Shown piece after piece: positions 1 through 35,525 of a stretch of 35,525 nucleotides of DNA (the first letter of the stretch is position 1; every line of letters begins with the position of its first letter). Below the pieces are notes generated by a model that made no database searches, was not told where the DNA came from, and was given only the letters and a program-made list of their open reading frames with translations. This DNA comes from Pirellulales bacterium. Lineage in GTDB: Bacteria; Planctomycetota; Planctomycetia; Pirellulales; Thermoguttaceae. Both the position numbers and the translations under genes were made by a program. The stretch lies in contig JAFGRD010000094.1 of NCBI GenBank assembly GCA_016935315.1, positions 1-35,525 of the forward strand, written 5' to 3'.

Positions 1-1
1 C

Positions 2-169
2 AAGGTCGACCTGCTCGAGGACTTGTACATGACGTACACGATCGACGGCGCCAACGGCACCTACGAGGCCAAGCTGATCATCGTGCCGGAGCCGGGGACG
101 CTGGTCCTGCTGGCCACCGGCCTGGCCGGTCTGCTGGTGCTGGCGATGCGCCGCCGGCGCAGGTCATGA
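2..169 (+). CDS. PEP-CTERM domain protein, C-terminal fragment
   Basis: Only the last 55 codons are inside the window. They end with the PEP-CTERM sorting signal: a VPEPGT motif, a hydrophobic stretch of about 17 residues rich in Leu, Ala and Gly, and a terminal cluster of five arginines before the TGA. In this family the tail directs an exported protein to an exosortase-type system. The part upstream of the motif is too short to reveal the function of the exported domain. The reading frame is set by the stop at 167-169 and is open to the window edge. Confidence 0.85.
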   Translation, partial: KVDLLEDLYMTYTIDGANGTYEAKLIIVPEPGTLVLLATGLAGLLVLAMRRRRRS

Positions 170-182
170 CCGGGCCTGGGGC

Positions 183-205
183 CTGTCGAGAAGCGAGTTG
201 GACAT
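183..205 (+). repeat. Short intergenic repeat, AGTTGGACAT type, copy a
   Basis: Begins 14 nt after the PEP-CTERM stop. It reads CTGTCGAGAAGC followed by GAGTTGGACAT, and related sequences occur at 8833-8856 and 21541-21563. The similarity to the 8833 copy continues weakly for another 17 bases (GAAAG, AAGGAC). Function unknown. Confidence 0.4.
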
Positions 206-250
206 CCAGGAAAGGGAAGGACTCGTCAGGTTGGTGCCTTCCTCGGCTGC

Positions 251-279
251 TGGACTGCACGAAGCCGAACGGCTAGACT
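251..279 (+). promoter_or_regulatory. Weak candidate promoter for the sulfatase
   Basis: TGGACT at 251-256 and TAGACT at 274-279 are separated by 17 nt; each matches the sigma-70 consensus at four of six positions. A start near 286 would place the 99-bp repeat at 307-405 in the mRNA leader. The match is poor and could be chance. Confidence 0.25.
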
Positions 280-306
280 TCAGCTAGCATTTGGCCGAAG
301 TGCTTG

Positions 307-405
307 TTGACGCTTGCACACTCGATGCGCGAGGGCGACCAACGGGAGCCCGACTTGTCCGGTCTCCCGCTGGTCGGCCTGGATCGTTCACAATGCAAAC
401 ATCAA
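307..405 (+). repeat. 99-bp palindromic element, copy 1
   Basis: First of four 99-bp copies. It runs from TTGACGCTTGCA to the inverted end TGCAAACATCAA. The ends pair over 12 positions with 2 mismatches, then comes an unpaired zone of about 13 nt on each side, then an inner stem of 17 positions (332-348 with 364-380) with 2 mismatches, around a 15-nt loop. It differs from copy 5 at 8 of 99 positions. The end is 25 nt before the sulfatase ATG. The frame of the sulfatase is open back through the element, so automated start calls may include it wrongly. Confidence 0.9.
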
Positions 406-430
406 TAACGTGCCCCGACGGAGACCTCCC

Positions 431-1996
431 ATGCAACGCTCCCAACGATCTCGATGCGTCGTTGCCACTTTGGCGTTCGTCCTCTGTGGGTTGGCTCTTA
501 GTGTGGCAGCCGGCGAGGCGGCCGAAGGTGATGTCTCGGCCGGCGGGCGCGGCGAAGGCAGGCTCAATGTGCTGTTCTTCGCGGTGGACGATTTGCGACC
601 GGAAACGGGCGGCTATGGAAACCCGATCATCAAAACCCCCCACATCGACGAGCTGGCCAGCCGCGGCACGCTCTTTTGTCGAGCGTATTGTCAGCAGGCG
701 GTGTGCAGCCCGTCGCGAACGTCGCTGCTGACCGGGCGACGTCCCGACACAACCGGCGTCTACGACTTGCAGACCCACTTCCGGCTCAACTTGCCCGACG
801 TGGTGACGCTACCGCAACACTTCAAACAGTGCGGGTATCATACGCAAGGGTTCGGCAAGATCTACCACGGTGGCTTGGACGATCCGCATAGCTGGAGTGT
901 TCCACACTGGTCGCCGCCGGGGCCCGGCTACGGCAAGCCGGAGACCTTGACGGCCCTGGACGAGCAGCGCAAGCAACTCCGCGCCAAGTACGGCGGTCCG
1001 TCGTCGGAGGTTCTTCAACGCGACGCGAAGACGGGCGCCGTGCTGAAGCGTTCGGCCCCGAAGTACCGGGTGCGCGGGCCCGCGTGGGAAGATCCCGATG
1101 TGGCCGACGCCGCGTTGCCCGACGGCAAGACGGCCGCGCGAGCGATCCGGGTGCTGCGTCAGGTCCGCCACAAGCCTTTCTTCCTGGCCGTCGGCTTCTT
1201 GAAGCCGCACCTGCCGTTTGTGGCGCCGAAGAAGTACTACGAGCTTTACCAACGCGAGGAGCTTCATCTCGCGACGAATCCCTTCCCGCCGAAGGACGTG
1301 CCGGCCATTGCGATGCACAACTGGGGCGAGCTGCGCAACTACTCGGGCATTCCCCCACGGGGATCGCTCTCCGACGCGATGGCCTTGGACCTGGTCCACG
1401 GCTACTACGCCGCCACCAGCTACGTCGATGCCCAAATCGGCCGCGTGCTGGACGAGTTGGACCGACTCGGGTTGCGAGAAAAGACGGTGATTGTCCTCTG
1501 GGGCGACCACGGCTGGCAGCTCGGCGAGCATGGCCTGTGGTGCAAGCATACGAACTTCGAAATCGCGACTCGTGTTCCGCTGATTTTCAGCGCGCCCGCG
1601 CAGAAACAACCCGGCGCCAAGACCGACGCTCTGGCCGAGTTTGTCGACATCTACCCGACGCTCTGTGACCTTTGCAGCCTGCCAATTCCCGATGGGCTCG
1701 AAGGGACAAGCCTGGCACCGGTCATGGAGGATCCGAAGCGCGCGTGGAAGACGGCCGCGCTGAGCCAATACCCGCGAGGCAAGGTCATGGGCTATTCCAT
1801 GCGTACCGACCGCTACCGCTACACCGAGTGGCTTCCCCGAGCGGGGGGCGCGCCGGTCGCGCGGGAACTGTACGACCACCGGAATGATCCGCAGGAGAAC
1901 GTGAATCTGGCCGGCCTGCCGGAATCTGCGGAAATGGTCTCGCAACTCAGCAGACACCTGAAGGCGGGGTGGAGGGCGGCGCGGCCGGCACCGTGA
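431..1996 (+). CDS. Exported iduronate-2-sulfatase-like sulfatase
   Basis: 521-aa formylglycine-dependent sulfatase. The N-terminus (about residues 9-31) is a hydrophobic signal peptide, so the enzyme should act outside the cytoplasm. The first metal-binding pair is the DD in FAVDDLRP (Asp53-Asp54). The catalytic CSPSR motif has Cys92 as the residue converted to formylglycine. A later GDHGWQLGEHG segment supplies further active-site residues. The phrases QQAVCSPSR, LLTGRRPDTT and DDLRP closely resemble human iduronate-2-sulfatase and its bacterial relatives, so a sulfated uronic-acid polysaccharide is the likely substrate (inference). ATG at 431 is preferred over the in-frame ATG at 314 because the 39 extra residues would be translated from the 99-bp repeat and because the signal peptide begins here. 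No dedicated maturase is nearby. Confidence 0.93.
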   Translation: MQRSQRSRCVVATLAFVLCGLALSVAAGEAAEGDVSAGGRGEGRLNVLFFAVDDLRPETGGYGNPIIKTPHIDELASRGTLFCRAYCQQAVCSPSRTSLLTGRRPDTTGVYDLQTHFRLNLPDVVTLPQHFKQCGYHTQGFGKIYHGGLDDPHSWSVPHWSPPGPGYGKPETLTALDEQRKQLRAKYGGPSSEVLQRDAKTGAVLKRSAPKYRVRGPAWEDPDVADAALPDGKTAARAIRVLRQVRHKPFFLAVGFLKPHLPFVAPKKYYELYQREELHLATNPFPPKDVPAIAMHNWGELRNYSGIPPRGSLSDAMALDLVHGYYAATSYVDAQIGRVLDELDRLGLREKTVIVLWGDHGWQLGEHGLWCKHTNFEIATRVPLIFSAPAQKQPGAKTDALAEFVDIYPTLCDLCSLPIPDGLEGTSLAPVMEDPKRAWKTAALSQYPRGKVMGYSMRTDRYRYTEWLPRAGGAPVARELYDHRNDPQENVNLAGLPESAEMVSQLSRHLKAGWRAARPAP

Positions 1997-2342
1997 TCGC
2001 TGCGGCGCGCGGCCACCGGCTCTTGCAGACCGCTGCTGCGGCAGACCACTATTGGCTGTTGCAGGATGGTCGAGACGCTCTCGGAGGATTGTCGCAGTGT
2101 CCTCGCGAGTATTCTGCGACCGGCGGGGAATGCCGAGAGGCGCGTATTCGGCGGGGTCCAATGCAGCCATCTGAGGGGTGGTTGGGGGTCTTACGGCACT
2201 CGGTCGGCCGGCGAGAATGGACTTTTAGTGGCATGAAAGCCCCCGGTCGATTACGATAAATACGATATGCGATCTATTCCTATGGGCAGTCGCCGCAAGG
2301 ATGGATGCTTGCCGGGATCGACACCTCTGACAGCTCGGGCCG
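1997..2342. other. Intergenic gap with no recognisable gene
   Basis: 346 bases between the sulfatase stop and the kinase start. Open frames here show no recognisable protein features. The only marked structure is an AT-rich patch at about 2251-2278 in GC-rich surroundings, which may hold the promoter of the next gene; no convincing -35/-10 pair was found. No terminator hairpin with a T tract was seen. Confidence 0.5.
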
Positions 2343-2846
2343 ATGCTGAATTACGCGAACATCTCATTGATTGGAATGCCGGCGGTGGGTAAGAGCACGA
2401 TCGGTGTTCTGCTGGCCAAGGCCATCTCGTGGAACTTCGTCGACACGGATGTGATGATTCAAGTGGCCGAAGAGAAGGGGCTGCAGGAGATCATCCACGC
2501 CGAAGGTGTCGAGGCGTTCGCGCGCATCGAGCAGCGGCACGTGGTGGCCTTGGATCGCCGTCGCACGGTGATTGCCGCCGGCGGCAGTGTGGTCCACGGC
2601 CCGGCGGCCATGCAACACCTCAAAGCCATGGGCGCCGTCGTCTATCTCGATCTGCCCTTGCCGGAACTGGAGAAGCGGTTGGCCAACCTCAACGGTCGGG
2701 GAATCCTCATGGCGCCCGGCCAAACGCTGCACGGCCTCTTCCAGCAACGACAGCCGCTCTACCGGAACTACGCCGATCTGGTGATTCATTGCGCCTACCG
2801 CTCGCACGAGCAGATTGTCGACGAAATCATCGTGCGTCTCGGCTGA
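2343..2846 (+). CDS. Shikimate kinase family protein
   Basis: 167-aa small P-loop kinase. The Walker A motif GMPAVGKST lies at residues 11-19. FVDTD (about residues 32-36) is the Asp pair that in shikimate kinase holds Mg2+ and shikimate. AAGGSVV is the substrate-binding glycine motif, NGRGI lies in the lid, and QRQPLYRNYAD supplies the C-terminal arginines. Length fits shikimate kinase. It belongs to a variant with GGS instead of the usual GGG, so shikimate as the substrate is inferred from family membership. Shikimate kinase makes shikimate 3-phosphate in chorismate synthesis. No other aro gene is adjacent; the next gene, 23 nt downstream on the same strand, is a nucleoside transporter. Confidence 0.82.
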   Translation: MLNYANISLIGMPAVGKSTIGVLLAKAISWNFVDTDVMIQVAEEKGLQEIIHAEGVEAFARIEQRHVVALDRRRTVIAAGGSVVHGPAAMQHLKAMGAVVYLDLPLPELEKRLANLNGRGILMAPGQTLHGLFQQRQPLYRNYADLVIHCAYRSHEQIVDEIIVRLG

Positions 2847-2869
2847 GGATTCGTAAGAGAAGTCCGACG

Positions 2870-4165
2870 ATGGAACGATGGATCAGTTTTCTCGGCCTTT
2901 CGACCATGCTCGCGTTGGCGTGGTTGTGCTCCGATAATCGCCGGAAGATGAACGTCCGGCTGATCGTCAGCGGCGTGGCCCTGCAATTACTGCTGGCGGT
3001 TGTTCTGCTGAAGTCGCCGGCCGGCGAAGCGGCTTTCCGAGGCGCCAGGACGTTCGTCCTCGGATTGATTCGCTGTTCCGACGAAGGAGCGAAATTCGTC
3101 TTTGGCAGCTCCTTCTATGCCCCGGAATTCACGAGCACCTACGGCACCCCCTTCTTCGTCTCGGTGCTGTCGACGGTCGTCTTCTTTTCCACGCTGACGG
3201 CCGTGTTGTTCCACCTGGGCGTGCTGCAATGGCTGGTTAAGGCCATGGCGCGGGTGATGGTCTGGGTGATGGACACTTCCGGGGCGGAGTCGTTGTGTGC
3301 TTCGGCCAACGTGTTCATCGGCATGACGACGGCCCCGCTGGTGATCCGGCCCTATCTGCAGACCATGACGCGGTCGGAGTTGATGGCGATGATGACCGGT
3401 GGCATGGCCACGGTGGCGGGCGGGACGATGGCCGCCTATGCGAACATGGGCGCCGATCCGGGCCATCTGATGGTTGCCTCCTTGTTGTCCGCGCCGGCTT
3501 CGCTGGTGGTCGCCAAGATGATGGTTCCGGAAACCGAGTCGTCGCCCACCAAGGGAACCGTGAAGATCGCGGTGCCGAAGCAGGACGCCAACATCCTCGA
3601 CGCGGCCTGCCGGGGCGCCGGCGAGGGCCTGAAGCTCTCCTTAAACATCGCCGCCATGCTGATCGCCTTCATCGCCCTGGTCTACCTGCTCAACTGGGGG
3701 CTTGCGGGGCTGAGTCATCTGGTTGATTGGGGGTTGTCGTTTGCGGCCCACCAAGGCGACGCGCCGCCCACGCTGCGGCAGTTCCTTGGCGGTCGGGAGT
3801 TGTCGCTGCAACTGCTCTTGGGCTGGGCCTTTGCTCCCGTGGCGTGGATCATGGGCGTGGAGCCGAAGGACGCCCAAGCGGTCGGCATGCTGCTGGGCGA
3901 GAAGACGATCTTCAACGAATTCGTCGCCTATCAGCACCTCTCGACGGCCGAGGTGCGAAGTGCGATCAGCCCCCGCTCGTTTGTCATCGCCACCTACGCC
4001 CTGTGCGGATTCGCGAATTTCGGCTCGATCGCCGTGATGATCGGCGGCATCGGTGGATTGGTTCCCACGCGGCGCAGCGATTTCGCCAAGTACGGCTTCC
4101 GCTCTCTGATCGGCGGGACGCTGGCGGCCTTCATGACCGCGTGCATTGCCGGCATGCTGATCTGA
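2870..4165 (+). CDS. NupC-type concentrative nucleoside transporter
   Basis: 431-aa polytopic inner-membrane protein of the CNT family (TC 2.A.41), which imports nucleosides with H+ or Na+. Family signatures are clear: SGAESL followed by ASANVFIGMTTAPLVIRPYL, then MTRSELMAMMTGGMAT and VAGGTMAAYANMGAD, and near the C-terminus GEKTIFNEFVAY and CGFANFGSIAVM. The first transmembrane segments start close to the N-terminus (WISFLGLSTMLALAWL). ATG at 2870 has an AAGAGAAG ribosome-binding site at 2856-2863; the frame is open much further upstream but that part overlaps the kinase. Probably co-transcribed with the kinase gene. Substrate range cannot be read from the sequence. Confidence 0.93.
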   Translation: MERWISFLGLSTMLALAWLCSDNRRKMNVRLIVSGVALQLLLAVVLLKSPAGEAAFRGARTFVLGLIRCSDEGAKFVFGSSFYAPEFTSTYGTPFFVSVLSTVVFFSTLTAVLFHLGVLQWLVKAMARVMVWVMDTSGAESLCASANVFIGMTTAPLVIRPYLQTMTRSELMAMMTGGMATVAGGTMAAYANMGADPGHLMVASLLSAPASLVVAKMMVPETESSPTKGTVKIAVPKQDANILDAACRGAGEGLKLSLNIAAMLIAFIALVYLLNWGLAGLSHLVDWGLSFAAHQGDAPPTLRQFLGGRELSLQLLLGWAFAPVAWIMGVEPKDAQAVGMLLGEKTIFNEFVAYQHLSTAEVRSAISPRSFVIATYALCGFANFGSIAVMIGGIGGLVPTRRSDFAKYGFRSLIGGTLAAFMTACIAGMLI

Positions 4166-4243
4166 CTCGACGGACTCGGCAGCAGGTTGAGGTAGCAGCG
4201 TCACTGCTTCCGGGCACCCGCCCAGACGATTCCCGCCCTGGGT

Positions 4244-5359
4244 CTACGACCGCGGTCTGCCCTCGATCTTCTGCAGCGCCTCGCCGGCGGCCGCCTGGAC
4301 CTCGGGTTCGGCGTCTCGCAGCAGCGCTTGCAATGCGGGCACGACGTTGGTCGCTTCGTTTCCGATGGTGCCCAGGGCCTCCGCGGCGGCCACGCGCAGC
4401 CACTTGTTCTCGCTTCCCAGCGTTTGGGTCAGCGCGGGAACGGCCGCGGCGGCCGAGGGCCCCAACTCACCCAGGGACCGGGCGGCGGCGGCAATCTCGA
4501 ACTCGTCGCCCTCGCCGAGTTGCCGGATCAACTGACGCACCTGCTCGCTAGCCGCGGCAGCCGCCTGCTCGGCCAGGTCGGCCAGGTTCACCTGGTGCAG
4601 GGCCACCGCGGCCGCCCGGCGGATCGACGAGGAGGGATCTTCCGTCTCGATCCGAGCCAACAGGGGCGCGGCGGCCTTGGCCGCGGGACCGATCCGCCCC
4701 AAAGCCACCACCGCCCGGCGGCGCGAAAAGCGGTCCTCGTGCTCGGCCAGCCTCATCAGCGCGCCGACGGCCGGCGCCGCGCCAGGGCCTAGATCGGCCA
4801 AGGCGTCGGCCGCGTACCAGCGGACCCAGCGGTTCTCATCGGCGAGCGATTCGCCCAGGGCTGCGACGGCCGGCAACGCCTCGGGCCCCAGTTCGCGCAA
4901 CACACAGGCCGCCGCCACCCGCAAGTCGTCCCGCTCCGAGCCCAGCGCCTCGGCCACCGGCGCGACAACCGGCGGTCCCACCGCGGCCAGCGCCCGCACG
5001 GCCGGCTCGGACAGGACCAGGGCGTCGCCCTTGTCGGGAATGTTCGCCACGGCGTCCAGCGCGGCGATCACGGCGTCCGGTCCTTGCGCGACCAGCTCTT
5101 CGGCCGCCTCGCGTTGAAGCTCCTCACCGGGACCGTCCTTCAGTTGCACGATCCACCCTGGCAGCGACGTGGGCCGCGAGGGCGCGCGGCGCGAGGCCGG
5201 CGAGTCGGCCACCAAGCGGATCGTCACGGCCACCAGAATCATGACGACCAGCGTTCCGGCCAGCCAAGACAGGCCGTACAACACCACACGGACACGAGGA
5301 GATCCCTCCCGATCAGTCGGCAGACCGTCTTGCCTCATGGAACCCTGTCTGTTCGACAT
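4244..5359 (-). CDS. Membrane-anchored HEAT-repeat protein
   Basis: 371 aa. Residues 1-22 are polar, one transmembrane helix follows at about 24-50 (VVLYGLSWLAGTLVVMILVA), and the rest is a series of HEAT / PBS-lyase-like repeats of about 30-38 residues, recognisable by recurring LGPEALPAVAALGE, LGPGAAPAVGALM and LGPSAAAAVPALTQ turns. Such repeats form an alpha-solenoid for protein binding; no catalytic residues are seen. The topology suggests a solenoid held at the membrane, side uncertain. ATG at 5338 (MRQDG) is an alternative start. It converges on the NupC gene with a 78-bp gap that shows no clear terminator. Upstream are a promoter at 5498-5527 and a 99-bp repeat copy 25 nt before the start. 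Confidence 0.85.
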   Translation of the reverse strand: MSNRQGSMRQDGLPTDREGSPRVRVVLYGLSWLAGTLVVMILVAVTIRLVADSPASRRAPSRPTSLPGWIVQLKDGPGEELQREAAEELVAQGPDAVIAALDAVANIPDKGDALVLSEPAVRALAAVGPPVVAPVAEALGSERDDLRVAAACVLRELGPEALPAVAALGESLADENRWVRWYAADALADLGPGAAPAVGALMRLAEHEDRFSRRRAVVALGRIGPAAKAAAPLLARIETEDPSSSIRRAAAVALHQVNLADLAEQAAAAASEQVRQLIRQLGEGDEFEIAAAARSLGELGPSAAAAVPALTQTLGSENKWLRVAAAEALGTIGNEATNVVPALQALLRDAEPEVQAAAGEALQKIEGRPRS

Positions 5360-5384
5360 GATCCGGTCAGCTTACGCACCTTTT

Positions 5385-5483
5385 TTGACGCTTGCACAGT
5401 CAATGCGCGAGGGCGACCAACGGGAGCCCGATTTCTTCGGCCTCCCGTTGGTCGGCCCGGATCATTTGCAGTGCAAACATCAA
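5385..5483 (+). repeat. 99-bp palindromic element, copy 2
   Basis: Same 12-nt ends (TTGACGCTTGCA and TGCAAACATCAA) and the same inner stem. Fifteen of 17 inner-stem positions pair (5410-5426 with 5442-5458). The loop differs from copies 1, 4 and 5. It lies in the divergent region between the HEAT-repeat and flavoprotein genes and ends 25 nt from the HEAT-repeat start codon. Confidence 0.9.
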
Positions 5484-5497
5484 TAGCTCCACCGTGG

Positions 5498-5527
5498 AAT
5501 ATACCATGAGGCCGCTGTTTCCCGCAA
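5498..5527 (-). promoter_or_regulatory. Candidate sigma-70 promoter for the HEAT-repeat gene
   Basis: On the minus strand TTGCGG (5527-5522) and TATATT (5503-5498) are separated by 18 nt. The expected start is near 5490, a few bases before the repeat edge at 5483, so the HEAT-repeat mRNA would begin with the 99-bp hairpin. Confidence 0.5.
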
Positions 5528-5598
5528 CGACCGAGACCTCGCCGAAGACAGGTTCCCGTCGCCGCGAGATTGGGGTGATGGTTTGCCGGGGGCAATCG

Positions 5599-5607
5599 TG
5601 ATATAGT
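5599..5607 (+). promoter_or_regulatory. Candidate extended -10 promoter for the flavoprotein gene
   Basis: TGATATAGT fits an extended -10 element (TGn followed by TATAGT). No good -35 is seen at 17-18 nt. The predicted start, near 5614, falls directly before the deleted repeat copy at 5617. Confidence 0.4.
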
Positions 5608-5616
5608 ACGGCTCTG

Positions 5617-5685
5617 TTGACGCCTGCGAAGTCGATGCGTGAGGCCTCCCGCTGGTCGGCCTTCGTTACTGGATGCAAGCGTCAA
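5617..5685 (+). repeat. Deleted 69-bp relative of the palindromic element, copy 3
   Basis: Starts TTGACGCCTGC and ends with a GCAAGCGTCAA inverted end. The left arm up to GATGCGTGAGG is followed directly by the right-arm sequence CTCCCGCTGGTCGGCCT, so the left inner-stem arm and the loop are missing. The two outer ends are still inverted repeats. The element ends 23 nt before the flavoprotein ATG. Confidence 0.75.
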
Positions 5686-5708
5686 TGCACCTACCCAGGA
5701 GACAGTCC

Positions 5709-6281
5709 ATGAAAGTTCTCGGAATCTCCGGCAGCCCGCGCCGGGGCGGCAATACGGACACGTTGATCCACACGGCGCTGGAAGTGCTGACGGCTGAAGG
5801 CCTTCAGACGGAGTTCCTCTCCTTGGCCGATCATCCGGTGAAACCCTGTACGGCGTGCGGCGGCTGTGGCAAGGCGGAGGAACCCTGCTGCGTAACGGAG
5901 GATCCGGCCTTTGAAGGGATGATCGAGCGGTTCATGGCGGCCGACGGCATTCTGGTCGGCTCGCCCGTCTACTTCGGCTCGGCCACGCCGGAGACGATGG
6001 CCCTTTTGGACCGCGTGGGCTACGTTGCCCGGCACCACAACTTCTTGCGTCGCAAGGTCGGCGCGGCGATTGTGGTCGCCCGCCGGGCGGGCCAGAATTT
6101 CACCTTCGCCCAGCTCAACTATTTCTTCCTGATTAGCGAGATGATCGTGCCCGGCTCGACGTACTGGAACGTGGCTTTCGGCCGCCAGAAAGGCGAGGTG
6201 ACCGGCGACACCGAAGGCATCGAGACGGTCAGGACCCTGGCCGCCAACATGGCGTGGCTGATCAAGAGGCTGGTGGATTGA
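5709..6281 (+). CDS. Iron-sulfur flavoprotein / NADPH-dependent FMN reductase family
   Basis: 190-aa flavodoxin-fold protein. The FMN phosphate loop is SGSPRRGGNTD near residues 7-17, and GSPVYFGSAT is the second flavin-contact loop. A compact Cys cluster CxxCxxCx6C (Cys47, 50, 53, 60) matches the [4Fe-4S]-binding pattern of the iron-sulfur flavoprotein (Isf) group, so it probably transfers electrons between a cluster and FMN; physiological partner unknown. ATG at 5709 has a strong AGGAGAC site at 5697-5703; an in-frame ATG at 5673 lies inside the repeat and is less likely. The next gene starts 21 nt downstream, so the two are probably one operon. Confidence 0.88.
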   Translation: MKVLGISGSPRRGGNTDTLIHTALEVLTAEGLQTEFLSLADHPVKPCTACGGCGKAEEPCCVTEDPAFEGMIERFMAADGILVGSPVYFGSATPETMALLDRVGYVARHHNFLRRKVGAAIVVARRAGQNFTFAQLNYFFLISEMIVPGSTYWNVAFGRQKGEVTGDTEGIETVRTLAANMAWLIKRLVD

Positions 6282-6302
6282 GGCCGACAGCGGAGCGCCC
6301 CC

Positions 6303-7433
6303 GTGCAAAAAGACCTCCCGGAGAGCATCCTTCAGTTCGGCACCGGCAAGTTCCTCCGCTGCTTCGCCGACCTTTTCGCCGAGGAGGCGAACGGGACGGA
6401 ACAGCCCGTGGGACGCGTGGTGGTGCTGCAATCGACCGGCAACGCGCGTGTCCGGCAACTCCGCGCCCGCGGATGTCGCTACCACGTAGCTATCCGCGGT
6501 CTGCAGCATGGCGAGCGGACCGATCGCGTCGAGGTCGTGCAGAGCATCAGCCGCGCCTTGGCCACGTCGGAAGACTGGCAAGAGGTGCTCCAAGTGGCCC
6601 GGTCCTCCGTGCTCCGCGCGGTTGTTTCAAACACCACCGAAGCCGGTTTTAGGCTGGAAGACGACGATCCGCCGGGGGCATCCCCGCCGCGCTCGTTTCC
6701 CGCCAAGCTTCTGGCGGTGCTGCAAGCGCGGCACGAATCGGGCAGACCGGGCCTGGTGATTCTGCCCTGCGAGTTGCTCGACGACAACGCCGACCGATTG
6801 CTCGAATTGGTGCTGGAGCAAGCCGCGCGGTGGCGCGTTTCCGAAGACACGGTCGCGTGGCTCCGGTCGGAATGCCGCTGGCACAACACGCTGGTCGATC
6901 GGATCGTCTCGGCGCCGGGTGCAGATGATCCGCTGGCCACGGACGATCCACTGTATGCCGTGGCCGAGCCGTTCGCCTTGTGGCTGGTCGAAGGCCTGGT
7001 CGAGAGTGCGGTCGCGCTGCCCGGCCTGGCGAGCCATCCGTCGGTGCAGACCGTCGAACGGCTCGAACCCTATTGCCTGCGGAAGGTACGGATCCTCAAC
7101 GGGGCCCACACGGCGCTGGTGGCCAAGGCGATGCCGTTGGGATTTCAGACGGTGCGCCAGGCGGTGCTGGACAAGGACGTCGGCTCGTGGCTTGAGTCGC
7201 TGTTGTTCGGCGAGATCGTTCCCGCGCTGGAAGGCCGCACTGACGACCCCGAGCAGTTCGCCCGGGAGACCCTGGAGCGTTTCGCCAATCCGTTCCTCGA
7301 ACACCGCCTGGCGGATATCGCTTTGCACCACGAAGTGAAGCGGCAGACGCGCCTCGTTCCGACGCGTGACGAGTATCGGCGGCGATTCGGTCGCATGCCG
7401 CGCTTGTTGGACGATTTGCTCGGGTCTTCATGA
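6303..7433 (+). CDS. Short tagaturonate reductase-like (UxaB family) dehydrogenase
   Basis: 376-aa member of the polyol-specific long-chain dehydrogenase family (tagaturonate/fructuronate reductase, mannitol dehydrogenase). Best match in motif order is UxaB: ILQFGTGKFLRCFAD for the nucleotide fold, SNTTEAGF, LPCELLDDN, TLVDRIV, then KVRILNGAHTALV carrying the family's catalytic Lys/Asn/His set. UxaB reduces tagaturonate to altronate with NADH in galacturonate use. GTG start at 6303 with GGAG 7 nt upstream. The E. coli protein continues for roughly 100 more residues; here the frame stops soon after RRRFGRMPRLLDDLL, with only 80 bp before the next gene, so a C-terminal helical part is absent. 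Fructuronate or mannitol substrates are not excluded. Confidence 0.8.
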   Translation: MQKDLPESILQFGTGKFLRCFADLFAEEANGTEQPVGRVVVLQSTGNARVRQLRARGCRYHVAIRGLQHGERTDRVEVVQSISRALATSEDWQEVLQVARSSVLRAVVSNTTEAGFRLEDDDPPGASPPRSFPAKLLAVLQARHESGRPGLVILPCELLDDNADRLLELVLEQAARWRVSEDTVAWLRSECRWHNTLVDRIVSAPGADDPLATDDPLYAVAEPFALWLVEGLVESAVALPGLASHPSVQTVERLEPYCLRKVRILNGAHTALVAKAMPLGFQTVRQAVLDKDVGSWLESLLFGEIVPALEGRTDDPEQFARETLERFANPFLEHRLADIALHHEVKRQTRLVPTRDEYRRRFGRMPRLLDDLLGSS

Positions 7434-7442
7434 GAATCGGCT

Positions 7443-7471
7443 TTGCAGCTACCGCCAGCAACGCGCATAAT
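7443..7471 (+). promoter_or_regulatory. Candidate promoter for the 7514 oxidoreductase
   Basis: TTGCAG at 7443-7448 and CATAAT at 7466-7471 with a 17-nt spacer. The -10 matches five of six consensus bases. The predicted start, near 7478, leaves a short leader before the AGGAGG at 7501-7506. Confidence 0.45.
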
Positions 7472-7513
7472 AGAGAGCCGACAGACCAGATGTTCCCCTC
7501 AGGAGGTTGACTC

Positions 7514-8830
7514 ATGGCAAGTCCGATACGGGTCTCACGGCGGCGTTTCCTTCAACGCAGTGCTGCGCTGGCGTCGGCCGGCGCGGCGGCGCCCTTCTTC
7601 ATTCCTTCGGGCGTGTTGGCCGCCGCCGACCAGCCCGGTGCCAACGACCGGATCGGCGTCGGCTACATCGGCACGGGTCGCCGTTCCGCCCAATTGAGAA
7701 ATATCCCCAAGGAAGGCCGGATCGTGGCTGCCGCCGATGTCTATCGAACGCGGGCCGAGGCCGTGGCCGCCAGGTACCGGGGTAAGGCGTACCAGGACTA
7801 TCGCGACTTGCTCGACTCGAAAGACGTCGATGCGGTCGTCGTGGCCACGCCCGACCATTGGCACGCGCTGCCGAGCATCCAGGCCTGCCAGGCCGGCAAA
7901 GACGTCTACGTCGAGAAACCCATGACGCTGACCGTCCGCGAGGGGCAATTGATGGTCGCGGCCGCTCGCAAGCATCAGCGGATCGTCCAGGTGGGCTCCC
8001 AGCAGCGCTCCATGGCCGCCAACCGACTCGGCTGCGAGTTGGTGCGCAACGGGCGACTCGGCAAAATCCACACCGTGATCGCGTCGAACTATCCCAGCCC
8101 CTGGGAAGGGAACCTTCCCGGACAACCGGTTCCCGAAGGGCTCGATTGGGACGCCTGGTGCGGACAGACCGAGCCGGTGCCGTACCACAACGACCTGTAT
8201 ATTCCGCGGGCCAATCCGGGTTGGATTTCCTTCCGGCCGTATTCCGGCGGCGAGATGACCGGCTGGGGCGCCCACGGCCTGGACCAGGTGCAATGGGCCC
8301 TGGGGATGGACGAGTCCGGGCCCGTCGAGATCTGGACGGAGGGCGAGAAGTTCGATCCGCCCACCTACTCGGCGCCGGAGTCGCGCAGCCGGGGTGACGG
8401 CATCTGTGGCAAGCCGACCGTCTTCTTCCGCTATGCCAACGGCGTGGTGTTGCGATTCGGCGAAGGGCCGGGCGGCGGGGCGATCATCGTCGGCGACAAA
8501 GGCAAGATCACGATCGACCGCGGCCGATTCCAGACCGAGCCGGAAGAGTTGGGCAAGGAGCCGCTGACCGATCCCGAAGTTCGTCTGTACGTCAGCAACG
8601 AACACATGCAGAACTGGTTCGATTGCATGAAATCGCGGAAGCTGCCGGTGGCCGACGTCGCCATCGGCCACCGCTCGACGACGCTCTGCCACCTGGGCAA
8701 CATCGCCCGATGGCTCGGCCGCAAGGCCCGCTGGGACCCGGCACAAGAGGTCTTCCCCGGCGACGCCGAGGCCAACGCCTACCTTACCCGGCCTCAGCGA
8801 AAACCCTACCAGTTGCCCGAGACGGTTTAG
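7514..8830 (+). CDS. Tat-exported Gfo/Idh/MocA family oxidoreductase
   Basis: 438 aa. A twin-arginine signal SRRRFLQ (residues 8-14) precedes a hydrophobic Ala-rich stretch, so the folded protein is probably exported with its cofactor. The Rossmann motif is GYIGTGRRS, and the family EKP motif appears as VEKPMTL after ATPDHWH. The C-terminal alpha/beta domain contains the GEMTGWGAHGLDQVQWAL segment typical of planctomycete exported members. The family oxidises or reduces sugars and cyclitols with NAD(P); substrate unknown. ATG at 7514 sits 7 nt after a perfect AGGAGG. Follows the UxaB-like gene by 80 nt but has its own likely promoter. Confidence 0.92.
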   Translation: MASPIRVSRRRFLQRSAALASAGAAAPFFIPSGVLAAADQPGANDRIGVGYIGTGRRSAQLRNIPKEGRIVAAADVYRTRAEAVAARYRGKAYQDYRDLLDSKDVDAVVVATPDHWHALPSIQACQAGKDVYVEKPMTLTVREGQLMVAAARKHQRIVQVGSQQRSMAANRLGCELVRNGRLGKIHTVIASNYPSPWEGNLPGQPVPEGLDWDAWCGQTEPVPYHNDLYIPRANPGWISFRPYSGGEMTGWGAHGLDQVQWALGMDESGPVEIWTEGEKFDPPTYSAPESRSRGDGICGKPTVFFRYANGVVLRFGEGPGGGAIIVGDKGKITIDRGRFQTEPEELGKEPLTDPEVRLYVSNEHMQNWFDCMKSRKLPVADVAIGHRSTTLCHLGNIARWLGRKARWDPAQEVFPGDAEANAYLTRPQRKPYQLPETV

Positions 8831-8832
8831 GG

Positions 8833-8856
8833 CTCGTAAGAGAATGAGTTGGACAT
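8833..8856 (+). repeat. Short intergenic repeat, AGTTGGACAT type, copy b
   Basis: Begins 3 nt after the oxidoreductase stop and ends GAGTTGGACAT. Related to 183-205 and 21541-21563. The stretch TCGTAAGAGAA also occurs at 2851-2861, after the kinase stop. Confidence 0.4.
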
Positions 8857-8858
8857 AC

Positions 8859-8897
8859 ATGAAAGTGCAAGGACGCGCAGCGGCCCTGCACTTTCAT
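8859..8897 (+). other. Hairpin between the oxidoreductase and PhoD-like genes
   Basis: Perfect 11-bp inverted repeat: ATGAAAGTGCA at 8859-8869 pairs with TGCACTTTCAT at 8887-8897 around a 17-nt loop. No T tract follows, so a classical intrinsic terminator is not clear. It could be a terminator, a leader structure of the PhoD-like gene (48 nt before its ATG), or part of the AGTTGGACAT repeat unit. Confidence 0.6.
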
Positions 8898-8944
8898 CAC
8901 CCTTCCGCCAGTTCGGGCAGGCCGTTTTTATCGGGGAGAAGCTG

Positions 8945-10621
8945 ATGACCTTGCCAAAGCCCTTCCGGCCGGCCGTGACGGCCTTCGGCGCGGGCCTGAT
9001 CGCAACGATATGCTTCCGCTGCGCCTGCACGTCGGAGGCGCAAGTTGTTCCAAAAGCGGGACAACCGGACAAGCCGGGGGCTCAGAGGGGAGTGCCGCGC
9101 TTCACGCAGACCAAGCGTATCGGCCAGAGCCAGATCATCCCGATCGTTGATGGGCACCCCGAGAGGGCGGTCGAGGACTGCCTGGCGTTTCTCAGAAACG
9201 AGCCCAATCACCTGGAATCGCTGTTCAATCTGACGATCGCCTACGGCCAGACGGGCCAAACCGAGAAGGCGGTCGCCACGATGCAACGGGCCATCGCGGC
9301 CGGACTGCCGCCGGGGCGTTTTCTGGCCGGACCAAGGGAACTGCTGCGACCGTTGGCCGAAACGGCCGAGTTTCGCAAACTGCTCGCCGAGCATGCCCGG
9401 AAGCTGATCCATGGACCGATGCTCGGCTGCATGACCGATCGCAGCGTGAAGTTCTGGGTCCGCACGGCCGAAGAGGTGCCGCTGCAGGTCCTGGTCAGCA
9501 CGTCGAAGGAGATGGCGCGGCCGGTGAAGTCGGCCACCGTTTTCACCGAGGCCGCGCGCGACTTCACGGCCGTGGCCGAAGTGGAACGGCTACAGCCGGA
9601 GACGACCTATTACTACGACGTGCTCGTCAACGGGAAGTCGGCCCTCGGCCCGCAGCATCCGTCGTTTCGCACGTTTCCCCCGGTGGATCGCGCGGCGCGG
9701 TTCCAGGTCGGCTTCGGCGGCGGGGCCGGCTATACGCCGATACACGAGCGGATGTGGAACGTGCTCGGTTCGCACCGGCTGGCCGCGTTCCTGTTCCTTG
9801 GCGACAACGTGTACATCGACAATCCCACCCGGCCCGACGTGCAACACTACACGTACTATCGGCGGCAGTCGCGTGTGGAGTATCGCCGGTTCGTGGCGGC
9901 CACGCCGGTTTTCGCCATCTGGGACGACCACGATTTCGGCGTCAACGATTGCTTCTACGGTGCGGCGATCGACGATCCGGCGTGGAAGATTCCCGTTTGG
10001 CGGGTGTTCCGCAACAACTGGAACAACCCGGCCTACGGCGGTGGCGAGGAGCAGCCGGGCTGCTGGTTCAAGCTTTCCATCGCGGACGTGGAGTTTTTCA
10101 TGCTCGACGGCCGCTACTACCGCACCAATCCCAAGCAAGAGAACCCCAGCATGCTTGGCCCGGCGCAGAAGGCGTGGTTGCTGAAGGAACTCGGGCGTTC
10201 TCAGGCAACGTTCAAAGTGCTCGCCTCGCCGGTGCCGTGGGTCTTCGAGGCCAAAGGAGACAGCCTGGACACCTGGCGAGGGTTTCCGGCCGAACGCCGG
10301 GAGATCTTCTCATTCCTGGAAGAGAAGCGAATCGACGGGGTGGTGCTGATTTCGGCCGACCGCCACCGCAGCGACTTGTGGCGCATCGATCGCAAAACGA
10401 CCTATCCGCTCTACGAATTCGAAAGCTCCCGGTTGACCAACATCCATACGCACGGGGTCATGCCGGGATCGCTGTTCGGTTACAACAAAGAGTGCTCGGC
10501 CGGGATGCTGACGTTTGACACGACCAAGCCCGATCCGGAACTGACCTATCAGATCTACAACCTCGACAACGAGTTGATCTATACGTTCGTGGTCAAGAAG
10601 AGCGCGATCTCGCACCGATAG
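8945..10621 (+). CDS. PhoD-like metallophosphatase with N-terminal TPR-like region
   Basis: 558 aa. The N-terminus (residues 8-32) is hydrophobic with several Cys and may be a signal or lipoprotein peptide. Residues about 70-150 look like a TPR-type helical repeat (ERAVEDCLAFLRNEPNHLE, SLFNLTIAYGQTGQTEKAV). Next comes a fibronectin-like domain and the PhoD metallophosphatase core: FLFLGDNVYIDN, FAIWDDHDFGVND, LDGRYYR and VLISADRHRSDLW carry the metal-binding Asp, Asn and His residues. PhoD enzymes hydrolyse phosphodiesters and monoesters outside the cytoplasm; the substrate is not known here. ATG at 8945 has GGGGAG at 8933-8938; the longer frame from 8849 would run through the hairpin at 8859-8897. 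Converges on the epimerase gene with a 49-bp gap. Confidence 0.88.
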   Translation: MTLPKPFRPAVTAFGAGLIATICFRCACTSEAQVVPKAGQPDKPGAQRGVPRFTQTKRIGQSQIIPIVDGHPERAVEDCLAFLRNEPNHLESLFNLTIAYGQTGQTEKAVATMQRAIAAGLPPGRFLAGPRELLRPLAETAEFRKLLAEHARKLIHGPMLGCMTDRSVKFWVRTAEEVPLQVLVSTSKEMARPVKSATVFTEAARDFTAVAEVERLQPETTYYYDVLVNGKSALGPQHPSFRTFPPVDRAARFQVGFGGGAGYTPIHERMWNVLGSHRLAAFLFLGDNVYIDNPTRPDVQHYTYYRRQSRVEYRRFVAATPVFAIWDDHDFGVNDCFYGAAIDDPAWKIPVWRVFRNNWNNPAYGGGEEQPGCWFKLSIADVEFFMLDGRYYRTNPKQENPSMLGPAQKAWLLKELGRSQATFKVLASPVPWVFEAKGDSLDTWRGFPAERREIFSFLEEKRIDGVVLISADRHRSDLWRIDRKTTYPLYEFESSRLTNIHTHGVMPGSLFGYNKECSAGMLTFDTTKPDPELTYQIYNLDNELIYTFVVKKSAISHR

Positions 10622-10670
10622 CGCGCTCGGGGCTCTCGACGGAATCGGAAGGTCCTTCTTTTGCGAGTCC

Positions 10671-11921
10671 TTACTGCTGCACGCTGAACTTGTGCACCGT
10701 CACCTGCTCGTACGTCTGGCCGGGCCGCAGGACGGTTGAAGGAAACTCGTCCTGGTTCGGCGAGTCGGGATAGTGCTGCGTTTCGAGGCAGAAGGCGTGA
10801 TGCTCCTGGTAGGCGACGCCGCCGGCCTGGAGTGTACCGTCGAGGAAGTTGCCCGTATAGAATTGAATGGCCGGCTGCGACGTGTAGATTTCCATGACCC
10901 GGCCGCTTCCCGGATCGACCGCGCGGGCGGCTAGCGGGAGTTCTTCGCCCTCGGCCTTGTTCAACACGTAGCAGTGGTCGTAGCCGCCTTCAACCTGATC
11001 GATTCGTGATCCGATTGCCGCCGGCTGGGTGAAATCCATGGGGGTGTCTTTGACGGGCTGCAACTGGCCCAGCGGGATCAACCCGTCGTCGACCGGCAGG
11101 AAGTGATCGGCATTGAGCGTCAATTCATGCTTCAGGATGTCGCCTTTGCCGGCCCCGGCCAGGTTCCAGTAGGCGTGGTTGGTGAGGTTGACGACCGTGG
11201 GTTTGTCGGCCTCGGCCGTGTAGGACAGCGCGAGCGTATTGTCGTTGTTCAAGGTGTAAGTCACCGTGGCCGAGAGCTTGCCGGGATAGCCCTCATCGCC
11301 GTCGGGGCTTTCCAGCGAGAACGTCACTCCCACCACGTCGTCGCCGGTGATCGGCTCGGCCTTCCATACCTGCTTGTCGAAGCCCTTGGTGCCGCCGTGC
11401 AGGTGGTTGGCCCCGTCGTTGGTGGCCAAGGTGTATTCGGTGCCGTTGAGAGTGAACTTGCCTTTGGCGATCCGATTGGCGTAGCGTCCGACAACGCAGC
11501 CGAAGTAGGGAGAATCGCCCGCGAGGTAGTTGTCCAGCGAGTCGCAGTAGAGCGTGACGTTCTCCCGCTTGCCGTCGCGATCGGGCACCTCGACCGAAGT
11601 GATCGTGGCCCCGAACGTCATGATCGTGACCTTCATGCCCCGATCGTTGGTCAAGGTGTACTGGTCCACTTCGGTTGCGTCACTGGTTGTGCCGATGTTC
11701 TTCTTTTCAACGTTCATTCCCGTCTTGGCCCCATCTTGTGCGGTGGTTGTGGTGTTACGATCGTCCGAGCCGGGGTCCCGGGCCGGCGGGTTCTCGACGG
11801 CAGGCACGGCGGTCGTGCCCGCCGCGTCCGTATCGGAGGAGGGTTGCTCGGAACAACCGGCCGCGGCGAAGGCGGCCATGCCTAATAGCACGGCAAACAG
11901 GGGATTCCATAACCGTCTCAT
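10671..11921 (-). CDS. Aldose 1-epimerase lipoprotein
   Basis: 416 aa. N-terminal lipoprotein signal with lipobox AAGC (Cys23), then a low-complexity linker rich in Thr, Asp and Pro to about residue 75, then a full GalM domain. Recognisable active-site segments are GRYANRIAKGKF, NHLHGG, TNHAYWNLAG with its catalytic His, the DHCYVLN segment and FCLETQHYPDSPNQ with the catalytic Glu. GalM interconverts the alpha and beta anomers of aldohexoses. Anchoring it as a lipoprotein places the activity in the periplasm or at the outer membrane, fitting extracellular sugar breakdown. A good promoter lies upstream at 12007-12034. Confidence 0.93.
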   Translation of the reverse strand: MRRLWNPLFAVLLGMAAFAAAGCSEQPSSDTDAAGTTAVPAVENPPARDPGSDDRNTTTTAQDGAKTGMNVEKKNIGTTSDATEVDQYTLTNDRGMKVTIMTFGATITSVEVPDRDGKRENVTLYCDSLDNYLAGDSPYFGCVVGRYANRIAKGKFTLNGTEYTLATNDGANHLHGGTKGFDKQVWKAEPITGDDVVGVTFSLESPDGDEGYPGKLSATVTYTLNNDNTLALSYTAEADKPTVVNLTNHAYWNLAGAGKGDILKHELTLNADHFLPVDDGLIPLGQLQPVKDTPMDFTQPAAIGSRIDQVEGGYDHCYVLNKAEGEELPLAARAVDPGSGRVMEIYTSQPAIQFYTGNFLDGTLQAGGVAYQEHHAFCLETQHYPDSPNQDEFPSTVLRPGQTYEQVTVHKFSVQQ

Positions 11922-12006
11922 CCTGTGGCTCCTTGAGTCTCCAAGGCTTCTCAGCCGGTCGGGCCGGCGACTGTCGCTCTTACCGCGCGCGGCGGCACTT
12001 CCCCGT

Positions 12007-12034
12007 ATTATGCGAACCGGCGGCCGGCTGTCTA
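12007..12034 (-). promoter_or_regulatory. Promoter of the aldose 1-epimerase gene
   Basis: On the minus strand TAGACA (12034-12029) and CATAAT (12012-12007), each five of six to consensus, are 16 nt apart. The expected start is near 12000, giving a leader of about 80 nt. Confidence 0.55.
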
Positions 12035-12083
12035 CCCCCGGCAGGCCCGTAACTGGAGAAGTGACCTGCCTTGGGACAGGCCC

Positions 12084-12551
12084 CTACGGGGTATCGAGGT
12101 GCGACGTGAAGCGACATCCGACCAACACCATCGGCTCTCCCGACGCCTCGCAGGGGCCCTGCGCTGCGGCACGCATCGGCCGATCATCGACTGGTTCCAC
12201 GACACCCGACGGATAGACTATCACGTCCGTACAGTGAACCACGTCCGCGGCCCGGTACTCGGAGGTTTGTGCCGTGGCCAAGATTAACGAGTCGAACGAC
12301 GGCCGCGATCTCCAGAAGAAAGAGAATCCCCGGTCGGTCAGGTCTCGAGTCTCCACACAGAAGAACTCGGCTTCGTCCGGGCAGGACGAGCCGGTCCACG
12401 GGGCGATTCGGCGGACGGCAAACACCGGCCGCCGGCGACAGAGGCGACGCTCTTCTTCGTCCTCGCCCCTTGGCGATCCCAGTTGTTGAAAGTCGAGCTG
12501 ATCGAAATGCGAGACTTCCCCGTGCGGCCCGGTCTGGGATGAATCAGGCAT
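12084..12551 (-). CDS. Small PilZ-like protein
   Basis: 155 aa, no signal peptide or membrane segment. After a polar N-terminus with an acidic-basic stretch, RRRPVFAVRR resembles the RxxxR box of PilZ domains, TRDLTDRGFSFFW resembles the following D/N-x-S-x-x-G turn, and VGCRFT near the C-terminus resembles the last PilZ strand. PilZ domains bind c-di-GMP, but the second box is imperfect here, so binding is uncertain. ATG at 12549-12551 (minus strand) has a GAGG site 8-9 nt upstream. Downstream of fpg on the same strand, with its own likely promoter at 12634-12662. The longer frame that contains it overlaps fpg and is not real coding sequence there. Confidence 0.6.
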   Translation of the reverse strand: MPDSSQTGPHGEVSHFDQLDFQQLGSPRGEDEEERRLCRRRPVFAVRRIAPWTGSSCPDEAEFFCVETRDLTDRGFSFFWRSRPSFDSLILATAQTSEYRAADVVHCTDVIVYPSGVVEPVDDRPMRAAAQGPCEASGEPMVLVGCRFTSHLDTP

Positions 12552-12633
12552 GGCAACAACCTCAAGGGAGCAGGGTTGGGAAGCGGGAAACTGGCCGCCA
12601 GGGCACGCTGCGGAGGGCCACCCCCATGGACTA

Positions 12634-12662
12634 CGTATAGCATGCGGCTGCCGACAAGGCAA
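12634..12662 (-). promoter_or_regulatory. Candidate promoter of the PilZ-like gene
   Basis: TTGCCT (12662-12657) and TATACG (12639-12634) on the minus strand with a 17-nt spacer; each matches four of six consensus bases. Confidence 0.4.
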
Positions 12663-12738
12663 ACCGCGCCGGGACTCTCGATTTGCGGCGACGCGCAAGA
12701 CGACAGACCCCGCCGGGAAGGATTGCGGTAGTCCGCAA

Positions 12739-13590
12739 TCATCTCTTCTGGCAGAAGGGGCAAAAAAACGTCGAGCGTTGGGCCTGGACGATGCGGGCGA
12801 TGTCGGCCTTGCCGCACTGCAAGCACGGCTCCCCTGCCCGCTGGTAGACCCGGTGGCAGATCTGGTATGCGCCCGGCCGGTTGCGGGCGACCCGATAGGT
12901 CCCGTCGCGAAGCGTCGAACCCTGGTGGCAAATCGCCTCTTCGAGGACTTCTCCCATAGCCGCGTGCAGCCTTTTCCATTGGATCGGTCGCAGGTCGGTG
13001 CAGCGCGTTTCTGGATGAAGTCGCACACGGTGGAGGATCTCGGAGGCATACAGGTTGCCGATGCCGGCCAGCGCCCGCTGGTCCAATAAGGCCACTTTGA
13101 TGGCCCGCCGACTGGATTGGAGCCGCTCCCTGAGCACTTCGGGATCGATGGTGAGTGCATCGGGTCCGAGTCTGTCGGGGCCGTAGAGGCGGGCACACAA
13201 CCGCGGCGAGACCAACCGCACGACTCCCAGGCCTCGCTGATTCCAGAACAGCAGTCGCCGTGCGCGCTTGCCCGAAAGCTCGAATACCAACCGCACGTGT
13301 TCCTGATTGGGCGGGTCGGCCAGCAAGACCAGCCCGCTCATGCGCGGTTCGAAGATGATGCGGTCGCCCGGGCTCGGATCGCGCTGATCCAATGCGACCA
13401 CGACGCGTTTGCCGAGCCGGCCGACGGAGACAATTCTCCTTCCCACCACGCGACGCCGAAAATCACTCAGCCGCGGCAGTATCTTGATCGGCCGCAGCCG
13501 CGACCTGGGTTGCCGCAGGTCCCGGATGTGGCAGCCAGTCACGGGCTCGATGCAGCGGCGCATGGTTTCGACTTCGGGCAGTTCGGGCAT
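12739..13590 (-). CDS. mutM: Formamidopyrimidine-DNA glycosylase
   Basis: 283-aa Fpg/MutM bifunctional glycosylase and AP lyase that removes 8-oxoguanine and formamidopyrimidines. MPELPEVET gives the catalytic Pro2 and the Glu3. GRLGKR contains the conserved Lys61. GIGNLYASEIL is the helix-two-turn-helix DNA-binding region. The C-terminal zinc finger has Cys256, 259, 277 and 280, with the conserved Arg272 in QAQRST. The start is fixed by the required processed N-terminus; a GGAAGAG ribosome-binding site precedes it. The frame is open for 154 codons further upstream, but that part overlaps the PP2C gene. Lies 119 bp after the PP2C gene on the same strand. Confidence 0.96.
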   Translation of the reverse strand: MPELPEVETMRRCIEPVTGCHIRDLRQPRSRLRPIKILPRLSDFRRRVVGRRIVSVGRLGKRVVVALDQRDPSPGDRIIFEPRMSGLVLLADPPNQEHVRLVFELSGKRARRLLFWNQRGLGVVRLVSPRLCARLYGPDRLGPDALTIDPEVLRERLQSSRRAIKVALLDQRALAGIGNLYASEILHRVRLHPETRCTDLRPIQWKRLHAAMGEVLEEAICHQGSTLRDGTYRVARNRPGAYQICHRVYQRAGEPCLQCGKADIARIVQAQRSTFFCPFCQKR

Positions 13591-13709
13591 GTTGCTCTTC
13601 CGCGTGCAAAGTCGCACAGATGATGGCAATCGGGTGCGAGTGTGGTTGCGCCGATTCGGCAGCCAATGGGTTGGCGTAACGGGACTCTCAACAGACGCCT
13701 TGAGCCGGC

Positions 13710-14849
13710 CTACTCCACTTTGACCACGACCATCGTAATGTCGTCGCGCTGCGGCAGGTGCCGGGAGAATCCGGAGATTTCCTGATAGAGGGCATCGATG
13801 ATCGCCCGGGCCGGTTTGTCCCGTTCGGAATCGATGACCTGCAACGCACGCTCCGCACCGAAGCGGACCTTGCCGGGAGACTCGGCCTCGAACACCCCGT
13901 CGGTGAAGAACGTAACCAACTGTCCGGACTGGAGGGTCAGGGGTGGGCTGGCGGGCACGACCGAATCCCTCTCCACCCCCAGCGGAAGACTGGTGCTGTC
14001 GAGAGTCTTCACCCCATGATCGGAGTCGAGCAGGTAGCCGCGCTGTCCACAACTGGCGTAGACCAGCATGCGGGTTCCCGGGTCGAGCCGGGCCATGGCC
14101 AGCGTGATGAAATGGAAATCGCCCATGTCGGCGGCCAGCACGCGGTTGGCCCGGGTGAGAATGTCTCCCACGTCGGAGAAGGATTGGGCGAGCGTACGCA
14201 GGCAGGCTCGGGTTTCGGACATCAGGATCGCGGGCCCGACGCCGTGCCCGCTCACATCGCCGACCACGATGCCGATGCAGCCGTCGTTCATGGGGATGTA
14301 GTCGAAGTAGTCCCCGGCCGTTGCCTTGGCGGGATAGAGGGCTCCGGCGATGTCGAACCCGTTTACCGAGGGAGACCCGGCCGGAAACAGTCGTTGTTGG
14401 ATTTCCTGGGCAGCGCGGAACTCCTCCGAGGTGTTGCGCAGCGCCTCTTCCGCGTAGTGTCGTCTGCCTCGTTCGATGGCATAGCGGATGGAACGGACCA
14501 ACAGATTGTCGTCAACCTGCCCCTTGACGAGGTAGTCTTCCGCACCAGCCTGAACCGCCTTCATGGCGGTCATTTCGTCGTCGTAGCCGGAGAGGACCAC
14601 GATCGGTATGCCGCCGGCATGGGCGTGCATCGTGATGAATGTGCCCAGCCCCTGGCTGTCCGGCAACGCCAAGTCCAGCAGAATCACGTCGAAGAGCTCT
14701 TCATTGCAGCGTCTGAGGGCGAAAGAGAGCATTTCGACGTGGACCAGTTCGAACGGTCCATCCCAACGGTCGCCCAACAGGCTCCGCATCACCCAGACAT
14801 CGTCCGGATCATCCTCAACCAGCAGGATTCTGACCTTTTGACTTTCCAT
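13710..14849 (-). CDS. Response regulator with PP2C (SpoIIE/RsbU-type) phosphatase output
   Basis: 379 aa. Receiver domain at about 5-125 with acidic pocket EDD (12-14), phosphoacceptor Asp59 in ILLDLALPD and a YLVKG motif holding the conserved Lys. A helical linker follows (about 130-170; SEEFRAAQEIQQRLFP is the usual lead-in to RsbU-type domains). The PP2C domain from about 175 has GDYFDYI, VVGDVSGHG, FFTDGVFE and RDDITMVVV, which carry the metal-binding Asp residues. The family dephosphorylates anti-sigma-factor antagonists, so phosphorylation of the receiver probably controls a partner switch; no antagonist or anti-sigma gene is in the window. The start codon is 1 nt after the stop of the preceding receiver gene, indicating tight co-translation. 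Confidence 0.92.
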   Translation of the reverse strand: MESQKVRILLVEDDPDDVWVMRSLLGDRWDGPFELVHVEMLSFALRRCNEELFDVILLDLALPDSQGLGTFITMHAHAGGIPIVVLSGYDDEMTAMKAVQAGAEDYLVKGQVDDNLLVRSIRYAIERGRRHYAEEALRNTSEEFRAAQEIQQRLFPAGSPSVNGFDIAGALYPAKATAGDYFDYIPMNDGCIGIVVGDVSGHGVGPAILMSETRACLRTLAQSFSDVGDILTRANRVLAADMGDFHFITLAMARLDPGTRMLVYASCGQRGYLLDSDHGVKTLDSTSLPLGVERDSVVPASPPLTLQSGQLVTFFTDGVFEAESPGKVRFGAERALQVIDSERDKPARAIIDALYQEISGFSRHLPQRDDITMVVVKVE

Positions 14850-14850
14850 T

Positions 14851-15303
14851 TTACTCCAGACGCGGTAGTTCCACCAATTCGAACCAGTAGGTGCACAGGA
14901 TACTCATCATAGCGACCAGATCGCGAAAAGTCACGGGCTTGGTGACATAGGAGTTCACGCCCATGTCGTAGGAGAATTGGACGTCGTCGGCCGCCGTGGA
15001 AGTGGTCAGGGCGACAATGGGAATTCGCCGGAGTTGCGGGTCAGACTTCAACTGCTGGATCGCCTCGCGACCGTCCCGTTTCGGCATTTTCATGTCCAAT
15101 AAGATCAGATCAGGACAGGGGGCGTTCCGCCCGTCGCCGTAGTCGCCACGGCGTTGCAGGTAGTCCGCCAACTCCTCCCCGTCCCGCACGAAATACAGTT
15201 GGTGAGGTAGTTGGAGTTCGTCCAAGGCGTCCCTGACCAGCATGCAGTCGTCGGCGTCGTCGTCGGCCATCAGGATTGTAAAGGGTTTTGACCGCTTTGC
15301 CAT
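14851..15303 (-). CDS. Rcp-type single-domain response regulator
   Basis: 150 aa, receiver only. Acidic residues DDD at 14-16, phosphoacceptor Asp70 in LILLDMKMP, Thr at about 101 and Lys122 in VTKP complete the active site. The insertion YLQRRGDYGDGRNAPCPD before the phosphorylation strand is characteristic of the Rcp1 family, which usually serves phytochrome-like kinases. No output domain, so it probably acts as a phosphorelay shuttle between the kinase 6 nt upstream and the receiver-PP2C protein 1 nt downstream (inference). Confidence 0.92.
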   Translation of the reverse strand: MAKRSKPFTILMADDDADDCMLVRDALDELQLPHQLYFVRDGEELADYLQRRGDYGDGRNAPCPDLILLDMKMPKRDGREAIQQLKSDPQLRRIPIVALTTSTAADDVQFSYDMGVNSYVTKPVTFRDLVAMMSILCTYWFELVELPRLE

Positions 15304-15309
15304 GACGGG

Positions 15310-17259
15310 CTATTCCTTCTGCTCCTTCCCCTTTCCCCTCTTGGGGTGGGCAATGGGCAGCACTACCTCGAAGGTGGACCCGCCGCCGGGAACACTCTCG
15401 GCCGTAATCGACCCGCCGTGCCGCTCGACGATCTTCCGGCAGATCGGCAGCCCGATGCCCGTTCCGTCGTAGACATCACGCGGGTGTAGCCGCTGGAAAA
15501 CACCGAAGACCCGATCCAGATGTCGTATCTCGAACCCGATCCCGTTGTCCTCAACCACAATGCGGCATCGTTCCCCCAGAAGCGAGGCCCCGGCCTCGCG
15601 CTGCTTGCGGCCCTCGACGAACCGTCCATGGATTTTGACCACCGGCGGGGCCTCCGGGCGACGGAACTTCAGCGCGTTGCCGATCAGGTTTTGCAGGAGT
15701 TGCCGCATCTGGAGGGGATCGGCCTGGATCACCGGCAGTTTTCCCACTGCTACCCGGCCTCCCACGCGTTCGATCTGTACCTCCAGATCGGAGACGACCT
15801 CGCGGGCGATTTCCCCCAGGTCGACCCGCTCGAAGTTGCGGCCTCGGGTCGTGACGCGCGAGAGCGTCAGCAACCCTTCGATCAACGTTTGCATCCGCTC
15901 GGCCGCGCTCTGCATCCGGTCGATGCACTCGCGGCCGGTTTCGTCGAGCTGGTCGGCACATTTCACTTCCAGCCGGTCACTGAACGTGCGGATCTTCCGC
16001 AACGGCTCCTGCAAGTCGTGCGACGCCACGTAGGCGAACTGCTCCAACTCCTGGTTGGAGCGTTCCAACTCGGCCGCGTAACGTGCTTGTTCGTCCTCCG
16101 CCTTCTTGCGCTGACTGATGTCGCGGACGAAAAAGGTCAGCACGGGGGCGCCCTGCTCGTGGCTGATGGTCATGGCCATCTCGGCGGGAAAGGTCTCGCC
16201 GCTGGCCCGAACGGCCGTCACTTCGATTCGCCGGCCCAACAGCGAGCCCTCTCCGGCGTCGAGGTAGCGGTCGATACGGTTCTGGTGTCCGGCACTCTTG
16301 GAGGGCGGGAAGAGAACCTCGGAAGGTTGCGTGCCCAGCACCCTTTCACGCGCGTGGCCGAAGGTCTGTTCCGCCGCCCGATTGAACTCGGTGATGACAC
16401 CTTGGTGGTTGATGGTGATGATCGGATCCAGGGCCGACTCGAGGATGGCGTGCTTTCGGGCCTGGGATTCGGCCAGGGCGCGTTCCAGGCGTATCTGGTC
16501 GCTGGCGTCGCGGTGGATAATCGCCAGGCACGAGGGCTTGTCGCTGTGGGAACCTCGGACCAGAAGCATCGTGGTCAGCACGTAGACCAGCTTGCCCGTC
16601 TGGACGTTGCGGATCTGACTCTGGCCTTCCCACAGTCCCGTCTCCTTCACTGCCGGCACAGCCACGTCGCGCAACTCCTCCCACGACTCGTCCGTGTAGT
16701 AGTCGTGCAGCGTGTTGGATAAGGTGGTCTCCTCTTCGGTGAGCCCCAGCAGACGGCATCCGGCCGGATTCAGATAAAAGGGCTTTCCGTGCAACGTGGC
16801 CATGCAGATGAAGGCGTCGACACTGTGAGCCAGGGCCACGAACGTATCTCGCTGGTGCAAGCTGCCCGGCTCCTCGGCCAGAAGGATTTCGACGTAGTGA
16901 CCGCGTAATCGATGGATCGCGTTGCCCAACTCGGTCAGCACGGACAGCAGAGCCGCCTTCTGATTGATCGCCTTGACGGCGTGGAACCGGACGGCCCGTT
17001 CCAGACAATTCAACCCGGTCATCACCTCGGCATAGGGCACGCCCACGGAAACGGCTTCGTCGCGAAGCACCCGGGCCCAGTCCGAGGCAGAACTCTCGTT
17101 GCCGGGCGTGTGGCAGTTGCGTAACCCATCGAGCAAGGCCCGGCAACTGCCGGCCTGCGTTTGCAGCAGCTTGGGACACTGAGCCTGTTCGAGACTCTCG
17201 AAGAGCGTTAGATAAATCTCTTCCTCGTGGACGTCCAGGATGTTCAGCAAGTCGCTCAT
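15310..17259 (-). CDS. PAS-domain sensor histidine kinase, soluble
   Basis: 649 aa without transmembrane helices, so a cytoplasmic sensor. Residues 1-130 form an all-helical domain rich in Leu and Glu with no assigned family, possibly an RsbR/RsbT-type N-terminal sensor. Two PAS domains follow: about 138-255 (DAFICMATLHGKPFYLNPAG) and about 268-385 (ALDPIITINHQGVITEFN). HisKA has the phosphoacceptor His414 in YVASHDLQEPLRKI, a signature of the phytochrome-like subgroup. The ATPase domain shows the N box QNLIGNALKF, the G1 box VEDNGIGFE and the G2 box GTGIGLPICRKIVERHGG. First gene of a three-gene operon with Rcp and receiver-PP2C. It starts 33 nt after the stop of the 994-aa gene and may be co-transcribed with it. 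Confidence 0.93.
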   Translation of the reverse strand: MSDLLNILDVHEEEIYLTLFESLEQAQCPKLLQTQAGSCRALLDGLRNCHTPGNESSASDWARVLRDEAVSVGVPYAEVMTGLNCLERAVRFHAVKAINQKAALLSVLTELGNAIHRLRGHYVEILLAEEPGSLHQRDTFVALAHSVDAFICMATLHGKPFYLNPAGCRLLGLTEEETTLSNTLHDYYTDESWEELRDVAVPAVKETGLWEGQSQIRNVQTGKLVYVLTTMLLVRGSHSDKPSCLAIIHRDASDQIRLERALAESQARKHAILESALDPIITINHQGVITEFNRAAEQTFGHARERVLGTQPSEVLFPPSKSAGHQNRIDRYLDAGEGSLLGRRIEVTAVRASGETFPAEMAMTISHEQGAPVLTFFVRDISQRKKAEDEQARYAAELERSNQELEQFAYVASHDLQEPLRKIRTFSDRLEVKCADQLDETGRECIDRMQSAAERMQTLIEGLLTLSRVTTRGRNFERVDLGEIAREVVSDLEVQIERVGGRVAVGKLPVIQADPLQMRQLLQNLIGNALKFRRPEAPPVVKIHGRFVEGRKQREAGASLLGERCRIVVEDNGIGFEIRHLDRVFGVFQRLHPRDVYDGTGIGLPICRKIVERHGGSITAESVPGGGSTFEVVLPIAHPKRGKGKEQKE

Positions 17260-17292
17260 GGGACCGCAGTCTCTCCGAAGAAGGTATCCGAA

Positions 17293-20277
17293 TCAGTCGG
17301 TTCTCCGCTCCGGCGCCGACGCGGGCTCCGGTTCGACCGGCACGCCTTGTACCTGCTCATCTTCGCTCAGCACACGCAGCGCATCCGGGCCCCTGGGGAC
17401 GTCACCCCGGCGAGAGTAGCGATAGTACACTTCCAGCGTCAAAACGGCCAACGCCGTGGTGTAGATTCGTCCGCCTCGATCCCCCCAACGCGTATCCGGA
17501 TCCCAACTGCCGCGTTCACAGCCGTCGTGCCGCTGCAGTCCGACGACCGTATCGCGGATGATGCCGTTCCACCGATTCCAGGGTTCGCCGCCAGCGTGGA
17601 ACATGGCAAGCGTGCAATTGTACCATGTATAGTAATTATACTCCAGCCGATATGCCAGACCACGGCTTTCCACCACACCTTCGGCCGCCGAGCGTTCGGC
17701 CAGGTCGGCCAGGTACGCGGCGGCCTCGCCGATGACCGGCGCGTCCGTCTCATCGAACAGGAATTGCCGAACCAACATGCCGATGCCGGTCGTGGCGTCG
17801 CTTTCCTGCTTGACTTCGTACCCGTCGTTCCGATACCAAGTGCGACCGTTCTGCTCCCGCAGCATGCGCCGGAAGAAGGCGCGAATGTCCTCGATGCACC
17901 GGCTGCTTACCTCCAGGCCAGCCTCCTGGGCCGATTTCAGCGCCAACGCTTGCCAACCGCTGACGGACGTATCGCCGGGACGCTCGAACTTATCGGTGTA
18001 TCGCCAACCTCCGTCGTCGTGCTGCTGGCTTTCAATGTAGAGCACCGCCTTCTGACAGGCCTCGAGGTACCGCTTGCCCACCGGCTCGCCGGAAGCGATG
18101 GCGGCCGCACAGGCGTCCGCCAGGGCGAAGGTGGCGATGCCCTGGTCGTACATGTAGCACGAGTGATACCGGGAGTGTCCCTCCTTCGGTTTGTCACTGA
18201 CCAGGGCGCCGTCGGGCCGCTGGTGCGCGACCATCCAGTCGAGCGCCCGGCGCACGCGATCGGAGTATTGCCGACCGTTGAAGTAGTAGTGTCCCCCAGC
18301 CTGGAAAGCCAACAGGGCCAGGCCGGTTTGCGCCATTTCGTACTTACGGCCCGGGCCGGCGCACGGGGCGCCCGGCTCGCATTGTGAGTGCTTGCCGTCG
18401 GCCAGACACTCGCTCGACCAGAAGCCTTCCGGCGCCTGGTGCCTGGCAAGCCACTCGAGACCCTCGGCCACCGCCCGTTCGCTCTGCGGGCTGCCGCCAT
18501 AGTCGCCGATCCAGGCTAGGCGGTCGGCTTCGGTCCGCATCTTGTATTTCTCTTCGGTGACGTTTTCCGACTCGACTGTTCGATAGCGATCGATCTTCTC
18601 GACCTCGGCGGTCCCTTCCGGTGTGACGCGGATGGCACAGATATCCCACACGTTGCCTACCTGATCGCCCCCGGCACGGAAGACGTACGTCTGGCCGCTC
18701 TGATACAGTCTCACTTCAGCCCTCGATTGGGCCAGCGTGTTGCTCCGCAGGTTGTGGCGGTTCGTGTAGTCGTGGACATAGTAGCGATAAACGCCGGGCG
18801 AAACTCCCAGTACGGTGACCGTTTCCGGCCCCCAGCCGCGACGGTTGTCGACGTCGAGGCGGACGAACTCTTCGCTCTTTAAGTCGCCCGGCCTGCCGTG
18901 GTAGACGTGGAACCGCGTGTCGTCGGGCAAGGGACCCTCCAGGTGGGCGTCGAGATCCTCGGGCGTGCGACCCCAGGTCAACACGATGCGGATCTGCCCT
19001 TCGGCCATGCCGGGGCTCAGTGCGACCCGGACGTAATTCTCGTCGTCGGCGGTCAGTTCCCTCTCGAACCGGCCGCCCGTGAAGCCGTCGGCGGAGACTT
19101 CGATTCGCTGCGGGCCGATCGAGGCCCCCTCGATCCGAAACGCGCCTCCGGCGTCGGTCTCCGTGCCCAAAGAGGTCCCTTCGACCCGGACGCGGGCATG
19201 GGGCACCGGCTGGTTGTTGATGGCGTTGACGATTTGTCCACGGAGTACGCCTTGGCCGGCGGCGGCCCCGATCGGCGGCACCCGCAACGGTTGAGTCGTC
19301 CGTCGCCAGCCGTCCAGATAGGTCACCGAGATGACATCCCCCGTTTGGAGGCCGCCGATTCGCCAGTCGAATTCCTGCCGCCCGCCCGCCGCACCCGGCA
19401 CAATGCGATCGAGGACTTCTGTTTGCCGGCTGCCATCGGTCCTGGCAAAACCGATGGTGCCGCTGCTGAGGGGACGAAAGCAGAGGGCCACCCGGTCGGG
19501 ATCGGCCACGTCCCGGCGGATATCGAAGTCGGGATCGATCTTGGCGTAGCTCAACACCGACGTGGCATAGAGTGTCGCCAAACAGGCCAACCCCAGCAAG
19601 ACGGCCGCGATGGTCGCGTTGCTCAACAGAATGCTGCGACGTTTGCCCCGACGCACACGGTGCTGGAGACCCTCCAACTGGCATCGAAACTCCGGCGGCA
19701 GCTCGTCCCAGTTCGGCCCGGCCGCGGAATCGTCGATCATCGGGGCACGTTCATCGACTGCCCGTTCTGGTCGCCCCGTCCCCGGTGGCGGCGGGGGGCT
19801 GATACCGGGCATCTCCCCTGCCCGATCGGCCGGGGTGAGACTTCCCGGCGGCGGAGGCGGCGCCACAGTCCGCATCTCCCCAGCCTGGCGTGCGCCCATG
19901 CCCGGCGGAGGCGGCGTAGCGGACGTCATCTCACCGACCGGCGGCCCGTCGCCAAGCATTCCCGGCGGCGGCGGGGGCATTGACGGCATTTCTCCAAGCG
20001 ACTGATCAGACACGCCTGGCGGCGGCGGAATCGACAACATCTCGCCGCTGCTTACGAAGGGACCGCTCGGCGGAGGTGCCGGTGTGATCGGCGATGCCTC
20101 CCCGTTGCTCACAACCGAGCCGCCCGGTGCAGCAGGGCAGCTCGGTGCCGGAGGTGGCGTTGGCATGCCGTCGGCCGAGTCTCGGCGCAATCCGCACGGC
20201 TGGCCGCAATCGGGAAACGGGCAGACGGCCGCACTGTCGGCGATTTCTCTTCCACAACTCAGGCACCGCTTGACCAC
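17293..20277 (-). CDS. Zinc-ribbon, Pro-rich, membrane-spanning protein with YfaP-like and toroid domains
   Basis: 994 aa from the GTG at 20277. In order: zinc ribbon (Cys5, 8, 19, 24, with Cys28); a low-complexity region (about 58-165) of six GE(M/A)-(x)n-PPPP-G units; a basic stretch; one transmembrane helix at about 216-240; an ectodomain module (246-334) resembling the one in the neighbouring VWA protein; a carboxypeptidase-regulatory-like beta sandwich (343-422, RGQIVNAINNQPVPHARVRV); a YfaP/DUF2135-like domain (427-505, LTWGRTPEDLDAHL, YRYYVHDY); and a C-terminal alpha/alpha toroid of squalene-cyclase/prenyltransferase type from about 620 (LEWLARHQAPEGFW, WMVAHQRPDGAL, IESQQHDDGGWRY). 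No cyclase DxDD motif was seen, so the toroid is probably non-catalytic. The GTG start has GGAGGCGAGG upstream; an ATG at 20391 would overlap the VWA gene by 77 bp. Function unknown. Confidence 0.8.
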   Translation of the reverse strand: MVKRCLSCGREIADSAAVCPFPDCGQPCGLRRDSADGMPTPPPAPSCPAAPGGSVVSNGEASPITPAPPPSGPFVSSGEMLSIPPPPGVSDQSLGEMPSMPPPPPGMLGDGPPVGEMTSATPPPPGMGARQAGEMRTVAPPPPPGSLTPADRAGEMPGISPPPPPGTGRPERAVDERAPMIDDSAAGPNWDELPPEFRCQLEGLQHRVRRGKRRSILLSNATIAAVLLGLACLATLYATSVLSYAKIDPDFDIRRDVADPDRVALCFRPLSSGTIGFARTDGSRQTEVLDRIVPGAAGGRQEFDWRIGGLQTGDVISVTYLDGWRRTTQPLRVPPIGAAAGQGVLRGQIVNAINNQPVPHARVRVEGTSLGTETDAGGAFRIEGASIGPQRIEVSADGFTGGRFERELTADDENYVRVALSPGMAEGQIRIVLTWGRTPEDLDAHLEGPLPDDTRFHVYHGRPGDLKSEEFVRLDVDNRRGWGPETVTVLGVSPGVYRYYVHDYTNRHNLRSNTLAQSRAEVRLYQSGQTYVFRAGGDQVGNVWDICAIRVTPEGTAEVEKIDRYRTVESENVTEEKYKMRTEADRLAWIGDYGGSPQSERAVAEGLEWLARHQAPEGFWSSECLADGKHSQCEPGAPCAGPGRKYEMAQTGLALLAFQAGGHYYFNGRQYSDRVRRALDWMVAHQRPDGALVSDKPKEGHSRYHSCYMYDQGIATFALADACAAAIASGEPVGKRYLEACQKAVLYIESQQHDDGGWRYTDKFERPGDTSVSGWQALALKSAQEAGLEVSSRCIEDIRAFFRRMLREQNGRTWYRNDGYEVKQESDATTGIGMLVRQFLFDETDAPVIGEAAAYLADLAERSAAEGVVESRGLAYRLEYNYYTWYNCTLAMFHAGGEPWNRWNGIIRDTVVGLQRHDGCERGSWDPDTRWGDRGGRIYTTALAVLTLEVYYRYSRRGDVPRGPDALRVLSEDEQVQGVPVEPEPASAPERRTD

Positions 20278-20314
20278 GTTATCCTCGCCTCCCAATCCAC
20301 GCCGCCCCAGCGTG

Positions 20315-21418
20315 TCAATCCCCCAGAACCCGCCCCTCGCTGAGCACTCTGCCGAAGTGTCCGATCTCCCGAAATCTCCCCGCTTCGCCAAGCAGCCTCA
20401 TGTAGTCGGGCTTGAATCGGGCCTTGGAGAAGACCCACAGCAACACCTTCTCCTCGTGCAACCGCGTGGCCACGTCTTCGGCGGTGGCGCCGGACCGGCT
20501 TGGCTCGTGATACGTGGCGTCGGTCACCAGGTAGAACTGGCGGATCGCGCCCCGGTCGAAGGGGAGTTGCAGGGCCGCCTCCAGAGCGTCCAGTGCCGAT
20601 TCGGGAGCGTCGCCCCCGTCGAATCGTCGCACTTCGTCCACCGCGCGAACGAACGCGTCAACGTCGGAGGTGAAGTCGCGCCGGTCGATCCAGGACGTCT
20701 CTTGGGTGTCGCCGAAACCGATCAACGCGAAGCGGTGTTTTAGGGCCTGCTTTCGAAGCTGCTCCGAGAAGGTGGCACATTTCTTCTTAAGCTCGTCGAT
20801 ACTGGGGCTCATCGAGCCGGTGGTATCCATCAGGATGACGATGTCGGCCCGGTCCGCCGTCGTGAAGGTCTGCTCGTGAAGCCGTCGAAACAGGCCGCGG
20901 CGATACCAGAACTTCACGTCGATGTCCTCGCCGGGGCGATAGACCCACGACCAGGGACGGTCGACGTCACACGGCTCGGCGAAGGTGTCGATCAGGTCGG
21001 CCTCGATGGGTCCCGACGTCCGCCGGCAATAGACCATGCCCGGCGAAAGCACGCGAAACTTGATCTCGAGCCGACTCTGATTGGCCGGATGCTGCGAGAT
21101 TTCGATGCCGTCGATGACCGCATAGGCGCCGATGGTCGCCCGATACACGATCCAGAAGACGACCAGCAACGTCAGCAGGCCGCCCCCCAGCGCCAGGGCC
21201 AGGTATCGGTTGCGGACCCCGATCGTGCGATCCTCGACTTGCAGCCGGTTCAGCCACGCCTGCATTTCGCCGGACGCCATCATGTCGGCCGCAGGGCGCT
21301 GCGGCACGCCGGACCGCATTGCGGCGGACGAGGCCGGCGGGGCTTCTGGGGGGCTGGGGTCCGGGTCTCCAGACGTGCTCATGGTCGGCTCGTTCAGGGT
21401 GGCAGATACCTCTTTCAT
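20315..21418 (-). CDS. Membrane-anchored VWA-domain protein
   Basis: 367 aa. A Pro/Ser/Ala-rich cytoplasmic N-terminus contains one SGEM motif (49-52), like the repeats of the next gene. Transmembrane helix at about 73-92; then an ectodomain module (98-186) similar to that of the 994-aa protein; then a von Willebrand factor A domain from about 190. The metal-ion-dependent adhesion site is DTTGSMS (Asp198, Ser202, Ser204), with further VWA signatures FALIGFGD and YLVTDATYHE. VWA domains bind protein ligands through a metal ion. ATG at 21382 (MSTSGD) is an alternative start. The stop is 37 nt before the GTG of the 994-aa gene, so they form an operon and probably one membrane complex (inference). 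Confidence 0.87.
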   Translation of the reverse strand: MKEVSATLNEPTMSTSGDPDPSPPEAPPASSAAMRSGVPQRPAADMMASGEMQAWLNRLQVEDRTIGVRNRYLALALGGGLLTLLVVFWIVYRATIGAYAVIDGIEISQHPANQSRLEIKFRVLSPGMVYCRRTSGPIEADLIDTFAEPCDVDRPWSWVYRPGEDIDVKFWYRRGLFRRLHEQTFTTADRADIVILMDTTGSMSPSIDELKKKCATFSEQLRKQALKHRFALIGFGDTQETSWIDRRDFTSDVDAFVRAVDEVRRFDGGDAPESALDALEAALQLPFDRGAIRQFYLVTDATYHEPSRSGATAEDVATRLHEEKVLLWVFSKARFKPDYMRLLGEAGRFREIGHFGRVLSEGRVLGD

Positions 21419-21540
21419 TCTCGCACGAGAGTCCGATCACAGCAAGCGTGGTGACTCTCCGGCGAGCCCTGCCGTACTGCGACGGCTTGTGAAGGTTGCC
21501 TGACCCCGTGCGACGGGAGAGAAATCGTCCTGCTAAGGGT

Positions 21541-21563
21541 CTGTCAAAAAACGAGTTGGGCAT
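21541..21563 (+). repeat. Short intergenic repeat, AGTTGGACAT type, copy c
   Basis: Reads CTGTCAAAAAACGAGTTGGGCAT in the gap between the hisB stop and the VWA start (both minus strand). Matches copy a at most positions. On the minus strand it gives six T residues followed by GACA, which could be the end of a terminator or the TTGACA of a -35 box; neither is convincing because no clear stem or -10 was seen. Confidence 0.35.
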
Positions 21564-21595
21564 TCCCGCCGGTCGAACGACGCCGGACGCGACGA

Positions 21596-22207
21596 TCACA
21601 AGATCCCCTTTGTGCTCGGCACGTCGGAAATCCGCGTATCGGGCTCCACGGCCATGCGCAACGCCCGGGCCGTCGCCTTGAAGACTCCCTCGGCAATGTG
21701 ATGGCTGTTGCGGCCGTAGTGGACGATCACGTGCAAGTTACACAGGGCGTTGGCCGAAAAGGCCTGCCAGAAGTCGGCCACCAACTCGCTGTCGAATTCC
21801 CCGATTTTGGGCGTAGGGAAGTCGGCCTGGAAGACGAAGAAGGCGCGGCCGCCGAGATCCACGGCGGCAGTCACCAGTGTCTCTTCCATCGGCAGCGCAA
21901 AATGTCCGTACCGCCGGATGCCTGCCTTGTCGCCCAGCGCCTCTCTCACGGCGGTGCCGAGACAGATGCCGACGTCCTCGACCGTGTGATGCTGGTCGAC
22001 TTCCAGGTCGCCGGCCGCCTGGATCGCCAGATCCAGGGCCGCGTGGCGTGCCAGCAGCGTAAGCATGTGGTCGAAGAAGCCCACCCCGGTGGCGATCTCC
22101 GCCTTGCCGACCCCTTCGAGCGACAGTTTCAGCTCGATCCGAGTCTCGGCCGTCTCGCGCCGCACCGTCGCCGTACGTAACATGTTTTTGCTGCCGCCGT
22201 GTTTCAT
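21596..22207 (-). CDS. hisB: Imidazoleglycerol-phosphate dehydratase
   Basis: 203-aa monofunctional HisB, converting imidazole glycerol phosphate to imidazole acetol phosphate in histidine synthesis. Both manganese-binding His clusters are present: [14 protein letters not shown] and NSHHIAEG. Family length is about 195-200 aa. The start chosen (MKHGGS) has its ATG overlapping the hisC stop in ATGA, which implies translational coupling; ATG at 22183 (MLRTAT) is the alternative. No phosphatase domain is fused. Confidence 0.95.
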
Positions 22208-23250
22208 AGTATGGCCGCCAATCGCTCCAGGCAGATATCGATTTGCTCGTCGGTGCCCACCGAAATCCGCAACCCGTCGCCCCAACCCGGATAGTCCATG
22301 TATCGGACCAAAATGCCGTCCTGTTTGAGCCGTCCATACAGCGGTTTTGCCGGCTGTTCCGGATGTACGTTCCAGGTGAAGTTGGCCTGCGAATCAACCG
22401 CTGCAAACCCTAGTTTCCGCATGCCGGCCGTCAGCCGTTGTCGTGTGGCCACGATTCTCGCCCGGTTCTCGGCCAGCCATGCTTGGTCGCCGAGGGCCGC
22501 CGTGGCCGCGGCGATCGACAGCGCGTCGCAGTTGTACGAGTCTTTGACCTTGGTCAGCCCGGCAATGATCTCCGGCTGGGCCACCACGTATCCGAACCGC
22601 AGCCCGGCCAGGGCGTACGACTTGCTCAGCGATCGCGACACCAGGATCTTCTCGCTCTTGGTGACCAGGTCCAGGCAATGCACCTCGGCAAAATCGGCGT
22701 AGGCCTCGTCGACCAGCAGCGGGCACGGCAGTCTCTGGGCCAGTTGCAGAACCTGTTCGGGCGGAACCACCGTACCCGACGGGCTGTTGGGGTTGGGTAG
22801 AAACACCAGCCGCAGGTCATCCGTTGTCGCGGCGAAGGCGTCCGGGAGCGACCAGTCCTGCTCGAAGAAAACCTCCTCACTCTTGGCGCCTTGGAGCTGA
22901 GCCAGCGTCTTATAGAGGATGTAGCTCGGATAAGGCAGCCTCAGCAATTCCCCGTCTCCGACGAACGACCGGGTGGCGATCGTCAGGATATCGTCGCTGC
23001 CGTTGCCGCAGAGAATCCAATCGGCCGGCACGCCCAGCACGTCGGCCGCCTGTTCGCGAAAGGCCTGTGCCATCGGGTGCGGATACTTTTGCAGTCCCCG
23101 CCGGGCGGTCTCCTCGACGGCCCGCACGACGCTCGGGGAACACGGGTAGGGATTCTCGTTCGTATTCAGCTTGATAAACTGATCATCCTGCGGCTGCTCC
23201 CCCGGCACATAGCCGGCCATCGCCTCGATTTTTGCACGAAAGTAACTCAT
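22204..23250 (-). CDS. hisC: Histidinol-phosphate aminotransferase
   Basis: 348-aa fold-type I PLP enzyme that transaminates imidazole acetol phosphate. [13 protein letters not shown] at the N-terminus is the HisC signature; CGNGSDD binds the cofactor phosphate side, LPNPNSPSG holds the Asn near PLP, DEAYADF has the Asp contacting the pyridine nitrogen, and [17 protein letters not shown] has the Schiff-base Lys. Lies between hisD (54-bp gap) and hisB (4-bp overlap). Confidence 0.95.
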
Positions 23251-23304
23251 CCGACGTTTCCGGCCGTTTTCGGCTTGTTTTCCAGCGCCCGTGTGAGATG
23301 AAGG

Positions 23305-24669
23305 TCACCGGCCCTTGATGCGAATCTCCACGCTGGCCCGATGGGCCGTGAGCCCCTCCTTCGTCGCCAGCGTTTGCACGTCCGCGGCCAGATTCATCAT
23401 CCCTTTGTGCGTGAAGTGCAGAATGCTGTTGGCCCGCAGAAAATCGTTGGCCGAAAGGCCACTGGCAAACCGGGCCGTGCCGCTGGTGGGCAAGACGTGC
23501 GAGGGGCCCGCCGCGTAGTCGCCCAACGCCACCGGCGTGTAGTTGCCCAGGAACATCGCGCCCGCATGGCGAATCTTGTTGGCCAACTGCTCCGCATTCT
23601 CGGTCGCGATGTGCAAGTGTTCCGGGGCAATTTCATCGGCCAGCGAGCAGGCCTCGTCAGCATCCCGGGCGAGGATCACCGCCCCAAACTCCTCGAGACT
23701 CTGCCGGGCGAGCTCGCCTCGCTCCAGTTCGGACAACTGGCGGCCCAGGGCGTCTACGGCCGCATCCAGGGCCGCTTCGTCCCAGCCGATCAGCACGCTG
23801 GCGCCTGGGGCGTGCTCGGCCTGGGCAATCAGGTCGCTAGCCGTGTACTCCGGCCGAGTCGAGCCGTCGACGATCACCACGACCTCGCTGGGCCCTGCGA
23901 TCGAATCGATGTCCACCTCGCCGTAGACGAATTTTTTGGCCAAGGCGACGAACAGGTTGCCCGGCCCCACGATCTTGTCTACTTGCCGCGTCCGCTCGGT
24001 CCCATAGGCCAGCGCCGCCACGCCCTGGGCGCCGCCGAGCCGATAGACTTCGGTGATACCCAACTCGCAACAGGTGGCCAGCAAGTCGGGGTTGAAGGCC
24101 CCGAACTTTGTCGGCGGGGCGACCACGGCAAGCTGCTTCACCCCGGCCACCTGAGCCGGCACGGCCGTCATCAGCACGGTCGAGGGATAAGCGGCCGCTC
24201 CGCCCGGCACGCACAGCCCCACCCGATCCAACGGCCGGTATCGCTGAACCAGATAGCTGTCGGGACGATCGATCCGTACGTCGTGGTGCAGAATCGCCTC
24301 CTGGAAATCGCGGATGTTGCGGCGGACCCGCCGGATCGACTCCAGCAGCCGCGGGTCGGCCTCGGCCCGGGCCTTGTCCAGGTCTTCTTGGGGCACGCGG
24401 ACTGTCTCGGCGGTCAAGGCGGCCTTGTCGATTCGAGCCGAGTAATCGAGCACCGCGGAGAGCCCCGCCTGCTGCACGTCACGGCAGATCCGCTCGACCA
24501 CTTCGACCGGGCTGAGCGGCTCGCCGAAGACATCGATCGTCAACTGGCGGCCGGCCTCGCTGACGACATTCCCCCGGGGGCTGAGTCGCCGGCGCAACTC
24601 GGCCATGGCTGCGCGGATGTCGTCGCGCCGGCTGTCGATGCGGAGGATCTTCAAATCGCCCGTGGTCAT
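23305..24669 (-). CDS. hisD: Histidinol dehydrogenase
   Basis: 454-aa zinc enzyme catalysing the last two oxidation steps to histidine. Signatures: LCVPGGAAAYPSTVLM, GPGNLFVALAK, GPSEVVVI, the zinc-binding EHAPGASVL segment, EHLHIATENAE and GPSHVLPTSGTARF. ATG at 24669 has an AAGGGA site just upstream; a start 12 codons earlier is open but lacks support. First of three consecutive his genes; hisA, hisF, hisG, hisH and hisI are not in the window. It follows the Rieske gene by 63 bp on the same strand. Confidence 0.96.
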   Translation of the reverse strand: MTTGDLKILRIDSRRDDIRAAMAELRRRLSPRGNVVSEAGRQLTIDVFGEPLSPVEVVERICRDVQQAGLSAVLDYSARIDKAALTAETVRVPQEDLDKARAEADPRLLESIRRVRRNIRDFQEAILHHDVRIDRPDSYLVQRYRPLDRVGLCVPGGAAAYPSTVLMTAVPAQVAGVKQLAVVAPPTKFGAFNPDLLATCCELGITEVYRLGGAQGVAALAYGTERTRQVDKIVGPGNLFVALAKKFVYGEVDIDSIAGPSEVVVIVDGSTRPEYTASDLIAQAEHAPGASVLIGWDEAALDAAVDALGRQLSELERGELARQSLEEFGAVILARDADEACSLADEIAPEHLHIATENAEQLANKIRHAGAMFLGNYTPVALGDYAAGPSHVLPTSGTARFASGLSANDFLRANSILHFTHKGMMNLAADVQTLATKEGLTAHRASVEIRIKGR

Positions 24670-24732
24670 GGTTTCCCTTGGCTGCCCTGCGTTCCGTTTT
24701 GACACGCCTTCCTCAAGCCAATCCGCAGCACC

Positions 24733-25311
24733 TCAAACCGACACATAACAGGCCGGGTCGGTCCACTGGCCAAGCTCCTCCTGGAAAATCCGGCTGCGGT
24801 CAATCTCCAGTTGCCCGTCGTCGGCGATCCTAATCGCGTAGCGTTCCAGCGGCCGTGGGGCCGGTCCCTCGAGATTGACGCCGGCCTTGGAGAACCCACT
24901 GCCATGACAAGGGCATTTGAACTTTTGTTCGCTCTGCTGCCAAAGGGTGATGCAGCCAAGGTGCGTGCAGGTGGTGCGCAAGGCGTAGATCTGCTGCCGA
25001 CCCTGATATTCTCCATGGACCACCCACACGCCGTATCGCTCCTTGTACCGGGTCTCCACGTAGCCGGGCGGGTAGTCGCCGGGGAAACCGACCTTGGATC
25101 GATGGGGAGGCTCGGTGACCACGTTGGGCACCATGAACCGGGCCGCGGCGGCCGTCCATAGCCCGGACGCCACCCCCAGGGCCGTAAACCCGAGGCCCAA
25201 CGCAGAGCCGAACATGGTCCGCAGCACCCCTCGACGGCAGCAGTCGATTCCGGTCAACTGGGCCCCCTCACTCGGGGCATTCTGCCGCAGTTGACTACCC
25301 TCGCGGCACAT
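24733..25311 (-). CDS. Rieske [2Fe-2S] protein, cytochrome bc-type
   Basis: 192 aa. A short polar N-terminus with CCRRGVLRTM (Arg26-Arg27) precedes one hydrophobic helix (about 33-57), a Tat-type signal anchor as in bc1/b6f Rieske subunits. The cluster-binding loops CTHLGC (Cys115, His117) and CPCHGSGF (Cys133, His136) are complete, with Cys120 and Cys135 for the disulfide. Such subunits pass electrons from quinol to cytochrome c1/f. ATG at 25311 follows a strong GGGAGGGTGAG site. No cytochrome b or c gene is adjacent; hisD follows at 63 bp. The leader contains 99-bp repeat copy 4, 37 nt before the start. Confidence 0.93.
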   Translation of the reverse strand: MCREGSQLRQNAPSEGAQLTGIDCCRRGVLRTMFGSALGLGFTALGVASGLWTAAAARFMVPNVVTEPPHRSKVGFPGDYPPGYVETRYKERYGVWVVHGEYQGRQQIYALRTTCTHLGCITLWQQSEQKFKCPCHGSGFSKAGVNLEGPAPRPLERYAIRIADDGQLEIDRSRIFQEELGQWTDPACYVSV

Positions 25312-25348
25312 CGACTCACCCTCCCGAAAGGCCCAAAACCTGCTAGTA

Positions 25349-25447
25349 TCGACGCTTGCACACTCGATGCACAAGGGCGACCAACGGGAACCCGACTTGT
25401 CCGGCCTCCTGTTGGTCAGCCTGGATCATTCACAATGCAGACATCAA
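25349..25447 (+). repeat. 99-bp palindromic element, copy 4
   Basis: Same length and orientation as copies 1, 2 and 5. First base pair altered (TCGACGCTTGCA instead of TTGACGCTTGCA). Several changes in the inner stem (for example positions 42 and 70 of the element) make it the least perfect hairpin of the full copies. It fills the start of the Rieske mRNA leader. Confidence 0.9.
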
Positions 25448-25450
25448 TAG

Positions 25451-25479
25451 TTTATCACTCGCGGCCGCCACGGTGTCAA
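25451..25479 (-). promoter_or_regulatory. Promoter of the Rieske gene
   Basis: Perfect -35 TTGACA (25479-25474) and GATAAA (25456-25451) on the minus strand with a 17-nt spacer. The expected start, near 25444, falls within the outer end of repeat copy 4 (edge at 25447). Confidence 0.6.
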
Positions 25480-25552
25480 CTGCAAGGCCGCAGCGGTTGT
25501 GGTGTTTATCCAGCCTTGGCGCCGGTAGCGGGTGCGGATCGTGCCAGTCGAT

Positions 25553-26920
25553 TCAGACCTCGTCCTCAACCGTCCACGGCCGCCGATACTCTCGTCGGAA
25601 CAGTCTCATCGCTTCGTCGTTGTCGACGATCTGCTCCGTCTTCGGGTCGATGACCAGTTTCTGGCCGCCGAGACGGTAGCTGACATTGGCGTAGTGGGTC
25701 ATCAACGCGCTGCGATGTCCCTGCTCGATGTCGGCATTGGGCAACTCGCGGTTGCGCAGACACTGAACGAAGTTCTCCTGATGCGGCCGGTCGGGGAAAC
25801 GCCCGTACCTTTGCGCCTGGACGACCGGCTGGCGGTCCTTCGGTCGCGTGAACACTTGCCAGCCGCCGCCGTGCCGGCCCACGATCATCAACCCCTCGGT
25901 ACCGTAGATCTCGATCCGCGTGGCGCATTGCGACCAGTAAGGAAACAGGTCGTTCTCGCGGGTTTCGCCGGCAATCTTCAGCATATAGGGCGTGTAGAGC
26001 GTCAGTTCGAAGGTTACTACCATCCGGTCGAAATCATAGACGGCAACTTGCGTGTCGGGCGTTTCCGCGGCCCCTTCGCTGGCGAACCGGCCGCCGGTGC
26101 AGTAGACACTCTTGGGGTAGTCGACGCCGATCAGCCAGCGGGCCAGGTCGATCTGGTGGCTGGCGTCGTTGGCGATGTCGCCGCCGGAGTATCGCCAGAG
26201 GTGGTTCCAGTAGCGGTGAAACGTGGAGTTGTAGGCGTGCTCCGGGGCCGGGCCGTTCCACATGTCCCAGTCGAGACCCGATGGCGTCGGGCCGTCGGCG
26301 ACGACCGGCTGATTTCCCCAAAGCTTCTGGTTGTAGATGCGGCACATGTGGATCGCGCCGAGCTTGCCTTCGTCGATATATCGCTTGGCCTCGATGTTGT
26401 AGGGGGCGCTGCGGCTCTGGGTCCCGACTTGCACGATGCGCTGGTGCTTGCGCGCGGCCTCGACCATCTTGCGTCCTTCCCAGCAGTTGTGGCTGGCCGG
26501 CTTCTCCACGTAGACGTCTTTGCCGGCCTGGCAACCCCAGACCGTGGCCGGGGCGTGCCAGTGGTCGGGCGTGGCCACCACGATCGCGTCGACCGACTTG
26601 TCGTCGAGCGCCTTGCGGAAGTCTTGCACACACTGCGGCGGTCGGGCACCCTGGCGATCGGCGATCGTTTTGGCCCGCGAGGCAAACAGGTTGCTGTCCA
26701 CGTCGGCGAGGTAGGCGTATTGGCAGTCACCTCGCTCCAGGAAGCCCTGGGCCAGCCCGATGCCCCGGCCGCGCACGCCGACCGCCGCCAGCGTGATCTT
26801 GTCATTTGCTGCGGCGGCATGCACCGACCGGGCATCGTCGAGAATCGTGATCCCGGCGGCCAGCCCGAGCGCAGTGCGTTTCGAGAGATCAAGAAATTCG
26901 CGGCGATGGTACGTGCTCAT
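25553..26920 (-). CDS. Tat-exported Gfo/Idh/MocA family oxidoreductase
   Basis: 455 aa. Twin-arginine signal HRREFLDLSKR at residues 5-15 with a following hydrophobic Ala/Gly stretch. The Rossmann motif is GVRGRGIG, and the family motif VEKPASHN follows CQAGKDVYV. The C-terminal domain contains SGGDIANDASHQIDLARWL, characteristic of the planctomycete exported branch. NAD(P)-dependent sugar oxidation is the family role; substrate unknown. ATG at 26920 has an AGAAGGAGTC site; a start 9 codons earlier is possible. Divergent from purD. A 241-bp gap with repeat copy 4 separates it from the Rieske gene. Confidence 0.92.
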   Translation of the reverse strand: MSTYHRREFLDLSKRTALGLAAGITILDDARSVHAAAANDKITLAAVGVRGRGIGLAQGFLERGDCQYAYLADVDSNLFASRAKTIADRQGARPPQCVQDFRKALDDKSVDAIVVATPDHWHAPATVWGCQAGKDVYVEKPASHNCWEGRKMVEAARKHQRIVQVGTQSRSAPYNIEAKRYIDEGKLGAIHMCRIYNQKLWGNQPVVADGPTPSGLDWDMWNGPAPEHAYNSTFHRYWNHLWRYSGGDIANDASHQIDLARWLIGVDYPKSVYCTGGRFASEGAAETPDTQVAVYDFDRMVVTFELTLYTPYMLKIAGETRENDLFPYWSQCATRIEIYGTEGLMIVGRHGGGWQVFTRPKDRQPVVQAQRYGRFPDRPHQENFVQCLRNRELPNADIEQGHRSALMTHYANVSYRLGGQKLVIDPKTEQIVDNDEAMRLFRREYRRPWTVEDEV

Positions 26921-26977
26921 GGGGGTGACTCCTTCTGGCAAAGGCATGGAGCAGGGGGGGAAGTGCCCACATGCATG

Positions 26978-26986
26978 AGTCTAGCA
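26978..26986 (-). promoter_or_regulatory. Weak extended -10 promoter candidate for the 26920 oxidoreductase
   Basis: TGCTAGACT on the minus strand fits TGn plus a -10 with four of six matches. No clear -35. TAGACT also occurs before the sulfatase. Confidence 0.25.
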
Positions 26987-27031
26987 GGTCGAAACGCCTG
27001 TGGCCAGCACGGTCCGCCGCGTCGCTCCCCC

Positions 27032-27060
27032 TTCCCGACCTGCGCGCTTCCCACTACAAT
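27032..27060 (+). promoter_or_regulatory. Candidate promoter of purD
   Basis: TACAAT at 27055-27060 is a five-of-six -10. The hexamer 17 nt upstream, TTCCCG (27032-27037), is a poor -35. The start would be near 27067, about 40 nt before the ATG. Confidence 0.35.
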
Positions 27061-27106
27061 CAGCGCCGTTTCCGAATCGCGGCAACCGAAGGCAAGGATT
27101 CCCGGT

Positions 27107-28381
27107 ATGAACGTCTTGATCATCGGCGGCGGGGGGCGAGAACACGCCCTGGCTTGGAGGATCGCACAGAGCCCTCGGGCCGAGCGTGTTTTCGTGGCGC
27201 CGGGCAACGCGGGCACGGCCGGCGACGCGGAGAACGTGCAGATCTCCGCCGACGATTTTCCCGCCTTGATCCGCTTCGCCCGGCAGAATGATGTCGGATT
27301 GACCATCGTCGGCCCCGAGGCCCCTCTGGCGGCGGGTATTGTCGATGCCTTCGACGAGGCGGGCCTCCGCAGCTTCGGGCCCGGTAAGGCCGCCGCTGAG
27401 TTGGAGGGCAGCAAGGTCTTCTGCAAGAACTTGCTGCGCGATGCCGACGTGCCTTCGGCCGACTACCACACGTTCGACAACCCGGACGAAGCCGTCAAGT
27501 ACCTTCGAGATCGCGAAAACGTGCCGATCGTGGTCAAGGCCGACGGGCTGGCGGCCGGCAAGGGCGTGATCGTCTGCCACGACCGTGACGAGGCCCTCGA
27601 GGCAGTCGACCAGATCGCGCGGCGGAAGGCCTTCGGCGCCGCGGGCAACCGCATGGTGATCGAAGAGCGGCTCGACGGCCAGGAGGCCAGCGTGCTGGCG
27701 ATTACCGACGGCCAGACGATTGCCACGTTGCAGCCGGCCCAGGACCACAAGCCGGCCTACGACGGCGACGCGGGCCCCAACACGGGCGGCATGGGCGCCT
27801 ATTGCCCCACCCCGCTGGTCGACGACAAGATGCTCCATTGGGTCGAGCAGCACGTGCTGGTGCCCACAGTGCACGCCCTGAAGCGGGCCGGCCGGCCGTT
27901 TCGCGGCGTGCTCTACGCCGGGTTGATGGTCACCAACCAGGGCCCCAAGGTGCTGGAGTACAACGTCCGGTTCGGCGATCCCGAATGCCAGCCGCTGTTG
28001 ATGCGCCTGAAGACCGACCTGCTGGACGTGCTCGAAGCGGCCGTCGAAGGCCGGCTCGACCGCATCGAGCCGCTTCAGTGGGATCCGCGTCCCGCCGTCT
28101 GCGTGGTGATGGCCAGCGAAGGCTATCCCGGCAGCTATACCACGGGCCATCCCATCCGTGGCCTCGACGCCGCCGCCCAACTGCCCGACGTGAAGGTCTT
28201 CCACGCCGGCACGAAGCGGGTCAACGACCAGATCGTCAACGCCGGCGGCCGGGTGGTCAACGTCACCGCGCTGGGCGACAGCATCGCCCAAGCCAAGCTC
28301 AACGCCTACCGAGGCGTCAAGTGCATCCGCTGGAACGGGGCCTGGTGTCGGAAGGACATTTCGGACAAGGCCATCGGGTAA
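27107..28381 (+). CDS. purD: Phosphoribosylamine-glycine ligase
   Basis: 424-aa GAR synthetase, the second step of purine synthesis, ligating glycine to phosphoribosylamine with ATP. Starts MNVLIIGGGGREHALAW, the PurD N-terminal signature. The ATP-grasp core shows VVKADGLAAGKGVIV, EERLDGQEASVL, NTGGMGAYCPTPL and YNVRFGDPECQ. Length is normal for the family. ATG at 27107 follows AAGGA at 27094-27098. The frame is open for 525 codons upstream, but that region is the antisense of the oxidoreductase gene. It stops only 11 bp before the stop of the convergent permease gene. Confidence 0.97.
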   Translation: MNVLIIGGGGREHALAWRIAQSPRAERVFVAPGNAGTAGDAENVQISADDFPALIRFARQNDVGLTIVGPEAPLAAGIVDAFDEAGLRSFGPGKAAAELEGSKVFCKNLLRDADVPSADYHTFDNPDEAVKYLRDRENVPIVVKADGLAAGKGVIVCHDRDEALEAVDQIARRKAFGAAGNRMVIEERLDGQEASVLAITDGQTIATLQPAQDHKPAYDGDAGPNTGGMGAYCPTPLVDDKMLHWVEQHVLVPTVHALKRAGRPFRGVLYAGLMVTNQGPKVLEYNVRFGDPECQPLLMRLKTDLLDVLEAAVEGRLDRIEPLQWDPRPAVCVVMASEGYPGSYTTGHPIRGLDAAAQLPDVKVFHAGTKRVNDQIVNAGGRVVNVTALGDSIAQAKLNAYRGVKCIRWNGAWCRKDISDKAIG

Positions 28382-28392
28382 GAACTCGCGGC

Positions 28393-30078
28393 TCAAAACA
28401 CCAGCAGCACCAGGCACCCGATCACGCCGGCGGCCAGGACGTAGTACGCGGTGGGGATCAGTGTCTTGCGGATCAAGGCGCCTTCCTGGCCATGGAGCCC
28501 GACGGTCGCCGAGGCGGCCACGACGTTGTGCACGCAGATCATGTTGCCGGCCGCCCCGCCCACGGCCTGCAATGCCACGACGAACAGAGGCGCCAGGGGC
28601 CCCAGACCCATCCGTACGCCCACGTCGAACTGAAACAGCGAGAAGGTCATGTTGCTGATCGTGTTGCTTCCGGCGACGAAGGCCCCCATGGCCCCGATGA
28701 CGGCGGAAATCGCTGGCCACGCCCGGCCGACCAGTTGGTGGGCGGCTTGGGCCAGTTCCTGGGGCATGCTCGCCAAGTGCGGCCCCGCGGTGGCGTTGTC
28801 GCCGGAGAGGATGAAGATCCAGACCATCGGCACGGCGAAGATGATGGCCACGGCCGCGCCAACCGTCGCGCGGCCCGAATCGGCCACGGCCGCAACGAAG
28901 TCGTTCAGTCGCATCCGCAGCAAGAAAAGGCAGCAAACCGACACGATCAGGAAGATGGTTCCCGGCAACTTCAGCGGCAAGGTCTCTTTCGAGATCCCGG
29001 TTCCCAGGATGTTGGAGAAGACGAGCTTGGTCTGATCGACCAGCGCCGCAATGTTCGGCTCTTTGCGTATCACCACCAGCAACACGCCCACCAGGACGTA
29101 CGGCAGCCAGGCCCTCCACAGCGAGATGGGGGGCAGGTCTTCTCTAACGTCTCCGGGCGGGAAGCTGCTCAGCCACTGGGGATCCCATGCCGATTGCGGC
29201 GGGAAGTCCCAGGGCTGGCGCGGCTGGAGCCAGCCGGCCTTGGTGACGGTCACCGTTAGCACCAGTGCGACCAGCCCGCCCAGCAGGGACGGAAAGGCCG
29301 GTCCCAGGAACAAACCCAGAAGCACGTAGGGCACCGTGAACGCGAAGCCGGCGAACAGGGCGAACTTCCAGACGCCCAGCCCCTCGCGCCACGAACGGTT
29401 GACACCGAAGAAACGAGTCAGCAGACAGACCACGAACAGCGGTATCAACGTGCCGATGATCCCGTGAACTACGGCCACGCGGGCGCCGATCATCAACAGA
29501 AGCTGCTCGTGCGTCTCCGGCATGCCCGGCCGGGCGACGAACTCCCGCACCAACTCGGCGCTGGGACCGGAGAGCCCTTCGTTGACGCCGATCAGAATGG
29601 GCGTGCCGCAGGCACCGAAGGAAACGGGCGTGCTCTGAATCGTCAGTGCCGTTACCACGGCGGCCATGGGGGGAAACCCGAGGATGACCAGCAGCGGACC
29701 GGCCACGGCTGCCGGCGTGCCGAACCCGGCGGCTCCCTCGATAAACGCGCCGAAGGTCCAGGCCACGATGATCGCCTGAATCCGCCGGTCGGGCGAGACG
29801 CTGCGGAAACCGTTGCGAATGGCCGTCACTGCCCCGGAGTGCTTCAGCACGAACAACAGCAGCAGCGCGCCCCAGACAATATACAACAACTCCAGCGCGA
29901 TCACCAGCCCCCGCAGGGAAGCCGCGGCGATCCGCAACGGCGCGACCTTCCAGTAGAAACAGGCCAGTACGGCCGTCAGTACGAACGCCACCGGCATGGT
30001 TCGCTTGGCCGGCCACCGCAAGAAGACCAGCAACAGGAAGACGACCAGCAGCGGCGCGACGGCGATTAGCGCATGCAT
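28393..30078 (-). CDS. L-lactate permease (LctP/LldP) family transporter
   Basis: 561-aa polytopic membrane protein with some 12-14 hydrophobic segments. LctP signatures are clear: [59 protein letters not shown] and [15 protein letters not shown]. The family (TC 2.A.14) imports L-lactate, D-lactate and glycolate with protons. No lactate dehydrogenase lies beside it. ATG at 30078 is one of several overlapping ATG triplets near the start and was chosen because the frame fits the first membrane helix. A hairpin at 30202-30221 probably separates it from the upstream oxidoreductase gene, so its own promoter is expected between 30083 and 30200, but none was clear. Confidence 0.94.
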
Positions 30079-30201
30079 GCATACCCTCGGTCAAGTTCCT
30101 CTGTGAACCGGACGACTGCTCGGTCGCCGCCTCGGCGGCGCGAACCAGCCCGAAAAAGGCGTCCGTGCCTTCCTGGGGAATCCGTTCTGTCTAAGCGACA
30201 A

Positions 30202-30221
30202 ACGGCCCTGCCCGGGGCCGT
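30202..30221 (-). terminator. Probable intrinsic terminator after the 30239 oxidoreductase
   Basis: On the minus strand ACGGCCC and GGGCCGT (7 bp, all paired) flank a 6-nt loop, followed by TTTGTCGCTT. It begins 18 nt after the oxidoreductase stop. The T tract is short, so termination may be partial. Confidence 0.5.
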
Positions 30222-30238
30222 CTGACCATGGTCGGGTC

Positions 30239-31528
30239 TTATGCAATTTCCGGATACTTCCACGGAGCGCGGTAATCGCGCCGCAACAGCCGGTTGGCGT
30301 CGTCGTCGCCGAGGACAACTTGCTTTTCGCCGTCCCAGCGGACGCTGCGCCCCAGTTTCAACGAGAGCATACCCAACAGGCTCATCGTTGTCGAGCGGTG
30401 GCCGATTTCAATATCGCAGATCGGACGGCTGCCGTTCTGGATACACCTGACGAAATCGGCCCAGAGTTCCGGAATGTTCTGCTGATCCGGCTCGTGCAAC
30501 CGCGGTTCGACGTGAATCGACGGTGTGTTCGCATTGACCGGATAGAAGGTCCAGCCGTCGCGCCAGCCCAAGTGCAGCGTGCCCGCCGTGCCATAGAAGT
30601 AACAACCGATGTTGTGCTTCTCCGCGTTGTTGGCGGCGTAGCGGCGATGCTCCCAGGTCGCGGTGAACGACTCAAACTCGAACTGCACGACCTGGGTGTC
30701 GGGCACGTCGGTGTTGTCTCGCAAGATGTGCCGGGCGCCGACCGACCCGACGCGTTTGGGATACTTCTCTTCGGTCCACCAGAGGATCTGGTCCATCCAA
30801 TGGATGCCCCAGTCGCCCAGTTGCCCGTTGGCGAAGTCGAGGAATCCGCGGAATCCCTTGGGGTGCATCCGCCGGTTGAACGGCACCAACGGCCCCGGCC
30901 CGCACCAGAAGTCCCAGTCGAGTCCCTCGGGTGGCTCGGAGTCGGGCGTCGGCGAGCCGGCCCCGCCTCCGTAGTGGACGAACGCCCGCACCATGCCGAT
31001 CTCGCCGAGCTTGCCGTCTCGCAGAAACTCCATGGCCGAGATATTGTGCGGCGACGCCCGACGGTGCGTGCCGACCTGGACCACCCGTTCGTTCGCCCGC
31101 GCCGCCTGGACCATGGCGATGCCTTCTTTGATCGTGTGGCATATGGGCTTCTCGACGTAGACGTGCGCCCCGGCATGGCAGGCGGCGATCGCGATCAGCG
31201 GATGCCAGTGGTCGGGCGTGCCGACGATGACGATTTCGGGCTTGACCGCGTCGAGCAACTCGCGATAGTCGTGGTACTTCCTCGGAGCCGAGCCGGTCAA
31301 CTTCTCCACTTCGGCGGCCGCCGGGTCCAACTGGTTTCGATCGACATCGCACACGGCCACCGCCTCGACGTCGCCCGACTGGATCGCTGTGCGGAAGATA
31401 TTCATGCCCCACCATCCGCTGCCGATCAGCGCGGTGCGGTACTTCTTGTTCTTCTCGGCGCCGTGCACGGCGGGCGCGGCCATGGCCATGCCGGTTGCCG
31501 CCAGGAATTCGCGACGGGTGACACTCAT
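30239..31528 (-). CDS. Tat-exported Gfo/Idh/MocA family oxidoreductase
   Basis: 429 aa. Twin-arginine signal TRREFLAA (residues 4-11) followed by an Ala-rich hydrophobic stretch ending near AVHGAEK. Rossmann motif IGSGWWGMN; family motif VEKPICHT; GTPDHWHPL before it and FANGQLGDWGIHWMDQ in the C-terminal domain. Role inferred from family: NAD(P)-dependent sugar oxidation in the periplasm. ATG at 31528 has GGGAGAA upstream and starts the signal peptide; 28 more codons are open upstream but lack support. A different subgroup from the 26920 and 7514 genes, judging by the Rossmann loop. Confidence 0.92.
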   Translation of the reverse strand: MSVTRREFLAATGMAMAAPAVHGAEKNKKYRTALIGSGWWGMNIFRTAIQSGDVEAVAVCDVDRNQLDPAAAEVEKLTGSAPRKYHDYRELLDAVKPEIVIVGTPDHWHPLIAIAACHAGAHVYVEKPICHTIKEGIAMVQAARANERVVQVGTHRRASPHNISAMEFLRDGKLGEIGMVRAFVHYGGGAGSPTPDSEPPEGLDWDFWCGPGPLVPFNRRMHPKGFRGFLDFANGQLGDWGIHWMDQILWWTEEKYPKRVGSVGARHILRDNTDVPDTQVVQFEFESFTATWEHRRYAANNAEKHNIGCYFYGTAGTLHLGWRDGWTFYPVNANTPSIHVEPRLHEPDQQNIPELWADFVRCIQNGSRPICDIEIGHRSTTMSLLGMLSLKLGRSVRWDGEKQVVLGDDDANRLLRRDYRAPWKYPEIA

Positions 31529-31573
31529 GATGATTCTCCCAACATTCCAGTGGCCAATACGAGCGGAGTCATG

Positions 31574-31602
31574 ACGATGACTCATCCGTCGCCGTTTGTC
31601 AA
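31574..31602 (-). promoter_or_regulatory. Weak promoter candidate for the 30239 oxidoreductase
   Basis: A perfect TTGACA (31602-31597) with the hexamer CATCGT 17 nt downstream (31579-31574), which matches only three of six -10 bases. Position relative to the start codon at 31528 is sensible. Confidence 0.3.
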
Positions 31603-31783
31603 GCGATCGCAAATGGACCGGCGAAGAATTCCCTATCTGTGGCCTTGCGAACCTGGACGCACCACGCGGCAGACTTGACTTTGGGGCATCGTGCCGTTAT
31701 GTCAATCGAGGGCTCCGTGGTGCTTTGGGGTGCCGCGGGCCGCGGCGGGGATGTGGCCATGTGCCGTGGACACGGCGCGACGG

Positions 31784-32824
31784 CTACAACAGCGTGATAT
31801 TCGCTTTGGCACACGTCTCGATCATCTCTTGCGGCCAGATGCCGACGTTGACCTCGCCGACATGGGCCGCACGGATGAAGAACATGCAGAGACGCGACTG
31901 ACCGATGCCACCGCCGATCGACTCGGGCAACTCGCCGGCCAGCAGTTTGCGGTGGAAAAGCCTTTCGACGCGTTCCTCGGCCCGGCGGATCTTCAATTGC
32001 CGCATCAGCGCCTCGGCGTCGACGCGGATGCCCATCGAGGAGATCTCGAACGCGCTGCCCAGCACCGGGTTCCAAAGGAGGATGTCGCCGTTGAGGCCCT
32101 TTCCGCCGTCGGGTCGCGGCGTGGTCCAATCGTCGTAGTCCGGCGCCCGGCCGTCGTGCGGCTGTCCGTCGGGCAGGTCGGCTCCGATGCCGATGACGAA
32201 TACCGCCCCACGCTCTTGACAGATCCGGTGCTCACGCTCTCGGGGGCTGAGGTTGGGATACCGGTCGTACAGTTCTTCGGAGGTGATGAGGGTGATCTGC
32301 TCGGGCAACACGGGCCGGATGCCGGGGTGTTGCGAAGCCACGTGAAACTCGGTCCGGCAGATTACCTCATAGATCGTACGAACCACCTCCTGCAGCGTAT
32401 CGAGGTTCCGCTGCTCGGGCGAGATCGCTCTTTCCCAGTCCCACTGGTCGACGTAGATCGAGTGCACATGGTCGAGCGTCTCGTCGGGGCGAATGGCGTT
32501 CATGTCGGTATAGAGACCTTCGCCGACTGCGAAGCCGTATTGGCCCAGGGCCATCCGTTTCCACTTGGCCAGCGACTGGACGACCTCCACCTCGGCGTCG
32601 CCGTCGTTCTTCACGCGGAAACGCAACGGCTGCTCCACTCCGTTCAGATCGTCATTGATTCCCGTGCCGCTGCGGACAAACAGCGGAGCCGTCACCCGCT
32701 GGAGCTTCAGCGCCCGGGCCAGATGACGCTCGAAGAAGTCCTTGATGTCTTTGATGGCAGCCTCGACCTCCCGCGTGTTCAGGTGGGGACGGTAGTCGGC
32801 CGGCAGGTTCATCGCAAAGGCCAT
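31784..32824 (-). CDS. asnA: Aspartate-ammonia ligase (asparagine synthetase A)
   Basis: 346 aa; the E. coli enzyme has 330. AsnA makes asparagine from aspartate, ammonia and ATP, using a class II aminoacyl-tRNA-synthetase-like fold. Recognisable segments: VTAPLFVRSGTGINDDLNG, SLAKWKRMAL, LDHVHSIYVDQWDWE, ISSMGIRVD and the motif-3-like GGGIGQSRLCMF. ATG at 32824 was used; ATG at 32812 (MNLPAD) is possible and neither has a strong ribosome-binding site. The leader is unusual: a strong promoter at 33057-33086, a hairpin at 33007-33048 and 99-bp repeat copy 5, giving roughly 225 nt before the start. Confidence 0.95.
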   Translation of the reverse strand: MAFAMNLPADYRPHLNTREVEAAIKDIKDFFERHLARALKLQRVTAPLFVRSGTGINDDLNGVEQPLRFRVKNDGDAEVEVVQSLAKWKRMALGQYGFAVGEGLYTDMNAIRPDETLDHVHSIYVDQWDWERAISPEQRNLDTLQEVVRTIYEVICRTEFHVASQHPGIRPVLPEQITLITSEELYDRYPNLSPREREHRICQERGAVFVIGIGADLPDGQPHDGRAPDYDDWTTPRPDGGKGLNGDILLWNPVLGSAFEISSMGIRVDAEALMRQLKIRRAEERVERLFHRKLLAGELPESIGGGIGQSRLCMFFIRAAHVGEVNVGIWPQEMIETCAKANITLL

Positions 32825-32899
32825 GTTTCGGTCTCGTCGGGTGCGAGGATCTTGACTGGCCGCCGGGCGGCGCGGTCGCCGGGGCGGAAGAACACTTTA

Positions 32900-32998
32900 T
32901 TGACGCTTGCACACTCGACGCGCGAGGGCGACCAACGGGAGCCCGACCCGTCCGGCCTCCCGTTGGTCGCCCTGGATCATTCACAGTGCAAACATCAA
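32900..32998 (+). repeat. 99-bp palindromic element, copy 5 (best hairpin)
   Basis: The most perfect copy. The inner stem, 32925-32941 with 32957-32973, pairs at all 17 positions around a 15-nt loop, and the outer 12-nt ends pair with 2 mismatches. The bases next to the ends extend the inverted repeat to TTATTGA/TCAATAA. It lies in the divergent region of asnA and the TIM-barrel gene, 75 nt before the asnA start. Confidence 0.92.
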
Positions 32999-33006
32999 TA
33001 AGCCGA

Positions 33007-33048
33007 ATTGCTGGAGCAAGGCGAGCCCCCAGGGCATTCTCCAGCAAT
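33007..33048 (-). promoter_or_regulatory. Hairpin at the start of the asnA leader
   Basis: Perfect 10-bp inverted repeat ATTGCTGGAG (33007-33016) and CTCCAGCAAT (33039-33048) around a 22-nt loop. It lies directly after the predicted asnA start site and 8 bp before repeat copy 5. Could be a leader structure, an operator for a dimeric regulator, or a terminator-like element; no T tract follows on either strand. Confidence 0.55.
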
Positions 33049-33056
33049 CCCTGCCA

Positions 33057-33086
33057 AGTATAGTGCGAATTCCCACGGGTTTTCAA
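33057..33086 (-). promoter_or_regulatory. Promoter of asnA
   Basis: TTGAAA (33086-33081) and TATACT (33062-33057) on the minus strand with an 18-nt spacer; five of six matches each. The predicted start is near 33050. Confidence 0.65.
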
Positions 33087-33102
33087 GGGCCCGAGCCGGG
33101 AT

Positions 33103-33131
33103 TTGACCCTGGCGTTCCGCCGTGGCATACT
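33103..33131 (+). promoter_or_regulatory. Promoter of the TIM-barrel gene
   Basis: TTGACC at 33103-33108 and CATACT at 33126-33131 with a 17-nt spacer. The predicted start is near 33138, about 55 nt before the ATG at 33194. Divergent from and close to the asnA promoter. Confidence 0.55.
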
Positions 33132-33193
33132 ATGCTGCGAATCTCTGCCCTTCCGTTTGCGACCTCGCCCCCTGAATACAGGAGTCCTCCCTG

Positions 33194-34159
33194 ATGCAAC
33201 ATTCCGTGAACCGACGCGAGTTCTTGGCCACTTCGGCCGCCGTGGCCGCGGGAGCGATGGCTGTCGAGCGGCTCCAGGCCGCCGCGTGGAAAACCACCCT
33301 CCAGAAGGCCCTGATCGGCGTGCCGACCGGAGCCACGCTGGAAGGCTGGAAGGCGGCCGGCTTCGAGGGCATCGAATCGAACGACCGCGCCGCCTCGCCT
33401 GAGAAGGCGGCTGCCGCCCGCCAGGCTGCCGAGAAGCTCGGCATGCGTATCCACAGCGTCTTGTACGGGTGGGCCAACTTCAACCAGGAGAAGTCGGTGG
33501 AACGCGACATCGCCGGCGTGAGGACCGCGTTGCAGGCATGCCAGGCCTACGGGGCCGACGCCTTGTTGCTGGTTCCCTGCCGCATCGGCGGCAACGAGTT
33601 GGCGATGCCGCAACCCTGGGAATTCGACATCGCGTTTGACGAGAAGACCGGCCACATCAAGCGGGTGGTCGCCGGCGACAACACTCCCTACGAAAAGTAC
33701 ATTGCCGCGCATAATCACGCCACCGACACCTCACGCAAGGCCGTCCAGGCGCTGGCCCCCTTTGCCGAGAAGACGGGGGTTATCATCGCGTTGGAGAACG
33801 TTTGGAACAACCTTTGGGTCAAGCCGGCGATCTTCCAGAACTTCATCGCCTCGTTCGACAGCCCGTGGGTCCAGTGCTATTTCGACATCGGCAATCATGT
33901 GAGGTACGCCCCGCCGGAAGAATGGATTCGCGCGCTGGGCAAACTGATTGTCAAGTGTCACGTGAAGGATTTCAAGCTGAACGCCGACGGCCACGGGGGG
34001 CGTTTCGTCGACATCCGCGACGGAAGCGTTGATTGGCCACTAATCCGCAAAGAGCTCGACCAGCTCGGTTACAACGGTTGGATGACCATCGAAGGCAGCG
34101 GCGGGCTGTCGCTGTCGGAAAGGAGCCGCCGGCTGGATCTGATCATCGCTGGAAAGTAG
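33194..34159 (+). CDS. Tat-exported sugar phosphate isomerase/epimerase-like TIM-barrel protein
   Basis: 321 aa. Twin-arginine signal NRREFLATS (residues 6-14) and Ala-rich hydrophobic stretch. The rest is a xylose-isomerase-like / AP-endonuclease-2 TIM barrel, with metal-site candidates in IALENVWN (Glu), CYFDIGNHV (Asp), KCHVKDFK (His, Asp) and MTIEGSGG (Glu). Members isomerise or epimerise sugars or cyclitols; exported copies are common in planctomycetes and occur beside Gfo/Idh/MocA proteins, as here. ATG at 33194 follows AGGAG at 33180-33184. The next gene on the same strand starts 123 nt downstream. Confidence 0.9.
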   Translation: MQHSVNRREFLATSAAVAAGAMAVERLQAAAWKTTLQKALIGVPTGATLEGWKAAGFEGIESNDRAASPEKAAAARQAAEKLGMRIHSVLYGWANFNQEKSVERDIAGVRTALQACQAYGADALLLVPCRIGGNELAMPQPWEFDIAFDEKTGHIKRVVAGDNTPYEKYIAAHNHATDTSRKAVQALAPFAEKTGVIIALENVWNNLWVKPAIFQNFIASFDSPWVQCYFDIGNHVRYAPPEEWIRALGKLIVKCHVKDFKLNADGHGGRFVDIRDGSVDWPLIRKELDQLGYNGWMTIEGSGGLSLSERSRRLDLIIAGK

Positions 34160-34282
34160 ATCGTGTCGCGGCGAGGGCGTGCAACCGGTTTCTCTGCCCG
34201 TCGCGGGACGGGTGGATTCCGGTTCGCGTTGGCGTCGGTCCCGCCGCCCCAACAAGCTATCCCATTGAATGAGGAGATTGTC

Positions 34283-35284
34283 ATGCGTGCTCGTTTGCTT
34301 TGCTGGTGCCTCTTGGTGGGCTTCGCCGTGGCCATGTTGGTCGTGTCGGTGCGGGCCGAGGAGTCGTCGGGGCCGCTGCGGGCCGGGATCATCGGACTGG
34401 ACACCTCGCACGTGATCGCGTTCACCAAGCGGATCAACGACCCGAAGGCAACCGGCGATCTGGCCGACGTGACGGTGGTGGCCGGCTATCCCGGCGGTAG
34501 CCCTGATGTGGAGGCCAGCGCCGGCCGGGTGGGGGGGTATACCGAGCAGTTGCGCGGCATGGGCCTGGAAATCTGCGACTCGATCGACGAGCTGCTGACG
34601 AAGGTCGACGTGGTGTTGCTGGAGAGCGTCGACGGGCGTCCGCATCTCGAACAGGTCCGGCCAGTTCTGGCCGCCGGCAAGCGTGTCTTCATCGACAAGC
34701 CGTTTGCCGGCTCGCTGGCCGACGCGCTGGAGATCGTCCGGTTGTCGAAGGAACACAACACGCCTTTCTTTTCCAGCTCGTCGACACGCTTCAGCTCGGG
34801 ATTCCAGGCCGTTCGCAAGGAGACGTCCGAGTTCGGCGAGGTGAAAAACTGCGTGGCCAGCAGTCCGATGTCCATCGAGCCGCATCATCCCGACCTGTTC
34901 TGGTACGGCGTCCACGGCGTCGAGATTCTCTACACCATCATGGGACCCGGCTGCGAGACGGTCACTCGCGCGGAACAGAACAAGGTCGTTGGCGTCTGGA
35001 AAGGCGGCCGCCGGGGGACTTTTGTCGGGTCGAGCGAATACGGAGCCACGGTCGAGGGAACCAAGGCCTCGGGCTCTGCCGGAAAGTACGAGGGCTACGC
35101 GCCGCTGGTGGCGGAGATCTGCAAGTTCTTCAAGACCGGCAAGCCGCCGGTCGATCCGGAGGAGACGCTCGAGCTGTTCGCGTTCATGGAGGCCGCCGAC
35201 GAGAGCAAGCGCCAAGGCGGTGCGTCGGTGACGATCGAAGAAGTGATGGAGAAGGCCCGCAAGGCCAATGCGGCCCGCAAATGA
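34283..35284 (+). CDS. Exported divergent Gfo/Idh/MocA-like protein
   Basis: 333 aa. Sec-type signal peptide at about 1-25 (LLCWCLLVGFAVAMLVVS, ending near VRAEE), not Tat as in its relatives. The Rossmann region reads AGIIGLDTSHVIAF, so the usual GxGxxG is replaced by GLDTSH, and the family EKP is IDKP. The rest, including VDVVLLESVDGRPHLEQ and FWYGVHGVEILYTIM, keeps the two-domain order. Whether it still binds NAD(P) is doubtful. ATG at 34283 has GAGGAG at 34271-34276. Probably linked in function to the exported TIM-barrel protein upstream. Confidence 0.87.
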   Translation: MRARLLCWCLLVGFAVAMLVVSVRAEESSGPLRAGIIGLDTSHVIAFTKRINDPKATGDLADVTVVAGYPGGSPDVEASAGRVGGYTEQLRGMGLEICDSIDELLTKVDVVLLESVDGRPHLEQVRPVLAAGKRVFIDKPFAGSLADALEIVRLSKEHNTPFFSSSSTRFSSGFQAVRKETSEFGEVKNCVASSPMSIEPHHPDLFWYGVHGVEILYTIMGPGCETVTRAEQNKVVGVWKGGRRGTFVGSSEYGATVEGTKASGSAGKYEGYAPLVAEICKFFKTGKPPVDPEETLELFAFMEAADESKRQGGASVTIEEVMEKARKANAARK

Positions 35285-35403
35285 GCCGCCCGTCGTCGTT
35301 CTTCCGTGGGTCGCCCTCACGCATTGACTGTTCATGTTGCGTCGACGCCACGCCTGCGTGGTATCCCGCAACTCAGTCTGACCAGATCGAGCGGAGGATC
35401 AGG

Positions 35404-35525
35404 ATGAAAGAGTACGAGGTCGTCGACACCAATGCCGACAACATCGGCGGTTGTAGCATCTGCCGCTACAAGAGCGGCAAGAACGAAGGACGTCGTCGCA
35501 AGTTGGATTGGCTCAAGAAGCGCTA
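35404..35525 (+). CDS. N-terminus of a probable GNAT-type acetyltransferase, cut by the window end
   Basis: The first 40 codons of a frame open to the window end. ATG at 35404 is preceded by GGAGGATCAGG. The sequence starts MKEYEVVDTNADNIGG, has CSIC and a basic KNEGRRRKLDWLKKR stretch. This resembles the beginning of YoaP-like GNAT acetyltransferases, in which an N-terminal ENI-type segment is followed by a Cys and a Lys-rich helix. The assignment rests on recall of a short region and may be wrong. The 119-bp gap upstream shows no clear promoter or terminator. Confidence 0.5.
   Translation, partial: MKEYEVVDTNADNIGGCSICRYKSGKNEGRRRKLDWLKKR

Follow-up and report, generated by a model that had tools for sequence, protein, structure and literature searches.

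Two adjacent genes of a Thermoguttaceae planctomycete, located in a 35,525 nt stretch of DNA (the window), encode a VWA protein and a toroid protein that share a homologous membrane module composed of a juxtamembrane coil, one transmembrane (TM) helix and an ectodomain of about 90 residues. We lean towards a reading in which the two are a paralogous single-pass pair, built on a once-duplicated module and given different heads, that would pair side by side, bind through a metal site and signal across the membrane. The features discussed are:

20315..21418 (-): gene of the VWA protein (367 aa), which opens the cluster (ORF; PF25106 VWA_4, 2.1e-14)
21134..21274 (-): juxtamembrane coil and TM helix of the VWA protein, residues 49-95 (predicted helix 49-95, hydropathy peak)
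20861..21124 (-): shared seven-strand ectodomain of the VWA protein, residues 99-186 (hhalign, alignment, model strands 101-185)
20336..20851 (-): VWA domain with MIDAS DxTxS, residues 190-361 (Pfam)
17293..20277 (-): toroid protein gene, 994 aa, GTG start (ORF; start judged from orthologues)
20206..20268 (-): zinc-ribbon-like motif CxxCx(n)CPxxxC at the toroid protein's N-terminus, predicted to be cytoplasmic
19552..19698 (-): juxtamembrane coil and TM helix of the shared module in the toroid protein (profile alignment, model, hydropathy)
19279..19548 (-): shared seven-strand ectodomain of the toroid protein (hhalign; model strands 38-124 of a 786-aa fragment)
19018..19245 (-): CarboxypepD_reg-like domain of the toroid protein (PF13620, 1.4e-12)
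18580..18993 (-): all-beta region of the toroid protein, called YfaP in an earlier note on this DNA (model strands 221-358 of the 786-aa fragment)
17413..18519 (-): alpha/alpha toroid of the toroid protein, squalene-hopene cyclase-like fold (PF13243, 1.8e-8; structural match to 2sqc)
15310..17259 (-): histidine kinase, PAS-PAS-HisKA-HATPase (Pfam), 33 bp downstream of the toroid gene
14851..15303 (-): receiver-only response regulator (PF00072)
13710..14849 (-): receiver-SpoIIE phosphatase (PF00072 and PF07228)

The coordinates and reading frames that the earlier note gave for the two genes are correct, and the YA motifs on which it had based its comparison are located at residue 99 of the VWA protein (YAVID) and residue 244 of the 994-aa protein (YAKID; residue 282 of a 1032-aa ORF). 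This longer toroid-protein ORF, starting from TTG at 20391, is unlikely to reflect the true start, since the orthologues have their starts immediately ahead of the zinc ribbon (MRRCQWC, MKQCPWC). Intergenic gaps in the window are 37 bp between the VWA and toroid genes, 33 bp between the toroid and kinase genes, and then 6 and 1 bp.

The shared membrane module

The VWA and toroid proteins match each other by BLASTP (E = 2e-7; one-sequence search, word size 2, composition correction off) across the end of the linker, the coil, the TM helix and the opening portion of the ectodomain. Alignment of profiles by hhalign, with 6 orthologue modules against 10, gave P = 4.8e-10 over 97 columns, and the ectodomains alone gave P = 9.7e-5 over 47 columns with an HHsuite 'probability' of just 58%. 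For module and ectodomain alike, none of 300 column shuffles, confined to within the coil, TM and ectodomain segments, reached the real score; the best shuffles scored 24.5 against 62.0 for the module and 18.4 against 28.0 for the ectodomain, and reversed profiles scored 16.3 and 7.2, respectively.

The likeness had been described in the earlier note as extending over about 85 residues. Profile alignment bears this out for the first ~47 ectodomain residues, which is as far as it reaches. Support for the full length comes from pairwise ectodomain comparisons, 4 of 60 of which extend over 73-80 residues (E 1.4e-5 to 1.9e-4), from a W column kept in the alignment, and from the strands in AlphaFold2 models. 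These models have the same seven strands in each ectodomain, at matching positions relative to the YA motif (2-10, 17-26, 28-36, 39-47, 51-58, 67-75 and 78-86 in the VWA protein; 2-11, 18-25, 29-37, 40-48, 57-62, 71-78 and 81-88 in the toroid protein). A chance or low-complexity resemblance between membrane helices is very improbable and was rejected on the profile P values and shuffles: the pairwise match does include the TM helix and was obtained with the correction off, but the ectodomain is significant by itself, the shuffles preserved the segments, and the modelled strands agree.

Shared SGEM sequences, previously proposed as a common linker motif, do not occupy equivalent positions and give no evidence of duplication. 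In the VWA protein SGEM opens the coil (residues 49-52) and is found in 2 of 13 orthologues. The proline-rich linker of the toroid protein has five GE[MVI] motifs; its SGEM belongs to these and lies ~115 residues ahead of the coil. Among the toroid orthologues listed, this SGEM is present in 0/9 others, of which four lack the N-terminus owing to a contig end. Across 28 modules, a charge bias placing the N-terminus inside was present in 24 and absent in four. No Pfam or NCBIfam match covers the ectodomain, and a sequence search for a known structure of the module gave none (best E 0.22); the analysis defines an ectodomain family that these Pfam and NCBIfam searches did not list.

Distribution, duplication and gene linkage

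The module was detected in 16 of 119 Thermoguttaceae genomes, with as many as 34 first-look candidates being scored in each, and never in more than two copies; one marginal genome (E 0.0039, internal stop) was left out of the 15 clear module genomes. A profile search of 392 genomes from the wider phylum, scoring 10 first-look candidates per genome such that distant copies could be missed, found the module in the window's own genome and in none of the other 391. With the VWA protein as query, 14 of 196 genomes of the order had a match, mostly to the VWA domain alone. Among genome contigs, a profile search gave 16 loci, 13 with the module and three with the VWA part only, and the same search with one protein instead of the alignment gave no match; viral contigs yielded one locus, also VWA-only. 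Within the window's own genome, a single-sequence search returned the two genes plus weak matches at three further places (E 0.024 to 0.22). The profile search returned the two genes only, and a role for the module as a general anchor was set aside.

A tree of the 28 modules splits into two clades (support 100/100), and a single old duplication giving rise to both modules is therefore well supported by the sequence comparisons. Together with the limit of two copies per genome and a bare-module form in the genus g113, where the partner of the VWA protein has no toroid, this agrees with the earlier proposal of a duplicated membrane module carrying different heads. The gene pair itself recurs: in the 12 genomes with two copies, the genes are adjacent on one contig in seven, and in four the VWA contig ends inside the toroid-type N-terminus, such that linkage holds in 11 of 12 with four inferred across contig breaks. 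In the twelfth (G196) the genes lie on separate contigs. A further adjacent pair was found at another locus (L166).

A propeller-like protein gene is present in 25 of the 119 family genomes, including 15/15 clear module genomes and 10 without a detected module (Fisher 8e-13 by genome and 4e-5 by genus, kinship ignored). It usually adjoins a gene for a small secretin-like protein. The propeller-like profile matches designed Pizza6 propellers (1.8e-4), and 10 of the proteins gave Vgb_lyase matches in five (best 2.8e-6) and NHL in two; of three secretin-like proteins scanned, PF00263 was over the cut-off in one (positions 91-160 of 169) and under it in two. Co-inheritance of the pair with the propeller-like protein points to an uncharacterised system for reception or adhesion at the cell surface. 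The co-inherited set comprises propeller, secretin-like, VWA and toroid genes and, in some lineages, kinase, regulator and SpoIIE genes, in a family that is little studied and was seen here largely through metagenome-assembled genomes.

In the history that we favour, a module of coil, TM helix and seven-strand beta-sandwich underwent a single duplication in a forebear of some of the Thermoguttaceae. One copy bears the VWA domain, predicted to lie outside, with its metal-ion adhesion site; the other bears the CarboxypepD_reg domain, the beta region and the probably non-catalytic toroid, likewise predicted outside, with the zinc ribbon and a proline-rich repeat tail inside. The two proteins may stand next to each other, held together by coil, TM helix and sandwich, the VWA metal site may bind a ligand or the co-inherited propeller-like protein, and the resulting change could cross the membrane to the zinc-ribbon and proline tail. 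In the window's lineage it might then be relayed to the products of the three genes downstream (histidine kinase, response regulator and SpoIIE phosphatase). Should the pair prove to be a receptor, it would illustrate cleanly how a single membrane scaffold can be duplicated and fitted with different heads, and would offer a bacterial counterpart of VWA-propeller adhesion receptors that is open to testing.

A physical surface complex of the two proteins is plausible, with indirect support from the tight gene linkage, the mirrored trees (r = 0.85, a value that co-inheritance alone can give) and the co-occurrence with a third gene. We consider it possible, with a lower likelihood than that of the pair, that the module is an anchor and stalk only, used by two independent surface proteins with unrelated tasks. 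Module identity averages 19% within genomes, barely above the 18% between genomes, and therefore no specific matching is visible; the g113 partner has no outer head, and one genome has the genes on different contigs. On the other hand, two copies at most would be odd for a general anchor, linkage is otherwise kept, and a bare-module protein would anchor nothing outside.

How the paralogous pair acquired its heads may also be read differently. Since the heads are unrelated and many genomes of the family have toroid-like domains, one head must have been swapped or added, and recombination or fusion could have carried the module between unlinked genes instead of a tandem gene duplication. We regard this as rather unlikely: tandem copying fits the adjacency, the shared gene order and the limit of two copies, and the bare-module g113 form is a plausible intermediate for it, though it may equally represent loss.

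The heads of the two proteins

All 14 VWA-protein orthologues matched Pfam VWA_2 at E <= 0.01, and the MIDAS is conserved (DxTxS in 14/14, the loop-3 D in 13/14, the GGD-type D in 12/14). Inspection by eye shows three cysteines in the VWA protein and no CxxC. In the PDB, its model is matched best by integrin beta chains (VIA Z 20.1, 180 residues, 2.5 A), and Pfam Integrin_beta was found at E <= 0.01 in 8/14 orthologues. We attribute this to VWA similarity, because the matches cover mainly the VWA part (185-367), the TFIIH subunit 4wfq scores 18.7, and general VWA models score better. As in integrin beta and HC1 (an inter-alpha-inhibitor, or ITI, heavy chain), the VWA domain is positioned beside a beta-sandwich on an outside stalk. 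In those proteins, as described in PMC7170535, the VWA domain is inserted into the hybrid domain; unlike in integrin beta or the ITI heavy chain, all seven sandwich strands (101-185) are predicted here to lie wholly before the VWA domain (190 on).

For the toroid protein, the CarboxypepD_reg and toroid assignments of the earlier note held, whereas Pfam listed no family, YfaP or other, at E <= 1 for the stretch given that label, which is predicted to be all-beta. The model is modest (pLDDT 72, pTM 0.49) and resembles the squalene-hopene cyclase and prenyltransferase toroid fold (2sqc, VIA Z 23.1, 287 residues, 3.6 A). PF13243 was found in six of eight aligned toroid-type proteins, and the remaining two are without a toroid. 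The toroid is dispensable, because it is missing in g113. In the family survey, 114/119 genomes matched the 786-aa toroid query, among the matches listed mostly over the toroid part.

Squalene-hopene cyclase has a catalytic DxDD motif, and the thioester proteins A2M and C3 have a CGEQ thioester motif. By contrast, a D.DD[TAS] search found no match in 10 of 11 toroid-bearing proteins and a single one (G221) that by context falls in the beta region, outside the toroid, and CGEQ was absent from all 14 proteins searched, 11 of them toroid-bearing. Complement C3 is the top Foldseek match, with beta-sandwiches followed by an alpha/alpha toroid as in alpha-2-macroglobulin; at an rmsd of about 33 A, it is not matched as one superposable body. 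The zinc-ribbon-like motif is present in 7 of the 11 toroid-type sequences listed, the other four being cut by a contig end, and Pfam Zn_ribbon_3 scored under the cut-off (E 0.26) in the g113 relative.

Downstream genes and comparison with known systems

A kinase ORF directly follows the toroid-type gene in 6/6 genomes outside the genus g12 where this could be seen, in one case (G196) as only a 246-aa ORF matching the kinase part. This and the tight gene spacing of the window are consistent with the pair acting as a sensory front end that feeds into the unit of kinase, response regulator and SpoIIE phosphatase, as are the propeller and secretin-like genes located directly before that unit in G209. 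We nevertheless find a front-end role doubtful. Where the sequence beyond the toroid gene could be seen in g12, the kinase followed it in 0/6 genomes, and the N-terminal part of the kinase had no match in any g12 genome; kinase relatives, alone or together with the regulator and SpoIIE genes, also occur apart from the pair in family genomes that include G079, G210, G169, G204 and G102. Signalling through the kinase is thus not general for the pair.

TerY-type phosphorylation triads have, at a single locus, a VWA domain fused to a zinc ribbon and a phosphatase of the SpoIIE/PP2C type. The same three elements occur together here, though with the zinc ribbon on the partner protein, a histidine kinase, and both proteins membrane-anchored. 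Another comparison is with PilY1, the type IV pilus tip adhesin, whose C-terminal domain is of the propeller type; the likeness lies in the VWA domain and in the co-occurring secretin-like and propeller-like genes. PilY1 is described as having a signal sequence, VWA domain and C-terminal domain on one chain, and its VWA domain has been proposed to sense surface force (PMC9210963). The VWA protein here differs in being membrane-anchored and ending with the VWA domain, the propeller being a separate gene. Integrin-type propellers have been reported in bacteria, including planctomycetes (PMC3192720); the propeller-like domain here resembles the NHL and Vgb_lyase types. An independently assembled counterpart of integrin or PilY1, in which the paralogous VWA and toroid stalks would pair, dock the propeller and a small secretin-derived protein at the VWA metal site and relay binding or force across the membrane to the proline-rich tail (in some lineages to a phosphorelay as well), strikes us as a long shot.

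No paper among the matches listed described the module or the pair by title and abstract start, in a literature search with subscription journals mostly outside it. A defence role was rejected, the PADLOC matches being weak and partial (the best, 5.6e-5, fell on the SpoIIE protein's receiver end; another, 0.0025, on the VWA-protein TM region). As a separate observation on the genes near these loci, we recognised by eye a prepilin-like ORF ~9 kb away in one of them (L100).

A membrane module common to the two proteins

The VWA and toroid protein genes head a cluster of five genes in the window, with intergenic gaps of 37, 33, 6 and 1 bp, in order:

20315-21418, minus strand, VWA protein gene, first of the cluster
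17293-20277, minus strand, toroid protein gene (994 aa), second
15310-17259, minus strand, PAS histidine kinase gene, third
14851-15303, minus strand, receiver protein gene, fourth
13710-14849, minus strand, receiver-SpoIIE protein gene, fifth

Upstream of the VWA gene, 177 bp away, are his genes encoding IGPD, an aminotransferase and histidinol dehydrogenase; the source genome is in 172 contigs (7.1 Mb).

An earlier note had proposed that the VWA and toroid proteins share a transmembrane (TM)-plus-ectodomain module. Pairwise alignment of the two proteins gave an E of 2e-7. We also compared profiles of six VWA-type and ten toroid-type modules, using orthologues from genomes of the same family, probably Thermoguttaceae (Pirellulales). 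The hhalign P was 4.8e-10 across the juxtamembrane coil, TM helix and ectodomain and 9.7e-5 for the ectodomain only, and 0 of 300 column shuffles matched the real score in either case. Jointly aligned, the 16 modules have invariant A52 and G79 and near-invariant Y51 and W110. In AlphaFold2 predictions of the VWA protein (pLDDT 83.9, pTM 0.70, 14 rows) and of a toroid-protein fragment (pLDDT 72.0, pTM 0.49, 8 rows), a long helix leads into seven strands, whose positions match when read side by side from the two outputs. These observations bear out the proposed common module in both profile and predicted structure.

Duplication, distribution and linkage

When 119 family genomes were searched with the profile, the module was detected in 16, one of them marginal (G173); 12 genomes have two copies and four a single copy. 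Across 392 genomes drawn from the whole phylum, a search of limited sensitivity, it was matched in the window's own genome alone. Among 13 named records with the module, three are labelled Thermoguttaceae and the rest Planctomycetia, Planctomycetaceae, Planctomycetales, Planctomycetota and, for one (locus L161, JABMRB010000800.1), Candidatus Nealsonbacteria. The L161 ORF places are identical to those of contig G199:C666, which belongs to a genome of the window's family, suggesting a mislabelled record or a mixed bin.

Placed in a tree, the 28 modules, 14 of each type, fall into two clades with 100/100 support, showing that the module was duplicated once; the earlier note had supposed a duplication of it. 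Distances within the two clades are correlated (r = 0.85, 13 genomes; 0 of 5000 permutations as high), the mirroring expected of vertical co-inheritance. The two genes are adjacent on one contig in 7 of the 12 two-copy genomes (G000, G199, G223, G161, G220, G216, G217); in four (G110, G219, G221, G222) the VWA contig ends within an ORF with a toroid-type N-terminus, and in G196 the genes are on different contigs. One more adjacent pair is present at locus L166. The breaks may be due to the repetitive, proline-rich linkers, whose repeats vary by lineage (GEM/PPPPG, VEPPV or FTGxIPxAPP).

In genus g113 (G216, G217, G218), the partner protein consists of a proline-rich linker, TM helix and ectodomain and ends there, without a toroid; its zinc ribbon is visible in G216 and G217, and the G218 contig starts within the linker. 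We also noted a VWA-type module fragment at L099 1129-1482, a 118-aa frame without continuation into a VWA domain, on one 3.2-kb contig (G250:C262) with a propeller gene.

Associated propeller-like, secretin-like and kinase genes

Close to the VWA gene, 9 of 11 loci compared encode a large, glycine-rich protein whose start resembles a signal peptide by eye; the window does not. In sequence, the C-terminal 300 residues of this protein resemble a beta-propeller: a profile of the region hits designed Pizza6 propellers (1.8e-4), and five of ten members have a Vgb_lyase listing (best 2.8e-6); the L161 protein alone gave an NHL match only below the cut-off. The propeller gene is present in 25 of the 119 genomes, including 15/15 clear module genomes (Fisher by genus, 4e-5, uncorrected for relatedness of genomes). 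The next gene encodes a small protein in 14 of the 15 loci with a propeller gene in one set (the fifteenth is cut) and 9/9 in another. Of three small proteins scanned against Pfam secretin, one scored above the cut-off (3.4e-11; others 1.6e-5 and 0.0074). Contig L161/G199 (12.4 kb) carries propeller, secretin-like, VWA, toroid and kinase genes in that order; in the window's genome, the propeller and secretin-like pair is on another contig (L145). In G209, which is without the module, this pair directly precedes kinase, regulator and SpoIIE genes. In the propeller protein (L101 16411-18711, L052 3369-5447 and relatives), the N-terminal part and the propeller are separated by long stretches rich in His/Asp and in Gly, which may bind metal. 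A prepilin-like ORF (L100 72-1067; GFTLVELL start, by eye) lies ~9 kb from the G223 VWA gene.

The ORF after the toroid-type gene encodes a kinase in all six genomes outside genus g12 with visible sequence (the window, G199, G216, G217, G218 and G196, the last a 246-aa ORF matching the kinase part only) and in none of six g12 genomes (G223, G161, G220, G110, G222, G219); a match to the kinase N-terminal part was found in no g12 genome. Kinase relatives also occur without the VWA/toroid pair (G079, G210, G169, G204, G102). Given both observations, a signalling role through the kinase is possible in part of the family only. In G169 (L180 7124-9793) and G204 (L181 2735-5386), the gene ahead of the kinase relative resembles, by eye, a Ser/Thr protein kinase plus membrane segment, a different partner at the position held by the toroid gene in the window. 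Downstream of the G102 kinase/regulator/SpoIIE genes is a membrane protein (L183 3871-6294) that, by eye, we take to resemble alpha-2-macroglobulin MG domains.

Domain features and likely function

The VWA metal site is conserved (DxTxS 14/14, loop-3 Asp 13/14, GGD-type Asp 12/14), and charge places the N-terminus inside in 24 of 28 modules. The best match of the VWA model was to integrin beta chains (Z 20.1), aligned over the VWA domain, with a TFIIH subunit, another VWA protein, near in score (18.7). In HC1 and integrin beta, the VWA sits as an insertion within the hybrid domain (PMC7170535), an arrangement that the protein here does not share. Bacterial integrin-type propellers, planctomycetes included, are described in PMC3192720; the propeller-like region here resembles NHL/Vgb_lyase types. 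For PilY1, a pilus-tip protein, PMC9210963 proposes the VWA as a force sensor; a further domain is part of the same chain. Among the matches listed, we found no literature on this module or gene pair.

Toroid-like proteins are widespread among family genomes (matches in 114/119), and the toroid fold here is closest to squalene-hopene cyclases (Z 23.1). The toroid lacks both their DxDD motif and the thioester motif of complement-like proteins, from which we infer that it would most likely be a binding scaffold.

Building on the homology, single duplication, linkage and co-occurrence documented here, we lean towards a surface complex formed by the pair, serving as a receptor or in adhesion, in which the VWA and toroid proteins would be in contact, with a ligand and signalling. 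The module could instead be a plain anchor, which we consider less likely. Our estimates for the readings need not sum to one, since signalling and recombination could coexist with either complex or anchor.

The C-terminal tail of the VWA protein (window 20318-20335) ends in L-[EG]-D in 13/13 orthologues, preceded by GR[VIF] in 10/13, a conservation that suggests a functional C-terminus.
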